Below, piece after piece: positions 1 through 64,000 of a stretch of 64,000 nucleotides of DNA (positions are counted from its first letter, which is position 1; each line of letters opens with the position of its first letter). Source of the DNA: Desulfobacterales bacterium (GTDB lineage Bacteria; Desulfobacterota; Desulfobacteria; Desulfobacterales; JAHDSC01). A model generated the notes under the pieces. It worked only from the letters and a program-made list of their open reading frames with translations, was not told the origin of the DNA and ran no database searches. Both the position numbers and the translations under genes were made by a program. The stretch spans positions 1 through 64,000 of the forward strand of contig JAFGES010000104.1 of assembly GCA_016931455.1 (NCBI GenBank), given 5' to 3'.

Positions 1-87
1 CATGGGAATCGAACCCACCCGGGACGGTTTTAGCGCCCCACACCGGATTTGAAGTCCGGGAGCCCCACCAGTGAGCTGCGCACTTCC
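1..87 (-). tRNA. selC: Selenocysteine tRNA (anticodon UCA), 3' end cut by window edge
   Basis: Read on the minus strand from 87 down, the sequence has an acceptor 5' strand GGAAGTGC, a CTTCAAA anticodon loop with anticodon TCA at 52-50, a long variable arm, and a T arm whose loop is GTTCGAT (positions 3-17). The UCA anticodon, the extended variable arm and the overall resemblance to bacterial tRNA-Sec identify it. The acceptor 3' strand and CCA lie beyond position 1. It decodes UGA as selenocysteine with SelB. The genome therefore should encode selenoproteins; I saw no clear in-frame UGA gene in this window. Confidence 0.93.
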
Positions 88-130
88 TTTAGCTTATCTA
101 TTGATGAACACATATCTAATGATGGTATCT

Positions 131-158
131 ATCATATTCTTGTCATTTTCTTTGTCAA
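131..158 (-). promoter_or_regulatory. Sigma-70 promoter for tRNA-Sec
   Basis: On the minus strand a perfect -35 TTGACA (158-153) is followed after exactly 16 bases by TATGAT (136-131). About 43 bases separate the -10 box from the first base of the tRNA at 87, so a short 5' leader would be removed by RNase P. No other gene start on this strand lies between. Confidence 0.7.
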
Positions 159-230
159 TAACTTTATAGCTAGATAAATAAAAAGAACAATACCTTGACA
201 AAAAATAGACCGGATTATAGAGGACGGTCC

Positions 231-698
231 ATGAAATTAAAACAAAAAGTGGTAATTTTTCTTGCGACCGGCTGTTTTATAGGTAAAATTCCGATTGCGC
301 CCGGTACGTTTGGATCTGCTCTGGGGTTGCCTCTTTGCTTTTTACTATCCGGAACTGATTTTCTTATTGCGATTCTTTTGACAACATTATTTATTGTTTT
401 TTCTATTTGGATAGCACAAAATGCTGAAAAGCTGTTCCAAACAAAAGATCCGGGCTGTATTGTTATTGATGAAATTGCCGGTTTTATGGTAACCTTAATG
501 GGTTTGCCGTTTAATATCACGTCAATTTTTATGGGCTTTATTATATTTAGATTCTTAGATATACTAAAACCGTTTCCCATTCGTTTTGTTGAAAAGCGTT
601 TTTCAGGTGGGAGGGGAATTGTTTTGGATGATGTGACGGCGGGTATCATGGGTAATTTTATTTTAAGAATTATATTCCATTATACAGGTACCATTTAA
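231..698 (+). CDS. pgpA: Phosphatidylglycerophosphatase A
   Basis: A 155-aa membrane protein that removes the phosphate from phosphatidylglycerophosphate to give phosphatidylglycerol. The N-terminal motif FLATGCFIGKIPIAPGTFGS and the central VIDEIAGF acidic motif are typical of the PgpA family, with four hydrophobic helices between and after them. ATG 231 is preferred over an upstream in-frame TTG at 195 because GAGG lies 9 bases before it and the family starts near this residue. The next gene, lepB, follows about 90 bases later. Phosphatidylglycerol is also the lipid donor for Lgt-type enzymes, one relative of which is encoded at 57738-58787. Confidence 0.92.
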   Translation: MKLKQKVVIFLATGCFIGKIPIAPGTFGSALGLPLCFLLSGTDFLIAILLTTLFIVFSIWIAQNAEKLFQTKDPGCIVIDEIAGFMVTLMGLPFNITSIFMGFIIFRFLDILKPFPIRFVEKRFSGGRGIVLDDVTAGIMGNFILRIIFHYTGTI

Positions 699-790
699 TC
701 CGGTTGTATCCCAATTAACAATTTAGCTGTTTTGATATATTAATCCAATACCAACTGCCAATACGTATTAAAGAGAGGTAATAAAAAAAC

Positions 791-1435
791 TTGAAATTAA
801 AAAAATCACCCCAAAAGGATATACAGATAAAAAAAAAAGGTCGGCTTCGTGAAAATGTTGAAGCCATTTTGGTTGCAATTGTTCTGGCCCTATTTATCCG
901 TACCTTTGTTGTTCAAGCCTTCAAAATTCCGTCGGGTTCCATGAAAGAGACCCTTCTGGTAGGAGATCACATACTGGTAAACAAATTTATATACGGAGTC
1001 AAACTTCCATTTCTCGATACCACAATTATCCCGATCAAAACTCCGAAACGGGGAGATATCACGGTTTTTAAATTCCCCGAGGATCCGGACAAGGATTTTA
1101 TAAAGCGAGTTGTGGGTGTTGCCGGCGATGTGATTGAAATCCGTAACAAGCAGGTTTATGTTAATCATGAATTGCTTAATCATGATTTCGGCATACATAA
1201 AGATCCCCATATGATACCGGCGGATATGCAGCCCAGAGATAATTTCGGACCGGTAACTGTACCGCCGAATTCTCTCTTTGTGATGGGAGACAACCGCGAT
1301 CACAGTTATGATAGTAGATTTTGGGGGTTTGTTGATTTGAAAGCGGTAAAGGGTAAAGCCTTTATCATCTATTGGTCTTGGGACAAAGAAAATTTTGGTG
1401 TCAGATGGTCAAGAATGGGAAAACTGTTAAAATAA
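791..1435 (+). CDS. lepB: Signal peptidase I
   Basis: A 214-aa inner-membrane serine protease that cleaves signal peptides from exported proteins. One N-terminal membrane helix (about residues 23-43) precedes the catalytic motif PSGSM, with Ser50 as nucleophile. The general-base lysine lies in KRVVGVAGD and the C-terminal box is MGDNRDHSYDSRFWG. The start is TTG with a GAGAGG-type ribosome site about 12 bases upstream; no better in-frame start precedes the basic N-terminus. It has one membrane span rather than the two of E. coli LepB, as in many bacteria. It sits 26 bases before pyrB. Confidence 0.95.
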   Translation: MKLKKSPQKDIQIKKKGRLRENVEAILVAIVLALFIRTFVVQAFKIPSGSMKETLLVGDHILVNKFIYGVKLPFLDTTIIPIKTPKRGDITVFKFPEDPDKDFIKRVVGVAGDVIEIRNKQVYVNHELLNHDFGIHKDPHMIPADMQPRDNFGPVTVPPNSLFVMGDNRDHSYDSRFWGFVDLKAVKGKAFIIYWSWDKENFGVRWSRMGKLLK

Positions 1436-1461
1436 GTCAATTAAAATAAAGCAGGTGGACG

Positions 1462-2400
1462 ATGGGGTTTGCAAAAAAAGATATTCTGGATATGGAGTCA
1501 CTCTCTGCGGATGAAATTACCATAATTCTGGATATAGCCGATCGAATGAAGGAGATTTCAAAAAGGCCGATCAAGAAAGTTCCAACCTTACGGGGTAAAA
1601 CCGTTATTCTTTTTTTTCATGAGCCGAGTACGCGAACACGCACATCTTTTGAAATTGCAGCAAAGCGGCTCAGTGCCGACAGCCTTTCGATAAATTTCAG
1701 CTCTAGTAGTATGGTTAAACAGGAAACCCTCATCGATACCGTTCAAAATCTAGAAGCGATGAGTCCTGATGTAATCATTATCCGGCATGCTGCTTCCGGC
1801 ACTCCCCATATGCTTGCCCGTTTGATAAAATCATCCGTGATCAATGCAGGTGACGGGATGCATGCACATCCCAGCCAATCCCTTCTTGATCTTATGACGG
1901 TCAGGGAAAAAAAAGGTAAGATCAGCGGGCTTCGGATTGCCATTATCGGAGACATATCACACAGTAGAGTGGCAAGGTCAAACAGTATCGGCTTTACAAA
2001 GATGGGTGCGAATGTCGTGTTGGCCGGTCCGCCGACAATGATCCCAAAAGGAATTGAAAATCTGGGAGTTAGTGTGAGTTATAACGTGGATGATGCGATT
2101 TGTGATGCGGATGTAATCATGATGTTGAGAATACAAAAGGAGCGACAAAAAGACTTTTTGTTTCCCACCGAACGTGAATATGCCAGGTATTATGGGCTAA
2201 ACCGGAAAAGGTTGACAAATGCAAAACGAGAAGTTCTGATTATGCATCCGGGACCGATTAATCGAGGGGTCGAAATTGCATCCGATGTAGCGGACGGACC
2301 CTATTCAATCATTCTTGAACAGGTGACAAATGGCGTTGCCGTTCGAATGGCACTTTTATATCTGGTGGCAGGAGGTGCACGTAATGCAGATACTAATTAG
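1462..2400 (+). CDS. pyrB: Aspartate carbamoyltransferase catalytic subunit
   Basis: A 312-aa cytoplasmic enzyme catalysing carbamoyl phosphate plus aspartate to N-carbamoylaspartate in pyrimidine synthesis. The carbamoyl-phosphate site [11 protein letters not shown] (about residues 54-64), the [11 protein letters not shown] motif and the C-terminal [10 protein letters not shown] are all present, and the length is normal. The ATG has GCAGGTGG just upstream. The 3' end overlaps pyrC by 17 bases, so the two are translationally coupled. No pyrI regulatory subunit is adjacent. Confidence 0.96.
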
Positions 2401-3700
2401 AGGCGGACGCGTCATTGATCCGGGAAACCTTGACGGTATTCATGACATCCTTCTACAGGATGGTAAGATCGCTCAAATCAGTGCAAATGGATCCATTGAA
2501 AATATAGACGTCTCTGAATCCGAACCGGCTGATAGCTCACCTTGTAAAGTGATCGATGCTTCCGGTAAAATTGTGACGCCGGGCCTGATCGACATGCATG
2601 TTCATTTTCGTGAGCCGGGGCATGAATACAAAGAAACCATTCAAACGGGTTGTTTGGCTGCAGCGCATGGTGGGTTTACGGCGGTTTGCACCATGCCGAA
2701 CACAAAACCGGTTAATGATAATAGGCAGGTTACCGAATATATAATAAACAAAGCTGCAGGGGTAGACACCGTTCGAGTTTATCCGGTGGCGGCAATCAGC
2801 AAAGGCCTTGAAGGAAACGGTTTGGCCGAATATGGAGAGTTGAAGGAAGCCGGTGCAATCGCTTTCTCGGATGACGGTTGTCCGATCGTCAATAGCCGGC
2901 TGATGCGGAGGGCTTTGGAATATGCCAAAGGTTTCGGTATGCTGATTATTTCTCATTGTGAGGATCTTGATCTTGTAGGAGCCGGTGTAATGAACGAGGG
3001 GGCATTGGCTACGCGAATGGGCTTGGCCGGCATCCCCAATGCGGCTGAAAGCATCATGGTTATGCGTGATATAGCGCTTTGCGAATTAACGCAAGCCCCG
3101 CTTCACATTGCTCATGTGAGTACTAAGGAATCCGTACGAACGATTAGAGAAGCTAAAAAAAGAGGTATTCCCGTTACAGCAGAGACGGCGCCGCATTATT
3201 TTACACTCACTGAAGATGCCGTCGAAAAATACAACACAAATGCGAAGATGAGTCCGCCACTGCGCTCTTATGACGACAAAGAAGCCATTTGGGAAGGGCT
3301 ATCCGACGGAACTTTGGATGTTATTGCTACCGATCATGCGCCACATGCCTCGATTGAAAAGGAAGTTGAATTCAATCTTGCCGCCAACGGTATTATCGGG
3401 CTCGAAACCGCTCTTTCTTTAGGCTTGAAGTTGGTTGATAAAGGTTTCCTTACCATTAATAATCTTATTGAAAAAATGTCTAAAAATCCGGCACGAATTC
3501 TTGGAATAAAAAATACTTTAAAAATCGGTAGTGTTGCCGATATTACAATTATTGATCCTGATGTTTTATATACCGTAGATTCAGATTGTTTCCATTCCCT
3601 GAGCCGTAACACACCCTTCAATGGATGGAAGATGAAAGGCAAAGCTGTTGTTACAATCGTCGGCGGCAAAGTTGTTTTTGATGATTTGTCAAAAAAATAG
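2384..3700 (+). CDS. pyrC: Dihydroorotase
   Basis: A 438-aa class I dihydroorotase of the amidohydrolase superfamily; it cyclises carbamoylaspartate to dihydroorotate. The metal-binding motif [12 protein letters not shown], the later histidines in SHCED and HIAHVST, and the catalytic ATDHAPHA motif are intact. The reading frame extends upstream into pyrB, but ATG 2384 is preceded by AGGAGGT at a good distance and gives the family's usual [13 protein letters not shown] start. It forms a pyrBC pair. Sixty-two bases separate it from the regulator gene that follows. Confidence 0.95.
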
Positions 3701-3762
3701 GTTTATTGATTTATTCTCCTCAAATTCTTTCAATTTTTAACTACAAAAAAATAAAATAAAAT

Positions 3763-5163
3763 ATGTCAAAAGCGGTCCCGCACATCCTGGTTGTTGATGA
3801 TGAACTCAGCATGCGTGAGTTGCTTGAATTGATGCTGATTCGGGAAGGATATAAGGTCTCATGTGCCGAGAATGGTCGGCAAGCCGTTTCAATGCTTGAA
3901 AAAGTAAATTTTGATCTTTTGCTTTGTGACATTAAAATCGGAAATATTTCCGGTCTTGATGTGTTGCGGGCGGCAAAAAAAAGAAATCAAGATACTGTAG
4001 TCATCATGATATCAGCTTATGCAACAACGGAAAATGCGGTTGAGGCAATGAATGATGGAGCTTATGACTATGTTCCCAAACCTTTTGATAATGATGAGCT
4101 GAAACAGACCGTTGCGAAGGCTCTAAATTTAAAAACAATAGAGCATGAAAAGCAGTTTTTGGGCGATGAGCTCAAAAAAAATTTACATTTTGGAAAGATT
4201 GTCGGCAATAGCCCCAGGATGCATCATATTTACAAAATGATCATGCAGGTTGCCAAGACCACCACGAGTGTTTTGATTACCGGTGAAAGTGGAACGGGAA
4301 AGGAATTGATTGCAAGAGCGATTCATGATGAAAGTGAGCGCTGCGATCAGGAATTTGTTGCCATAAATTGCGGCGGTATACCGGAAAACTTAATCGAAAG
4401 CGAACTTTTCGGTTACAGAAAAGGTGCCTATACCGGTGCGACACATGATAAAAAAGGGCTTTTTGAGACAGCGGATAAAGGCACGCTTTTTCTTGATGAA
4501 ATAGGGGAACTCAGCACCCAGTTGCAGGTAAAACTGCTTAGGGCGGTTCAGGAGAAAAGGTTTAAGGCTGTCGGCGGCAATAAGGATATATCCGTCGATA
4601 TTCGAATTATTTCCGCTACGAATAAAAAACTGGAGGATGAAGTGATCGCCGGTCGATTTCGGGAAGATCTTTTCTATCGTCTAAATGTGATCGAGATCAA
4701 GATGCCTCCTTTGAGAGAAAGAAAAAGCGATCTGCGTGCACTTGCCCAGCATTTTCTTGAAAAATATTCCCGTCAAATGGGTAAGGAGATGGCTAAAATT
4801 TCCTCATATGCCATTGATTTGCTGAAAAAATACGATTTTCCCGGAAATATTCGTGAACTCGAAAACCTAATTGAGCGCAGCGTTGCCCTTTCCAGCACCA
4901 ATATTCTTTTGCCGGATAGTCTTGCCCTTTCCATTCACAAACAGAGGTGGATTGAAGGCATAAAAGGAAGGCGCTTTGATCTGGATGAAGTTGCTCACGG
5001 TGTTTCCCTTGATTCCATCTTGGAAGAAATTGAAAGCGCATATCTTAAAAAAGCCATGGACTGCACAAACGGAAATAAAAATAAGGCGGCTGAATTGCTC
5101 GGTGTCAGTTTTCGTTCGTTCAGATATCGCCTCAGCAAGTTAGGGCTTGATAAGGCGGAATAA
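3763..5163 (+). CDS. pilR: Sigma-54-dependent response regulator, PilR-like
   Basis: A 466-aa NtrC-family activator. It has a receiver domain (residues 5-120) with phosphoacceptor Asp56 and Lys in VPKPFD, then an AAA+ domain with Walker A GESGTGKE (from residue 174) and the sigma-54 contact loop GAYTGA (from residue 221). A C-terminal Fis-type helix-turn-helix contains NKNKAAELLGVS. It lies directly upstream of a pilin gene that has a sigma-54 promoter, so PilR is the likely identity. The usual partner histidine kinase PilS is not adjacent; pyrC is upstream instead. NtrC-like regulators of other pathways share this layout, so the name rests on context. Confidence 0.86.
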   Translation: MSKAVPHILVVDDELSMRELLELMLIREGYKVSCAENGRQAVSMLEKVNFDLLLCDIKIGNISGLDVLRAAKKRNQDTVVIMISAYATTENAVEAMNDGAYDYVPKPFDNDELKQTVAKALNLKTIEHEKQFLGDELKKNLHFGKIVGNSPRMHHIYKMIMQVAKTTTSVLITGESGTGKELIARAIHDESERCDQEFVAINCGGIPENLIESELFGYRKGAYTGATHDKKGLFETADKGTLFLDEIGELSTQLQVKLLRAVQEKRFKAVGGNKDISVDIRIISATNKKLEDEVIAGRFREDLFYRLNVIEIKMPPLRERKSDLRALAQHFLEKYSRQMGKEMAKISSYAIDLLKKYDFPGNIRELENLIERSVALSSTNILLPDSLALSIHKQRWIEGIKGRRFDLDEVAHGVSLDSILEEIESAYLKKAMDCTNGNKNKAAELLGVSFRSFRYRLSKLGLDKAE

Positions 5164-5356
5164 AAAAGACTACCCACAAGCTACGATCTTCTCCCATACT
5201 TGAATTTCAATCAATCACACCCTTATTGTTTTCTTTAACTCCTTGATACAAAATATACATTATATTTCTACTATTTATAAGTATTTTGGAGTACTTGTCA
5301 GTTGCGAGATCCACTAACCATTCCTATTCCGTTTTTGATTACTGATTTCTAGTGGT

Positions 5357-5373
5357 CTGACATTTTTTGTCAG
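5357..5373 (+). promoter_or_regulatory. Candidate PilR enhancer site (inverted repeat)
   Basis: CTGACA and TGTCAG form a perfect 6-base inverted repeat separated by five T, centred about 127 bases before the -24 element of the pilin promoter. A second TTGTCAG copy lies at 5295-5301. Pseudomonas PilR is known to bind TGTC-centred sites upstream of pilA. The position suits a bacterial enhancer-binding protein; binding itself is inferred. Confidence 0.45.
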
Positions 5374-5491
5374 GCAAAAATCACAATTTGTAAATTATTC
5401 TTTATTTAAACGGTGGGGAAGAATAAACATAGAAAACTATATTCTATGTAATTATAGGATGTTAAAATGTTTTTTGTCCGTAAGAAGATAG

Positions 5492-5507
5492 TGGCATATC
5501 CTTTGCT
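5492..5507 (+). promoter_or_regulatory. Sigma-54 promoter of the pilin gene
   Basis: TGGCATATCCTTTGCT matches the -24/-12 consensus, with GG and GC exactly 10 bases apart. The expected transcription start is near 5519, leaving a 5' leader of about 160 bases before the pilin ATG. No other gene lies between it and the upstream PilR-like activator. The 515-base region 5164-5678 holds no gene, only this promoter and the candidate activator sites. Confidence 0.82.
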
Positions 5508-5678
5508 CTGTAAACTTATAAAAAAATAAAGCCTTATAAGAGTAGAAAAATTAAAGTCAAAGGGGGGTGAGAACGAAATTAAAAAAAAGAACTCTGAGAA
5601 AAAATGGATATTATTACGACACTAAAAAAAATTCAGCAAAACTAATTTTTATCAATTACATAAATAGGAGGTTTCAGC

Positions 5679-6071
5679 ATGATTGAAAGGTTAAGAGGAA
5701 AGAAGGAACAAGGTTTTACCCTGATTGAGTTGATGATCGTTATCGCTATCATTGGTATTCTGGCGGCGATCGCCATTCCAAACTTTATTTCCTATCGAAA
5801 TAAAGCGTATTGCAGTGCGGCTGAAAATGATGCTAATACGATTGCGGCAGCTCTTGCAGACTATTACAGTGATCCGGATAATACTAGTCTCCCAGGCAGT
5901 GCGGCTGCTATGAGTTTGACCTTATCTTCCAAAGGTGGTCTCAACACTTCAGCGATCACAGGTAGTCCCAATACAATTATCTCAATTGCTGTTACCGATA
6001 CAAGTGGACGGTGCCCAAGGGGTACATCTTACGTTTTGGAAATGGGCGCCTCATCAGGATATTGGAAATAA
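5679..6071 (+). CDS. pilA: Type IV major pilin
   Basis: A 130-aa prepilin. The 12-residue basic leader ends in Gly12, followed by Phe13 (+1) and Glu17 (+5) of the [19 protein letters not shown] helix, so PilD would cleave after Gly12 to leave a 118-aa mature pilin. There are only two cysteines, Cys45 and Cys112, able to form a disulfide. Aromatics at mature positions 1, 24, 27, 32, 50 and 51 resemble the short Geobacter conductive pilin, but this protein keeps a C-terminal globular part. ATG 5679 follows AGGAGG by 9 bases. It is transcribed from the sigma-54 promoter and ends at a strong terminator, so it is likely monocistronic and abundant. Confidence 0.95.
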
Positions 6072-6090
6072 ACTTAACCGGCTAAAACTA

Positions 6091-6130
6091 TGTATAAAAG
6101 GGAGGAATTTTCTCCCTTTTATACATTTTT
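6091..6130 (+). terminator. Rho-independent terminator after pilA
   Basis: A perfect 14-base stem (6091-6104 with 6112-6125) encloses a 7-base loop and is followed by five T. It lies 20 bases after the pilin stop codon and separates pilA from the next gene. A longer reading frame of the downstream gene runs through this hairpin, which argues for the later start used for that gene. Confidence 0.9.
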
Positions 6131-6185
6131 GCGTCCGGCTAATAAATTCACTTTTCGTTTCGAAAACGCTTTGCGGATATTGCGT

Positions 6186-7352
6186 ATGAAAAAAACGAAA
6201 CAAAGTTTACCTTTTTCGTTTAGCGTTTATTTTTGGCCCATCGTTATCCTTGCCGTTTCGGGTCTTATCGATTCCATCTACCTTTCCATATCTCACTACC
6301 GAGTTTATACCGATGTTGCCTATAGGAGTTTTTGTGCCGTTTCCAAGGCAATAAACTGTGATACGGTTTCGCAAAGTCCTTATTCTATTTTTCTGGGTGT
6401 TCCGGTTCCCGTATGGGGAGTGGTTGGATATACTTTGTTTCTGCTTTTTATGCCGTTTACTCGGCAAGCGGAAGCGGAAAAAAAACGGGTATGGCCGCTG
6501 CTTTTTCTAATTTCGTTTGCCTTTAGTCTCTATAGTATCATTCTTGCACTGATTTCCACCTTTCATATTCATAGCTACTGTATGATGTGCATTCTAAGTT
6601 ATGGAATTAATTTTACGCTTTTATTTTCCACCTGGATTGTTAGAAGGCGGTTTGGCGAAAAAAATCTCTTAAAAGCCTTAAAACAGGATATCGGCTTTTT
6701 ACGGCAAATGAAGACAAAGGCGGTTTTTTTATTTTCACCGCTTCTAATTAGTGTGATCTTATTAATTTTATTTTTTCCAACCTACTGGAATTTTGTTCCG
6801 CCACCCCTTTCCAATCATATTGCCCATGGGATAACCGAAGATGGGCATCCATGGATCGGTGCTGAAAATCCTGAAATCGTCATAACGGAATTTACCGACT
6901 ACCAGTGTTTCCAATGCAAAAAAATGCATTTTTTTCTTCGTAATCTTGTTGCAAAAAATTCCGAAAAAATCAGACTGGTTCATCGTCATTATCCAATGGA
7001 TCATGAGTTTAATCCGATTGTAAAGCAACCTTTCCATATCGGCTCCGGCACCCTGGCGCTTTTAGGAATTCATGCGACGGACGCGGGTAAGTTCTGGAAA
7101 ATGAATGATGTTTTGTTTAACATCACCAAAGATGCCCAAACCATTGAAGTTAAAGAACTGGCGGAAAAGGTCGGATTGGATTTAAAGGCACTTTCATACT
7201 CAAGATATGATCGCAATGTCCGATTAAAACTTATAAAAGATATCAAAGATGGGCTGAAACTCGGAATTGGTGGAACTCCGAGCTATGTTATCGACGGTAA
7301 AATGTATGTGGGGCAGATTCCAGCGGACATAATAAAAAAAATTTTGAGCTGA
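6186..7352 (+). CDS. VKOR-DsbA fusion, disulfide oxidase
   Basis: A 388-aa inner-membrane protein. The N-terminal VKOR domain has four or five helices and the four diagnostic cysteines Cys50, Cys58, Cys132 and Cys135 (the quinone-reducing CMMC pair). The C-terminal periplasmic thioredoxin-fold domain of DsbA type has the active site CFQC (Cys241/Cys244) and the cis-proline loop GGTPSY. Such proteins oxidise cysteines in exported proteins and pass electrons to quinone, replacing DsbA plus DsbB. The start is placed at ATG 6186, after the pilA terminator, because it gives a normal basic N-terminus; the ribosome site is weak. Its neighbour, the pilin, has exactly one cysteine pair and is a plausible client. 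Confidence 0.88.
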   Translation: MKKTKQSLPFSFSVYFWPIVILAVSGLIDSIYLSISHYRVYTDVAYRSFCAVSKAINCDTVSQSPYSIFLGVPVPVWGVVGYTLFLLFMPFTRQAEAEKKRVWPLLFLISFAFSLYSIILALISTFHIHSYCMMCILSYGINFTLLFSTWIVRRRFGEKNLLKALKQDIGFLRQMKTKAVFLFSPLLISVILLILFFPTYWNFVPPPLSNHIAHGITEDGHPWIGAENPEIVITEFTDYQCFQCKKMHFFLRNLVAKNSEKIRLVHRHYPMDHEFNPIVKQPFHIGSGTLALLGIHATDAGKFWKMNDVLFNITKDAQTIEVKELAEKVGLDLKALSYSRYDRNVRLKLIKDIKDGLKLGIGGTPSYVIDGKMYVGQIPADIIKKILS

Positions 7353-7372
7353 GCAAAAGATAACGAGGAATA

Positions 7373-9163
7373 ATGAACATTAGCGGCTTTGCGACTTTAT
7401 GTCGGACGGTTCGGCTATCACACGCTTTATCGTTTTTCAGTCTAAAAACGTTTTTCAAAATATTAATAATCGGGCTTTTAACGAGCTTGGTTATTACTGT
7501 TATTATCCTTGCAAGTGTCCCTCCTGTTTCCAGGGATGCGCTCACTCACCATCTTGCAGTTCCCAAGCTCTATCTCCAACATGGGGGTATGTTTGAAATT
7601 CCCTCCCTGAAATTTTCTTATTACCCAATGAACTTGGATCTTCTGTACATGATTCCTCTTTTTTTCGGAAACGACATCATTCCGAAATTTATTCATTTTA
7701 TATTTGCCCTGCTCACGGCATTTCTTATTTTTCGTTATTTAAAAAATCGGTTGGATAGCATTTATGGTCTTTTGGGAGTGCTGTTTTTTCTTTCGCTGCC
7801 TGTCATTATAAAACTTTCAACCACTGTTTATGTTGACCTGGGGCTTATCTTTTTTAGTGCGGCGGCACTTATTTACTTTCTTAAATGGATCGAAAATCAG
7901 TTTAAGCTGAAATATTTGATTATTAGTTCCGTTTATTGTGGTTTGGCCCTGGGGACAAAGTTTAACGGGTTAATCGTATTTTTTCTTTTAACCCTTTTTG
8001 TGCCGTTTATCTATTCAAGGGTGATGCGCAATGAAGCCCATCCAAGGCCGCAGCGGGCATTTGGGTATGGAGTCTTATTTATGCTCTCAGCGCTTCTGAT
8101 TTATTCTCCCTGGATGATAAGAAGCTATATCTGGACGAACAATCCTGTCTATCCGCTTTATAATAATTGGTTTAATTCAAAACCCGCAGCATTGACAGTC
8201 GTTGAACCTGGTGACGAGACGAATCCGGATTCAGAGCTTATAAATCCAAAACGTGCCGCAAAACAACCTGCAGGTAAATTTGGACATTTTTTAATCAGAA
8301 AGCTCATATTTCAGGAAGCTTGGTGGCAGACCGCTTTGATACCGATTCGGATTTTTTTTGAGGGTCGAGATGATACGCCGAAGTATTTTGATGGCAAACT
8401 GAATCCTTTTTTATTTTTTTTCCCGTTTTTTGCATTTTATAAGTTAAAAACTAATTCTCCCATTTTAAAGATTGAAAAAAAAGCTTTGCTTTTATTTGCC
8501 GTTTTGTATCTTCTATTTGCTTTTTTTCAGACGGATATGCGGATTCGCTATATTGCTCCCATCATTGCTCCTCTCACGATTCTTTCCGTATTCGGTTTGC
8601 ATGAATTAATGATGTTGATTCAAAAACAAGCTTCAGTATCATTTCGTCGGATTTGTACCGGATGTGTATCGGCAGTTGTAATACTATTAGTGGGTATGAA
8701 TTTTGCTTACATTGTCGGAGAATTCAAAAAGGTTGATCCGATGAGCTACCTCAGCGGGCAAGTGGATCGGGATGCCTATATTAGAAAGCATCGGCCGGAA
8801 TATTCCGCCATTCAATTCGCCAATCGAAATCTTGCTGAGAATGCCGGCATATTTTGTTTTTTCTTGGGAAATCGTCGCTACTACAGCGATAGAGAAATGT
8901 ACTTTGATATTAATTTATTTCAAAGAATTGTACAAAAGGCCGATTCCCCGGAAAAAATTTTAAGTGACATTAAGAACAAAGGCATGACGCATCTATTGAT
9001 TAAATATAAACAGTTTAATGATTGGGCCAACAGCGACTTTAACATCGATGAAAAGAAAATGATGAATGCATTTTTTAACGAACAGGTAAAACTGCTGTTT
9101 TCTGAAGATGGCTATGGATTATATCAATTAGAACCTCAAAAGCCGGTTCTAACCTTGAAATAG
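7373..9163 (+). CDS. GT39-like integral membrane glycosyltransferase
   Basis: A 596-aa protein with about ten hydrophobic helices. The first periplasmic loop carries the SRDALTHHLAVPKLYL acidic motif followed by YYPMNLDLLY, the pattern of the PMT/ArnT (GT-C) superfamily that uses polyprenyl-phosphate sugars. A soluble C-terminal part (about residues 470-596) follows. ATG 7373 has GAGGAA close upstream. It lies 20 bases after the disulfide-oxidase gene and touches the next gene. Position beside the pilin suggests pilin or other surface glycosylation, as for pilin-linked GT-C enzymes elsewhere; the acceptor cannot be read from the sequence. Confidence 0.75.
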   Translation: MNISGFATLCRTVRLSHALSFFSLKTFFKILIIGLLTSLVITVIILASVPPVSRDALTHHLAVPKLYLQHGGMFEIPSLKFSYYPMNLDLLYMIPLFFGNDIIPKFIHFIFALLTAFLIFRYLKNRLDSIYGLLGVLFFLSLPVIIKLSTTVYVDLGLIFFSAAALIYFLKWIENQFKLKYLIISSVYCGLALGTKFNGLIVFFLLTLFVPFIYSRVMRNEAHPRPQRAFGYGVLFMLSALLIYSPWMIRSYIWTNNPVYPLYNNWFNSKPAALTVVEPGDETNPDSELINPKRAAKQPAGKFGHFLIRKLIFQEAWWQTALIPIRIFFEGRDDTPKYFDGKLNPFLFFFPFFAFYKLKTNSPILKIEKKALLLFAVLYLLFAFFQTDMRIRYIAPIIAPLTILSVFGLHELMMLIQKQASVSFRRICTGCVSAVVILLVGMNFAYIVGEFKKVDPMSYLSGQVDRDAYIRKHRPEYSAIQFANRNLAENAGIFCFFLGNRRYYSDREMYFDINLFQRIVQKADSPEKILSDIKNKGMTHLLIKYKQFNDWANSDFNIDEKKMMNAFFNEQVKLLFSEDGYGLYQLEPQKPVLTLK

Positions 9164-10507
9164 ATGAATTATAAAATATTTCATTTAGGTGCCGAACACT
9201 GCGTAACCGGTTCCTGTCATCTCCTGCAAACAGCCGGCCTTAACATCATGGTCGATTGCGGTATTACACAGGGTCAAGATACATCTCGGCCGATAGAATC
9301 TTGGCCGGTTAAGCCGTATGAAATTGACTATCTTTTCATAACTCATGCCCATATCGATCATACGGGTCGGATACCGGATTTGATTGAAAAAGGTTTTCAA
9401 GGCGAGATTATTTGTACGGCTCCCACTAAAGCACTTCTTATTCCCATGCTGAATGATGCTATGGCATTTTCCGAGAGGCAACCCCATGAAATTGACAAAT
9501 TGTGTCAAAGCATTGACGATTTGTCATGGGGATTTGAATATAATCAGAAATTTTCATTGAAACACAGGGTATCGTTTAAGTTCGGCAATGCGGGGCATAT
9601 ACTCGGTTCCTGTTTTATTCGATTTGAATCTGAAAAGCCTACTTGGTCAATCATTTTTTCCGGAGATATCGGTGCAAGAGAAACTCCACTTCTGCCGGAC
9701 CCTGATGCGGCTGATTCATGCGATGTGTTGATACTCGAATCCACCTATGGTGACGGTTTTCATGAAGATAGAAAAGATAGGGTTAGACGGCTCGGAGAAA
9801 TATTAGAGCGAGCGATATCTGATAAAGGTAAAGTTTTTATTCCCTCTTTTGCCTTAGGGCGCACGCAAGAATTGCTATATGAAATGGATCGATTATTTTC
9901 AGATTCCGTTTTAAAACAAGCCTTTCCAAAGCTACATCAAATCCGCCGGATACCTGTGTTTTTGGATTCACCGCTAGGCCTTGAGGTGACCAATATTTAT
10001 AATCGGCTTTCTGATTTTTGGGATCAAGAAGCGCGTAAAATCCAACATAGCGGCAACTCACCCATTGATTTCGATTACCTTTATGCTGTCGAGAACTACA
10101 AAGATCATCTTAGAATTTTAGATATTCCAGGCCCGGCTATTATTATTGCCGGAAGCGGGATGTGTTCAGGCGGCAGAATTATGGAACATTTGGAAAAAGG
10201 ACTTGAAGATAGCAAAAATGATATATTTTTTATTGGCTGGCAGGGAAAGAAAACACCGGGAAGATACATTATTGAACATAGCCGAAAACCCGGAGGTTAT
10301 CTTTATTTGAATGGAAGTAAGATAAAAATTCATGCCAAAGTTCATTGCTTGACCGGCTATTCGGCTCATGCGGATCAAAAAGGCCTGGTCGATTGGGTAA
10401 ATTCCATGCCGGAAAAGCCTAAAAAGATCAAACTCGTTCATGGAGAACCATCGGCGCAGAGTTTACTGGCCGGGGTTTTAAGAAGTCAAGGATATAGGGT
10501 CATCTAA
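9164..10507 (+). CDS. Beta-CASP metallo-beta-lactamase fold ribonuclease
   Basis: A 447-aa cytoplasmic protein. It has the zinc motif HAHIDHTGR, the SGDIGARETP motif, the beta-CASP insertion with IPSFALGRTQELLYE, the motif GSGMCSGGRIMEH, and the C-terminal RNA-specificity (RMMBL) box CLTGYSAHADQKGL. This combination marks a YSH1/RNase J-related metallo-hydrolase acting on RNA. The start ATG abuts the preceding stop codon, so translation is probably coupled. Nothing ties it functionally to the glycosyltransferases around it beyond co-transcription. Confidence 0.88.
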   Translation: MNYKIFHLGAEHCVTGSCHLLQTAGLNIMVDCGITQGQDTSRPIESWPVKPYEIDYLFITHAHIDHTGRIPDLIEKGFQGEIICTAPTKALLIPMLNDAMAFSERQPHEIDKLCQSIDDLSWGFEYNQKFSLKHRVSFKFGNAGHILGSCFIRFESEKPTWSIIFSGDIGARETPLLPDPDAADSCDVLILESTYGDGFHEDRKDRVRRLGEILERAISDKGKVFIPSFALGRTQELLYEMDRLFSDSVLKQAFPKLHQIRRIPVFLDSPLGLEVTNIYNRLSDFWDQEARKIQHSGNSPIDFDYLYAVENYKDHLRILDIPGPAIIIAGSGMCSGGRIMEHLEKGLEDSKNDIFFIGWQGKKTPGRYIIEHSRKPGGYLYLNGSKIKIHAKVHCLTGYSAHADQKGLVDWVNSMPEKPKKIKLVHGEPSAQSLLAGVLRSQGYRVI

Positions 10508-10509
10508 TT

Positions 10510-11451
10510 ATGAGTCAACCGAAAGTTTCTATTATTATTCCAGCCTACAATGAATCGCAAACAATTGGAGTACTTGTTTCGAAAATCAAGGATCTTTATC
10601 CTGATTTTGAGATTATCGTTATCAATGACGGTTCAACCGATGATACGCTGAATGTCGCTAAATCCGCCGGAGCGGATGTATACAGCCATCCGTATAACAT
10701 TGGCAACGGTGCTGCCGTCAAAAGTGGAATAAGGGTTGCATCGGGTGAGATTCTAGTATTTATGGACGGTGATAGCCAACACGCTCCCGAAGATATTTCA
10801 AAATTGCTGAAATATTTTCCCGACTTTGACATGGTTGTTGCTGCCAGGTCCAATGGTGACCAGACTTCATGGGGACGAGCGATCGGCAATAAAATCTTTA
10901 ATTGGCTGGCATCCTATGTGGCTAATTTTCAGGTCAAGGATCTAACTTCCGGTTTTCGGGCCGTTAAATCGGGTATTGCTCGTAGTTTTGTATATCTGCT
11001 GCCCAACACCTATTCCTACCCCACAACCATGACACTCGGTGTTCTAAGAAGCGGAAGAAGTGTAAAATATGTTCCGATCAAAGTTCAAAAACGAAAGGCA
11101 GGTAACAGCAATATAAGAGTTTTCAATGATGGTGTACGATTTTTTATGATTATAAGTAAAATTTGTACCCTTTATTCTCCCTTTAGAATATTTCTTCCCG
11201 TCAGTTTTTTTATGTTTATTTTGGGCTTTCTTTATTATCTGTATACCTTTTTTAGCGTGGGTCGCTTTACAAATATGAGTGCGCTTTTGTTTACAACCTC
11301 CATTATCATTTTCATGATGAGTCTAATTTCAGAACAGATTTGTCAAATGCGATTTGAAAGACGTAGCGGAGATCGTCCGGTTCGAGCTTTAGATGTATCC
11401 TCAAAAGATGAAACTACGCAGAAATTGAGCTTTTTACGATTTCGTCAATGA
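10510..11451 (+). CDS. GT2 glycosyltransferase, polyprenyl-phosphate type
   Basis: A 313-aa family 2 glycosyltransferase of the dolichyl-phosphate mannose synthase kind. It has SIIIPAYNES at the N-terminus, VINDGSTDDT, the DXD-like FMDGDSQH, and two C-terminal membrane helices (about residues 222-275). It likely makes an undecaprenyl-phosphate-linked sugar on the cytoplasmic face. That is the donor type used by GT-C enzymes such as the one two genes upstream. It starts two bases after the previous stop and is the last gene of the plus-strand block; the GT4 gene converges on it. Confidence 0.86.
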   Translation: MSQPKVSIIIPAYNESQTIGVLVSKIKDLYPDFEIIVINDGSTDDTLNVAKSAGADVYSHPYNIGNGAAVKSGIRVASGEILVFMDGDSQHAPEDISKLLKYFPDFDMVVAARSNGDQTSWGRAIGNKIFNWLASYVANFQVKDLTSGFRAVKSGIARSFVYLLPNTYSYPTTMTLGVLRSGRSVKYVPIKVQKRKAGNSNIRVFNDGVRFFMIISKICTLYSPFRIFLPVSFFMFILGFLYYLYTFFSVGRFTNMSALLFTTSIIIFMMSLISEQICQMRFERRSGDRPVRALDVSSKDETTQKLSFLRFRQ

Positions 11452-11514
11452 TTTAAGTAAATCGTAACTCAGTTCCGATGCAATTTTGTTTGGATTTATC
11501 ATTTTTCAAGAGAG

Positions 11515-12762
11515 TTAAGATCTTTCGCATGTTTTTGTTCCCAAGACTAATCTTTGATATATAGCCCACGTCTTTTGGGCAATCGCTGACCAAGCGAATT
11601 TTTCAGCTGCAATCTTTGTGTTTGCAGACATCACTTCGAGTTGATCACTGTCTTTGAGGCAACTGATAATCGCTTTGGCCAGAGCGTCAGGGTTCTTTGG
11701 AGGAACTATAAATCGGGAATCGCTTACAAGCTCCGGTAACCCACCGACATCGGTGACAATCATCGGTTTTCGAAAAGAGATTGCCGCTGTTCCGACACCG
11801 CTTTGGCTGTCAAATTGATGATAAGGTAATATAACTAGATCTGAGGCGGAAAAAAATCGATAAACTTCGTTGGAGGGGATATAGTTTAAATACGAACTTA
11901 AGTAATCATTGATTCTTAGAGTTTTTGCAAATTGCTCGTAAGGCTTCCAATCTTCCCACAACTTACCTGCTATAATTAAACGGGCTTCAGGGATTTTTTT
12001 CAAAACTTCGGAAAATGCGGCAAAAGCGGTATCAATTCCCTTATAAGCTCGAACGGCACCAAAAATAAGAATAACCTTTTGCTTCGGAGTAAATCCCATT
12101 TCTTTGCGAATATCATTGCGGTCGGCATCGCTGTTGAGGTAAAAATCTAAGGTGCCGTGAGGGATCAGGCTTATTTGATCAGGGTGAATTTGATAGTATT
12201 TTATCAATTGTTCTTTGTTACGCTTTGTATGGACGATAAAGTGATCCCCTAATTTGAAAAGCAAGCGTGAAGCCATATAAAAAGTATAAGATCCTTCATG
12301 CGAAAGCACATTATGAACGGTAAAAACAATGGGCTTTCCACGTAGTTTAAAACCTGTGCATATCACCATATAGACCAGCCACAAAGGTAAGCTCCACCAC
12401 TGGGCATGCAGCAACTTTGCGTTTGAAAATAAACCGGCATAAATCCAGGAAATGGGATTATACCATGTTAAGCGACGATTGACTTTGAGGTTTGTGCAAG
12501 TCAAGGGCGGAAAAGTATTATCATCTTCAAGATCTCCTCCCGGATAAATGAAAGCAGGATACATTTTTAGAAATGAGATGAATTCAACCGGCCCTAAATC
12601 AGCCACTGCCGTTGAAAGTTCCAAGCAGTAACTGCTGAGCCCCCGGCAAGGGGGCAAAGAACCCAGCATTGCAATTTTTGGGTGAAGATATTGATTAACT
12701 CTTTTTGTATTCAATTCAGTATTATGTTCGATAGTGATAGGATTCTCCTTTAATTGAATCAA
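11515..12762 (-). CDS. GT4 glycosyltransferase
   Basis: A 415-aa GT-B fold group 1 glycosyltransferase. The C-terminal Rossmann domain has LIFGAVRAYKGIDTAF, LIIAGKLWEDW, and the nucleotide-sugar motif near DLVILPYHQFDSQSGVGT with GGLPELV. The product is unknown; related enzymes build surface polysaccharides. The start is uncertain. The longest frame begins with TTG at 12762, without a clear ribosome site in front; a GGAG lies 20 bases inside it, and homology to the family begins only near residue 29. It converges on the GT2 gene. Confidence 0.8.
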   Translation of the reverse strand: MIQLKENPITIEHNTELNTKRVNQYLHPKIAMLGSLPPCRGLSSYCLELSTAVADLGPVEFISFLKMYPAFIYPGGDLEDDNTFPPLTCTNLKVNRRLTWYNPISWIYAGLFSNAKLLHAQWWSLPLWLVYMVICTGFKLRGKPIVFTVHNVLSHEGSYTFYMASRLLFKLGDHFIVHTKRNKEQLIKYYQIHPDQISLIPHGTLDFYLNSDADRNDIRKEMGFTPKQKVILIFGAVRAYKGIDTAFAAFSEVLKKIPEARLIIAGKLWEDWKPYEQFAKTLRINDYLSSYLNYIPSNEVYRFFSASDLVILPYHQFDSQSGVGTAAISFRKPMIVTDVGGLPELVSDSRFIVPPKNPDALAKAIISCLKDSDQLEVMSANTKIAAEKFAWSAIAQKTWAIYQRLVLGTKTCERS

Positions 12763-13096
12763 TCAAATTTTCAATAAAAGTTGAAATTGGACTTTTTATG
12801 ACGCCGTCAAATCTAGAAAAAATGAATATTAGCATATGCTATCCGGAAATGTAAATTTTATTTCTCCAAGTCTTTGAACCCTTCTTTGCCGGGTAAAGAA
12901 GAAAAACCTTATCGATAAACGATTAGATTCGGTTCTTGACAATATTTTCATATGATAATAATCTTACGAATAAGTTATAGATAAGGCCTCATGGCTTCTA
13001 ATCAAAAGATATATTTTCTTGCCGAGCTACTAAGCTATTACATAGGGTTTAGGCTATGTTATCTTAAACAACATTTTTAACTTGAGGTCGATTCAG
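12763..13096. promoter_or_regulatory. Divergent intergenic region before the T6SS operon
   Basis: This 334-base region contains no gene. It separates the minus-strand GT4 gene from the first gene of the T6SS operon and must hold promoters for both unless transcription enters from outside. A TTGACA at 12936-12941 is the best -35 box on the plus strand, but the AT-rich sequence 17 bases on (TAATCT) is only a poor -10, so the promoter assignment is weak. No sigma-54 pattern was found. Confidence 0.35.
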
Positions 13097-13948
13097 GTGA
13101 AAAAAAGCCTCTTGCTGTGGTGCTTTTTGTTCTGGTGCTTTTTGCTCTGTTTAACAAGTACTGTTATGACTTACAGCAAAATCAGCCGGTTAAAGAGCAA
13201 AATAAATCATTCCGGAATAGACATTGTTCAGCGGCTATCTATTCATGGCGCTTTGCCTTTATTAGAAAAAGATACGGCAACGCTCAGCCGATTAATTCAT
13301 GAATCTGCAACACAATCAAATGCTGTTTTTGCAGCGATTGTCGATCATAAAAACAACATTATCGTTAATACGAATCCGGAATTATTAGTTTTTGCAAATG
13401 AAATAGATAAAACATATACTCAGGGAGAAGTCTCTTTTTGGGCAGGAGTCACAACGGGTGATGAAAAAATGATCTTCTCTTCAGATGTGACCTATTCAGG
13501 TACAAAGATCGGCAAAATATACTTAGCCCTTTCGACCAAAGAAATTCATGAATCCCAAAATTTACTCATTTTCATTATCTTTTCAAGTTTTATAGTTTTA
13601 TCGGCAGTATTAAGTATTATATATTACAATGAGTTACGAGTATTTATAAATCGGCTGAAAGCGTTTTGGAAATCAAACCCGGATAGAGAGTTTCTTCATA
13701 AAAAAAATCTCCATATTATTTGCCCATTGTGCGGCTCGAATCAACCGATGACCCAATCAATTTTTGATTGTGTAGATTTGAAAAATATCCCTACAATTCG
13801 ATCTGCAGAAGGTGAGTTGGATTCCGGGGTGTTACGTCAATCTGAAGGAATTTTCCTGGCGGATATCGCTGGAATTGAAAATCTGGGCTGGTTAAAACGT
13901 CAAGTCATTTTTCGTTGTGCAGAAATTATTAAAATCCTATCAACCTGA
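13097..13948 (+). CDS. Membrane sensor-like protein, paralog of the adjacent kinase's sensor
   Basis: A 283-aa protein, not a recognised family. Two membrane helices (about 5-24 and 160-180) bracket a periplasmic domain. The cytoplasmic tail has a CPLC...C cluster that could bind zinc. The periplasmic domain clearly resembles that of the next gene's kinase: LLEKDTATL versus LLEKDILSL, FAAIVDHKNNIIV versus FAAILDHKDTIVV, and DVTYSGTKIGKI versus DVTYSGINIGKV. GTG 13097 is preferred over TTG 13082 because GAGG precedes it by 9 bases. It opens the T6SS operon and probably shares a signal with the kinase. Confidence 0.7.
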   Translation: MKKSLLLWCFLFWCFLLCLTSTVMTYSKISRLKSKINHSGIDIVQRLSIHGALPLLEKDTATLSRLIHESATQSNAVFAAIVDHKNNIIVNTNPELLVFANEIDKTYTQGEVSFWAGVTTGDEKMIFSSDVTYSGTKIGKIYLALSTKEIHESQNLLIFIIFSSFIVLSAVLSIIYYNELRVFINRLKAFWKSNPDREFLHKKNLHIICPLCGSNQPMTQSIFDCVDLKNIPTIRSAEGELDSGVLRQSEGIFLADIAGIENLGWLKRQVIFRCAEIIKILST

Positions 13949-13990
13949 AAGTTGAATTCGGGATAATCTTGAAACTGCGGAAAGGGAGCG

Positions 13991-15613
13991 ATGTCTGTTA
14001 GCCAAATAACCTCATCAACCGTATTATGGGTGAAGGAATTGTCAACAAACATCTTCCACACACTCAGACGAAAATTGTTCCAAGTAAAATTCATCCATCG
14101 TAACAGCAAGCCCATTATGGTGTGTCTTATAATTTGGATTGTAGCCGTAGTGGGGAGTTATTTTATTTACCACAGTGCAACCTCACAGGTAAAAAGTGAC
14201 TTCTATCAATACGGACGGTCGGCAACGCAGAACCTCACAGCTAAAATCGGTTCCTTCCTTTTAGAAAAAGATATCTTATCCTTAAATTCGGCTATTGCTG
14301 AGATCACCGACAATAAAAATTTGATTTTTGCCGCAATCTTAGATCACAAAGATACAATCGTGGTCCAAACTGAAACCGATCGATCAAGTGAAATGTCAGT
14401 CCCTTTAAGAAATAGAAAATTTATAGGTACTATAGAAGGCGTTTCAATTGAATCCGGAGTTTCAGCAAGTAATGAAAACGTGATCCGCTATTCCAAAGAT
14501 GTCACTTATTCCGGAATAAATATTGGTAAAGTACAATGCGTATTCTCTCCGTCGGATTTGTACCGTAGCCTAAAAAAATACAAAATTTTTTTTATCTCCG
14601 AAGTTATTTTCAGTTTTTTGTTATTTTCAGTAATTTTGTCGGCGATTGATCGGATCACCAAAGCAAGAGCCTTAAGGGACCAAAAAGAAAAAGAAAAAAT
14701 GGACCGGATCGGTCCTTATGTATTGAAAGAAAAAATCGGTCAAGGAGGGATGGCCGAGTTGTTTTTAGCCGACTATATACGCGAGGAGGGTTTTCGAAAA
14801 AGGGTTGCCTTGAAAAAAATACTTCCTCACCTTGTTGAAAGTCCCGAGTTTATTAAGATGTTCATTCGCGAGGCCAGACTGGCGGCTATTTTACAGCACC
14901 CGAATATTGTTCAGATTTTTGATTTTGGTAAAAGAGAAAATATTTATTTCATTGTCATGGAATATATTTACGGGAAAAATCTGGCTGAAATAATCAACTC
15001 ACATCAAGGAGGCCTGCCTGTTGACCAATGCGTTTTTATAGTGTCACAGATTTGTATGGGGCTGCAGTACTCTCATGCGAAAAAGGATGACTCATCCGGT
15101 GAACCCTTGAATATAGTGCATAGAGATATCAGTCCTCAGAATATCCTTATTTCATTTCAAGGTGAAGTCAAAATCAGCGATTTTGGAATTTCAAAGGCCC
15201 GATCGGAGCCCAGTATGACCAAAGCCGGAGTCATCAAAGGTAAACTTTCCTATCTGTCACCGGAACAGGCCTTGGGACAAGCTGCCGATCATCAATCCGA
15301 CTTATATGCATTGGGAATTGTTTTTTATGAAATGCTTTCCGGAAAGAAATTATATCATTTTGATAGTGAGATTAAAGCCATTCGATCGATTCCAAAAATG
15401 GAAATCGTTTCCATAATTGAAGTGAGACCTGAGATTCCGGAGCAGCTCAACAATATCGTAATGAAATGCCTATCAAAAGATAAAAAAAATAGATACCAAA
15501 GTGCGCAGGAAATTCTAAGGGACTTGGTAGATCTTAAATTAAAATTGAATATGCCGTATGATCGGTCAAATTTATCGGATTTCATGAAAAAACATTTTTC
15601 GGCGCAATGTTAA
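13991..15613 (+). CDS. Transmembrane Ser/Thr protein kinase, PpkA-like role
   Basis: A 540-aa kinase with its sensor at the N-terminus. A first membrane helix (about 42-60), a periplasmic domain (to about 190) and a second helix (about 196-217) precede a Hanks-type kinase domain from about residue 240. The domain has the glycine loop IGQGGMAEL, lysine in VALKK, HRD at 377-379 and DFG at 397-399, so it looks active. ATG 13991 follows GGGAG. In T6SS clusters such kinases trigger assembly by phosphorylating an FHA protein. Here no FHA domain is encoded nearby, but the next gene has a tail of likely phospho-acceptor motifs. TagF is present; a PppA-type phosphatase is not. Confidence 0.9.
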   Translation: MSVSQITSSTVLWVKELSTNIFHTLRRKLFQVKFIHRNSKPIMVCLIIWIVAVVGSYFIYHSATSQVKSDFYQYGRSATQNLTAKIGSFLLEKDILSLNSAIAEITDNKNLIFAAILDHKDTIVVQTETDRSSEMSVPLRNRKFIGTIEGVSIESGVSASNENVIRYSKDVTYSGINIGKVQCVFSPSDLYRSLKKYKIFFISEVIFSFLLFSVILSAIDRITKARALRDQKEKEKMDRIGPYVLKEKIGQGGMAELFLADYIREEGFRKRVALKKILPHLVESPEFIKMFIREARLAAILQHPNIVQIFDFGKRENIYFIVMEYIYGKNLAEIINSHQGGLPVDQCVFIVSQICMGLQYSHAKKDDSSGEPLNIVHRDISPQNILISFQGEVKISDFGISKARSEPSMTKAGVIKGKLSYLSPEQALGQAADHQSDLYALGIVFYEMLSGKKLYHFDSEIKAIRSIPKMEIVSIIEVRPEIPEQLNNIVMKCLSKDKKNRYQSAQEILRDLVDLKLKLNMPYDRSNLSDFMKKHFSAQC

Positions 15614-15771
15614 TGACAATGAAAAGATACAAATGGTTTCTATGAATTTATGGTCACGAAATGTTTTTAAAAATTAAAGTATTTTTTGCCGGTTCAAAAA
15701 ATACATTTAAAATTGAAGGCTGAAGACCGAAGATGTTTAAAAGAACATAGAATTTATTGAAGCGCTTTTTT

Positions 15772-17886
15772 ATGATTATGAATGAACCTAAATCTGAAAA
15801 AAAGATGAATATGCCATCCTTGGTTTCTTATATCGCTAATAAAGGGAATAAATTCCGTTTGAAGCTTTCTATGGTTTCAAAAGATCCATTAGTTATTGAA
15901 AAATTTCTTTTCCCATTTATGATTGTCAGCGAATCAAACCCGCTTGCCAATCTCATGGAAGCTCAAATTGTCAGTGACGCCGATAGCGAAATCAAAAAGG
16001 TATTTCTTCTAATCCAAAAAGAAGAATGTCTCCTTACAAGCGATGAATTGCGGCCCATAACCAACAAGGATATTGAACAGTGTTGGCAGAAGGCCTTTAG
16101 ATTTTATTCAGACAAAAACCAAGACGGCTCCATTGCAATCCTGTCAGATCAAATCGGTGCAGATAAATCTTTGTTGCCGTTTCAATCCTTGTTTTATTGT
16201 AAAGCAGAGCAAATTTTTTTTAACCCTCCCTGCCCAATATGCGGTCTACCGCTTCAGCAATGTTATAATGACGATCTGCTGATAGGTTCCGGACTCCAAC
16301 CGTACTCAACATCCCTTAGACGATATTTATTCTGCCCGAATTGCTTAGATGCAATCGAACAAACTGATTTTTATGTGTATAAGCTGCAAGTTGCCGATCC
16401 ACCGATATTAAAGGATCAATCGGATTTGATTAATGGATATGGGCGGTTGCTGGCGAAGGAAACGCATTTGGACGCGTTTCCTTGTTCCACATGTCCCAAA
16501 CAGTTGGAATGCTATAGTTCCGACAAGTTGGCTGCTTCTAGAATCATACCGTTTTCTTTTTACCCTTTTTTCATGTTGGTCTTTGAAGCCCAGTCGATTA
16601 AAGCGATTGATTTTCTATCTCTCATATCAGGAGCTTCGCCCAAGGAATTGTGCCATCGGCTTATTGAAAAAAAAGAGGACGGCCGGGTAAATTGCTTGCG
16701 ATTTATAATAGAAAATGATTTAATGAATTCACCTTTTTTGTTTGATGAAACTGAAAAATTTTTTCTGGAGGTTTTGTATTTAAAGCTTTCATTTTTGGGA
16801 GAGCTTGCGCAGACAATTTTTTCCAGGTTAGATATTTATCGCCCCCCGGATATCGGTTTGTCATTGGATCAGGTTTGGATTAAGCTAACGGAACGGGCAG
16901 GATTACTGCCGCTTTTCTGGAACTTTAAGCTAAGCCTTATAGATATCGGGGCCGATGCATTTAAAACCTCATTGCATCCCCAAATACCTCCTTTTTATGC
17001 GCTACACTTTTTAGGCACGGTTTGGTTCTATTGCCTTCTAGTCAACCGAAAACAAAGTCTTACAGATGTGTATGCGGCTGTTGAAAGCCAAATTGTAAAA
17101 GACGCTTCCAAAAAAGAATTGAATTTCAAAGTATTTATCGAGGATGCATCTAATCAGTTATTTAAACCTGAAAATATTTTTTGGGATCCGGATTGCCGTA
17201 AGCACAATACGGTTGAAAACAGCTGGGAGAGTATATGGGAAAAGGCACTGAACATGGGATGTAAGCTGCTCAATGCCGGTCTAAGTGCCGACTCCGAATG
17301 GGTGGAAAAAAAATTTTTGATTGAACTTGAAGGACTCAGAGAAGAAATTAAGTCTAAATTGTTCCAGCAACTTACGGTAACTGTTCAAGTACCGGCACAG
17401 GCACCGGTGGAAACGGAAAATAAAGCAATTCATGATATCCTTGTCAAGATCATGGATAAATGGGGTATAGGATTTACGGCAAAGCCGAATGATATAAAAC
17501 CGAGTGAAATGGGAATTGAAGAGCCGGATGAAACCGAACTTGAAAAAACCGTCGTCATATCAACGCAATCGAGTAAAGACCTTGAAAAAAAGGTTGTTCC
17601 TCAACAAGAACAAGATGATGAAGAAATACGAGAGACGGTTATCCTTTCTTCGGACGACTTTGACAAGCAGACCCTGACACCGATTACGTCGGAAGCTCAA
17701 GAAGCATCGGAAGACATTCCGGAGACGGTTATGATTTCGCCGCCTAAGGTCTCGGAACCGTCGGATTCTTCGAATAAAAAAGAAGTTTCTTCCGATCATT
17801 TTCTAAAGAAGAAATCTAATGAATTTGAAGAAGATGATTTTTTAGCCGAGACGGTTATTCTCCATCCGGATGTGGACAAGGAATAG
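15772..17886 (+). CDS. T6SS-linked protein of unknown function with four T-V motifs
   Basis: A 704-aa protein I do not recognise. Cysteine pairs CPIC...C, CPNC and CSTC...C between about residues 150 and 245 suggest bound zinc. The last 120 residues are acidic, low-complexity, and hold four spaced motifs: KTVVIS, ETVILS, ETVMIS and ETVILH, with threonines at 593, 622, 652 and 694. Each has Ile or Leu at +3, matching the pThr-x-x-I/L preference of FHA domains, and the kinase gene lies just upstream. Inference: a kinase substrate that recruits an FHA protein. Starts at TTG 15757 or ATG 15778 are also possible. GTG of the next gene follows 6 bases after the stop. Confidence 0.6.
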   Translation: MIMNEPKSEKKMNMPSLVSYIANKGNKFRLKLSMVSKDPLVIEKFLFPFMIVSESNPLANLMEAQIVSDADSEIKKVFLLIQKEECLLTSDELRPITNKDIEQCWQKAFRFYSDKNQDGSIAILSDQIGADKSLLPFQSLFYCKAEQIFFNPPCPICGLPLQQCYNDDLLIGSGLQPYSTSLRRYLFCPNCLDAIEQTDFYVYKLQVADPPILKDQSDLINGYGRLLAKETHLDAFPCSTCPKQLECYSSDKLAASRIIPFSFYPFFMLVFEAQSIKAIDFLSLISGASPKELCHRLIEKKEDGRVNCLRFIIENDLMNSPFLFDETEKFFLEVLYLKLSFLGELAQTIFSRLDIYRPPDIGLSLDQVWIKLTERAGLLPLFWNFKLSLIDIGADAFKTSLHPQIPPFYALHFLGTVWFYCLLVNRKQSLTDVYAAVESQIVKDASKKELNFKVFIEDASNQLFKPENIFWDPDCRKHNTVENSWESIWEKALNMGCKLLNAGLSADSEWVEKKFLIELEGLREEIKSKLFQQLTVTVQVPAQAPVETENKAIHDILVKIMDKWGIGFTAKPNDIKPSEMGIEEPDETELEKTVVISTQSSKDLEKKVVPQQEQDDEEIRETVILSSDDFDKQTLTPITSEAQEASEDIPETVMISPPKVSEPSDSSNKKEVSSDHFLKKKSNEFEEDDFLAETVILHPDVDKE

Positions 17887-17892
17887 CAGATC

Positions 17893-18621
17893 GTGACCCA
17901 TCGAATATCCATTAAACAATTGACCCATGAAGTCAGACAGATTTATAGATCCGATCGCTTGCAGGCTGAAGATTTGATTGCAACCTATATTGAAAAAAGA
18001 TTAAATGAATTTTCAGTTGAGGAAAGATCAATACTAGTAAAAAAATTGGCGGATGAGTTTGTGGATACTGATAAACATTTGACCGCCGATGTCAATATAG
18101 ACGAAGAAGTCCTTGCAAGAGTTTCTGCATTATTGCTCGGCAGGAAAGTGTCCAAGGCGGACTTGTCATCTACAGAGCTTTTAAGTCGATTGGCTGAATC
18201 TTTAAATACGATTTTTGATGAACTCAATCAATTGGTCAGTGTGATCAATGCAGCCCTTTATGGAGAGACGGTGGGTGAGGCAACGATTCGGCAGGTCATC
18301 GGGTTTCAATTGGAGGACGAAAGTCCTTCCAAGTCTCTTGAAAGTTATCTTGGACAAATCAGAAAAGCTTTTTTGACTGCCCAGCAAGCCTTCAAACAGG
18401 CTGCCCAATCTAAGGTGATTGAAATTTTAAATGAGTTGGACCCGGATAAGATCGCTGCAATCAGCGGAGGAGGCCTGAAATTCGGTCCCCTTCGTAAAGC
18501 CGAATTATTTGGGATATATACTGAAAAATTTCATACATGCCGAAAATGGTTTGAATCCGGGCGATTCATGGAAGAATTTCTGAGGGAGTTTGAAAAGAAT
18601 TGCCAAAAAATGTCTTTATAG
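17893..18621 (+). CDS. Stand-alone TagH/ImpI C-terminal domain-like protein
   Basis: A 242-aa, mostly helical cytoplasmic protein. Its second half, with LNQLVSVINAALYG, a central AQQAFKQAAQSKVIEILNEL helix and the end pattern ELFGIYTEKF...MEEFLREFEKNC, resembles the conserved C-terminal domain of T6SS FHA proteins (TagH/ImpI). The N-terminal forkhead-associated domain of those proteins is missing, as there is no GR...H...SR pattern. The start is GTG with AAGGA 11 bases upstream. Placed between the T-V motif protein and tssJ, it may do the structural part of the Fha job. The family call is by eye. Confidence 0.5.
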   Translation: MTHRISIKQLTHEVRQIYRSDRLQAEDLIATYIEKRLNEFSVEERSILVKKLADEFVDTDKHLTADVNIDEEVLARVSALLLGRKVSKADLSSTELLSRLAESLNTIFDELNQLVSVINAALYGETVGEATIRQVIGFQLEDESPSKSLESYLGQIRKAFLTAQQAFKQAAQSKVIEILNELDPDKIAAISGGGLKFGPLRKAELFGIYTEKFHTCRKWFESGRFMEEFLREFEKNCQKMSL

Positions 18622-18636
18622 CAGGGAGGTGCCAAA

Positions 18637-19185
18637 GTGAGAAGATATATAAAAGAACAATGCCTTATGATGCTTATTTTTACAATATGGGTATGGGGCT
18701 TTGCTTGTGCATCACGACCGATTGCCCCCCCGGAATGGCGATACGAGAAAGATGCGATTCATCTCCAATTCAGGCCTGATTCGCAACTCAATATTTATGA
18801 AGGAATGCCTCACACCCTTCATGCCTGTGTTTATCAACTCAGAGATCCAAATGCGTTCAACCAGCTCGCCGATGATAATGATGGGCTCTATAAGCTCTTG
18901 GAATGCAGCCTTTTTGATGCGAGCGTCTCTAGTTGCAAAAGAGTAACTCTTAATCCCGGACAGGATTTAACGGTTGACTTAGATCGGGCTGAAGGTGCAA
19001 AATATGTTGCAATTGTAGCCGGTTACTATTCGTTCGAAAAAGAACGTATGGTACGGCTCTTTGATATTCCGGTAATTATCGAGAAAAAAGGTTGGCTCAA
19101 ACGAACTCAAATATCAAAGCCCGGTCCCTTGCAGATTGAAATTATATTAGGTCCGCAACAAATTTATAAATCCGAGGAAAAATAG
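18637..19185 (+). CDS. tssJ: T6SS outer-membrane lipoprotein TssJ
   Basis: A 182-aa lipoprotein. The signal peptide ends in GFAC, so Cys is lipidated and the protein is anchored to the outer membrane. The mature beta-sandwich follows the TssJ pattern: AIHLQFRPDSQLNIYEGMPH, then VYQLRDPNAFNQL, then a Cys-rich strand and VAIVAGYYSF. It recruits TssM to the outer membrane to build the TssJLM envelope complex. GTG start with GGGAGGT upstream. It lies four bases before tssK, the classical J-K-L-M order. Confidence 0.9.
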   Translation: MRRYIKEQCLMMLIFTIWVWGFACASRPIAPPEWRYEKDAIHLQFRPDSQLNIYEGMPHTLHACVYQLRDPNAFNQLADDNDGLYKLLECSLFDASVSSCKRVTLNPGQDLTVDLDRAEGAKYVAIVAGYYSFEKERMVRLFDIPVIIEKKGWLKRTQISKPGPLQIEIILGPQQIYKSEEK

Positions 19186-19189
19186 GAAG

Positions 19190-20575
19190 ATGGACAGACC
19201 GCTTTTTTGGCATCAAGGGCTTTTTTTGCAGCCTCAACATTTTCAACTGGATGATCTTTATCTTAAGTCTCTTCTAACACCTTTTCACAGGTTTTTACGT
19301 CCCCACTTCTGGGGTGTCGGCGACTTGGAAATCCAGGAGGCTGCATTGGGAAATTTTTCGTTTAATCTCTTAAGGGGTGAGTTTCTGTTTTCGGATATGA
19401 CCCATATTGTGTTCCCGGGCAATTCGCTGATTGAAGCCCGTTCTTTTGATGGAGCTTGGGAAAAGGGAGATAAACCTTTCAACGTATTTTTGGGCCTGAA
19501 AAAATGGAATAATACCGGCGAAAATGTGACTGTACTTTCTAAAATCGACAAGTTCTCTGAAGTAACGACTCGCTTTGTGACAACAGCGGACCCTGAAGAG
19601 ATTCCTGATATGCATCACAACGGTCCGACGGCAGAGGTTAAAAAACTTTCATACCTATTGAAACTATTTTGGGAGTCTGAAAAGGACCACTTGGGCGACT
19701 ATGTTCTGATTCCGATAGCTCAGTTGGAACGGATGGGAGAAGAGATTCAGCTTTCACAGCATTTTATTCCACCCTGTTTGACTTTGTCGGCTTCAAAGCC
19801 TCTAATAAAAATCATAGGGGAAATCAGAGATGAAATTGCATCGCGCAGCAGGCAGTTGGAATCCTATAAACGCGAACGAGGTATTCATACAGCGGAATTT
19901 GGGGCAAGAGACATGGTTTATCTGCTTGCTTTACGATCTCTAAACCGGTATGTGCCGCTTCTTTTTCATTTAACGGAATCTCGGCAAGTCGATCCTTGGA
20001 TGGTATATGGCACCCTAAGACAATTGATCGGCGAACTTTCCTCTTTTTCACAACAGACGAATGTGATGGGTGAAATGGAAAGTGCAGCCCGTAGTTTAGT
20101 TCAATATGACCATCTAAGTCTGTGGAAATGCTTTTCAAACGCTCAGGCTTTAATCACGCAGTTGCTCGACGAGATTACCGCCGGACCTGAATATGTGATC
20201 GAGCTTGTATTTGATGGTACTTACTATGCAGCGGAGTTACCACCGAAAATTTTTGAGGGGCGCAATCGTTTTTATCTTGTTTTTGAAACCGAATCCGACC
20301 CTCACTTCGTTCTTCAATCCCTGCAGACAATTGCAAAACTCAGCGCCCGTGAAACGTTGCCCATTTTAATCGCGCGTGCCCTATCCGGAATAAAACTGGA
20401 ACATCTGCAAGCACCGCCGCAAGAATTGCCTCGTCGGGCCGGTTCAATATATGTGCAGATTGATTATCATAGTGACCAATGGACTCAGGTACAAAAATAT
20501 AATAACATTGCATTGTATTGGGATGCTGCTCCGGATGATTTAAAAGTGGAAATGATGATTGTAGGGAGAACATAG
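19190..20575 (+). CDS. tssK: T6SS baseplate protein TssK
   Basis: A 461-aa protein. The N-terminal WHQGLFLQPQHFQ motif is the family signature (the phage receptor-binding-protein-like shoulder domain), and the C-terminal head domain ends in YWDAAPDDLKVEMMIVGR. TssK links the baseplate to the TssL/TssM membrane complex. Length is standard. It is followed after two bases by tssL. Confidence 0.95.
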   Translation: MDRPLFWHQGLFLQPQHFQLDDLYLKSLLTPFHRFLRPHFWGVGDLEIQEAALGNFSFNLLRGEFLFSDMTHIVFPGNSLIEARSFDGAWEKGDKPFNVFLGLKKWNNTGENVTVLSKIDKFSEVTTRFVTTADPEEIPDMHHNGPTAEVKKLSYLLKLFWESEKDHLGDYVLIPIAQLERMGEEIQLSQHFIPPCLTLSASKPLIKIIGEIRDEIASRSRQLESYKRERGIHTAEFGARDMVYLLALRSLNRYVPLLFHLTESRQVDPWMVYGTLRQLIGELSSFSQQTNVMGEMESAARSLVQYDHLSLWKCFSNAQALITQLLDEITAGPEYVIELVFDGTYYAAELPPKIFEGRNRFYLVFETESDPHFVLQSLQTIAKLSARETLPILIARALSGIKLEHLQAPPQELPRRAGSIYVQIDYHSDQWTQVQKYNNIALYWDAAPDDLKVEMMIVGRT

Positions 20576-20577
20576 AC

Positions 20578-21252
20578 ATGCGTTTGACGGATTGTTTTTT
20601 GGAACTGATTGCTTACGTGGCTTATTTTTTAAAAAATGCGGCTGATAGGCAACCTGCATTCGATCAAGTTAAAGCCGATATTCAACGCCTGATCTCAGAG
20701 AGTCAAGACAGCCTGAAAAAGGGAAACTTATCCGCAGAAGATTATGACCTCGCACGTTTTGCCATCTTTGCTTGGATTGATGAGGCTATATTGAACTCCG
20801 GTTGGAATGAGAAAGATAAATGGCAGCGAGAACAGCTCCAGCGTATCTATTACCGGACCGCCGATGCCGGAGAGATCTTTTTTGAACGCTTAAACGCCGT
20901 TGGACCCCACCAGCGGGACGTAAGAGAAGTTTACTATCTTTGCCTGGCTATGGGCTTTATGGGACGTTATTGCCGTGAGGGCGATGAATATCTTTTGGAT
21001 CAATTAAAGACATCCAATCTTAAATTGATTATGGGAAGCTCCATGGGACTTGGTGCCCTGACCGAAGAACTTTTCCCGGAAGCTTATCCGGTGGAATCAA
21101 GTACAGCCGGCGTTGGAAAAGTTAAAAACCGTTTTTCGTTTTTTACGATTCTTTGTCTTGGATTTCCGGTTGTTTTGTATGGCGTTTTGTTTCTGATCTA
21201 TCGCTTTATATTAAGCAATATCGGCGAAAATTTATTGAGTACGGTGCAGTAA
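20578..21252 (+). CDS. tssL: T6SS membrane protein TssL (DotU family)
   Basis: A 224-aa protein with a cytoplasmic helical hook domain (FAIFAWIDEAILNS, FFERLN and VYYLCLAMGFMGRY are the DotU signatures) and one C-terminal membrane helix (about residues 186-210). There is no peptidoglycan-binding OmpA extension, so cell-wall anchoring must come from another protein. The stop codon abuts the start of tssM. Confidence 0.93.
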   Translation: MRLTDCFLELIAYVAYFLKNAADRQPAFDQVKADIQRLISESQDSLKKGNLSAEDYDLARFAIFAWIDEAILNSGWNEKDKWQREQLQRIYYRTADAGEIFFERLNAVGPHQRDVREVYYLCLAMGFMGRYCREGDEYLLDQLKTSNLKLIMGSSMGLGALTEELFPEAYPVESSTAGVGKVKNRFSFFTILCLGFPVVLYGVLFLIYRFILSNIGENLLSTVQ

Positions 21253-24200
21253 ATGACGCAGTTATTTTTGAAAATACTGAAAATTTTTCTGATTATCTCA
21301 GCAATTTTTTTTGCTGTCCTGCTGTCTTTTGGAGTGGTTTTAAGTGTAGGTTGGCCATGGTGGGTGGGATTTTTTATTCTCATAGGTGCCTTGGGCCTGT
21401 GGCTGGGATTGATGTTTTTTAAAAAAATATGGCTCAGGCATCGTGAACAGCGTTTTGTCCATCAGATTATTGAGCAAGATGAATCTTACCTGAAAACCCT
21501 AATGGGAAGGGAAAAGGAGTACTCAAAAGAGCTTCAGGCCCATTGGAAAGAGGCGATTGAATCCCTGAGATCTTCTCATTTAAAAAAATACGGCAATCCG
21601 CTCTATGTTTTACCATGGTATCTGGTTATCGGTGAGAGCGGTTCAGGTAAAACCACCGCAATAGAAAGTGCCCGTCTATCCTCGCCGTTTGCGGAAATGA
21701 GTCGAACTTCAGGAATTTCCGGAACACGAAATTGCGATTGGTGGTTTTTTGAGCAAGCCGTTATTCTCGATACCGCCGGAAGGTATGCCATACCGGTTGA
21801 CGAAGGCCGTGATAAAGAAGAATGGCAGAATTTTTTAACCTTGCTGTCTCGTTATCGAAAAAGAGAACCGTTAAATGGCCTAGTGGTGACGATTGCAGCA
21901 GATAAGCTGCTTGATGCCCGACCCGAGACTTTAGAAGAAGACGGACGAAGTATTCGGCGGCGTATTGATGAACTGATGCGCGTTCTGGGAGCAAAGTTTC
22001 CGGTATACATTCTTGTGACCAAATGCGACTTAATTCAGGGTATGACTCAATTTTGTGATCAGCTGCCGGAAAAAAGTTTGGATCAGGCGATGGGTTTTCT
22101 CAATCATGATCTAAAAACCGATGTTATGTCTTTGCATGAGCGCGGCATACTTACCCTGGGTGAACGCCTAAGAGATCTTAGACTTCTTTTGATTCATCAA
22201 GCTGAGTCCAAAGGGGTGGGGCAAAAGACCGAACGTAGCATTGACCCGAGTTTATTTCTTTTTCCGGAAGAGTTTGAAAGATTGAAATATGGTCTTAGCG
22301 CTTTTATCAAGGGGGCTTTTAAGGAGAATCCCTATCAGGAAACTCCCATTTTAAGAGGCGTTTTTTACAGCAGCGGACGTCAAGAGGGCAGTCCCTATTC
22401 TCACTTTTTAAATTCGCTGGGTTTGATTGAAGAAAAAGAAGTTTTACCGGGAACCAACAAGGGGTTGTTTCTTTTTGACTTTTTTGCGCGTATTCTGCCT
22501 AAAGATAGGAATCTCTTTGCTCCCACACAACATCGCCTTGAATGGAGCCGCCTGACAAGAAATTTAGGTTTGACGTCGTGGATTGCCGTTATCATTGCGA
22601 TTTGCGGTTTATTGAGCTTTTCATTTGTAAAGAATCTAAAAACATTAAAAGATGTGTCGGTTAGTCTTTCAAAGCCCCTGATACTGCAGGGAGAAACGTT
22701 GACGGATGCAATGATCATGGACCGTTTCCGGCAGGCCATTTTAAAAGTCGGTGAACGGAATCGTAAATGGTGGATTCCGAGGCTTGGCCTGAATGAAAGT
22801 GAAGCGGTTGAAAATAGACTCCGGGTGAAATATTGCAGAAAATTCAATGATGGTTTTTTGGCTTCCTTTGATAAACAGGTTGCCGAAAAAATGGCAAACT
22901 TTTCGCACTTGACACCCCACGAGGTTTTAGGATCGCATATAGTGCACCTTGTCAGGCGGATTAATCTTTTACAGGCCCGTCTGAAAGGTGAAAGCCTTGA
23001 AACGCTTCAAAGCTTGCCCCAGCCGTCATATGATCTCATTGCACTATCGGAAGATCAAACCCTTATGCCGGAAATACAAAATCGTTTTGGAAATCTTTAC
23101 CTCTATTATTTGATTTGGCAGCCGAGTTCGGGTGGTCTTAATCAGGAAATGAACGATCTGCAAAGTTGGCTTAAACATATTTTGACCTTAGAAGGATTAC
23201 GTCTGAACTGGTTGATTACCTGGGTAAACCAAAAAGCTTCTCTTTCCGGTTTAAATTTAAAAGATTTCTGGAGTGTCGACTTGCCGGAATCGGAAAAAAT
23301 TACGATACCGCCGGCTTTTACCGTCAAAGGAAAAGAACGGATTGAATTATTTATTAAAGAAATTGAATCCGCCCTCTTTGATCCGCTGGTCATTGCAAAT
23401 CAAAAACTTGAGTTTCAAACATTCTACCGAAATGAGTACATTCAAGCATGGTATGATTTCGGGGCTGTTTTTCCACAAGGTGAAAAGGGGCTGCAGAGCA
23501 TGGAACAGAGGCGACAGACAGCGGCTGCCATGGCCGGTGATCAAAGCCCTTATTTTGTTTTGCTGGATCGAATGTCAGCCGAATTGAAACCGATAGCCGT
23601 TGGAGAAAATTTGCCTGACTGGATAAAGCTTGTTTTTGATTTTCATGCCGTCGGAATGCAAGTATCCCAGATGGGGGATCTGAAAGAAAAAGGCGTATTT
23701 TCCAAAGCGACTGAAAAGGGAAAAGCATTCATTACAAAGTTGGAAAAAAAGACGGAAGGTTCGACTTTGGGAAAAGCGCTGGAGTCGCAATTGATCGCTG
23801 CGCAAGCATTGCAAGCTTATCAAAATGCTCTGGCTCAGATTACCCCGGCCACCGCTTCGCGAAGAGTGTCTTTTCAAATGGCCGGCCAAGCATTCGGCGA
23901 AGATCCGGTGACCGGTCAGTCGCTGTTTTTCTTATCCCAAAATGCTGTAACTAAGCTTAAAACAGCTTTGTCCGGCGCTACTTCCAATCAAAAAATGTTT
24001 TGGAAACTGGTTAACGGACCATTTGATTATCTTTGGAACTTTGTTTGTAATGAAGCTGCCTGCCAAATACAAAATTTATGGGAAAAAGAGGTTTTGGTCG
24101 AAGTGCAAGGGATATCTTCTCGGACAAACTTGACCCAGTTGCTTTTGGGACCCGATGGGTATGCAACGAAATTTACAAAAGAATCCGCGGCACCCTTTAT

Positions 24201-24759
24201 CAATAGAAGCCTGAAAAAGGGGTATTATGCAAAAACAATCTTCGGTACAAGCCTTCCATTTCATAAAGAATTTTTTTCTTTTTTAGAAAAGGGAGTCAAA
24301 GCCGCAAGACCTGTCAAAAGCAATTACAGCGTTTCGATCAAAGGTCTTCCCACCGATGCAAATGCCGGTGCTCGGCTCAAGCCCCATGCAACCCGGCTAC
24401 AGTTGCAATGTGCGGATGACATTCAGAGTATGATTAATTTAAATTACCCGATACGCAAAGGCTTCAATTGGTCTCCTCAAAATTGCGGGGATGTTGTTTT
24501 TAAAATCGAGGTGGGAAGTCTTGTTTTGACTCAAAAATACACAGGAGATCAAGCCTTCCCAAGGTTTTTAAAAGATTTCGCAGGTGGGCGTACCTTTTAT
24601 CCGGATGATTTTCCCCAAGAAGCAGCTGCTTTGAAGCGTATGGGAATCGAATATATGAAGGTCAAATATGAATTTAAGGGGCACGAACCGATATTAGAAT
24701 TACTTCGCGAAAGACCGGGAAGAGTACCAAGGACCATCGTGACGTGCTGGGATCAATAA
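21253..24759 (+). CDS. tssM: T6SS membrane protein TssM (IcmF family)
   Basis: An 1168-aa inner-membrane protein. Two N-terminal helices are followed by a cytoplasmic NTPase-like domain with an intact Walker A, GESGSGKTT (from residue 127), and DTAGRYAIP as Walker B region. A third helix (about 440-460) leads into a large periplasmic domain. Its C-terminus (about 1040-1168) binds TssJ. Length is typical. It overlaps the following tagF gene by 16 bases, implying coupled translation. Confidence 0.95.
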   Translation: MTQLFLKILKIFLIISAIFFAVLLSFGVVLSVGWPWWVGFFILIGALGLWLGLMFFKKIWLRHREQRFVHQIIEQDESYLKTLMGREKEYSKELQAHWKEAIESLRSSHLKKYGNPLYVLPWYLVIGESGSGKTTAIESARLSSPFAEMSRTSGISGTRNCDWWFFEQAVILDTAGRYAIPVDEGRDKEEWQNFLTLLSRYRKREPLNGLVVTIAADKLLDARPETLEEDGRSIRRRIDELMRVLGAKFPVYILVTKCDLIQGMTQFCDQLPEKSLDQAMGFLNHDLKTDVMSLHERGILTLGERLRDLRLLLIHQAESKGVGQKTERSIDPSLFLFPEEFERLKYGLSAFIKGAFKENPYQETPILRGVFYSSGRQEGSPYSHFLNSLGLIEEKEVLPGTNKGLFLFDFFARILPKDRNLFAPTQHRLEWSRLTRNLGLTSWIAVIIAICGLLSFSFVKNLKTLKDVSVSLSKPLILQGETLTDAMIMDRFRQAILKVGERNRKWWIPRLGLNESEAVENRLRVKYCRKFNDGFLASFDKQVAEKMANFSHLTPHEVLGSHIVHLVRRINLLQARLKGESLETLQSLPQPSYDLIALSEDQTLMPEIQNRFGNLYLYYLIWQPSSGGLNQEMNDLQSWLKHILTLEGLRLNWLITWVNQKASLSGLNLKDFWSVDLPESEKITIPPAFTVKGKERIELFIKEIESALFDPLVIANQKLEFQTFYRNEYIQAWYDFGAVFPQGEKGLQSMEQRRQTAAAMAGDQSPYFVLLDRMSAELKPIAVGENLPDWIKLVFDFHAVGMQVSQMGDLKEKGVFSKATEKGKAFITKLEKKTEGSTLGKALESQLIAAQALQAYQNALAQITPATASRRVSFQMAGQAFGEDPVTGQSLFFLSQNAVTKLKTALSGATSNQKMFWKLVNGPFDYLWNFVCNEAACQIQNLWEKEVLVEVQGISSRTNLTQLLLGPDGYATKFTKESAAPFINRSLKKGYYAKTIFGTSLPFHKEFFSFLEKGVKAARPVKSNYSVSIKGLPTDANAGARLKPHATRLQLQCADDIQSMINLNYPIRKGFNWSPQNCGDVVFKIEVGSLVLTQKYTGDQAFPRFLKDFAGGRTFYPDDFPQEAAALKRMGIEYMKVKYEFKGHEPILELLRERPGRVPRTIVTCWDQ

Positions 24760-25550
24760 GATCAAGAAATAATAACGATTGGGAATATATTGCCTGTGGA
24801 AAGCATCCGATTGCCGGGGATTATTTCCAGGTGGGTTCGAGTGATCCGATACTGAAGGCTTTCTCGGATTGGGTCGAAAATGGTTACCGGCTGTTAAATA
24901 GAAAACGCAACCCAAACGATTCCGCCAATCACTATTCATGGCGGTTTTGGTCGAAAGGTCCTCGCAAAGGAAGCCTTATTTGCGGCGTCGTTGTAGATAG
25001 CAGCGACCGCTTGGGTAGGCGTTATCCGTTTTTGATTATGGGAAAAGGATTTCTGATCGGATGGGAAAATTACTGGGATCTATTGCCGTTTGCTTTAGAT
25101 AAAATTTGGGGGCATATGCAATATTTGTCTTATGGACGGTTTATTGATTTTAAACAATTGGAAGATAATATTCGGTCGATTAAATCGCCTCAGGCCCAAT
25201 GGGCTGAGTTTTCTAGTCAAAGAGAAAAACAAACGGAAACTGAATTATCAAAGTCTTCCACTAAATTAAACCCCGATTTTAGAATAGATCTTAAAGAAGT
25301 AAAAGAATCCGTCCGGCGACTTTCAAACGGCGGCGACCTTTTTGTTTCTTTGAAAATTAAACCCTTACAAAATTCATTCGGCTTAGCAGCGTTATGGAAT
25401 TTCCATTTGAAAACTCATACTCACCATGTTCCTAATGCAGTCTTTATGGGTGGAATTCCTGAAGAAGAATGGATGGCTGTTTTTCAACGACCATTAGTGA
25501 CTCAGGATTTCGTTCGGCTATGGTCTATCGGGTCAAAGTGTGAGGGGTAA
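24744..25550 (+). CDS. tagF: T6SS-associated protein TagF
   Basis: A 268-aa cytoplasmic protein of the TagF/DUF2094 family. The N-terminal GKHPIAGDYF...FSDWVENGY corresponds to the family's GKLPxxGDF...W pattern, with RRYPFLIMG further on. TagF is a post-translational repressor of T6SS acting opposite the PpkA kinase in Pseudomonas, which fits the kinase at the head of this operon. GTG start lies inside the end of tssM. It is more divergent than the core genes. Confidence 0.8.
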   Translation: MLGSIRSRNNNDWEYIACGKHPIAGDYFQVGSSDPILKAFSDWVENGYRLLNRKRNPNDSANHYSWRFWSKGPRKGSLICGVVVDSSDRLGRRYPFLIMGKGFLIGWENYWDLLPFALDKIWGHMQYLSYGRFIDFKQLEDNIRSIKSPQAQWAEFSSQREKQTETELSKSSTKLNPDFRIDLKEVKESVRRLSNGGDLFVSLKIKPLQNSFGLAALWNFHLKTHTHHVPNAVFMGGIPEEEWMAVFQRPLVTQDFVRLWSIGSKCEG

Positions 25551-25623
25551 AAATTCGGAGTTTTTGGTTTGAAGTTTCCTAATCCTTATGATTTGATCAA
25601 AAAGGGTAGAAAGGTTCTTTTTT

Positions 25624-26436
25624 ATGGACTCAAAAGATCTGATTAAAGCCGGTAGACTTTTTGAAGCACGCAATCAATTAACTGATGAGGTCAAGTCTTC
25701 ACCTGCTGATTTAGGTAAGCGTACACTTTTATTTCAGGTTTTGTCTTATTACGGCAAATGGGATCAAGCACAGCGACATCTAGATGTTATTGGTGCCCAA
25801 GATTCAAGCAAGCAGACAGGCGTTCAAGTTTATAAGAACTTGATCCACGCGGAAAAAGAGCGAATGGAAGTTTTCAACTTGGAGCGTCGGCCGTCTTTTT
25901 TGCCCAAAACACCATCTTATATCGAAATGCACTTTGAGGCTTGGTCCAAGATAAGTGAAAAAAAAATAGAAGAAGCAAAGAAAATTTTTGATCAAATCGA
26001 GGCTCAGCGCAGGGTTTTGTCGGGTACCGTAAACGGGAAATATTTTTCCGGTTTTAAAGATACGGATTCCATGTTGAGTTTCTTCATTGAAGCTTTTGTC
26101 CATGACCGCTATATATGGATACCGATTGAGTACATCAGAGAACTGACGATTTCAACCCCGAAAACTCTATTTGATCTTTTGTGGGGTACCGCCCTGATCA
26201 CCACTTGGGAGGAAGGACTGACAATCAACTGTTATCTTCCTGTGCTTTATCCGAATTCCTTCTTGAATACGGATGATCGCATCAAGCTGGGTCGAATGAC
26301 GGATTGGACTCCTCTCGGCGGGCCGTTTTCGCAGGGCATGGGACAGCATGTCTATGAAATCGGAGAAGATGAAACGGCCATTCTGGAAATTCAAGAGGTA
26401 TTGTTTAAACCCTTTATTGAAAATGAAAATGAATAA
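25624..26436 (+). CDS. tagJ: T6SS accessory protein TagJ (ImpE)
   Basis: A 270-aa protein. The N-terminal TPR-like helices (LIKAGRLFEARNQLTDEVKSSP...LFQVLSYYGKWDQA) and the C-terminal ImpE domain (FIEAFVHDRYIWIPIEYIREL, RMTDW) match the family. TagJ binds the N-terminus of some TssB proteins and helps ClpV recycle sheaths. ATG 25624 has AAAGG eight bases upstream. It overlaps tssA by 8 bases. Confidence 0.9.
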   Translation: MDSKDLIKAGRLFEARNQLTDEVKSSPADLGKRTLLFQVLSYYGKWDQAQRHLDVIGAQDSSKQTGVQVYKNLIHAEKERMEVFNLERRPSFLPKTPSYIEMHFEAWSKISEKKIEEAKKIFDQIEAQRRVLSGTVNGKYFSGFKDTDSMLSFFIEAFVHDRYIWIPIEYIRELTISTPKTLFDLLWGTALITTWEEGLTINCYLPVLYPNSFLNTDDRIKLGRMTDWTPLGGPFSQGMGQHVYEIGEDETAILEIQEVLFKPFIENENE

Positions 26437-27802
26437 AATAAAAATTGATATCGATGCAATTTTAGCCCCTATTCCAGGGGAAAATCCTGCCGGTGAAGAC
26501 CTTCGTTATACCTCGGTCTATGATGAAATCAAGGAAGCGAGAAGGGCTGATGACGTGCTTGATCAAGGGGATTGGCAGCATGAAGTCAAAACATCGGATT
26601 GGGACAAGGTTATCAAAATCGCTGTGGACGCCTTGACTCAAAAAACTAAAGACTTGCAGATCGCCGCCTGGCTGACGGAAGGATTAATTAAGATCGAGGG
26701 ATTTAATGGGCTTAAAACGGGGATTAAAATACTTACCGGTTTTTTAACCGATTACTGGGACCATGTTTACCCGGAAATAGAAGACGAAGATCTTGATTTC
26801 AGAGTGGGGCCGCTTGAATTTATCAATGATAAGCTTTGGCTCCGGATAAGGCAGATACCCATTACAGACCCCCATGTAACATCGGGCTATTCGTGGATCA
26901 AATGGCAGGAATCGCGCCAAGTCGGCTATGAATCCGACACGAAAAATAAGTATGGTGATGTGGATGAAAATAAAAAGAAAACTCGTGATGGTTTAATCGC
27001 TGAAGGTAAGTTGACTGCCGAGGATTTCGATTCCGCCGTTGCTCTTTCTACAAGGGCTTACTATGAATCCTTGAGCGAAAGTCTGAGTGCTTCTTGGGAA
27101 GCATTTCAGACCTTTGACGGAGTTCTTGACGAAAAATTCGGTGCCAATGCTCCCCGAATGGCCGAATTTAAAAGTGCTGTTGAAGACTGTCAAAACCTTG
27201 TTTCAAGGTTGCTCAAAGATAAAAGAGATCTTGAGCCGGAACCCGAACCCGAAGCGGAACCCCAAGTAGATCAAGAAAAAGAGCCGGAGGAAATTTTATC
27301 GACCGAAAAGACGAAAAAAAAAGTGACAAAATTGAAGACCGCGGCTGTCCCTGAAAGCCGTCCGCAAGCTTCTTTTGCCGGTTCCTTTCCGGCAACCCCG
27401 TTATTAGATGCAGGAGATCGGGAAATAGCGATGTGGAATAACGCGCTGGAGATGCTTAAATCCGCCGGTCTTAAAAAAGCGCTGGAACAACTGCTCGGGG
27501 CCTCTTGCAGCGTGCCCTCGGTCAGAGAACGAAATCGCTATCGGCTTCTTGTGGCCAAACTGTGTCTGAAGGCTGAAAGGCCCGATTTGGCCAGACCCAT
27601 TGTTGAAGAATTGAACACTCTTATCGAAGAGCTTAACTTAGAACGTTGGGAATCTCCTATATGGATTGCAGAGGTACTGGATGCACTGTATCAGTGCCTG
27701 ACATCCGGAGAACCCTTTGATGAAGACTTAGAGCGCGCAAGAGTACTATTTAGAAAACTTTGCACTACGGATGTCACCAAAGCAATGATTTATAGAAACT
27801 AA
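26429..27802 (+). CDS. tssA: T6SS protein TssA
   Basis: A 457-aa protein. The ImpA N-terminal domain is clear: LAPIPGENPAGEDLRY, then WxxV repeats, AAWLTEGLI and PLEFIND. An acidic, Pro/Glu-rich linker (about 270-320) leads to a C-terminal helical domain (about 340-457). TssA primes sheath assembly and stays at its distal end. The frame is open 81 bases further upstream, but ATG 26429, overlapping the end of tagJ, fits the family start. The long C-terminal domain places it among long TssA forms. Confidence 0.9.
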   Translation: MNKIKIDIDAILAPIPGENPAGEDLRYTSVYDEIKEARRADDVLDQGDWQHEVKTSDWDKVIKIAVDALTQKTKDLQIAAWLTEGLIKIEGFNGLKTGIKILTGFLTDYWDHVYPEIEDEDLDFRVGPLEFINDKLWLRIRQIPITDPHVTSGYSWIKWQESRQVGYESDTKNKYGDVDENKKKTRDGLIAEGKLTAEDFDSAVALSTRAYYESLSESLSASWEAFQTFDGVLDEKFGANAPRMAEFKSAVEDCQNLVSRLLKDKRDLEPEPEPEAEPQVDQEKEPEEILSTEKTKKKVTKLKTAAVPESRPQASFAGSFPATPLLDAGDREIAMWNNALEMLKSAGLKKALEQLLGASCSVPSVRERNRYRLLVAKLCLKAERPDLARPIVEELNTLIEELNLERWESPIWIAEVLDALYQCLTSGEPFDEDLERARVLFRKLCTTDVTKAMIYRN

Positions 27803-27826
27803 ATTTTTCATCAGAAAGGAGCGAAC

Positions 27827-28354
27827 ATGGCTAAAGAGAGTCTACAACATACCCTTGACCGGGTAAGGGCTCCTAGAGTCCATATAACCTATGACGTAGA
27901 GATCGGTGACGCCATCGAGATGAAGGAAATTCCCTTTGTTGTCGGGGTCCTGGCTGATCTTTCCGGTAAACCGGATGAACCCCTTCCAAAGTTGAAAGAC
28001 CGTAAATTCATTGAAATCGATCGGGATAATTTCAATAATGTTCTTGAGGGAATGAAACCGAGGTTGGCCTTTAGAGTCGACAATAAATTAACGGATGAAG
28101 ATACTAAAATGGCGGTTGAGTTAAGGTTTAAGTCGATTGATGATTTTCATCCGGAACGCGTTGCGGACCAAATAACACCGGTACGCAAACTTGTAGAGGC
28201 CAGACGTCGGCTTTCCGATTTGCTCACCAAGTTAGACGGCAATGATAAGCTGGATGAACTGCTTCAGGATGTTATTTCCAATACGGACACCCTGAAAAAA
28301 CTCGGAGAGGAGGCTGGGGTAGAAAAACCTGAAGAAGAGGCAAAAGAAAAGTAG
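27827..28354 (+). CDS. tssB: T6SS sheath small subunit TssB
   Basis: A 175-aa cytoplasmic protein with the diagnostic N-terminal VHITYDVEIG, PFVVGVLADLSG and IDRDNFNNVL motifs, then DDFHPERV. With TssC it forms the contractile sheath. GAAAGGAGCG precedes the ATG. It is followed 12 bases later by tssC. A second TssB-like domain occurs in the fusion protein at the end of the operon. Confidence 0.97.
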   Translation: MAKESLQHTLDRVRAPRVHITYDVEIGDAIEMKEIPFVVGVLADLSGKPDEPLPKLKDRKFIEIDRDNFNNVLEGMKPRLAFRVDNKLTDEDTKMAVELRFKSIDDFHPERVADQITPVRKLVEARRRLSDLLTKLDGNDKLDELLQDVISNTDTLKKLGEEAGVEKPEEEAKEK

Positions 28355-28366
28355 AGGAGAAGTTTC

Positions 28367-29863
28367 ATGGCTGAAAATGAAAAACAGGAAACACCACAGG
28401 CTGCTCAGGCCGAAGAAATCCAAGAGGAAAAAAGCGTCTTAGACCGGATCATCGAAGAAGGCCGTATGGCGCGCGAAGAAAGCCAGAAAGAATGGGCCAA
28501 GGATCTTATTGGAGAGTTTGTCGGGCAGATCATGGAAGGAACCATGGTAATTTCGAAAGATACGGAAGCCATGATCAATGCCAGAATAAGCCAGATCGAC
28601 AGACTGATTTCCATGCAACTCAATGAAGTGATGCACACCCCTGAGTTTCAAAAACTTGAGGCATCCTGGAGAGGGTTGCATTATCTGGTGCACCAAAGTG
28701 AAACCGGCGAACGATTGAAGCTCAGAGTGCTCAATGTTTCTAAAAAGGACCTTCTTAAAGATATGGAAAAGGCCAGCGAATTCGATCAGTCGGCTCTTTT
28801 TAAGAAGGTATATGAAGAGGAGTTCGGCATGTTCGGCGGTGCGGCTTATGGTGCTTTAATCGGAGATTACGAGTTCAGCAACCATCCACAGGATCTATCC
28901 TTACTCGAAAAAATATCGCAGGTGGCGGCGGCGGCGCATGCGCCGTTTATCTCCGCTGCATCCCCGCAACTGTTTAACTGGGATAGTTTCACCGAGCTAG
29001 GCGGTCCCCGTGATATGGCTAAGGTTTTCCAGACGGTGGAATATGCGAAATGGAAATCATTTCGGGACTCCGAAGATTCAAGGTATGTCGCCTTAGCGCT
29101 TCCCCACATTCTGATGCGGCTTCCATATGGTCAGGCCAATGTTCCGGTAGAATCTTTTAATTATGAAGAGGATGTGGACGGCACCACTCATGACAAATAC
29201 CTTTGGGGCAATGCCGCCTATGCATTAGGGGCGCGTTTGACCGATGCCTTTGCCAAATATCATTGGACTGCCGCTATCAGAGGAGTTGAAGGCGGCGGTC
29301 TGGTCGAGGGATTACCGGTGCATACCTTTCGAACCGATGAGGGAGACGTTGCCCTGAAGTGTCCTACGGAAATAGCGATCACGGACCGACGAGAAAAGGA
29401 ATTTGCCGATTTGGGCTTTATTCCGCTGGTGCACTGTAAGGGGACCGATTATGCAGCATTTTTCAGTACTCAGACAGCCAACAAGCCCAAGGTCTATGAT
29501 ACGGATTTTGCCAACGCCAATGCGCGACTGTCTTCGCAATTACAATATATATTAGCGGTTTCACGGTTTGCTCATTATCTGAAATCGATCATGCGAGACA
29601 AAATCGGCAGTTTTATGACTCGTAAGAATGCCGAAGACTTTTTGAATCGCTGGATCAACAACTATGTCCTTCTCGATGACGATGCCGGGCAGGAAATGAA
29701 AGCGAAATTTCCTTTACGAGAAGCAAGGATCGATGTCAGTGAAATGCCGGGCAAACCCGGGGCGTATCGAGCCGTAGCCTTCCTCAAGCCTCATTACCAA
29801 CTGGATGAATTGACCGTCTCGTTGAGGCTTGTTGCGGAGCTGCCACCCCCGGCACAAGGTTAA
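28367..29863 (+). CDS. tssC: T6SS sheath large subunit TssC
   Basis: A 498-aa protein of standard length. Family motifs include PEFQKLEASWRGLHYLV, SETGERLKLRVLNVSK, LALPHILMRLPYG, YLWGNAAYALG and the C-terminal FLKPHYQLDELTVSLRLVAELP. It is the main contractile sheath component, and the C-terminal region supplies strands that lock neighbouring subunits together. GAGGAG lies just before the ATG. Confidence 0.97.
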   Translation: MAENEKQETPQAAQAEEIQEEKSVLDRIIEEGRMAREESQKEWAKDLIGEFVGQIMEGTMVISKDTEAMINARISQIDRLISMQLNEVMHTPEFQKLEASWRGLHYLVHQSETGERLKLRVLNVSKKDLLKDMEKASEFDQSALFKKVYEEEFGMFGGAAYGALIGDYEFSNHPQDLSLLEKISQVAAAAHAPFISAASPQLFNWDSFTELGGPRDMAKVFQTVEYAKWKSFRDSEDSRYVALALPHILMRLPYGQANVPVESFNYEEDVDGTTHDKYLWGNAAYALGARLTDAFAKYHWTAAIRGVEGGGLVEGLPVHTFRTDEGDVALKCPTEIAITDRREKEFADLGFIPLVHCKGTDYAAFFSTQTANKPKVYDTDFANANARLSSQLQYILAVSRFAHYLKSIMRDKIGSFMTRKNAEDFLNRWINNYVLLDDDAGQEMKAKFPLREARIDVSEMPGKPGAYRAVAFLKPHYQLDELTVSLRLVAELPPPAQG

Positions 29864-29934
29864 TTATAAGGTTTGATCATTGAGTTTGTATTCTTAATTT
29901 TTTTCTAAACTTATACATAAGGAGGAAATACGCC

Positions 29935-30423
29935 ATGGCAGTCGATAGTTTTCTGAAAATTGACGGTATACCTGGAGAAAGCACGGATGATAAACATAAG
30001 GACTGGATCGAAATACTTTCCTATAGCTGGGGAGCTTCTCAGATGGTATCGCGATCAGCCAGCACCTCGGGTGGAGCTACCGCCGCTCGTGCTGATTTCC
30101 AAGATTTTTCCGTTGTCAAAACATTGGATAAGGCATCTCCAAAGCTGGCGGTCAGTTGTGCCGATGGGACCCATATTAAAGAGGTGATCGTCGAGTTGTG
30201 TCGGGCAGGGGGAGATAAGATGCCCTACATGGAGTACAAGATGAGTGATTGCATCATTAGTTCGGTATCTGTCGGTGGGGGCGGAGGCGGTGAGCCGACC
30301 GAGTCGCTGACATTTAATTATGGGAAAATCGAGTGGACCTACACGCAGCAAAAACGTGCGGACGGCAGCCCGGGAGGAAAAGTACCGGCAGGCTGGGACC
30401 TGGAAAAAAATAAGAAACTCTAA
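29935..30423 (+). CDS. hcp: T6SS inner-tube protein Hcp (TssD)
   Basis: A 162-aa protein; AVDSFLKIDGIPGEST, the IEILSYSWGASQ motif and VELCRAGG are typical Hcp1 features. It forms hexameric rings that stack into the expelled tube. A strong AAGGAGG lies 9 bases before the ATG, and the 71-base gap from tssC is larger than other gaps in the operon, which would suit separate high-level expression. A poly-Gly stretch (about residues 114-119) lies in a loop region. Confidence 0.96.
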   Translation: MAVDSFLKIDGIPGESTDDKHKDWIEILSYSWGASQMVSRSASTSGGATAARADFQDFSVVKTLDKASPKLAVSCADGTHIKEVIVELCRAGGDKMPYMEYKMSDCIISSVSVGGGGGGEPTESLTFNYGKIEWTYTQQKRADGSPGGKVPAGWDLEKNKKL

Positions 30424-30435
30424 TACCGCCTGAGT

Positions 30436-30915
30436 ATGGTACTACAAAATCGGCAAAACATACAGACATCCATTCTGGACAGGCTTGTGGACGAAGAACC
30501 GGGGATTTCCCGCGAGCCTGTTCAGTATCGTCTGGTCAATATCGGTCAAATTAAGAGGTCGGTCGTAAGAGATTTGGAAAATCTGCTCAATTCCCGGCGT
30601 CAGATAGTGATTCCGCATGCGGTATACAAAGAGATCAATAACTCTCTATTTGTCTATGGATTGCGGGATTTTACATCTCAAAACCCTAAAAGTCCGTCGG
30701 TGAAACAGCAACTTCGTCAGGATATTGAAAAGACGATTTCGCGGTTTGAGCCCCGGTTAAAGAATGTGGCGGTTCATCTAGAACCCCTCGGTAAGAACGA
30801 GCGAAATTTGAGGTTCAGAATTACCGCGCTTCTATCCATGGAGCCGATAAATGAACCGGTGACTTTCGATACCTATTTTGATGTTAATAAGGGAGAATAC
30901 ATTATTTCTAAATAA
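30436..30915 (+). CDS. tssE: T6SS baseplate protein TssE (gp25-like)
   Basis: A 159-aa protein. The N-terminal SILDRLVDEEP and the gp25-like core with VRDLENLLNSRRQIV, YGLRDFTS and VHLEPLGKNERNLRFRI match TssE. It is a wedge component that nucleates the sheath. The stop codon TAA overlaps the ATG of tssF by one base. Confidence 0.93.
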   Translation: MVLQNRQNIQTSILDRLVDEEPGISREPVQYRLVNIGQIKRSVVRDLENLLNSRRQIVIPHAVYKEINNSLFVYGLRDFTSQNPKSPSVKQQLRQDIEKTISRFEPRLKNVAVHLEPLGKNERNLRFRITALLSMEPINEPVTFDTYFDVNKGEYIISK

Positions 30916-32720
30916 TGGATGATAAACTTTTAAATTACTATGAACGTGAACTTACCTTCATTCGTGAGATGGGAGCGGAGTTTGCAAGGAAATACCCTAA
31001 AATTGCCGGTCGATTGCTGCTTGAACCCGATAAATGTGAAGATCCCCATACGGAACGTTTGATCGAGGCATTTGCTTTTATCAGTGGGCGTATCCATAAA
31101 AAAATCGACGATGATTTCCCGGAAATAACCGAATCCCTAATCAATATCATTTACCCGCATTACATCAATCCCATTCCTTCGATGTCGATCGTAAAATTCG
31201 AACCCATCCGGCAGAACATATCAGCCGGCGGTTACCGGATCGATAAAGATACGATATTGTATTCCAAACCTGTGGATGGGACTCCCTGTCAATTTAGGAC
31301 CTGTCAGCCGGTGACCCTGTGGCCCGTTGAGGTCATCTCAGCAGGGTTGCGGGAACCCGAAAAAATTGTAAAAGGTGCGCAGCAAGCGATTTGCATTCAA
31401 TTAAAAACTTACAATGGGATCAACTTTTCCCAGTTATCTTGGGAAAAGCTGCGCTTTTTTCTTAACGGTCCGTCCCAACATGTTCATCATCTTTACGAGC
31501 TTTTATTCAACAATGTGTGCCATGTGGAGTGCCAATGGATTAACCGTCAAGGGATGGCGGAAACCATTGCATTGACCCCTGCAGACCTCGCACCGGTCGG
31601 ATTTAGTCCGGCGGAGGGGATGATTCCTTATCCCCGCAGATCCTTTCCCGGTTATCTTCTTTTATTTGAATACTTCTGTTTTCCGGAAAAATTCTTGTTC
31701 TTTGATCTTTGTCGGCTCAATGCGGTGAAGCACCCGGATTTAAATGCCACCCTTGATATTTGGATATACTTGAACCGGAATGTAAAAGCAAATCTTGTGG
31801 TCAATGAAGATACGTTTTGTACAAACACGACGCCCGCGGTTAATTTGTTTAAGCGGATCGCCGAACCCATTCGAGTGGAGCAGCGTAAGACCGATTACCG
31901 GGTGATTCCGGATGTGAGAAGACAGACAACGACGGAAGTCTTCAGCATTGATCGAGTGACGGCCACTTCGGCTGCAAATCCTGGACAAGTATTTGATTTT
32001 AAGCCATTTTACTCTATTAGGCACCATCTTGAGGAAGAAGATGACGCAAATCGCAACGTTTTTTGGCATATTCAGCGCCGTTCGTCGGGCAAGAAAAATG
32101 ATGCCGGAACAGAAGTTTATCTTTCCTTTACCGATATGAATTTTAAGGCGATTGATCCGGGAGTGGAAATTTTGACTCTGCATACGACTTGTACCAATCG
32201 AGATCTACCGGCGCGCCTTCCATTCGGCAATTCCGTCAGTGATTTCGATATGGAGACCGCGGCTCCGGTCGCCGGCATAAAGAGTTTGATAAAACCGATG
32301 CCGACGCGCAGGCCTTCTTTAGGCGGCGCATTACAATGGCGTCTAATCTCCCATCTTTCCCTCAACTATATGTCTCTGGTGCAAGGAGGCGAGACGGCTC
32401 TGAGAGAGATTCTAAGAATTTATGATTTTGACAATTCGCCTACTACCCGGCAGCAGATCAACGGGATTGTATCACTTCAATCCGAACATGTTACCAAAAG
32501 AATCGGTCGGGCTTTTGGTCGAGGGGTACGTGTGACCATCGAGTTTGACGAAAATAAATTTGTCGGAACCGGTCTCTATTTGTTTGCAAGTGTATTGGAA
32601 AGATTTTTGGCACAGTATGTTTCCGTTAATTCCTTTTCGCAGTTCGTCGCAAGGACTCTACAGAAAAAAGAGGTGCTGAAAACGTGGCCCCCCAGAAACG
32701 GCAACCGAATACTTCTCTAA
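30915..32720 (+). CDS. tssF: T6SS baseplate protein TssF
   Basis: A 601-aa protein starting LLNYYERELTFIREMGAEFA, the hallmark of TssF, followed by YPKIAGRLLLEPDKCEDPHTERLIEAFAF in a longer conserved helix. It forms the baseplate wedge with TssE, TssG and TssK. Length is normal. It overlaps tssG by 37 bases. Confidence 0.96.
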   Translation: MDDKLLNYYERELTFIREMGAEFARKYPKIAGRLLLEPDKCEDPHTERLIEAFAFISGRIHKKIDDDFPEITESLINIIYPHYINPIPSMSIVKFEPIRQNISAGGYRIDKDTILYSKPVDGTPCQFRTCQPVTLWPVEVISAGLREPEKIVKGAQQAICIQLKTYNGINFSQLSWEKLRFFLNGPSQHVHHLYELLFNNVCHVECQWINRQGMAETIALTPADLAPVGFSPAEGMIPYPRRSFPGYLLLFEYFCFPEKFLFFDLCRLNAVKHPDLNATLDIWIYLNRNVKANLVVNEDTFCTNTTPAVNLFKRIAEPIRVEQRKTDYRVIPDVRRQTTTEVFSIDRVTATSAANPGQVFDFKPFYSIRHHLEEEDDANRNVFWHIQRRSSGKKNDAGTEVYLSFTDMNFKAIDPGVEILTLHTTCTNRDLPARLPFGNSVSDFDMETAAPVAGIKSLIKPMPTRRPSLGGALQWRLISHLSLNYMSLVQGGETALREILRIYDFDNSPTTRQQINGIVSLQSEHVTKRIGRAFGRGVRVTIEFDENKFVGTGLYLFASVLERFLAQYVSVNSFSQFVARTLQKKEVLKTWPPRNGNRILL

Positions 32721-33724
32721 AAGATCGCCTGTTTAAGGAATTTTACACGTTCTCCTTTTTTAAGGCTGTCAATGTGCTTGAATCGCTTTATCCGGATAAG
32801 GAACCATTAGGCCGAACCTTGGAACCGCACAAGGAAGCCATTCGATTTTCGGTAAAACCGGGTTTCGGATTCCCGCCGAGCGATATTTCAAACCTTAAAC
32901 ATGAAAATAAGATCGATCCGGTTGAAATGGAAGTCGCCTTTATGGGGATGATCGGTCCATCCGGGATTTTGCCGGATTGGTACAATGAACTGGCAATTGA
33001 ACGTATCCGCCGAAAAGATTTCAGCTTCAGCGCTTTTCTGGACATATTTCATCATCGACTGATTTCCCTTTTTTACTTGGCATGGAAGAAGCACCGGTAT
33101 ACCGTAAATTATATGTCCGGTGCCAAAGACCGATTGTCTCAATATCTATTAAGTTTGGCAGGTCTCGGAACACCGGGGTTATACGGGAGGATCGGGCTGC
33201 CTGAGGAATCGTTGATCTATTACAGCGGACTTTTATCGCGAGCGGTCCCATCGGCTGTTGCGATTGAATCAACGCTGGAATATTTTGCCGGGACTGCTGT
33301 CGAGGTCCAACAATTTATTGATCGAATGCTTCTTTTAAGTCCGGAAGATCAAACGCAAATTGGTGTCGCCAATGGCCGGCTGGGTATCAACACGGTTTGC
33401 GGCAGCTACGTTTGGGAAAACCAGAGCCGGTTCCGGGTAAACCTCGGCCCCATGGGGTATGGTGACTTTTTGCGATTTTTGCCGTCCGGAGATATGTTGC
33501 GGCCGATTTTCTCTTTGGTTAGATATATGGTGGGAATCGAGTTTGAATTCGAGATTCGTTTGTTTCTGAAACGTAAAGAAATCCCTCCCTGTATCTTAGG
33601 TGCGAAAACTCCGACTGCACCGCGTTTGGGTTTGTCGACGTGGATCAAACATCCCGATATTGTGCCTGCCGAGGATCCAAACGTAACCTTTCAGGAAGCC
33701 CAAGCACTTAAAAAAATGGATTAA
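32684..33724 (+). CDS. tssG: T6SS baseplate protein TssG
   Basis: A 346-aa protein. FYTFSFFKAVNVLESLYPD near the start, IRFSVKPGFGFPPSDI, and FMGMIGPSGILPDWY are TssG motifs, and the C-terminus has NLGPMGYGDFLRFLP. GTG 32684 is used, with GAGGTG 10 bases upstream inside tssF. It completes the E-F-G wedge set. Confidence 0.95.
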   Translation: MAPQKRQPNTSLKDRLFKEFYTFSFFKAVNVLESLYPDKEPLGRTLEPHKEAIRFSVKPGFGFPPSDISNLKHENKIDPVEMEVAFMGMIGPSGILPDWYNELAIERIRRKDFSFSAFLDIFHHRLISLFYLAWKKHRYTVNYMSGAKDRLSQYLLSLAGLGTPGLYGRIGLPEESLIYYSGLLSRAVPSAVAIESTLEYFAGTAVEVQQFIDRMLLLSPEDQTQIGVANGRLGINTVCGSYVWENQSRFRVNLGPMGYGDFLRFLPSGDMLRPIFSLVRYMVGIEFEFEIRLFLKRKEIPPCILGAKTPTAPRLGLSTWIKHPDIVPAEDPNVTFQEAQALKKMD

Positions 33725-33785
33725 ATAAAAAGATTGAAAATAAGAAATCCTCTATACGTGAATGAATCTGAAAAGGAGAGCTGTT

Positions 33786-36431
33786 ATGCCTGGATCAAAT
33801 CTCAAGTCCTTAATCGGAAAATTAAACAATACGTGTCGCAATGCTTTGGAATCAGCTGCCGGGCTTTGCTTGTCTCAAACCCATTATGAAGTCGACATTG
33901 AACATTTCCTCATTAAACTGCTGGATAAGCCCAATACGGATTTTCAAATGCTGCTCAGACACTTTGAAATTAACGAAGGACGTCTGGCATCGGATCTTAC
34001 GCGGGCCATGGAAGGATTTAAAACCGGCAATGCCCGCACTCCTGCGCTTTCGCCCCGTATTCCCCGTATGGTCCAGGATGCCTGGTTGATTGCCTCCATT
34101 GATTTACAGGCACCTATCATCCGTTCCGGCCATATTCTACTGGCATTGATGAGCAATGCGGAAATGTCCCGCATGTTGACGGCCGATTCCGAAAGCTTTA
34201 AGAAGATTTCCGTCGAAGATTTAAATGAACATCTGATGGATCTGATTTCCGGATCTGCTGAAGACAAAGAGGCGGGAGTTGCTGCCGGACCGGCTGCCGT
34301 AGCCGGTAAAGCCATGATGCCGCCTGCGGGCTCACGGGCGTTGGACCAGTACACCATCAATCTGACCGATCGTGCGCGCAAGGGAGAGATTGATCCGGTT
34401 TTAGGACGTGATTTTGAGATTCGACAGATGGTGGATATCCTCATCCGTCGGCGACAAAACAATCCCATTCTGACCGGTGAAGCCGGAGTCGGTAAAACAG
34501 CCGTGGTGGAGGGTTTTGCGCTGAGAATTGTAGAAGGCGATGTGCCGCCGCCTTTAAAAAATGTGGCCATTCATACACTGGACCTCGGGCTGCTGCAGGC
34601 AGGCGCGGGAATCAAAGGGGAATTTGAAAACCGGTTAAAATCCGTCATCAATGAGGTCAAGGCCTCTCCGATTCCCATTATCCTTTTTATCGACGAAGCC
34701 CATACCTTAATCGGCGCAGGGGGTGCCGCCGGCTCCAGTGATGCCGCCAACCTGCTCAAACCGGCTTTAGCCCGGGGAGAGCTTCGTACCATTGCCGCTA
34801 CGACGTGGTCTGAATATAAAAAATATGTTGAAAAAGACGCCGCGCTGGCCAGACGGTTTCAAGTCGTAAAAATAGAGGAACCGGACGAGATCAAGGCCAT
34901 GGTCATGATGCGGGCGATTGCACCGTTTTTGGAGAATCATCACCATGTGATGATCACCGATGATGCTTTATTGGATGCCGTTCGTCTATCGCATCGTTAT
35001 ATTACGGCCCGGCAACTGCCGGACAAAGCCGTAAGCGTTCTTGACACCGCGTGTGCCCGGGTTGCCATCGGTCTGAATACCAGTCCTGCGGCTATTGAAG
35101 CAGCCGGCCGGCAGATCGACCAGATCGAGCGTGAGAGGAAAATTCTGGAGCGCGAATCTTTGTTGGGCCGGGATCATTCCGAGCGGATTGAGGCGCTGGA
35201 AGCAGAAAAAGAAGCTGCGCAGTTAAAACTGGATGAATTGACCCGGAAATGGGAAGAGGAGATGAAAATTGCCGAAGATATCCAAAAGGTGCGCGGGGAG
35301 CTGCAAGAAATCTATGCCAAAGATCCTGCTGATACGGCTTCATTGTCTCAAAAACAGGAAATGTTGAAAGAACTGGAGCAAAAGCTTGCAACAGTTCAGG
35401 GGGATACGCCTCTGGTTCAGCTTTCCGTTGATCCTGAAATCATATCCGAAGTTATTTCCGGATGGACCGGTATTCCCACCGGCCGCATGCTGACCAATGA
35501 AATTGAAACCGTTCTTAAAATGGAAAATTTATTGGGTGAAAGAATTATCGGTCAGGATCATGCCCTGGAAGCGATCGCTCAGATGATTCAGACCGCGCAT
35601 GCCGGAATTGAAGATCCTTCCAAACCTACCGGCGTTTTTCTTTTTGTCGGTCCCAGCGGGGTAGGCAAAACCGAAACTGCTCTGGTTCTTTCTGATCTTC
35701 TTTACGGTGGTGAGCAAAATGTAATCAGCATCAACATGTCCGAGTATCAAGAGGCGCATACGGTTTCAGGTCTCAAGGGATCTCCCCCCGGATATGTGGG
35801 GTATGGAGAAGGCGGCGTGCTGACCGAAGCGGTTCGGAAGCGGCCTTATAGTGTGGTTTTGCTGGATGAAGTGGAAAAAGCGCATCCCGATGTCATGGAA
35901 CTTTTTTATCAGGTTTTTGACAAAGGTGTTTTGGAAGATGGGGAAGGACGGCGAATCGATTTCAAAAATACCCTGATTATTCTGACATCCAATTTGGGTA
36001 CCGATACGATTATGAAGGTTTGTGCCGATGAAGAAACCATGCCGGATGCCCCGGCCTTGGCCGAAATGCTGCGGCCTGAATTGCAAAAACATTTCAAACC
36101 GGCTTTTCTGGGTCGTTTAAAGGTGGTGCCGTATTTTCCGATTACCGATAAAATTATGCGCCTGATTGTAAAGCTCAAACTGAATCGCATTGCCAAGCGA
36201 ATGCGCGACAACCGCAATGTCGCTTTCCTTTACGATGAAGAATTGATTGATTCCATTGCCGGTCGCTGCACGGAAGTCGACAGCGGTGCCCGCAACATCG
36301 ATCATATTCTCACCAATACCCTGCTGCCGGAAATGTCCAGGGAGTTGCTGTCGAGAATGGCAAGGGGAGAACAGCTTAAAGAAGTGAAGGTTTCGCTGGG
36401 AGAAAAAGGATTTGTTTTTGATATTCATTAA
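33786..36431 (+). CDS. clpV: T6SS AAA+ ATPase ClpV (TssH)
   Basis: An 881-aa Clp/Hsp100 protein that disassembles contracted sheaths. It has an N-terminal double-Clp repeat ([18 protein letters not shown]), a first AAA domain with Walker A GEAGVGKT (from residue 231), a coiled-coil middle domain, and a second AAA domain with GPSGVGKTE (from residue 622) and [14 protein letters not shown] 33786 has AAGGAGAG upstream; the frame is open 24 bases earlier but without a ribosome site. Confidence 0.96.
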
Positions 36432-36446
36432 CTGTGAGGTATGGTG

Positions 36447-38006
36447 ATGCGGGAACCGATTTCGTTTGAGAAACTGGATGTAAAATTGGTTTCAACCATG
36501 GAAGAAATTTCCGATGCGCCGAAACCTGAGACTCCGTTTAGGATTTTGATTCTGGGAGATTTCAGCGGACGTGAAAATCGCGGTCTGTCGGAAACGAGGG
36601 CTACGATCACGAGTCAGCGGATTTTATCGATAGATCGAGACAATTTTGATGAGACGCTTTCAAAAATCGGAGTTAAGCTGCATCTTGGTATTGCCGGTGA
36701 TGAGGGACCGTTTGTTGATCTATGCTTCAACGAATTGGACGATTTTCATCCGGACCGAATTTTTCAGCAGGTCGAGATTTTCAAATCATTGCGACAGGTC
36801 CGCAAAAATCTTGATGATCACCGAACAGTTACGTCCGCGGCCGCTCAGGTGAAAAGCTGGGCGGTTGAACCAACCGTTGAACCAGTCATCGGATCCGGCA
36901 GGCAAGAAACTATGGGAGACTTGCTGGATCAGGTCATCGAGTCATCACAAGGGAAACCTGCGGATAAAAAGCCGGCTTCGAGCTCAGATGATATAGATGA
37001 TTGGGATGCTTTTTTAGGGGAAATCGTCAGGCCTTATATCGTTTCAACTGCCGAGCTTAAGCAAACGGAAGAATTAAAGGCAGCGGTGGATGCCGCTGCC
37101 GGCAAACTAATGCAAAAAATTTTGCATCATCCGGATTTTCAGGCTACTGAAGCTGTTTGGAGGGCCCTTTACTTTTTAGTATCGCGGTTGGAAACCGATA
37201 CAAAGCTGAAGCTGTATATACTGGACATCTCAAAAGCCGAATCGGCTTGTGATCTCAATATGCCGGTGGACATTCGATCAACCGGGATTTATAAACTTTT
37301 GGTAGAAAAAACCATTGAAATCCCGGACGGTGAACCCTGGGCGGTTCTGACCGGCCATTATACTTTTGATCAGACCCTTGAAGATGTTAAGCTGTTGGGG
37401 CGCATTGCCGCAGTTGCCGAAGCGGTAGGTGCCCCTTTTCTTGCAGCCGCTCATGAGCGGGTATTGGGCTGTAAATCATTGCTTGAAACCCCCGACCCGG
37501 ATAACTGGCGGCAGCCGCCGGATAATGAAGACGATCGGGCATGGAAGGCGCTCCGGAGGCTTCAAGAGGCTTCATATATAGGTCTTGCTCTGCCGCGTTT
37601 TTTGCTTCGCTTGCCCTATGGCGAAGCCACCGACCCCATCGAGTATTTTGAATTTGAAGAAATGCCGGACCGGCCGAAACACGAGAACTACCTATGGGGC
37701 AACCCCGCATTTGCCTGTGTGTATCTGTTGGCCCAAGCCTTTACTGCTTACGGCTGGAAATTTCGGCCCGGCGCGGTTCAGGATATCGAAGGCCTCCCGA
37801 TTCACATTTACCGTGAAAACGGTCAATCCCGCCTACAACCTTGTACCGAGGTTATATTCAGCGAAAAAGCTGTTACCGCTATACTGGACAGGGGCATCAT
37901 GCCGTTGGTTGCAATTGGAAACCGGGATACGATCCGGCTGGTGCGTTTTCAGTCCTTGGCGGACCCTCTATCGCCCCTTTCCGGCAGATGGCTTCACCAT
38001 TCATAA
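36447..38006 (+). CDS. Natural TssB-TssC fusion, sheath-like paralog
   Basis: A 519-aa protein. Residues about 20-130 resemble TssB: ILGDFSG, SIDRDNFDETL and NELDDFHPDRIFQQV match the real TssB of this operon. After a linker of about 60 residues, the rest resembles TssC: HHPDFQATEAVWRALYFLV, LPRFLLRLPYGEATDPIEYF and ENYLWGNPAFA. It ends near TssC residue 360, so the last roughly 140 residues, which include the strands that join sheath subunits, are absent. It is the last gene of the operon, starting 15 bases after clpV. ATG 36447 with GAGG seven bases upstream is preferred. It probably cannot form an ordinary sheath; a cap, adapter or regulator role is inference. Confidence 0.88.
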   Translation: MREPISFEKLDVKLVSTMEEISDAPKPETPFRILILGDFSGRENRGLSETRATITSQRILSIDRDNFDETLSKIGVKLHLGIAGDEGPFVDLCFNELDDFHPDRIFQQVEIFKSLRQVRKNLDDHRTVTSAAAQVKSWAVEPTVEPVIGSGRQETMGDLLDQVIESSQGKPADKKPASSSDDIDDWDAFLGEIVRPYIVSTAELKQTEELKAAVDAAAGKLMQKILHHPDFQATEAVWRALYFLVSRLETDTKLKLYILDISKAESACDLNMPVDIRSTGIYKLLVEKTIEIPDGEPWAVLTGHYTFDQTLEDVKLLGRIAAVAEAVGAPFLAAAHERVLGCKSLLETPDPDNWRQPPDNEDDRAWKALRRLQEASYIGLALPRFLLRLPYGEATDPIEYFEFEEMPDRPKHENYLWGNPAFACVYLLAQAFTAYGWKFRPGAVQDIEGLPIHIYRENGQSRLQPCTEVIFSEKAVTAILDRGIMPLVAIGNRDTIRLVRFQSLADPLSPLSGRWLHHS

Positions 38007-38093
38007 TTCTAAAAATACATTTCACAAGATATGAAACTGATTTTTGTAGCGATTAGGTACTAAATCCCAAGATTTGTGTTTTTACTGTTTTTC

Positions 38094-38122
38094 TTGCATT
38101 TCGTTAAAATGGTCATTATAAT
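38094..38122 (+). promoter_or_regulatory. Sigma-70 promoter of the toxin-antitoxin pair
   Basis: TTGCAT (38094-38099) and a perfect TATAAT (38117-38122) are 17 bases apart. The -10 box lies in a near-repeat of TATAATAA that could also be the antitoxin's operator. Start codon of the antitoxin follows 35 bases after the -10 box. Confidence 0.75.
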
Positions 38123-38157
38123 AACTATAATAAACAACACAAAAAGGAGTTGTGACC

Positions 38158-38421
38158 ATGCAGACAATTGAATCTTATGTTCCGATCACCCAAGCAAAGG
38201 CAAAACTTTTAGATATAGTGAGGCAATTACACGACACTGACGACACCATTGCAATTACAAAAAACGGGGTGCCTGAAGCCGTCATGCTGTCCATGAAGAA
38301 ATTTGAAGGATTGTTAGAGACTATCGACATTTTGGCTGATCCCAAAATGATGAAACAACTTAAAGGTTCGGCTAAAGATGTAAAAGCAGGCCGCTTGATT
38401 GATATCGAAGAGGCGTTTTAA
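38158..38421 (+). CDS. Phd/YefM-type antitoxin
   Basis: An 87-aa protein with the family's VPITQAKAKLLDIVRQL N-terminal DNA-binding fold, IAITKNGVPEAVMLS, and an acidic C-terminal tail for toxin binding. ATG 38158 is eight bases after AAGGAG; GTG 38152 would be too close to it. Stop and toxin start overlap as TAATG. It neutralises the toxin and likely represses its own promoter. Confidence 0.9.
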   Translation: MQTIESYVPITQAKAKLLDIVRQLHDTDDTIAITKNGVPEAVMLSMKKFEGLLETIDILADPKMMKQLKGSAKDVKAGRLIDIEEAF

Positions 38422-38702
38422 TGGTATATCGAGCCAAGATTACGCCTTTTGCCAATAAAGAAGCCAAAAAGCTTAATCCCGAAGTGAAAAGAGCCGCAAA
38501 AGCTGCCTTGAAAGAGCTTGCCCAAAATCCTTATCTTGGCAAAGAACTTCAACACGAATTAAGCGGCTTCCGGTCTTATAGGTTCTTGAGGTATCGGATT
38601 ATTTATAAGGCCGATACAGAAAAAAAGATTATCATTGTTTGGGCTATCGGCCACCGGCATGATATTTACGAAACTTTTGGTAATCATCTTTTAAGTGTTT
38701 GA
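38421..38702 (+). CDS. RelE/ParE-superfamily toxin
   Basis: A 93-aa basic protein. The pattern PFANKEAKKL...ELSGFRSYRFLRYRIIYKAD...IVWAIGHRHDIYE is that of RelE-type mRNA interferases, with the C-terminal GHRxDIY box. ParE-type gyrase poisons share the fold; the arginine and histidine in the last box favour RelE-like activity. It forms a coupled pair with the antitoxin upstream. Confidence 0.88.
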   Translation: MVYRAKITPFANKEAKKLNPEVKRAAKAALKELAQNPYLGKELQHELSGFRSYRFLRYRIIYKADTEKKIIIVWAIGHRHDIYETFGNHLLSV

Positions 38703-39129
38703 GGTACGGGCTTTGCGGCATAACAGGGGCCTCCTTGACACCTTTGGGGCAAGGCAAACTCACCTGTCGATCCGCATCAGCCAAACGTTTAGGGCCACCT
38801 TAACAATTGAGAACGACTATATTCGCTTCATTTCCCTTCATCCGGATCATGATTCCACCTATAAAAGATAAAAATACTAGAGTTTGCCTTCTATGCATAC
38901 CATATTGATCCACGAATGTTCCGTACTTTTTGATGCAATCGCCCTGTTTTGATTAGTCTTACACCTTGACAGCTCAGTCTTATCAGTATATTTTACCGGC
39001 TTGAAAATAAGAGTATTGATCATTTTTATTTTATCCACATTATTTCGATTCTGTTTTATGTCGGTAATTGTATAAAGAGGTGTTTATCCTTTCAACTCAA
39101 ATTTCAGTTCAATACGTTATAAGATCAAC
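38703..39129. other. Intergenic region between toxin-antitoxin and mla genes
   Basis: About 430 bases with no gene I can support in any frame. The first part has a short CCTTG/CAAGG inverted repeat near 38752-38773 without a T tract. The AT-rich part from 38990 presumably contains the promoter of the mla operon, but no convincing -35/-10 pair stands out. Confidence 0.5.
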
Positions 39130-39936
39130 ATGATCCTGCCATTTAATATCTTACAAAAGCCATTGTCTACCCTAGGCCGATTAACCATTTTTTCCATTCA
39201 GGAAATAGGGCGTGTGACCGTATTTTTTTTCCAGGGAATTTTATTTATTTTCTCACTTCCGCTGCAGATCTCTAAAACGATTCATCAGGTTTATTTCATT
39301 GGTATGAAATCGGTTTTTGTGATCTGCTTGACAGGTGCATTTACCGGTATGGTGCTCGGTCTGCAGGGATATTATACGCTGGTAAAATTCGGCTCCGAGG
39401 GCTTGTTGGGGGCGGCGGTGGCACTTTCTTTGATCCGGGAGCTCGGACCGGTCTTGACGGCCATCATGGTGACCGGAAGGGCCGGATCTGCGATGGCTGC
39501 GGAAATCGGGATTATGCGGATTTCAGAACAGATCGATGCCTTGATAACGATGGATATCAATCCGATTCGTTTTCTGGTGAGTCCGAGGATGTTAGCCGCA
39601 TTCATCAGTATTCCACTTCTGACGGCTATTTTCGATGTGGTGGGGATTTTAGGCGGGTATTTGACGGGTTCGGTTTTATTGGGGATTAACCCTGGGATTT
39701 TTTTCTCCCGTGTTGAATCCAGTGTTCTCATGAAGGATATTTCCGGCGGTTTCATCAAATCGTTTGTTTTTGCCGCTGTTGTTGCAACCATCTGCTGTTT
39801 TCAGGGATACAACACCCATAAACGGGCGGAAGGTTTCGGAGCCAAGGGCGTAAGCCTGGCAACGACCTCCGCTGTAGTGATTTCCAGTGTTCTGATTCTT
39901 GTCACGGATTACATTTTAACATCTATTTTACTTTAA
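39130..39936 (+). CDS. mlaE: Lipid-transport ABC permease MlaE
   Basis: A 268-aa inner-membrane permease. The family motif GLQGYYTLVKFGSEGLLGAAVALSLIRELGPVLTA (read in part) and EIGIMRISEQIDAL mark MlaE, which has about five membrane segments. With MlaF, MlaD and soluble MlaC it moves phospholipids between the inner and outer membrane. It is the first of five co-directional mla genes and has the full family length. Confidence 0.95.
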   Translation: MILPFNILQKPLSTLGRLTIFSIQEIGRVTVFFFQGILFIFSLPLQISKTIHQVYFIGMKSVFVICLTGAFTGMVLGLQGYYTLVKFGSEGLLGAAVALSLIRELGPVLTAIMVTGRAGSAMAAEIGIMRISEQIDALITMDINPIRFLVSPRMLAAFISIPLLTAIFDVVGILGGYLTGSVLLGINPGIFFSRVESSVLMKDISGGFIKSFVFAAVVATICCFQGYNTHKRAEGFGAKGVSLATTSAVVISSVLILVTDYILTSILL

Positions 39937-39942
39937 AATTCA

Positions 39943-41172
39943 ATGAATACACCCCTGATCGAGTTTAAAGAGGTTTATAAAAAATTTGGTACCCATGAGG
40001 TTTTAAGAGGCGCCAATCTCAGCATCTTCCAGGGAGAGATAACGACGATCATCGGCAAAAGCGGGGTCGGTAAAAGCGTTCTGCTTAAGCATATCATCGG
40101 TCTCATAGAACCGGATTCCGGTCAAATCCTGTTTCAGGGAAAGCCTCTTTCCGAAATGAAAAAAGCTGAAAAAAAGGCCCTTAAAAAGAAATTCAGTTAT
40201 ATGTTTCAGGGAACGGCTCTTTTTGACTCGATGACGGTTTTTGAAAATATTGCGCTTCCACTGAAAGAAAAGACAACTTTACCCGGCAAAGAAATTCAAA
40301 AACGGGTGTTGAATAAAATGCATCAACTTGATTTACATGATATTGAAGATCAATATCCTTCCCAGCTTTCCGGCGGAATGAAAAAACGAGTGGCGCTGGT
40401 CAGGGCCTTGATAACCGACCCGGAGATCATTTTATTTGACGAACCGACCACGGGGCTAGATCCGATTCGCAAAAATGCGGTTCACAGTATGATTTCCGAT
40501 TATCAGAAACGCTTTGGTTTTACAGGGGTCGTCGTCAGCCACGAGATACCGGATATTTTTTATATATCGCAACGAATTGCGATGATTGAGGAAGGCCGGA
40601 TTGTTTTTCAGGGCAGTCCCAAGGAAGTCCAAGAGTCTTCCGATCCGGTTATCAATCAGTTTGTTCACGGGCTGGAGATTCGACGAGACGATATGACCGG
40701 TATTATACCGCAACCGTTGGGAGAGGAAAGATTTAGAGAAGAAATGGAGCGACTGCAACGCTACCGGACTTCCTTTTCCCTAATTATGTTGACCGTCGAG
40801 AATCTGGAGGAAATCAACGAAAAGATGGGGCATGTCAAAGGTCAGATGTTACTTAAAAGACTCGCCGCTCAAGTACAAGACCTTTTAAATATTACCGATA
40901 CTTGCTCACGCTATGGGCTGAACAAGCTGATGGTATTGCTGCCCAATACCGATCTCGACCAGGCCCGCAAATTCTGTGACAAACTGGCAACTGAGCTGAA
41001 GCGAAAAGAGCTTCCCGAATTACCGATGCCTTCGGGACTCTGCTTTTCAGTGAGCGCCGGGTTTGTCGAAGCACAAAAAAACAGCCAATTGGAAACTTTG
41101 ATTGCAAATGCGGAATCGGTTCAAAATTCATTTTATGAATTCCGTGTCTGTTCACCCCGGGAGGAGTTATGA
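39943..41172 (+). CDS. mlaF: MlaF ABC ATPase fused to a degenerate GGDEF domain
   Basis: A 409-aa protein; ordinary MlaF is about 270 aa. Residues 1-240 are a complete ABC ATPase: Walker A GKSGVGKS, signature LSGGMKKR, Walker B ILFDEPTTGLDP and a switch histidine in VSHE. Residues about 255-400 resemble a GGDEF domain: SLIMLTVENLEEINEKMGHV, LLKRLAAQV, then SRYGLNKLMVLLPNTD and FSVSAGFV. The active-site loop reads GLNKL (325-329) instead of GGDEF, so it should not make cyclic di-GMP. It may be a binding or interaction module in place of MlaB, for which no gene is present here. Confidence 0.9.
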   Translation: MNTPLIEFKEVYKKFGTHEVLRGANLSIFQGEITTIIGKSGVGKSVLLKHIIGLIEPDSGQILFQGKPLSEMKKAEKKALKKKFSYMFQGTALFDSMTVFENIALPLKEKTTLPGKEIQKRVLNKMHQLDLHDIEDQYPSQLSGGMKKRVALVRALITDPEIILFDEPTTGLDPIRKNAVHSMISDYQKRFGFTGVVVSHEIPDIFYISQRIAMIEEGRIVFQGSPKEVQESSDPVINQFVHGLEIRRDDMTGIIPQPLGEERFREEMERLQRYRTSFSLIMLTVENLEEINEKMGHVKGQMLLKRLAAQVQDLLNITDTCSRYGLNKLMVLLPNTDLDQARKFCDKLATELKRKELPELPMPSGLCFSVSAGFVEAQKNSQLETLIANAESVQNSFYEFRVCSPREEL

Positions 41173-41621
41173 AAAGTTCGTATGTTGAAACGGCCGTCGG
41201 CATCTTTGTTCTGATCGGCATTATCTGTGTGGGATACCTGACGATTCGGCTTGGAAAGATGGAATGGATAGGCGATAATTATTATTCCGTCTATGCGCGA
41301 TTCCAGACGATTTCAGGCCTCAAGACAGGTACCCAGGTCGAAATGGCGGGCGTTGAGATCGGTAAAGTCGATTCCGTTTCTCTGGATCCGAAAAGGCAAG
41401 TGGCACTGGTTGAGATGAAGATTCAGAAAGGCCTGGTTTTAACCGATGACGTGATTGCTTCGATTAAAACTTCAGGGTTGATCGGCGATAAGTATATCAG
41501 TCTTTATCCGGGCGGGTCCGACATTATCCTCAAACCGGGTGATATGATAACGGAAACCGAATCGGCTGTTGATTTGGAAGAATTGATCAGTAAATATGTT
41601 TTCGGCGGAATAGAAAAATAA
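41169..41621 (+). CDS. mlaD: Lipid-transport MCE protein MlaD
   Basis: A 150-aa protein with one N-terminal membrane helix (residues 8-27) and one MCE domain: YSVYARFQTISGLKTGTQV, MAGVEIGKV and LIGDKYISLYPG. It forms a hexameric ring on the MlaE/MlaF complex. It overlaps mlaF by four bases (ATGA) and has GGAGG before its start. Length is slightly short of E. coli MlaD but normal for minimal forms. Confidence 0.94.
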   Translation: MKSSYVETAVGIFVLIGIICVGYLTIRLGKMEWIGDNYYSVYARFQTISGLKTGTQVEMAGVEIGKVDSVSLDPKRQVALVEMKIQKGLVLTDDVIASIKTSGLIGDKYISLYPGGSDIILKPGDMITETESAVDLEELISKYVFGGIEK

Positions 41622-41655
41622 TGATGGGAATGGATTTTTCTGAAAGGAGAATGCT

Positions 41656-42246
41656 GTGAAAAGGATCATTCCGGTATTTATTCTAATATTAATTTATACG
41701 ACTGCCGGGGCATACGGCCTAGAACCTTTGGAAGAACTTAAAAAACCGATCGATCAAGTGATCGGCATTTTGCGGGACCCCCAATACATCGACGATGCTC
41801 AAAAGAAATTGCAGCATGATAAAATCTGGAAGATTGTCCGGGGAGTTTTTGATTTTAAAGAAATCGCCAAACGCACGTTGGCTCGAAACTGGCTGATTTT
41901 TACCGTGCAGGAAAGAAAAGAATTTACCGATATATTTGCCGAATTTCTGGGAGACATCTATATTGAAAAAATACAAGGGGAATACCACAACGAACAGGTG
42001 GTTTATCTAGAGCAGGAAATGATTACGGCTTCCAAGGCAATCGTTAAAACCAAAATCCTTAGGGAAACGCTTGAGATTCCTATGGACTACCGTATGTTGA
42101 TGGGAAATGGAAATTGGAAAATTTATGACGTCAATGTCGAAGGGGTCAGCCTTGTCAAGAACTACCGGACTCAATTCAGCGAAACCCTCTTAAACGAAAC
42201 ACCTGCACAGCTCATTGAAAGATTGAGAGAAAAGATCAAACGTTAA
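41656..42246 (+). CDS. mlaC: Periplasmic lipid carrier MlaC
   Basis: A 196-aa protein with a signal peptide (cleavage likely after YTTAGAYG). The mature part fits the MlaC/Ttg2D family: VFDFKEIAKRTLARNW, FTDIFAEFLGDIY and NWKIYDVNVEGVSLVKNYR. It shuttles phospholipids across the periplasm. GAAAGGAG precedes the start, and mlaA follows 5 bases after its stop. Confidence 0.94.
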   Translation: MKRIIPVFILILIYTTAGAYGLEPLEELKKPIDQVIGILRDPQYIDDAQKKLQHDKIWKIVRGVFDFKEIAKRTLARNWLIFTVQERKEFTDIFAEFLGDIYIEKIQGEYHNEQVVYLEQEMITASKAIVKTKILRETLEIPMDYRMLMGNGNWKIYDVNVEGVSLVKNYRTQFSETLLNETPAQLIERLREKIKR

Positions 42247-42251
42247 AAAGA

Positions 42252-43025
42252 ATGAACCATTCATTTAAACCGATATCATGGATTTTGGTATTGCTGCTGT
42301 TATTTTTATTTTTTGAGGATCTGCAAGCCGCCGGATTTGAAAAAGTTGGGAAAATAGAGGCTGATTTTTCAGATGAAGATCTTGATTTTTTAAACGAAGA
42401 AATTGAAGAGGAAAGCATACGGGTGGCCGATCCGCTGAGCCTATGGAACCGGGGCATATTTCACTTCAATGATAAATTCTATTTTTGGGTCTTAAAACCG
42501 GTTGCCGATGGATACAAAACGGTCGTGCCGAGCAAAATACGGATAGGAGTGAAAAATTTTTTCCAAAATCTTTTAACGCCGATTCGGTTTGTAAACTGCA
42601 TCCTGCAGGGTAAGCGGCATGCAGCCGAAGCGGAGTTTGCGAGATTTCTATGCAATACTACGGTGGGAGTGCTTGGATTTGGAGATCCGGCTAAAAAATA
42701 TTATCCGGCCCTCCAAGCCCCCGAAGAGGACCTGGGCCAGACCCTTGGTGTTTATGGTATCGGTAACGGTATCTATATTATTTGGCCTTTTTTAGGACCC
42801 TCCACACTGCGAGACTCCTTTGGGCTTATTGGAGACCATTTTTTAGATCCGCTTTCTTATGTCAATCCCATTGAATCGTCTTTGGCGATTAGAGGGTTTG
42901 ATACCGTTAATGCAACTTCTTTTCGAATCGGTGATTATGAGGCTTTCAAGGAATCGGCCATTAAACCCTATGAAGCTTTTCGAGATGCCTACATTCAGAT
43001 GCGGAAAACAAAGCTGGAAAAATAA
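42252..43025 (+). CDS. mlaA: Outer-membrane lipid asymmetry protein MlaA (VacJ)
   Basis: A 257-aa protein. DPLSLWNRGIFHFNDKFYFWVLKPVADGY, FFQNLLTPIRFVN, LGQTLGVYGIGNGIYIIWPFLGPST (part of longer conserved stretches) identify MlaA. It removes misplaced phospholipids from the outer leaflet. A signal peptide (about residues 10-28) is present but lacks the lipobox cysteine of E. coli MlaA, ending DLQAAGF, so this form appears not to be a lipoprotein. An acidic 40-residue segment precedes the MlaA domain. Confidence 0.94.
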   Translation: MNHSFKPISWILVLLLLFLFFEDLQAAGFEKVGKIEADFSDEDLDFLNEEIEEESIRVADPLSLWNRGIFHFNDKFYFWVLKPVADGYKTVVPSKIRIGVKNFFQNLLTPIRFVNCILQGKRHAAEAEFARFLCNTTVGVLGFGDPAKKYYPALQAPEEDLGQTLGVYGIGNGIYIIWPFLGPSTLRDSFGLIGDHFLDPLSYVNPIESSLAIRGFDTVNATSFRIGDYEAFKESAIKPYEAFRDAYIQMRKTKLEK

Positions 43026-43108
43026 TTTCCGGGCTGTTCTTCAGTAAGTTCGGCAAAGAGTGCTGTGGTATCTCGATCTCCGTCATCAAAAAAAAACAAG
43101 TGGAAGGT

Positions 43109-44773
43109 CTATTTCATTCCAGCTGCCGCCTGAGCGATATTATGCGCATGAGACCGAATATTCTGAAACGCCGTTAGAATATCATTAAACAACAGACCGG
43201 GTAAGACATCGCATTCCTTGTTGTTGAGCCTCAGAATATGTTCATTTCTAAATCGTTTGATCATCTTCTGGATGGATTTGCCCTTTGAATCCACCTCATG
43301 CAGCAGTGTTTTATTGATTTCGATTCGTTTGGGGAGAGACAATGTCAGATATTCTCTCAGCATCTTATAACTCTCTCTAAGATTCGCGTTAGCTTCCTCG
43401 GAAAATTGAAAACGGAATTCACGCCTTCGAATATTGTATTTGGCCAGCAGTTCACAATAATCGGCAATGGTTTCATATTCATCTACAATCCGGAGATACC
43501 GCCGGATATCTTCGGCAACGTCGCCCCCGGGCGAACTTTGCAACAAATCGGCGAGAAAATGCGACACTTCCGCCTGGAGCGTATCGATAATATTTTCATA
43601 TTTAAATAGACGTTCCTCCAGGTTCCGATCATTCTTTTCTTCTACCAGCAGTGTCTCGCTCCAGCTGAGCATATCTATGACCATAGACGACATCTTTTCA
43701 ACTTCTTTTTTGGCCTGTTCCATGGCTATCGAGGGAGTGGATATAAACCCGTAATCGATATATTCAAGATGTTTTTCGGCCATATCCATCTCACCCGGCA
43801 CTAACCATGTTGATATCCTGACGAGCCAGCCGGCGCAGGGAACCAATATTAACGTATTAAAAATATTGAATATCGAATGCCCCGCAGCAATATGAGCGGC
43901 AATGTAAGGCTTGGTGCCGTCAGAGCTTACAAAATCCATCCCCCCTGGAACCGCCCAATCCACGATTTTAACGAACCATGGGAAGAGCAAAATCATATAA
44001 AAAACACCGATAATATTAAACAGCGAATGAACGTGGGCTGCTCGTCTGGAATTGATGTTGGTGCCGATTGACGCCAATTCCATCGTAACCGTCGTTCCGA
44101 TATTTTCTCCCAACACCAAGGCCGCAGCAGCCGGATAGGTGATCAGCCCCTGATTGGCCAGAGCGATGGTAATGCCGACCGTCGCGGAACTGGATTGAAT
44201 GATGATAGTCAATAAAAAACCCGCAAATACACTTCTTAAAATCTGCCAGATGTTATCAGCGCCGAACTGTGCAAAAAAGGGCAGAAATTCAGAGCTGTTT
44301 TTCAACGGGTAAAACGCTGTTTCCATCAGTTTCAGACCAAAGAACAGCATGCCGAAACCGAGCAAAATCTGACCGAAGTTAATGACTCTCTTGTTTTTTG
44401 AAAACAGATAAAACCCAACACCAATGCCGAGTATTGGAAGGGCGAATCGGGTAATTTTAATAACGATAATCCAGGAGGTAATCGTTGTGCCGATATTTGC
44501 CCCCATGACAATGCCGACCGCCTGAGACAGTTCCATCAGACCTGCGTTAATGAAACCCACCACCATTACCGTGGTGGCGGAACTCGACTGGATAATGGCG
44601 GTGACACTTAGGCCCAATATTACCCCGACGACCCGGTTATTTGTTAAAAAAGAAAAAAACTGTTTAATACGATTTCCGGCAAACTGCTGAAGGCCCGAAG
44701 ACATAGTCTTCATTCCATATAAAAATATTCCCAACCCGCCGATTAGATTAAATAAGATTGTTACCCAATTCAT
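43109..44773 (-). CDS. Na/Pi cotransporter family protein with PhoU-like tail
   Basis: A 554-aa inner-membrane protein of the NptA/YjbB type. Two inverted repeats contain the QSSSATTVMVVGFINAG and QSSSATVGITIALAN motifs that line the transport path. After about nine helices, a cytoplasmic helical PhoU-like domain (about 345-550) follows. The expected role is sodium-coupled phosphate movement or export. It is convergent with mlaA and is the first of several phosphate-related genes in this half of the window. Confidence 0.92.
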   Translation of the reverse strand: MNWVTILFNLIGGLGIFLYGMKTMSSGLQQFAGNRIKQFFSFLTNNRVVGVILGLSVTAIIQSSSATTVMVVGFINAGLMELSQAVGIVMGANIGTTITSWIIVIKITRFALPILGIGVGFYLFSKNKRVINFGQILLGFGMLFFGLKLMETAFYPLKNSSEFLPFFAQFGADNIWQILRSVFAGFLLTIIIQSSSATVGITIALANQGLITYPAAAALVLGENIGTTVTMELASIGTNINSRRAAHVHSLFNIIGVFYMILLFPWFVKIVDWAVPGGMDFVSSDGTKPYIAAHIAAGHSIFNIFNTLILVPCAGWLVRISTWLVPGEMDMAEKHLEYIDYGFISTPSIAMEQAKKEVEKMSSMVIDMLSWSETLLVEEKNDRNLEERLFKYENIIDTLQAEVSHFLADLLQSSPGGDVAEDIRRYLRIVDEYETIADYCELLAKYNIRRREFRFQFSEEANANLRESYKMLREYLTLSLPKRIEINKTLLHEVDSKGKSIQKMIKRFRNEHILRLNNKECDVLPGLLFNDILTAFQNIRSHAHNIAQAAAGMK

Positions 44774-44943
44774 AAGCTATACTTTATCATCTTTTGCTGA
44801 AGTTTTAAAAACGGAGCAAGCAAAATAGACAAGTTTATCAATCAAGCCTAAATTAGTTCCCCCCAATATGAAGGCAAATACAAAATGAAGATCCTAATGT
44901 CAATCATTCAATTGTTTTATTCACGAATCTGGTGCCTTCGGCT

Positions 44944-45894
44944 CTAATTCGCCGTGGGAAAGAAAAACCTGCTGAATATTGAAATAATGGTAGGGATTGT
45001 AATCAGAGAAAAAATAAAACCGGCAACCATAAATTGATTCACAATATTGCGGTTGCCCCCTGCGCGCTCAACAACAATCGGCACGGCTGTAACTGGCGGC
45101 ACGACGCTTTGGATAATGAGCATCAGTGCTATGGGGTAGGAAGGCCGGATAAGAATTAGAAAAAACAAGCAGATCAGGGGGAAAAAAATATTTTTTATCA
45201 AAAGAAATTTTATGGTCTCTGAAATGTAAAGTTCACCTTTGCCTTTAAAATCGATATAGATATTGCCGCCCAGGATAATCATAAGGATGGGTATGGTCAT
45301 ATGCCCTACCATTTTAAGACCGGACAAAACAAACACCGGGATGTAATTCTGGGTTCCGGTCAACCGAATGGCTGTTGCCGATAATGTGGCCAGCAGCACT
45401 TTATTGAGTATTTTTTTCCAATCCCGCTTTTCATCTCCTTTTTCAAAGAATAAATGATACGTGCCGAAGAACAATGACGGAAAAAACATCGTGAACAAAA
45501 ATAAATTAACCGTATGGGGAGAATCGCTTCCGAACATTCCACTGATTATGGTGAGGGGAAAGAAAAGGGCATTCTGAAAAAATAAGCTGATTGCAAATTC
45601 CCGGCGGATGTTTTTTCTGCATGTCAGACTAAACAAAGCCGTCAAGACACCGATAAACAGGGTAAATCCCAGCCACCAAAGAGGAAGCATCCACCACGTG
45701 GGAAAATTCGCCGGGTCGAAGTTATCAATGATATTTACGAATATCAGACTGGGCAGGGCAATATCAAGAGCTAGAGTGGAAAGAAAATTTAAAGCGATTA
45801 TCGGCAGGATTCTACGGCTGATGATCCAGAACCCTAAAATTCCAATGACTAAAAGTACGGCAACCGATTGGAAAGTGGAAAAAAATATATCCAA
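44944..45894 (-). CDS. AEC-family transporter
   Basis: A 316-aa membrane protein with about ten helices, of the auxin efflux carrier (AEC) family. LSTLALDIALPSLIFVNI near the N-terminus and the repeat-two segment VPPVTAVPIVVERAGGN match the family's paired half-repeats. Bacterial members export organic anions such as malate; the substrate here is unknown. It is transcribed away from the next gene and stands alone. Confidence 0.85.
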   Translation of the reverse strand: MDIFFSTFQSVAVLLVIGILGFWIISRRILPIIALNFLSTLALDIALPSLIFVNIIDNFDPANFPTWWMLPLWWLGFTLFIGVLTALFSLTCRKNIRREFAISLFFQNALFFPLTIISGMFGSDSPHTVNLFLFTMFFPSLFFGTYHLFFEKGDEKRDWKKILNKVLLATLSATAIRLTGTQNYIPVFVLSGLKMVGHMTIPILMIILGGNIYIDFKGKGELYISETIKFLLIKNIFFPLICLFFLILIRPSYPIALMLIIQSVVPPVTAVPIVVERAGGNRNIVNQFMVAGFIFSLITIPTIISIFSRFFFPTAN

Positions 45895-46091
45895 TTGGGT
45901 TTCTCCACAAGCAGTAAAAGAAGAAATTTTTGAGGCCTATCAGTAAGATATATTGATACATTCACGAAAAGAAATCAAAGAAAATTTAAATGCTGATAAA
46001 AATTAGTTGACTGATGATCCGATTTTCCTGCAAATATAGAAGCTGATATCAGGTTTTAAATTCATTGGAGTATGAGGAAATGGAGTAGGAA

Positions 46092-46577
46092 ATGACGAAA
46101 AAGAAAAATGATTCGGATATGAAAAAAGAAGAGATACGTCGATTTGCCGATCAAATAACACCTAAAAACTGGAATGTGGTGTTACATCCGAAAGATGATA
46201 AATTATCGGCAAATATTTTAAACATTCTTCTACGTATTCAGGATTCGGATTATCCTGATTCCGCGGATACAGCCGCTAAAGCCGTATTAAGCGGCGGCAT
46301 ACTGTTTTCAAATCTCAAAGATATTGGAATTGATCAAAAAGGCAGTGTTGCTCAAGTCGTGCTCCAGCTATGGCCGCGCTCCGGAGACTGGAAAGCGGCC
46401 TTAATTCATGAATTGGCCCGGGTAGCGGTTTACAGGTGTTTGGCTTTTCGAATGAAAACTTACAAGGACGAGCCCCGCATGACATTGCCGGAGGCGGATA
46501 ATGAGCTGGAGCCGCATGGTGTTACATTTGAAAAAGCGCTTTCAATTATGAAAAAAAGAAGTCGCAAGATCAGCTAA
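46092..46577 (+). CDS. Hypothetical protein
   Basis: A 161-aa soluble protein that I do not recognise. It is highly charged at both ends, has no signal peptide or membrane helix, and is likely mostly helical. A short hydrophobic centre (AAKAVLSGGILFSNLKDIG) is followed by WPRSGDWKAALIHELARVAVYRC. ATG 46092 lies close after TGGAGTAGGAA. It is 40 bases upstream of the MFS gene and may be co-transcribed with it. Confidence 0.65.
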   Translation: MTKKKNDSDMKKEEIRRFADQITPKNWNVVLHPKDDKLSANILNILLRIQDSDYPDSADTAAKAVLSGGILFSNLKDIGIDQKGSVAQVVLQLWPRSGDWKAALIHELARVAVYRCLAFRMKTYKDEPRMTLPEADNELEPHGVTFEKALSIMKKRSRKIS

Positions 46578-46617
46578 CTCTCTCGATTATAACTTTTTAC
46601 GAGTTCTTCAAATTTAA

Positions 46618-47826
46618 ATGACTGCTCTATTTGATACTGAATCCAATCTAAATACCCATGCAAATCAGCCGAAATTTAAGGCGCAATTGGCACCGCTGGT
46701 TTTATTGACGGGAATCTTTTATTTAAACTTCATAGCGAGAATCATTCCGGCACCGTTGATGCCGACGATTGAAAAAGAAACCGGTGTCGGCCATGGTGAA
46801 GCCGGCACTATTTTTCTTATGATATCAATTGGATATTTCATATCTCTTATAGGCGCAGGCATTTTGTCCTCACGGTTGATGCATCGAAAGACCATCATCT
46901 TTTCCGCGGTTGCCGTTGGAATCGCCTGCTTGGGGATCTCTTTCAGCCACATGATGGGCATCATTCGTGCCGGATTTCTAGTATTGGGATTGGGAGCGGG
47001 TTTGTATCTTCCGTCGGGTATTGCGACCTTGACGGATTTGATCCATACTAAAGACTGGGGTAAGGCAATAGCCGTTCATGAACTGGCGCCCAACTTAGCT
47101 TTTGTCAGCGCGCCCTTATTATCGGAAGCATTTTTACACTGGTTTTCCTGGCGCCAAATTCTGGCTCTGCTGGGCATTATGTCTCTATTGGGTGCCGCGA
47201 CGGTTGCGTGGTTCGGCCGGGGAGGGGAGTTTCCCGGAGAATCTCCCAATTTTAAATCTCTGCGTCTGCTTTTGTCCGAACCGGGATTCTGGATTATGAT
47301 CGGTCTGTTCAGCCTGGGAATTTCCGCTACCATGGGGATTTATGCCATGCTGCCGGTTTATTTGGTCGCCGAACGGGGTATTGATCAGAATTTGGCCAAT
47401 ACTTTGGTGGCAATCTCGCGGATTTTGACTCTCGGGGTGGTATTTATTTCAGGTTGGGCCACGGATCGTTTCGGCATCAAACCGATGATGGCCGTCAGCC
47501 TTATTTTTACGGGTTTAATGACGATTCTTTTGGGCATCGTTCCGAAAGAGTGGATCGTCATGATTGTTTTTCTCCAGCCGGTACTGGCGGTTTGCTTTTT
47601 TCCGGCCGGTTTTGCCGCATTGTCAAGCATCGGACCTGCCGGTGCAAGAAACACAACGGTTTCCTTCACCGTTCCGGCGGCTTTCCTATTGGGGGGCGGC
47701 GCGATTCCGACCGTAATCGGGATGATGGGGGATGCCGGCCTTTTTTCATTGGCTATGGTTTTAACCGGAGGGTTCATTTTGACCGGTTCAATCTCCTTAT
47801 GTTGGTTAAAGTTACCCGCAAGATAA
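46618..47826 (+). CDS. MFS transporter
   Basis: A 402-aa major facilitator with 12 predicted helices. The A-like loop motif between helices 2 and 3 is SSRLMHRKT, and ISGWATDRFGIKP marks the equivalent loop in the second half. NNP-like nitrate and cyanate carriers (CynX type) share this size; the substrate cannot be told. Its stop is 24 bases from the end of the convergent chemoreceptor gene. The last part of this gene is duplicated in decayed form at 62672-62853. Confidence 0.88.
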   Translation: MTALFDTESNLNTHANQPKFKAQLAPLVLLTGIFYLNFIARIIPAPLMPTIEKETGVGHGEAGTIFLMISIGYFISLIGAGILSSRLMHRKTIIFSAVAVGIACLGISFSHMMGIIRAGFLVLGLGAGLYLPSGIATLTDLIHTKDWGKAIAVHELAPNLAFVSAPLLSEAFLHWFSWRQILALLGIMSLLGAATVAWFGRGGEFPGESPNFKSLRLLLSEPGFWIMIGLFSLGISATMGIYAMLPVYLVAERGIDQNLANTLVAISRILTLGVVFISGWATDRFGIKPMMAVSLIFTGLMTILLGIVPKEWIVMIVFLQPVLAVCFFPAGFAALSSIGPAGARNTTVSFTVPAAFLLGGGAIPTVIGMMGDAGLFSLAMVLTGGFILTGSISLCWLKLPAR

Positions 47827-47850
47827 ACAGCGAAGATTTCAACAATGCAT

Positions 47851-50250
47851 TCAAAATTTTCCCATTTCTACTTGACCTTTTACCGACTTTTTTAGGGATT
47901 TGGATTTAAACTGAGTAGATATACATTTTGTTTCATTTAGGGTCGTTATCATTTTTCCGACTACAATACATACCAAATCATCAACAACAGATTGCATTCG
48001 GGCAACTTGTGCATTCATGCTTTCCGAAGCTGATGCCAATTGCTCTGCATCTGCAGCCCGATTCATAGTTGCATGATCCATATCGGCCATGGCATTATTC
48101 ACGTGCTCAATTGTCTCGGCCTGTTCATTGGAAGCCACAGAAATTTCGTGCATTAATTCATCCATTCGTAAGGTTTCTTCAGATGCCTGAGAAAAAGTTT
48201 GGTTTGCATTTTTTGATAACTCCATACCATCATTAACTTTTTCAATATTATCCTTGATGATTTTTGCGGTTGTTTTTGCAGCTTGTGTGGTCTGTAGTGC
48301 CAGGTTTCTGATTTCCTCGGCAACCACCCCGAAACCGGCACCGATTTCACCGGCTCTCGCAGCTTCGACAGCGGCATTTACGGCGAGCAAATTGGTTTGA
48401 AATGCAATATCATCAATGGTCTTGATAATCTTTGAGGTCTCTTCACTTGCATCTGAAATATGCTCCATGGAAAGGGTCAGCCTATGCATGGTTTCCTGTA
48501 CATCGACAACCACTTGACGGGTTTTTTTCATGAGCCGATTCGCTATATCGGCATGGTTTGCATTGTTTTTGGTCATCGAGGATATTTCCTCAATGGAAGA
48601 AGATATCTCTTCAATAGTTGCGGCCTGATTAGATGTTGCTTTTGCCAGCGATTTACTGGAATCAGATACCTGAGAGGCAGCATGAGCGACTTGTTTGCTC
48701 GTCTCAGACAGTGTATTTGATGCTTTGCGAAGCAAAGATGATATTGTTATAAAAATGACAAAGCCGATAAAAACGGCAAGACCGGCTGCCAAACCGAGTC
48801 CGATCAACATGCGGTGTTTTGTTTGAACGGCTGATATCAGGACGGCATCGTCTGTTGTGCGATAATCATTACAAAATGCTTTCATTTTTCGTATCAGCCC
48901 AAGGGCTTCCAAAGAACTCGGCTTTACTTCCTGATTAAAGATGGCATTTGCTCTTGAGGCGGCTTCTCTCCGATTTTTTTCAAATTCGATCAGTTGATCG
49001 AGTTGTTGATTGATCATCTTTATTTCGTCTGCAAATCGACCTTGATGGCTTTTTTTGGCACCTTCGATATTCATTTCATTGATTTGGTTTTCAATCCAAT
49101 TAATAGTATCATTGAGGCGTTCATAGACATTTCCAGCCTTGTCTAAATCAGCTTTCAATTCAGGAAATTCTTCAAGGATTTTAATGGTTTCTTTATCATG
49201 AACGAATTGATTAAAGCTTTTTTGGGTTGAATCGATAAAGGATTCCAAAGATATGGCTTTGCCTTCGGTTAAGGATTCAATTCTCTTTAACAAGTTCTCA
49301 TCTTGGGTATCCAAATATACACCCGTTCCGACGATCCAATACCATGGATCGAAATACTCCACATAAGATAACTTTAAGGTCGGTTTTTCCCCATCATATT
49401 TCGGCCAATAATATGTCAGAAAACCTCCTCCTTTCTCCTTTGCGATTTTAACCATTTCAAGTAATATCTTTTTCCCGGTCTTATCTTTGAAATCGCTCAT
49501 ATCCTCATCATTCATTTCGGGATGGTAAGGATGCATCACCATTCTTTGCGCCGTGTTACTGATCCAGAAGTGATCCTTACCTTCCGGGCCGTATCGCAGA
49601 TTCTTTATGATGGACATTGCAATCATTTGTCGCTGCTCCTCTGAATCTCCAAGACTGGGCTCCCGATTACAGGACTTCAATATGGTCATAGCCTGTTGTA
49701 CACTATTTTGAAGAAGTGTTTTGACGGCATACAAACCGCCCGCTTCTTCCTCAATTGAATGGGCGATATTACTTAAGAGCAAGTGATTCTTATCTTTTAA
49801 ACCATCCAGCTTATCGATCAACCCCGGATGAGTGCTTTGAAAGGTCTGTACTATCTTTGCAACAGATTCTTGAAGTTTTTGATCTGATTTTTCAAAAGCA
49901 TTGAAAAGTGGGATGAGGCTTGAAATCTGATTTTCCGTTTCTCGGCGCAAGATCTGATATTCTTTTTGCTTTAAAAAGGAAACGCCGTTTTGAATGTTTT
50001 CTAATTTGACGCCGTTTTTATCGGATGTACCTGCCATTAATCCGCCTACTTGATTGATCCATGAGAGGTGCTCCAGTTCCAATTGATTCAGGGCGCCGCT
50101 TATTTTGTTACTCCAAATGGCATCTTCAGATTTTTTTGCAATATCTATGACTCCCATGTAGGTTAAACCACCGACACCGGATAATAATAAAATCAGCAAA
50201 CCGAATCCCGCCATAATTTTTTTCCCAATGCTCCAATACTGAAATCTCAT
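47851..50250 (-). CDS. Methyl-accepting chemotaxis protein with Cache sensor
   Basis: A 799-aa chemoreceptor. The first membrane helix (about 12-32) is followed by a long periplasmic region that includes a Cache-type domain ([20 protein letters not shown], then [20 protein letters not shown]) between helical segments. After the second helix (about 503-525) the signalling domain begins with little or no HAMP. Its hairpin tip [24 protein letters not shown] is nearly universal in this family. ATG 50250 follows GGAG by seven bases; the frame is open 63 bases further upstream without a ribosome site. It binds a small ligand and signals to CheA. Confidence 0.92.
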
Positions 50251-50518
50251 TACGAGGCTCCTTTTTCTTTTTTTAATATTACGCCGGTCGCTTATAATAA
50301 ACGGCGTTTTCAAAAGGCTGAAATCGGCCGGATATGTTAGAAAAAAGTTAGGAATTGATTAATTTTTAATTAATTAAATCTTTCGATAGGCATTTATTCC
50401 AACCCTAACTATTTTCTTACATTAGGGTGTTATCTTATCGAAAGCTTCTTGTGGGAGTAGTGATAGTACGGAAATAAAGTTTTATACTCCATTTTATTCA
50501 ATGAAAGGATCATACTTT

Positions 50519-51001
50519 ATGTACTCAAGAGATAAGAACCTTTTCAGGCAACTAGGTTTTTGTAATCCTCTTTGGTCCCTAGCAATCATCGCTTTTTTGA
50601 TTCCATTTAGCGCCTGCGCTTTGCAAATGGAAAAGCCCCCCTTTGATGCAAGGAACTGCCTTGAAAATGTCCCCCGACATGTCGAAGGACTGAAAATCCT
50701 TTCAGGTCCCCGCTCCGAACGAAGCATCATTTGTGACATGCGACAGGCGGTCTGTAACGGGCAGGTACTTTTTGAACATTTTCAGGCGAAGGACAAAACT
50801 TTGCAGTCGGGACGAGTGGTTTTCCGGGTACTTGTGGAATATACCGGTGAAGTCTACAGTGTTACGGTTGAAGACAATACAATTAAATCCGGTGAACTTC
50901 TCTACAGGGTTTCACAATTTATCATGGGAACAGATTTCATTTTTTGGGGTGGAGATGATTCCGAGACTATATTTTTGTATCCAATGCAGTTTGGTTATTA
51001 G
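50519..51001 (+). CDS. Putative lipoprotein with AgmX/PglI-like C-terminal domain
   Basis: A 160-aa exported protein. The signal sequence ends in PFSAC, an imperfect lipobox, so lipidation at that Cys is likely but not certain. The C-terminal part SGRVVFRVLVEYTGEVYSV...FIMGTDFIFW resembles the TonB-like C-terminal domain found in AgmX/PglI proteins. ATG 50519 is nine bases after AAAGGA; an ATG 18 bases upstream has no ribosome site. It stands alone and ends at a terminator. Confidence 0.65.
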   Translation: MYSRDKNLFRQLGFCNPLWSLAIIAFLIPFSACALQMEKPPFDARNCLENVPRHVEGLKILSGPRSERSIICDMRQAVCNGQVLFEHFQAKDKTLQSGRVVFRVLVEYTGEVYSVTVEDNTIKSGELLYRVSQFIMGTDFIFWGGDDSETIFLYPMQFGY

Positions 51002-51015
51002 GATAGAAATTTAAA

Positions 51016-51050
51016 GGGAGACACTCTTGCAGGTGTCTCCCCGTTTATTT
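51016..51050 (+). terminator. Terminator after the putative lipoprotein gene
   Basis: A 9-base stem GGGAGACAC (51016-51024) pairs with GTGTCTCCC (51033-51041) around an 8-base loop, followed by CGTTTATTTT. It lies 15 bases after the stop codon. The convergent alkaline phosphatase gene ends at 51075, so the hairpin may serve both directions, though the T tract is only on the plus strand. Confidence 0.8.
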
Positions 51051-51074
51051 TAAAAAGCGGTTGAATGGATGGTA

Positions 51075-52787
51075 CTATTGCATCAGACCCAGCAGCGACA
51101 CGGCTTTTTGGGAAACATAAACCTCACCGGTCACCGGTGCATATATGGTGAGGCCGGGAAGCTTGATTTTTCTATTCTTGTAGGTCATATAGTCTTTATT
51201 GATGGGAAACTCTGCGCCCCTTACCTTTAGTACGAGGTTTCCGGTAAGACCGTAATCATTTATGCTTAAGTCTCCAACAATTTCATAATCATTGGTGATC
51301 GTGCTGATACCAACATAAAGGCGGTGGGAGATTCGGTCAAGATCCGTATTCATGGCATCCGCCGCGATAGTTGCAAGCTGCGTGTCATCGATAATTCCCT
51401 TGGAAACTTCGGCGCCATAAGACCAGAGGGGGACGGTTTCACCATTATGCCCGTGGGTGGTCCATCCGATCACCGTGTAGTATTTGCTGATGATGTAAGA
51501 AATGGCATAATCTAGGCTCACACCGGCAGCAGCCTGATAGTTTAGGATTTCCTGCGCTTGTTCTTCGGTGATGTCGAGGGACCAGAATTTAGAAATTTTT
51601 AATTGGATATTTGCCGCCGAATCATCGCCTTCCATCATTTTTACGAGACCTGCCGAGGTAATCTTCATTCCTTTAAGGGGATCAACGAGATCTTCGATTT
51701 TTGTTTTCGTATAACCCATCGGTGTATAGTAATGACCGATTTTCATTCCTCCGGTGTTGTGATCGGGAAATGCCAATACGAGAGTATGTCCATCCCGATC
51801 GGCAAAATCACAAGCGATCTTTACAGCCTCGTCAAAGGCCAGAAAATCCGTGACCATATAAATAGGATCGTTGGCATGACCGGCCCAGTCAACCTGGGAA
51901 CCTTCAACGTGCAGGAAGAAGCCGTCCCGGTCCTGAGACAGAAGCTCTATGGCTTTGGCGGTCATTTCAGCAAGGGAGGGCTGATGTTTGGCAAAATATT
52001 GACGATCGATATCCGGCTCCATATGACTGTCATCAAAGAGTCCCCAGACCTTCCCACCACTTTGCGCCTGCATATCCTCCGTATTGTCCACGAAAGCGTA
52101 ACCGCGATCGCGAAGAATTTGAATGAGGTCATCACCGTCGGTGCGTTTTCCTTTCCAGACATCGCCAAAAGTGGTTGTATAGTAACTATCTTCAGGGATC
52201 AGATGACGGGCGCCGCCGCCGAATACCACATCAATGTTGTTGTAGACCATTTGCTCCGTGATATCATTGTCCCAAGCCCGGCTGGAAACATGGCTTGCGA
52301 AACCGGCCGGCGTGGCATGACTGATACGGCAGGTCACGACAATACCAGTTGCCATGCCTTTAATTTTAGCGGCTTCCAAAACACTGGCAATCGGTGTGTA
52401 GGGATCGGCGGTAGGTTCATAACCGCTTAGAAGCCCCTCAAGGCTGGGACCGACCCCGACAAAACCATCCGAGGTTTTATGGCCGCAAGCAAAGGCCGTT
52501 GCAGCAGCGGCGGAGTCGGTGATAATCGAATCGGCCATGTGTGTTTTTACACCACCGCCTTGCATTTTGTCCAACTGCAGGTTTTCACCCTTGAACCACC
52601 GGGCCACGGTCTGCACCGTTTCATCGCAGCCGTCGGGTACCATGATGATCACATTTTTAATCCCCAAATGACGGAGTTTTTCACGCATTTTCAAACCGTC
52701 TAAAGCCCACACGACGCTTGTTGCAAATAAGGTGATGCTAAGAGCGGCAATTAATACCTTCACATTTTTTTTCCATTTATTATACAT
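51075..52787 (-). CDS. phoA: Alkaline phosphatase
   Basis: A 570-aa periplasmic phosphomonoesterase. A signal peptide (about residues 10-30, ending VVWA) precedes the metal motif MVPDGCDE and the nucleophile motif ITDSAAAATAFACGHKT, with Ser in TDSAAAA. Later metal ligands sit in VEGSQVDWAGH, AFPDHNTGG and TTHGHNGE. AGGAGG precedes the ATG. The C-terminal 100 residues form an extra beta-rich domain. It releases phosphate from organic esters and sits beside another exported phosphatase. Confidence 0.93.
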   Translation of the reverse strand: MYNKWKKNVKVLIAALSITLFATSVVWALDGLKMREKLRHLGIKNVIIMVPDGCDETVQTVARWFKGENLQLDKMQGGGVKTHMADSIITDSAAAATAFACGHKTSDGFVGVGPSLEGLLSGYEPTADPYTPIASVLEAAKIKGMATGIVVTCRISHATPAGFASHVSSRAWDNDITEQMVYNNIDVVFGGGARHLIPEDSYYTTTFGDVWKGKRTDGDDLIQILRDRGYAFVDNTEDMQAQSGGKVWGLFDDSHMEPDIDRQYFAKHQPSLAEMTAKAIELLSQDRDGFFLHVEGSQVDWAGHANDPIYMVTDFLAFDEAVKIACDFADRDGHTLVLAFPDHNTGGMKIGHYYTPMGYTKTKIEDLVDPLKGMKITSAGLVKMMEGDDSAANIQLKISKFWSLDITEEQAQEILNYQAAAGVSLDYAISYIISKYYTVIGWTTHGHNGETVPLWSYGAEVSKGIIDDTQLATIAADAMNTDLDRISHRLYVGISTITNDYEIVGDLSINDYGLTGNLVLKVRGAEFPINKDYMTYKNRKIKLPGLTIYAPVTGEVYVSQKAVSLLGLMQ

Positions 52788-52823
52788 TGAATTGATCCTC
52801 CTGGTTTAGCATTAATTTTAGCA

Positions 52824-54500
52824 TTAATGTTTCATTACAAAATCACCATCATGGTTAATTACCGCCCATACAGAGCCTGAATCCGGGTCTGCACCCCAGG
52901 TTCCCAATTCGTATCCGGGTCGCCATGGGCCGTCTATGAACCTTTTGGTTCCACCGGTATTCAAATCCACTGCATTGACCCAGTTTGATCCATCCCGTGC
53001 AGCCAGACAGAAATTTTTCTTCATCTGCTGGGAATGCTTTTCTAGACGTTTACAGCTCATGGAAAGGGTATAGGTATCAGTATTTTTGCTTTCATTGGAA
53101 TCGGGTAAAAGACCTGTGAGCTCTGTGTCATAAAGGCTTAGGTTGTCGGCCATTCCCCAGAGGCTGAGTATTTTGCTTGCCGAGCCATCCACATTATCCG
53201 GGTCTGACCATCCCGTATTTACGATTTTAGACAGAGGACGTCCGAGCGAGTCGGTCTCACCGTTGTTGTTTACCCCACTTAGTATCTGAACCGTCGTTTT
53301 CTGGTACGTATCACTCACCTTAGTGTAGGATTCACCCCGGGCCACCTCGAACTCCTTGCCATTCAGGCTGTAGCCAAATGTGTCACGCAAATAAAACGCA
53401 AAGTCTGTGGGTGGCGCAATCAAATTGACGTCGCCATAGTCTAAGCCGTGACTGGAGGAATAGAAATCCACGGTTACCCGCGGGCCGTCAACGGTGAAGA
53501 TGTAGTAGCCGATAGTATAAAGCTCTTGGTCAAGAGGTGTCTCCCGACCATCATCACCATCACGGGGGGTGTAGAATTTGTAGCTGTTGGAAGAGCAAAT
53601 GATCTGGCCGACACTGGACGCACCATCGTCGGACCTGACGGTAGAGCAATGGTGCATGTGGTCGTGACCGCTCAGGTAGTAACGCACACCGTTGTTACAA
53701 AGGCTGTTAAGAAAATAATTCCGAGCCTCGGCATTATCGGTCAGTTGTAACCCGAACAAGTTGTCCTTGTGGTTTTGTCCGATCAGGTTTTTATGTGCAA
53801 ATACAAAAGCATGGCGATCCATGGCATTAGCAGAAAGCACTGAGTTCACCCATTCCACCTGATCTACGGCATTGTTATTGTAATCCCGGGCTCGATTGTA
53901 ATTGCTACCGTCAGGCCTGGTGAACTGATCGATGAGGACACAGCGTACATTATTGTAGTCAAACATGTAGGTCAGCCCCTTCAGGCTATCACTGGCTGAA
54001 TAGTCGACCGAAAGAATGGGGCTTTTGAAATTCGTGGCGCCGAAGAGTTGATTTCCTTGACCCAGTGTCTGGGGGAAAAGCATGGGAATTTCCGTTGCCG
54101 CAGTGGCACTGGATTCATGATTGCCGCGAACGGGAAAAAAACCGATGCTCTTTTTGTAAAGTGCGGTTGCATATTCCGCCCGGGTGGGCAAGGTACGCAA
54201 ACCGGAAACGGTCTCTTTATCAACCAAGTCACCCACTTGGATGACAAATTTGCACCCATGCTGAATAAATTGATCATTTAAGATATTGATTATCGTAGTC
54301 GCACAGGATGCCGGATCTACGACCTCAGGCCCGGTTTTCCACTGAGTATCGGCCATGACACTGAATTTCCAAGCCGTATCAGATGTTGTCGCAAAGACTC
54401 GTTTAGGCCCAAAAAACGGAATATTCAAGCCAGATAAGGCAAAGCTCGCAAGACTGGCGCCGCTGATTTTCAAAAAATTCCTTCTGTCCAAATCTTTCAT
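52824..54500 (-). CDS. Tat-exported metallophosphoesterase
   Basis: A 558-aa calcineurin-like phosphoesterase. The N-terminal DRRNFLKISGASLASFALS is a twin-arginine signal. The metal motifs are in order: MADTQW, VGDLVDKE, RGNHESS, FAHKN and SGHDHMHH. The frame includes an ATG 12 bases upstream, but that codon overlaps the GGAGG ribosome site serving ATG 54500. The C-terminal third is a beta-rich domain of unknown role. Gap to phoA is short, so the two are probably co-transcribed. Confidence 0.88.
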   Translation of the reverse strand: MKDLDRRNFLKISGASLASFALSGLNIPFFGPKRVFATTSDTAWKFSVMADTQWKTGPEVVDPASCATTIINILNDQFIQHGCKFVIQVGDLVDKETVSGLRTLPTRAEYATALYKKSIGFFPVRGNHESSATAATEIPMLFPQTLGQGNQLFGATNFKSPILSVDYSASDSLKGLTYMFDYNNVRCVLIDQFTRPDGSNYNRARDYNNNAVDQVEWVNSVLSANAMDRHAFVFAHKNLIGQNHKDNLFGLQLTDNAEARNYFLNSLCNNGVRYYLSGHDHMHHCSTVRSDDGASSVGQIICSSNSYKFYTPRDGDDGRETPLDQELYTIGYYIFTVDGPRVTVDFYSSSHGLDYGDVNLIAPPTDFAFYLRDTFGYSLNGKEFEVARGESYTKVSDTYQKTTVQILSGVNNNGETDSLGRPLSKIVNTGWSDPDNVDGSASKILSLWGMADNLSLYDTELTGLLPDSNESKNTDTYTLSMSCKRLEKHSQQMKKNFCLAARDGSNWVNAVDLNTGGTKRFIDGPWRPGYELGTWGADPDSGSVWAVINHDGDFVMKH

Positions 54501-54705
54501 TTTTACCTCCATAAATTAAATTCTCTATTTGCAGAAGTCATTAAGTAGATTAACCGCATTACCGGTTATTTTTTTAAAATCTTTATGTTGGAAATTCATT
54601 AGGAAAAAATTAATTTTTGATAAAATCAGTAATGCAGACGTGCCGATGCGAGGCAAAATCACGGGTGTCTTTACCGAGCAGGAATCGACCGAGTCGAAAA
54701 GTTTC

Positions 54706-55140
54706 TCATTGGAGTTTGGGGCTAAAAATAACAGCTAAGGTGCGGACAATTCCTATTGAAAAAATCAATGCGGAAAACCCGACAAGATTTTGCCATGTAA
54801 CTTTTTCATGGGCATAGAGAATGACGATAAGTTCCCGGATAACAAAAATAATGAGAGGGTCCATCATACTATGAAGACGAAATCGTTTGGCTTTAAAATA
54901 TTCGATAAAACTTCGGAAAAGTTCCAAGATGACCAAAAAAGACAAAATATCCGTAATAACTTGGCTGAATCTATTGGCGAAATCTTCCGTAGGAAACAAA
55001 TCTTTTATTGAGCATACCGTTTTTCCAAGACCGAGCAATAAGATAATAATAATATAAATAATAAGTATATTGATGATCATTTTTAAGGAGGTCTGAAAAA
55101 AGTCTTCAATGCTTTTGTTTTTAAGAAAAATCATTGTCAT
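54706..55140 (-). CDS. PsiE-like membrane protein
   Basis: A 144-aa protein with four hydrophobic helices. The pattern ILELFRSFIEYF...VIRELIVILYAHE...IFSIGIVRTLAVI matches the phosphate-starvation-inducible PsiE family, whose function is unknown. It lies upstream of, and in line with, the metallophosphoesterase and alkaline phosphatase genes, 200 bases away. That context fits a phosphate-starvation set. No clear Pho box was seen upstream. Confidence 0.8.
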   Translation of the reverse strand: MTMIFLKNKSIEDFFQTSLKMIINILIIYIIIILLLGLGKTVCSIKDLFPTEDFANRFSQVITDILSFLVILELFRSFIEYFKAKRFRLHSMMDPLIIFVIRELIVILYAHEKVTWQNLVGFSALIFSIGIVRTLAVIFSPKLQ

Positions 55141-55412
55141 TTCCTTTTTATGTTAATGAAAATTTATCCCTTTAATCCTTTAAAGAGATAAATATCATAA
55201 GTTAAGAATGTTACCGTAGTATTAAATTTTCGTTAAATATGAGTGATCAATAAAAAGACAATTTCAAAACACCGTCACCCGGGTTGGGATATTAAAAGAT
55301 GAATCATTATTTTCTAGCAAAAGATTAACCCTATTCTTACAATCATTGTTTATGGTCGTTTTTGTTTTAGCCGATGTTATCAGTTAAATTAACAAAATGA
55401 TGGGAGAGCAAT

Positions 55413-57314
55413 ATGGTTGAGTTTACGGATCAGAAATGGATATGCCGGCTGAATAAATTGGATTTTGCCTTTCAACCCATAGTGAACATATATACCGGAA
55501 ATGCTTTTGGGTTTGAGGCACTGCTAAGGTATCACACGAGCGCGGGCTTTGTTTCAATTGATCATATTTTTGATCAGGCCTATGAACAAGGCCTACTTCA
55601 TCAGGTTGATCTGTATTTGCGGCAAAAAGCATTTATTAAATTTGCAAAATTTAAAAAGAAAAGCCACATTAAATTATTCTACAATCTTGACAGTCGACTG
55701 TTTGATTCTAAAGACTATATCCCGGGAAATACGTTTGGGTTGCTTAAAAAATATGGGTATTCTTTGGATGACGTTTGCTTTGAAATATCGGAAAAACATC
55801 AGTTTCATAACAATATCGATGTGTCTAAAATTTTGGAGGCTTATCGTTGTCAGGGATATAAGATTGCGGTGGATGACTTTGGGACAGGATTTTCAGGCTT
55901 ACAGCTCTTATATTACGCAGAACCGGATTATATTAAAATAGACCGTTTTTTTATTCAAAATATGGAGAATGATCCCAAAAAGCGATTGGTGGTTTCAACT
56001 ATTGTTAATTTTGCTCATTTCGCCGGAAGCCTTGTTTTGGCGGAGGGGGTTGAGACAAGGGACGAATATAGTCAGTGCAAGGAAATCGGGTGCGACATGA
56101 TACAGGGATATTTTGTGCAGAGGCCACAGCTGGATTTGAATCAATTGAAGAGTCGATATGATGAAATTGGAAAAATATTCAGAGATGATAAACGTAATGG
56201 ATCATTCAAAGATCGTTCCTTAATTTCCAATGAGATAAAGTATATTCAACCAGTGTACTCAGACTGTGATGTCATCACAATATTTGACAAATTCAGACAA
56301 GAGGAAAATGCTTCATTTTTTCCGATTATCAATCGTTATGAAGAGCCGGTTGGAGTGATTCGGGAGACGGCTTTCAAGGAATACATTTTTTCAAAATTCG
56401 GACGTCAACTGGCGGAAAATCCTTCGTTTGGAAAAGATATCTCCAAATTTATTACAAAAATCCCCATCGCGGATATTCATTCATCGGTTGAAAAGCTCAT
56501 TGAAACCTATACCCAATACAATAATAATGAGGGATTGATTATGATGGATGATATGAAATATGTGGGACTTTTGAGCACAAAGTCTCTTTTAAAAATTATC
56601 CATGAAAAAAATATTACCCTGGCCCGTAATCAGAATCCTTTGACCAAATTGCCCGGAAATACCATGATTCATGAATACTTTAGCGAATCCCTGGCAGATT
56701 TTAAATCCACCTATCATTTAATATATTTCGATTTTGATAATTTTAAACCTTATAACGACCGGTACGGCTTTAGAAATGGTGACCGTTTGATTTTGATGTT
56801 TGCTGACCTTTTAAAAAAGATTGGATTTTCCGAAAACAGATTTGTCGGTCACATTGGTGGGGATGATTTTTTTATAGGTATTAAAAATGCGAAACGCAGC
56901 GAAATTACGGAAGAAATGACGAGACTTGCCCAACAATTTAAAAAAGATGCGGTAAGTTTTTATGATGAACAAACCAGGAAAAAAGGCTTTATGATGGAAA
57001 AAGACAGAAACGGCGTGGAAAGAAAAATACCTCTGATTACCGTCAGCATTTCCGTGTTGGAGCTTCCCCACGGAGTAAACAGGAATTGTTCCATAGAAAA
57101 TGCCGCCAATATTATTGCTTTGCTGAAAAAAGAAGCCAAGCGATCTGAAACAGGAATATCGTTTGCTAATATCATGGAATTTATATCCCCGGGATCGGAC
57201 GATTCTCATTGTTTATTAAACAATTTTGCTTTTGAAACAACACCGGATCATTTTTGTGACTTGCATCTTGCAAAAAAGCACAAAAGTATTTTGAGCAGTA
57301 CCAGATTGAACTAA
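55413..57314 (+). CDS. EAL-CBS-GGDEF cyclic di-GMP protein
   Basis: A 633-aa cytoplasmic protein without membrane helices. The EAL domain is N-terminal (about 10-250), with GFEALLRY, the metal motif VDDFGTGFSG and AEGVETRDEY, so phosphodiesterase activity is plausible. A CBS pair-like region (about 275-400) follows, and then a GGDEF domain (about 410-590) with FDFDNFKPYNDRYGFRNGD and the active loop GGDDF, close to consensus. The order EAL-CBS-GGDEF is known in proteobacteria. It could both make and degrade cyclic di-GMP, controlled by a nucleotide bound to CBS. The start has GGGAG upstream. Confidence 0.92.
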   Translation: MVEFTDQKWICRLNKLDFAFQPIVNIYTGNAFGFEALLRYHTSAGFVSIDHIFDQAYEQGLLHQVDLYLRQKAFIKFAKFKKKSHIKLFYNLDSRLFDSKDYIPGNTFGLLKKYGYSLDDVCFEISEKHQFHNNIDVSKILEAYRCQGYKIAVDDFGTGFSGLQLLYYAEPDYIKIDRFFIQNMENDPKKRLVVSTIVNFAHFAGSLVLAEGVETRDEYSQCKEIGCDMIQGYFVQRPQLDLNQLKSRYDEIGKIFRDDKRNGSFKDRSLISNEIKYIQPVYSDCDVITIFDKFRQEENASFFPIINRYEEPVGVIRETAFKEYIFSKFGRQLAENPSFGKDISKFITKIPIADIHSSVEKLIETYTQYNNNEGLIMMDDMKYVGLLSTKSLLKIIHEKNITLARNQNPLTKLPGNTMIHEYFSESLADFKSTYHLIYFDFDNFKPYNDRYGFRNGDRLILMFADLLKKIGFSENRFVGHIGGDDFFIGIKNAKRSEITEEMTRLAQQFKKDAVSFYDEQTRKKGFMMEKDRNGVERKIPLITVSISVLELPHGVNRNCSIENAANIIALLKKEAKRSETGISFANIMEFISPGSDDSHCLLNNFAFETTPDHFCDLHLAKKHKSILSSTRLN

Positions 57315-57360
57315 AAAAAATTTAATTTTATAATATTTAATAGATAGTAAGGAGTAAATC

Positions 57361-57555
57361 ATGATTTTATCACCTTGCCGAAATTGTCCGAAAAGAAATC
57401 AACCCAAGGATAAATGCATTAAAAATTGTGAACTTATAAAAAAATTGCAGGATATGCAGGTATCATTAAATCAAAAAGTAGAAACAAACATAGGTCCTGC
57501 CGTCAATTATGCAGAGGAAGGTAGATTTACCATCAATTCCTCCCTGTCTTATTAA
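57361..57555 (+). CDS. Small cysteine-rich protein
   Basis: A 64-aa protein of unknown function. Cys6, Cys9, Cys19 and Cys23 (CX2C-X9-CX3C) in a Lys-rich N-terminus could hold one zinc ion. A short amphipathic helix follows. AAGGAG lies six bases before the ATG, a strong sign of real translation. It is 46 bases downstream of the EAL-CBS-GGDEF gene and likely in the same transcript. Confidence 0.65.
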   Translation: MILSPCRNCPKRNQPKDKCIKNCELIKKLQDMQVSLNQKVETNIGPAVNYAEEGRFTINSSLSY

Positions 57556-57583
57556 AATTATGCCTACCGATTAATTTCGGTCT

Positions 57584-57723
57584 AAATTTTGACGGTAGCG
57601 TAAAAAGTCCAATTTCTGAGTTGCGCTTCATTCCGCGTTTACTGTGCCATCGATAAGTAAGGCTCATTCCACGAAATTCGCAACGTCTCGGAATTGAACT
57701 TTTTACTTTTCCGTCTCAATTTT
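57584..57723. repeat. Long imperfect palindromic element
   Basis: About 140 bases with two nested inverted arms. The outer arms AAATTTTGACGG (57584-57595) and CCGTCTCAATTT (57711-57722) pair. The inner arms starting GTAAAAAGTCCAATT (57600-57625) pair with the complement ending AATTGAACTTTTTAC (57679-57706), with a few mismatches. The centre carries two similar ATTCCRCG blocks. It codes for nothing and sits between converging genes. A dispersed palindromic repeat (REP or MITE-like) is likely; no second copy is in this window. The hairpin may also act as terminator. Confidence 0.65.
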
Positions 57724-57737
57724 GATTTTTTGCCAAG

Positions 57738-58787
57738 TTAAATTCGATCGGAACGGACAAAAAAAGAGATTCGAGCGGCGGTGATTTCGCTGCGGCCTGT
57801 AAAAAGAAAAATGAAAACCCATAAAAATTGAAATAATACAATGAGTTCCGGATGCCATAAATTTCTCAAGCCTTGAGACAGGTCTGCCGGCAGCGGCATT
57901 TCAGGTAAGATAACACTGTAGATTAAGGCCGATAGAACTACAATGCCCGATAGATACTGATAGATACTGATATTTTTGCTCCCTCGAAAATCAGCCCGTA
58001 CAAATTCGGACAAAATGCGCCAGATTTGAGTCACAAAAATACAGGAGAGGTAGGCGCTTTTATAGTGACCATGTAGAAAAAGATAAATTCCAACAAGTCC
58101 TATAATGGAATAAATCACGGAGGTGACGGCTTGGATCGCCAGAATCCTGCAGCCGTTCAAGCCGTCGGCATAGGCTGCTTTTTTGGTTTCACCTTGAAAG
58201 ACAACACTGAAATAGGATGCCCAGCGTTGAAATTTGGGCGGCAGGGTGTCGATGGGTTTGCCGTAACAACAGCCGAAACTAAGACATGCCAGACGCCCGC
58301 TGCCTTCGCCGAAAGCGTAACCAATGGCCATGGCTGTGACAAAGGGCAGCACCGGCAGGTATACGCCCCCCCAATAAGAAAAAATGGGTTGCAGGATCAA
58401 AAGCAGTAAAGGCGCTCCCACCAGCCCGCAGAAGGAGGCACCGCCGATGGTGAAGGTATGCTTTTTCTTTTCCACTAAACGAGCGATCCATTTGGCACTG
58501 GGCACACAGAGTATCAAAATACCGCAGACCGTGAAAGCAATGGTTTTCAACGGTAAACCAACGGCAGTCAGCAAAAGGAAGGTGATGAACAGAGCAAATG
58601 TGACGGCACAGGCATTAATCAGGCCGTAATAGGTTAAATTGAGGCCCTGCCATTGCCCGTTTTCCTCTTTACGTATGGGGATAGTGCCGAGGATTTGCCA
58701 ACGTTCATGAGGAAGATGTTTAAAACCCCAGAAATAAAGAATACCCAAGACCAATGCCACAACAGTGATGAAAATAACGTTTTGCAT
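57738..58787 (-). CDS. Lgt-family membrane protein (divergent)
   Basis: A 349-aa protein with eight or more hydrophobic helices. The segment GYAFGEGSGRLACLSFGCCYGKP and the later RILSEFVRADFRG correspond to the Lgt (prolipoprotein diacylglyceryl transferase) superfamily, but the canonical GNFxNGE is replaced by the GCCYGKP variant. Function is therefore unknown: perhaps transfer of a diacylglyceryl group to another acceptor. GGAG is five bases before the ATG. It is the last gene of a three-gene operon, after a phosphatidylserine decarboxylase homolog. Confidence 0.75.
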   Translation of the reverse strand: MQNVIFITVVALVLGILYFWGFKHLPHERWQILGTIPIRKEENGQWQGLNLTYYGLINACAVTFALFITFLLLTAVGLPLKTIAFTVCGILILCVPSAKWIARLVEKKKHTFTIGGASFCGLVGAPLLLLILQPIFSYWGGVYLPVLPFVTAMAIGYAFGEGSGRLACLSFGCCYGKPIDTLPPKFQRWASYFSVVFQGETKKAAYADGLNGCRILAIQAVTSVIYSIIGLVGIYLFLHGHYKSAYLSCIFVTQIWRILSEFVRADFRGSKNISIYQYLSGIVVLSALIYSVILPEMPLPADLSQGLRNLWHPELIVLFQFLWVFIFLFTGRSEITAARISFFVRSDRI

Positions 58788-58809
58788 ATATACTCCATTA
58801 TAATATAAA

Positions 58810-59865
58810 TCAGAGTTTCAAATTCGGTAGAGTGCGGGATTTCTTCCGGCTCGCTTCCCGTCGGCGTGCAATGGAAGAGCGCACCCGCACATCGGTTTCC
58901 ACCAGCGGTTTGCCGAACCCTAGACTGTAACGGCTGACAACATCGAACCGGAAGCGATTTTCTATCAGGTCTTTGTCAAATTCGACACGATTCTTTTGGA
59001 AAAACAGCACGTCCACGGAACTGCCCGGCCGATACAAACTCTTGGGTTGTCCGCGATCAACCATCATGCCGAGTTCCATCGGTTTTGGTGCGTCGTAGCG
59101 ATGACTGCTGTAACACTGGACGATTTCCCCGATCATCAATGCTACGATCTCTACCATGGCCACCAGGCCGACATTGGTGCCGCCGGCAATATCAGTATCG
59201 AAAATGGTTATTACTCGTTTGTTTTTGGAAAAGGGTGTTACCTCGGAAATGACGGCACCCGGATTGCAGGAGTGATAATCTCCTTCCAGGCAATAAAAAT
59301 CGACCACCCGACCTGAAACCGGGGTATGATTGTAGTGATATTTTTCCGGCGTCAGACGTAAGACGGCAAAATCACCGTTTTTAAAGGCATCACGCCATTG
59401 ATTCTTACTTGGACCGAGCAGTTCTTTATAGGTAAAAAATTTCTCCTTGAGAAAAAGCTGATCGGTTTCACAAAAAGAACCCACGAGCATTTTGGCATCC
59501 GCCGGTGAAACTACAGATGCCGGATCTTGGGGTATGGGGCGACAGTTCCAGTATTTGATTTGACGTTCAAACAGACTCCGGGTGGACTGTAGGCAATGCT
59601 CGGGTTTTACGCATTCCCGAAGCTCGATACCCATAACGGCCATAAGCTTGAGAGCTGCGGTTTTGTTTTGTTTGCGAGAACAATCGAAGTTGAGATAACT
59701 GAGCAATCGGCTGCTTCGGCCCGAGATCAGGGCTTTGAAAAGCGCCGGTGCTTTTTCACGGGCGGTCCCGTAAAGCCGGCACACAAGGCGATCTAGAAAC
59801 AATGATTCGGTTACGACTCGACCGCTTTCGCGGTTGATATATTGATGGGGTGGCAATGGTCTCAT
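58810..59865 (-). CDS. Phosphatidylserine decarboxylase homolog
   Basis: A 351-aa pyruvoyl enzyme. VSPADAKMLVGSF, YHYNHTPVSGRVV, IFDTDIAGGTNVGLVAMVEIVALMIG and KPMELGMM match the family. Self-cleavage would occur at Gly281-Ser282 in RPGSSVDVLFF, creating the pyruvoyl group; the usual LGST is GSS here. The substrate may be phosphatidylserine or a related lipid. It lies eight bases after the unknown 803-aa gene and 22 before the Lgt-like gene. It resembles the larger, soluble-like PSD forms rather than E. coli Psd. The basic C-terminal tail is unusual. Confidence 0.85.
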   Translation of the reverse strand: MRPLPPHQYINRESGRVVTESLFLDRLVCRLYGTAREKAPALFKALISGRSSRLLSYLNFDCSRKQNKTAALKLMAVMGIELRECVKPEHCLQSTRSLFERQIKYWNCRPIPQDPASVVSPADAKMLVGSFCETDQLFLKEKFFTYKELLGPSKNQWRDAFKNGDFAVLRLTPEKYHYNHTPVSGRVVDFYCLEGDYHSCNPGAVISEVTPFSKNKRVITIFDTDIAGGTNVGLVAMVEIVALMIGEIVQCYSSHRYDAPKPMELGMMVDRGQPKSLYRPGSSVDVLFFQKNRVEFDKDLIENRFRFDVVSRYSLGFGKPLVETDVRVRSSIARRREASRKKSRTLPNLKL

Positions 59866-59872
59866 GGCAAAT

Positions 59873-62284
59873 TTATTTCCCGGTATTTTGCCGCTGGTAA
59901 TGGTGCAAGACCAACAGCAAGAGGTAGATTAATGTTTCGCAGGCGACGGCGGACAGCGATTCGGACAGAACATCCCGCCGGACCGAGGTTACAAAATCTG
60001 AAGCGTTTTTTCCATTAAGAACCCACAAAAGGGCTTGATTGTAATAACCACTACGCCAGGATGGCCAGGAATCCAACTCCCGGACACTGTCATGGAAGAC
60101 GGCGTAGGCTTCGCGTATATGGTTTCTTTTAAGGTCATTACGGTAATAATTTTCAGCCGCCGGATTAAATTCCCGGCTGCTTAACTTCATTGCGGAACCT
60201 TTTTTGCCGCCGACAATGCGCTCTACGATACGATGGGCGACGGCATGTTGCCGGGGAGAATTAATGCGTTGTTCCAAATCATCCAGGGTGTTGCTTAGGT
60301 TGAGCATCTCGATCAGGCCGTGGCCGTCTCGGCGCAGCAAACGAATGAGAGCGCGCTGATACTCGATGGTTGGAATGCGTATATAGTCATTGTAGCGACG
60401 GCTGTTGGACGTATTTTGACAGTAATTGATTATGCGCCGCATCAGTTGGTTGCGGCTTTTCCGGTGAACATAGAGTTCGGGAAGATCGATGGCCGCGCCG
60501 AAGAAAAATTGCCTGCGTTCACTTTCCACAGTGGGATCGTCGGGAATATCGGCATGGGTCACGGTTCGTTGCAGGATGTATTGATAGGCCAATAGAGTGA
60601 TCAGTAACTGCAAATCCACTGCCGGCTGCATATCACGACCGAATTCTTCGAAAAGGCTGTAATGCCTCCCTTCAAATCCTGAAAACCCCATCTTTTTAAA
60701 CTGCCTTAAGCGCAGCAGCATGTAAAGCGGCATGCGATTATCGAAAATTCCCATATCGGAAAGATCAGCTTTAAGGCGTGCCTCATTATCGGGCCAGCCG
60801 TCCAATGAAGGGCTTTCGTCGGTACTGAGCAAGGATACTAGGTAATCAATCAGTCGAAAATCATTTATCAGATCCCCTTTAAGACATAAGATTTTGCTTA
60901 TTGCGCGATCCAGCCACTCCGGCCCGAAAGGTGTCATCGGATGCCTGAAGAACTTAATATTTGCCTTTTGTTTCCAGCACCGCCAGATCATGCGCAAATG
61001 GGTGTAGTCCAGCTCATGGGGTAAAAATCCCAATACCTTCTCTGGATGAAAATCGCAGAAATCCAGACGATAGGGGGCGGCGGAATAGGTTCCTACAAAC
61101 AGAGGAAGGAAATGCTCGCTGATTTTGATAACCAGGTCACCGAAGTACTTTTCATCTTTTTCACCAAAACCGGCTTGTCCGTCAGACATCAATTGGGACA
61201 GTTTGCGGCTGCCGAGACTTAAGTGGGTGCCGTTGTTGGCCAGACAGATATTGGAGGTGCGCGGCAAGACCACTATGTTGTTGGCAATGATACCGGCTTC
61301 TTTCAGTTTGGCCAGGGTGTTGAGTTGGCTGCGGGAAAGCACTTCATGGCACAGGATCATGTAACGATGTTTGCTTTCGCCCTGATCCCATCCGCTAAGG
61401 CACGGACTCATAAACAGTTCACGGTAGAAGGCATCCGAAATCAAATCGTTGAGTTGTTTCTGACGTACCGGCGGGTGAGGGGCGAAGTAAACGACGGCGT
61501 GTTGCCCGTGCTCTTTAAGTTTCAGACGACAGTTGGCATATTGCACCAGCAACTGAGTCAACAAATATCGTAAGAGAGTTTCCCTGACCGCGGATTTGCC
61601 CAACCCTTGAGACTGAGAACCATCGACTGTGAAAAAAGAGTGGGTTTCAGGAGAAGTATTGTCGTTTAGGAAATGGGTCATTATCTTTGTGCCGGTTTGA
61701 CGAATAAGGACCGGCACTCCGGATCGGCCGAGAGCCTGGGCCAATGATAATTTCAAAAGATAAGATATCGGAACGCGCAGAAAAGTCTCTGACTGGTAAG
61801 TGGTGAAAAAACTGGCGCTGTCGCATCGCCGCGGACCGTTAATGCGGCGCTTGTCGGCAAGTAAATCTTCATCCAAAACCGATTTGGCATAAGAATTTAG
61901 TGCAGCCAACGGCAGGCGTACCCAACTGTTTTCCCAAATTTGATCGGAGGAAGCCAAATAGCTTTCCAGCGAGGATAGAATTTTTCGAGGTGCATCTCCG
62001 GAAGCCACCCGCTTGACGATATTTTTAAAGTAATTGGATTTTTCGATAGTCTGGGCCAGATCGATTTCTTCGCGTCGACCGGCTACAGCTACCTGCAATT
62101 CGTTTTCAGTTCCTGCGGTGACATCTCCGAGGGTAAAAGGGAGTTTTTCGATCCAAGTCTTGCAAGATATGTCGGTAATGCCCAATAAATCCATAAAGGT
62201 CGAAATTTCCATCCGTTCCGGGATGGTTTCCACAACAGATTCAATTAAGGTCAGCCGACAATTTGCCGAAATGGCCTTAGTCAT
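59873..62284 (-). CDS. Large protein of unknown function
   Basis: An 803-aa protein I do not recognise. No signal peptide is evident, and only the extreme C-terminus (ETLIYLLLLVLHHY) is strongly hydrophobic. Possible conserved patches are TGTKIMTHFLND, HAVVYFAPHPPVRQ, VVLPRTSNICLANNGTHL and YRLDFCDFHPEKVLGFLPHELDYTHL. Start and translation signal are strong: AGGAGG six bases before ATG 62284. It is the first gene of an operon with PSD and Lgt homologs, which suggests a role in a lipid pathway. That link is context only. Confidence 0.7.
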   Translation of the reverse strand: MTKAISANCRLTLIESVVETIPERMEISTFMDLLGITDISCKTWIEKLPFTLGDVTAGTENELQVAVAGRREEIDLAQTIEKSNYFKNIVKRVASGDAPRKILSSLESYLASSDQIWENSWVRLPLAALNSYAKSVLDEDLLADKRRINGPRRCDSASFFTTYQSETFLRVPISYLLKLSLAQALGRSGVPVLIRQTGTKIMTHFLNDNTSPETHSFFTVDGSQSQGLGKSAVRETLLRYLLTQLLVQYANCRLKLKEHGQHAVVYFAPHPPVRQKQLNDLISDAFYRELFMSPCLSGWDQGESKHRYMILCHEVLSRSQLNTLAKLKEAGIIANNIVVLPRTSNICLANNGTHLSLGSRKLSQLMSDGQAGFGEKDEKYFGDLVIKISEHFLPLFVGTYSAAPYRLDFCDFHPEKVLGFLPHELDYTHLRMIWRCWKQKANIKFFRHPMTPFGPEWLDRAISKILCLKGDLINDFRLIDYLVSLLSTDESPSLDGWPDNEARLKADLSDMGIFDNRMPLYMLLRLRQFKKMGFSGFEGRHYSLFEEFGRDMQPAVDLQLLITLLAYQYILQRTVTHADIPDDPTVESERRQFFFGAAIDLPELYVHRKSRNQLMRRIINYCQNTSNSRRYNDYIRIPTIEYQRALIRLLRRDGHGLIEMLNLSNTLDDLEQRINSPRQHAVAHRIVERIVGGKKGSAMKLSSREFNPAAENYYRNDLKRNHIREAYAVFHDSVRELDSWPSWRSGYYNQALLWVLNGKNASDFVTSVRRDVLSESLSAVACETLIYLLLLVLHHYQRQNTGK

Positions 62285-62671
62285 AGAGTTCCTCCTGAAG
62301 CTCCGGTGTGATAGCAGCCGTTCAAAAGTTCATATTTTAAGCCGCCCCTCGTAAAGGCATCGATCTTGTGTTTGGCGGTAATGAATCCTTTGTTGAAATT
62401 TTGTAAGTTAAACAAAACCGGTTACCATAAAGAACAAAATTGTTTGAGAGTACTTTGATATATCTTGAAGGAAGTTTTTAAGGCTTAATTATGAAAATAT
62501 GATGACGGCAGGGTTAGAAAATGGTTAAAAAAATTAATTCGTAAATTTGAATACATTCGTTTGAAGAACATCTCGGGTTTTATTTTTTTGTATTGGGGGG
62601 ATTTTAATGGTATTGTTTACCGGAGATTTGATGCTGAGGGAGTCTATCGGCGATTTTATGACCATTATGAT
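62285..62671. other. Intergenic region upstream of the 803-aa gene
   Basis: Nearly 400 bases without a supported gene. It includes the promoter region for the minus-strand operon. A short open frame at 62561 has no ribosome site and runs into the decayed MFS fragment, so I do not call it a gene. Confidence 0.5.
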
Positions 62672-62853
62672 TGGATTATGATCGGTCTGTTTGGCCTCGG
62701 GATTTCTGCTACCACGGAGATTTATGCCTTGTTTTCGGATTGGCTATGGTCTTGACCGGAGGGTTCATCTTGACCGGTTCAATCTCCTTATGTTGGTTAA
62801 AGTTACCCTCAAGATAAAAAGCGACGCTTTCAAGAATGCATTCAAAATTTACC
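62672..62853 (+). pseudogene. Decayed duplicate of the MFS gene tail
   Basis: Two blocks match the MFS gene at 46618-47826. Bases 62672-62729 match 47290-47347 (TGGATTATGATCGGTCTGTT onward), and 62738-62853 match about 47750-47862, including its stop codon and about 30 bases after it. The roughly 400 bases between them are deleted. Identity is high with scattered changes. This is the remnant of a duplicated segment, and it ends just inside the following phosphatase frame. Confidence 0.88.
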
Positions 62854-63399
62854 GATTTTGTCCAAGTTCCTTTTAGTTGTTCTTATTGGGTTGTCCCCGG
62901 CAAATTTTTAGCCGGTTGCTATCCCGGTGCCCATACCCAAGTCGATACCAGCCGCCGGGTCAAAGAACTTCTAAACCATGGGCTCCGCCATGTGATCAAT
63001 TTGACGAAATCAGAGGAGTTCGCTTGTTACCGAAAAACCTCTTTTTATTATGAAGATCCGATGAAATCAGAAGCTGAAACACTGGGATATACGGTTACTT
63101 TTGATCATCTGCCGATCAAGGATACCTGGATTCCGACGCGTCTTGAAATGTGCCGTATTTTAGATCGGATCGATCGATGCATCGAGCAAAACAGACCGGT
63201 CTATGTGCACTGCTGGGGCGGCAGGGGACGAACCGGCACGGTGGTGGGCTGTTTTCTGGCCAGACACGGATATGCCAGCGATCGAAAAATTCTGCATTTG
63301 ATTCAAGGGCTTAGAAATAATGCGGAAAATAGCGATTTGCCGTCACCGGAGACGGGCCGGCAGATCGATATGGTGCTGTCATGGGTTAAAGGGGAGTAA
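62836..63399 (+). CDS. Dual-specificity/tyrosine phosphatase-like protein
   Basis: A 187-aa cytoplasmic protein with the cysteine-phosphatase loop HCWGGRGRTG: Cys126 nucleophile and Arg132, with general-acid Asp likely in PIKDTW. VVPGKFLAGCYPG and VINLT upstream are typical of dual-specificity-like phosphatases. The ATG and first few codons lie in the segment duplicated from downstream of the MFS gene, and no ribosome site precedes them, so the true start may be further in or expression may be weak. Substrate unknown; phosphoproteins, nucleotides and phospholipids are all handled by this fold. Confidence 0.85.
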   Translation: MHSKFTDFVQVPFSCSYWVVPGKFLAGCYPGAHTQVDTSRRVKELLNHGLRHVINLTKSEEFACYRKTSFYYEDPMKSEAETLGYTVTFDHLPIKDTWIPTRLEMCRILDRIDRCIEQNRPVYVHCWGGRGRTGTVVGCFLARHGYASDRKILHLIQGLRNNAENSDLPSPETGRQIDMVLSWVKGE

Positions 63400-63413
63400 G
63401 CATGGGAAACAGT

Positions 63414-64000
63414 TTAAAGAATGGTGCCTTCCGCATAGATGTTGCCGCTGTCTAGAACTTTCCAATTTTTTCCATATCGTCCGATTTCAACCGTCAGGAC
63501 ATCACCCAATTCAAGAACCTTGGGCAGCTCTCTGCCTAACAGAACCGGTCCGATTTGAATGCCTTCCGGAGTCTCCAGAAAACCGAATTCATGGGAAATA
63601 TCTACTACTTTCATATATCCTTCACAAAGCTCGGAAGGTTCTTGCTTCCAGTTGATGGATACAATATTATTGCGACTTTTAGTTTTCCAGGAGCAGGTGG
63701 TGGGGGTGTGCAACCGATAGAGCAGTTCACTGGCTCTCTGAAGCCGCTGAACCTCTTTGCTTTTGCTTTTGGGTAAGGCAGCCATGAAATCTTTGAAACG
63801 GTCTTTATCAAAATATTGATGCTTATAGCACCATTTGATCCACTTGCGCAATACGCCCGGTGCCCGGGTTTCAATGGTACTGTTCATGACGGTTCGGGGC
63901 AACCACCAATTCGTGAATTTGGAAATAGCGTTGCTGTCATAACAATCCCAGCTATTGTATAACAGATACTCTCCGTCTTTTGTTCGGACAAGTGCTGAAA
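63414..64000 (-). CDS. Partial protein of unknown function
   Basis: A frame open from the right edge of the window to a stop at 63414; the 5' end lies outside. At least 195 residues are visible. The TTG at 63902 is internal, since the frame continues upstream as LLYNSWDCYDSNAISKFTNWW and on to the edge. The visible part has a helical, basic segment (VLRKWIKWCYKHQYFDKDRF) followed by a small beta-rich C-terminal domain (VLELGDVLTVEIGRYGKNWKVLD). I do not recognise a family. It converges with the phosphatase gene. Confidence 0.7.
   Translation of the reverse strand, partial: SALVRTKDGEYLLYNSWDCYDSNAISKFTNWWLPRTVMNSTIETRAPGVLRKWIKWCYKHQYFDKDRFKDFMAALPKSKSKEVQRLQRASELLYRLHTPTTCSWKTKSRNNIVSINWKQEPSELCEGYMKVVDISHEFGFLETPEGIQIGPVLLGRELPKVLELGDVLTVEIGRYGKNWKVLDSGNIYAEGTIL

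Follow-up and report, generated by a model that had tools for sequence, protein, structure and literature searches.

In the mla operon of a Desulfobacterales bacterium, we found an Mla-type ABC ATPase that carries at its C terminus a GGDEF-fold domain, catalytically dead by its residues and fused at the point where Escherichia coli MlaF has a dimerization element. We consider the chances about even that this domain is a regulatory or dimerization domain of an MlaE2F2D6-type ATPase, acting by protein contacts to stabilize or tune the dimer of nucleotide-binding domains (NBDs). It is probable that the tail keeps the motor dimer together or adjusts it and does not produce or sense the usual messenger. 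The sequence analyzed was a 64,000-nt stretch of contig JAFGES010000104.1 (the window), in which the gene occupies positions 39943–41172 of the forward strand and reads without interruption through 409 aa, with exact coordinates. Chance, a frameshift, an artifact, or a chimeric fusion was ruled out by the recurrence of the fusion in dozens of independent genomes. Both domains are already known; the novelty appears to lie in their being joined, in how widely the fusion occurs, and in the loss of catalytic residues throughout. A literature search, which lacked most subscription papers and preprints, returned no description of an MlaF–GGDEF fusion.

The gene order at the locus is mlaE-F-D-C-A, and every neighbor was confirmed by Pfam. 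The permease gene mlaE (39130–39936; 268 aa, without a STAS domain) matches PF02405 (7.4e-80) and scores above the cutoff of TIGR00056 (249.7 bits). Downstream, a short mlaD with an MCE domain (41169–41621; TIGR04430, OM_asym_MlaD, 164.8 bits against a cutoff of 135) overlaps the mlaF stop codon by four bases and is followed by mlaC (41656–42246; PF05494, 7e-41) and the lipoprotein gene mlaA (42252–43025; PF04333, 1.1e-67), all on the forward strand. Residues 1–243 of the fusion (39943–40671) are an Mla-type ABC ATPase: ABC_tran (PF00005) matches residues 21–170 with an E value of 8.9e-37, and Walker A (GKSGVGKS, 40054–40077), the LSGGM signature (40366–40380), Walker B (ILFDE, 40429–40443), and the H-loop (His200, 40540–40542) are all present. 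The methionine of LSGGM is characteristic of Mla-type NBDs (PMC7367683). The top PDB folds for the NBD were those of E. coli MlaF (PDB ID codes 6xgy and 6xbd), with 37% identity over 242 positions and TMt of 0.82–0.84. The ATPase is MlaF-like in the broad sense, the proteobacterial MlaF equivalog NF008809 being the best-scoring NCBIfam family at 204 bits, below its cutoff of 441.

By profile and predicted fold, the rest of the protein (residues 244–409, 40672–41169) is a GGDEF domain. The PF00990 profile matches residues 248–392 (E = 1.8e-19, 70.5 bits against a gathering cutoff of 23.8); it was also matched by the tail alone (3.2e-19) and, at E ≤ 0.01, by 27 of 28 homologues. A sequence search with the tail alone reached diguanylate cyclases in the PDB (best 4.2e-13). 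A profile built from 70 fused domains retrieved 53 PDB sequences at E ≤ 0.01; diguanylate cyclases and further GGDEF proteins headed the list, which also included ammonium-transporter fusions. An AF2 model of the domain alone, with 70 homologues as input, had a mean pLDDT of 87.0 and a pTM of 0.83, and each of its top 50 PDB matches in Foldseek was the structure of a GGDEF domain or a diguanylate cyclase (TMq 0.68–0.77). In the full-length model (pLDDT 81.9), the short linker (residues 244–251, 40672–40695) is poorly defined, with low pLDDT, and the sequence GLNKL (residues 325–329, 40915–40929), which replaces GG[DE]EF, lies on the β2–β3 hairpin at the position of the cyclase motif. A sequence-only reading of this DNA had proposed that MlaF is joined to a GGDEF domain and that this domain is degenerate, with its active loop changed to GLNKL; both proposals were borne out, the predicted fold of the tail having the structural likeness to GGDEF on which that reading turned.

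To compare residues, we aligned the window copy with four intact GGEEF domains of its own genome and surveyed 71 fused homologues, using PleD numbering, in which we take D327 and E370 to be metal ligands. The window copy has T at D327, E at K332, Q at D344, and N at E370; it lacks the C-terminal GRN segment and keeps N335 and R366, N335 being the only one of the canonical GTP ligands compared that survives. The c-di-GMP I-site, canonically RxxD five residues before the motif, is a remnant, NITD (residues 316–319, 40888–40899), from which the Arg has been lost. A GG[DE]EF motif was present in none of the 71 fused homologues, nor were both metal ligands together, and no relative with an intact motif was found among them. 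D344 is replaced by Q in 60 of them, K332 by D or E in 54, and E370 by N in 41; GRN is absent from all 71, whereas R366 survives in 70 and the glycine of SxG in 69. Judged by these residues, the domain is catalytically dead. Because the same substitutions (T327, D/E332, Q344, and N370) recur in the divergent clades, the loss of catalysis is most simply older than those clades, which points to a common dead ancestor of the fused domains. With replacements common to the 71 domains and GRN missing from every one, the pseudo-GGDEF family therefore appears to be old and under selection.

The window domain shares with the diguanylate cyclases SiaD (7e6g), DgcR (6zxm), and PleD (1w25) the fold, the profile, the LTG entry motif, R366, and the first glycine of the motif. 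In contrast to these enzymes, its metal, phosphate, and guanine ligands are replaced, it has neither a GRN segment nor a stalk, and it sits C-terminally on an ABC ATPase. A GGDEF-bearing ammonium transporter (8qj3 and 8qpf), matched by sequence only, likewise combines a transporter protein with a C-terminal GGDEF domain, although that transporter is not an ABC ATPase. The fusion shows clearly how an ABC ATPase can take in the fold of a second-messenger enzyme and retain it in catalytically dead form.

Full-length homologues of the fusion were found in 25 of 58 Desulfobacterales genomes: 22 with a clade-A fusion (truncated at a contig end in one genome) and 3 others with only a fusion of the second, more divergent clade B, some genomes having both. 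A sample of the phylum gave full-length matches in at least 35 of 297 genomes, in many families. Among named records, a full-length alignment search placed the fusion in Desulfobacterales, in other Thermodesulfobacteriota, and in single metagenome-assembled genomes labeled Nitrospirota and Verrucomicrobia, where binning may be imperfect; a scan of named genomes with the C-terminal domain only gave no match. The fusion is thus present in many sulfate-reducing and related bacteria, and the tail seems to have been retained for a very long time. In a tree of the ATPase part only, fused sequences cluster strongly (9 changes vs. 31.7 with shuffled labels). Unfused sequences, in which 2–22 residues follow the NBD, are nested among fused clade-A ones; many inner branches are weak, and the well-supported (starred) branches force only two changes. 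This pattern suggests few gains and repeated losses of the domain. For comparisons that allowed an estimate of dS, the domain had a dN/dS of ∼0.10–0.17, with dS near saturation; by this estimate, the domain is under purifying selection, laxer than that on the ATPase part. Two MlaF homologues from Opitutales (L136 and L162) have C-terminal extensions of ∼140 residues that by eye are not GGDEF and are possibly another tail domain or a case of extreme decay. The unfused MlaF of the gammaproteobacterium Moritella sp. PE36 (L118) is 65% identical to the window ATPase part and groups with a sequence from Desulfobacterales, likely through horizontal transfer.

The fusion point, on which the sequence-only reading was silent, is the start of the MlaF C-terminal extension. 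NF008809 aligns window residues 4–244 to its positions 7–247 of 270, and residues 247–269 of E. coli MlaF form a C-terminal handshake extension that wraps the partner MlaF (PMC7367683). Since the alignment stops where the E. coli extension starts, the pseudo-GGDEF is fused exactly at the site of a dimerization element, and the GGDEF-fold domain occupies the handshake position in the window protein. Deletion of the handshake in E. coli abolished function, with MlaF lost from the complex, and a GCN4 dimerization domain fused in its stead substantially restored function (PMC7367683). E. coli MlaF in MlaFEDB (6xgy and 6xbd; PMC7367683) resembles the window protein in NBD fold, LSGGM signature, and an operon with mlaE and mlaD, but it has the 23-residue handshake and bound MlaB, whereas the window protein has a domain of ∼160 residues there and no MlaB. 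The junction is short and constant: in 70 of 71 homologues, seven residues separate the end of the NBD from LTG, with neither stalk nor coiled coil. Small C-terminal domains below the NBDs regulate MetN and ModC (PMC10710835); MetN C2 and ModC are likewise small fused domains after the NBD, and an action on NBD association is presumed to be common to both kinds, but they have another fold and bind the transported substrate. Stabilization or tuning of the NBD dimer is the best-supported candidate mechanism because the fusion point falls at a dimerization element, the junction is short and constant, and MetN and ModC provide a precedent.

In the mechanism that we propose, the ATPase would belong to an MlaE2F2D6-type phospholipid transporter, a stoichiometry borrowed from known Mla complexes. 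The dead GGDEF-fold domain, starting where the handshake extension would begin, would most likely work through protein contacts: below the NBD, it could meet its twin domain or the neighboring NBD in the F2 dimer. Such contact might steady or tune NBD dimerization and assembly on MlaE, as do the E. coli handshake and the C-terminal domains of MetN and ModC, with a presumed effect on ATPase or transport activity. In the nested unfused orthologues, whose operons look intact, the domain and a clear handshake extension are both missing, and thus, the domain is dispensable in some lineages. Most diderms are without MlaB, and a conserved domain fused at the end of MlaF on which function depends is a concrete, testable candidate regulator in a large bacterial group.

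The operon does lack mlaB, as the sequence-only reading had stated and as a profile search of the operon confirmed, but the suggestion built on this, that the domain may replace MlaB, gained no support. In such a role, the domain would dock on the NBD helical subdomain and stabilize MlaF on MlaE, in keeping with an order devoid of MlaB and with the single binding groove used by both the handshake extension and MlaB in E. coli (PMC7367683). MlaB proper (NF033618) scored above cutoff in 0 of the 58 Desulfobacterales genomes, fused or unfused, with a positive E. coli control; across 30 genomes, no mla operon contained a STAS_2 match, and three genomes with unfused MlaF (G004, G020, and G050) had none anywhere. 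Close unfused orthologues (60–69% identity) stand in the same operon, likewise without mlaB. Because MlaB is absent from fused and unfused genomes alike, its absence is no pointer to a replacement. A phylogenomic survey also found MlaA, MlaB, and MlaC to be sparse in diderms, with MlaEFD as the ancestral core (PMC10665443), and the predicted fold is GGDEF, not STAS. We regard replacement of MlaB as improbable. No mlaB elsewhere in the genome came to light that might serve the complex: three stand-alone STAS proteins were rejected as MlaB, lying by eye beside HATPase/SpoIIE-like or chemotaxis-type genes, and a fourth STAS was rejected as the N terminus of another MlaE. Contig C82 of the window’s genome encodes an MlaE-type permease (L003; 391-aa frame) with an N-terminal STAS-like region, another route to a built-in MlaB-like module.

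Degenerate GGDEF domains can serve as c-di-GMP receptors; PelD, PopA, and the BcsE GIL domain are examples that, like the window copy, have the fold without catalysis, but they keep the RxxD that the window copy has lost. Three further observations would fit a receptor for c-di-GMP (or GTP) that ties second-messenger level to Mla activity: 27 of 40 clade-A domains have RxxD at the canonical distance ahead of the motif, the genome has intact GGEEF cyclases, and the window contains an EAL-CBS-GGDEF gene (55413–57314). Binding of c-di-GMP is possible in those 27 relatives. Sensing through the I-site is, however, not likely in the window copy with its NITD; the R is also replaced in 13 of 40 clade-A domains, clades B and C have no RxxD, and the replacements at D344 and K332 and the absence of GRN weigh against a receptor as well. 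The earlier idea of a nucleotide sensor gained no support for the window copy, and we judge a receptor role for the domain to be unlikely. The domain might instead be a recruiting platform for another protein, be it one with GGDEF/EAL domains or a factor of the cell pole or envelope. The inactive GGDEF of PdeB is a precedent for such a protein-binding switch: it binds HubP (PMC9061725) and has the fold without catalysis but keeps the GTP-binding residues lost from the window copy. SiaD, the closest match by family and fold, was solved with its partner SiaC, but SiaC was rejected as a partner here, none being found in the genome, and no partner gene beyond mlaEFDCA is conserved in the operon; we think such a platform rather unlikely.

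Four conserved cysteines of clade A, C321, C345, C367, and C403 (40903–40905, 40975–40977, 41041–41043, and 41149–41151), are present in 36, 34, 30, and 23 of 40 domains, respectively, and are the only cysteines of the window protein, whose ATPase part has none. They might make the clade-A domain a redox or metal sensor, and C367 and C403 co-occur (Fisher 2e-5 ignoring relatedness; a phylogeny-aware test had no power). They may instead be mere core residues, and clade B retains just one, the C-terminal one; a sensor of this kind strikes us as very improbable. Least credible is the view that the domain is a passive relic without any regulatory function: the repeated absence of the domain from orthologues nested among fused ones would suit it, but the low dN/dS, the conservation of R323 (70 of 71) and G373 (69 of 71), and the constant linker length speak against it. 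Beyond the tuning of the NBD dimer, we tentatively entertain, as a broader and doubtful reading, a phylum-wide class of MCE/Mla systems with a repurposed dead GGDEF as built-in ATPase regulator. In it, ligand sensing would have diverged by clade, with the c-di-GMP I-site intact in much of clade A and lost elsewhere, including the window copy; in clade A, cysteines might also provide a redox or metal input. Copies with and without RxxD occur side by side in nature, as do fused and unfused orthologues, and they offer a ready comparison.

Upstream of the mla operon, two small adjoining ORFs (38152–38702; 89 and 93 aa) have by eye the look of a RelB/Phd-type antitoxin and a RelE-type toxin. Further upstream, a single ORF (36441–38006) contains both parts of a type VI secretion sheath, VipA/TssB-like (residues 26–130) and VipB/TssC-like (residues 213–505). 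It adjoins a ClpV-like ORF (33762–36431), and a separate VipB/TssC ORF lies at 28367–29863.
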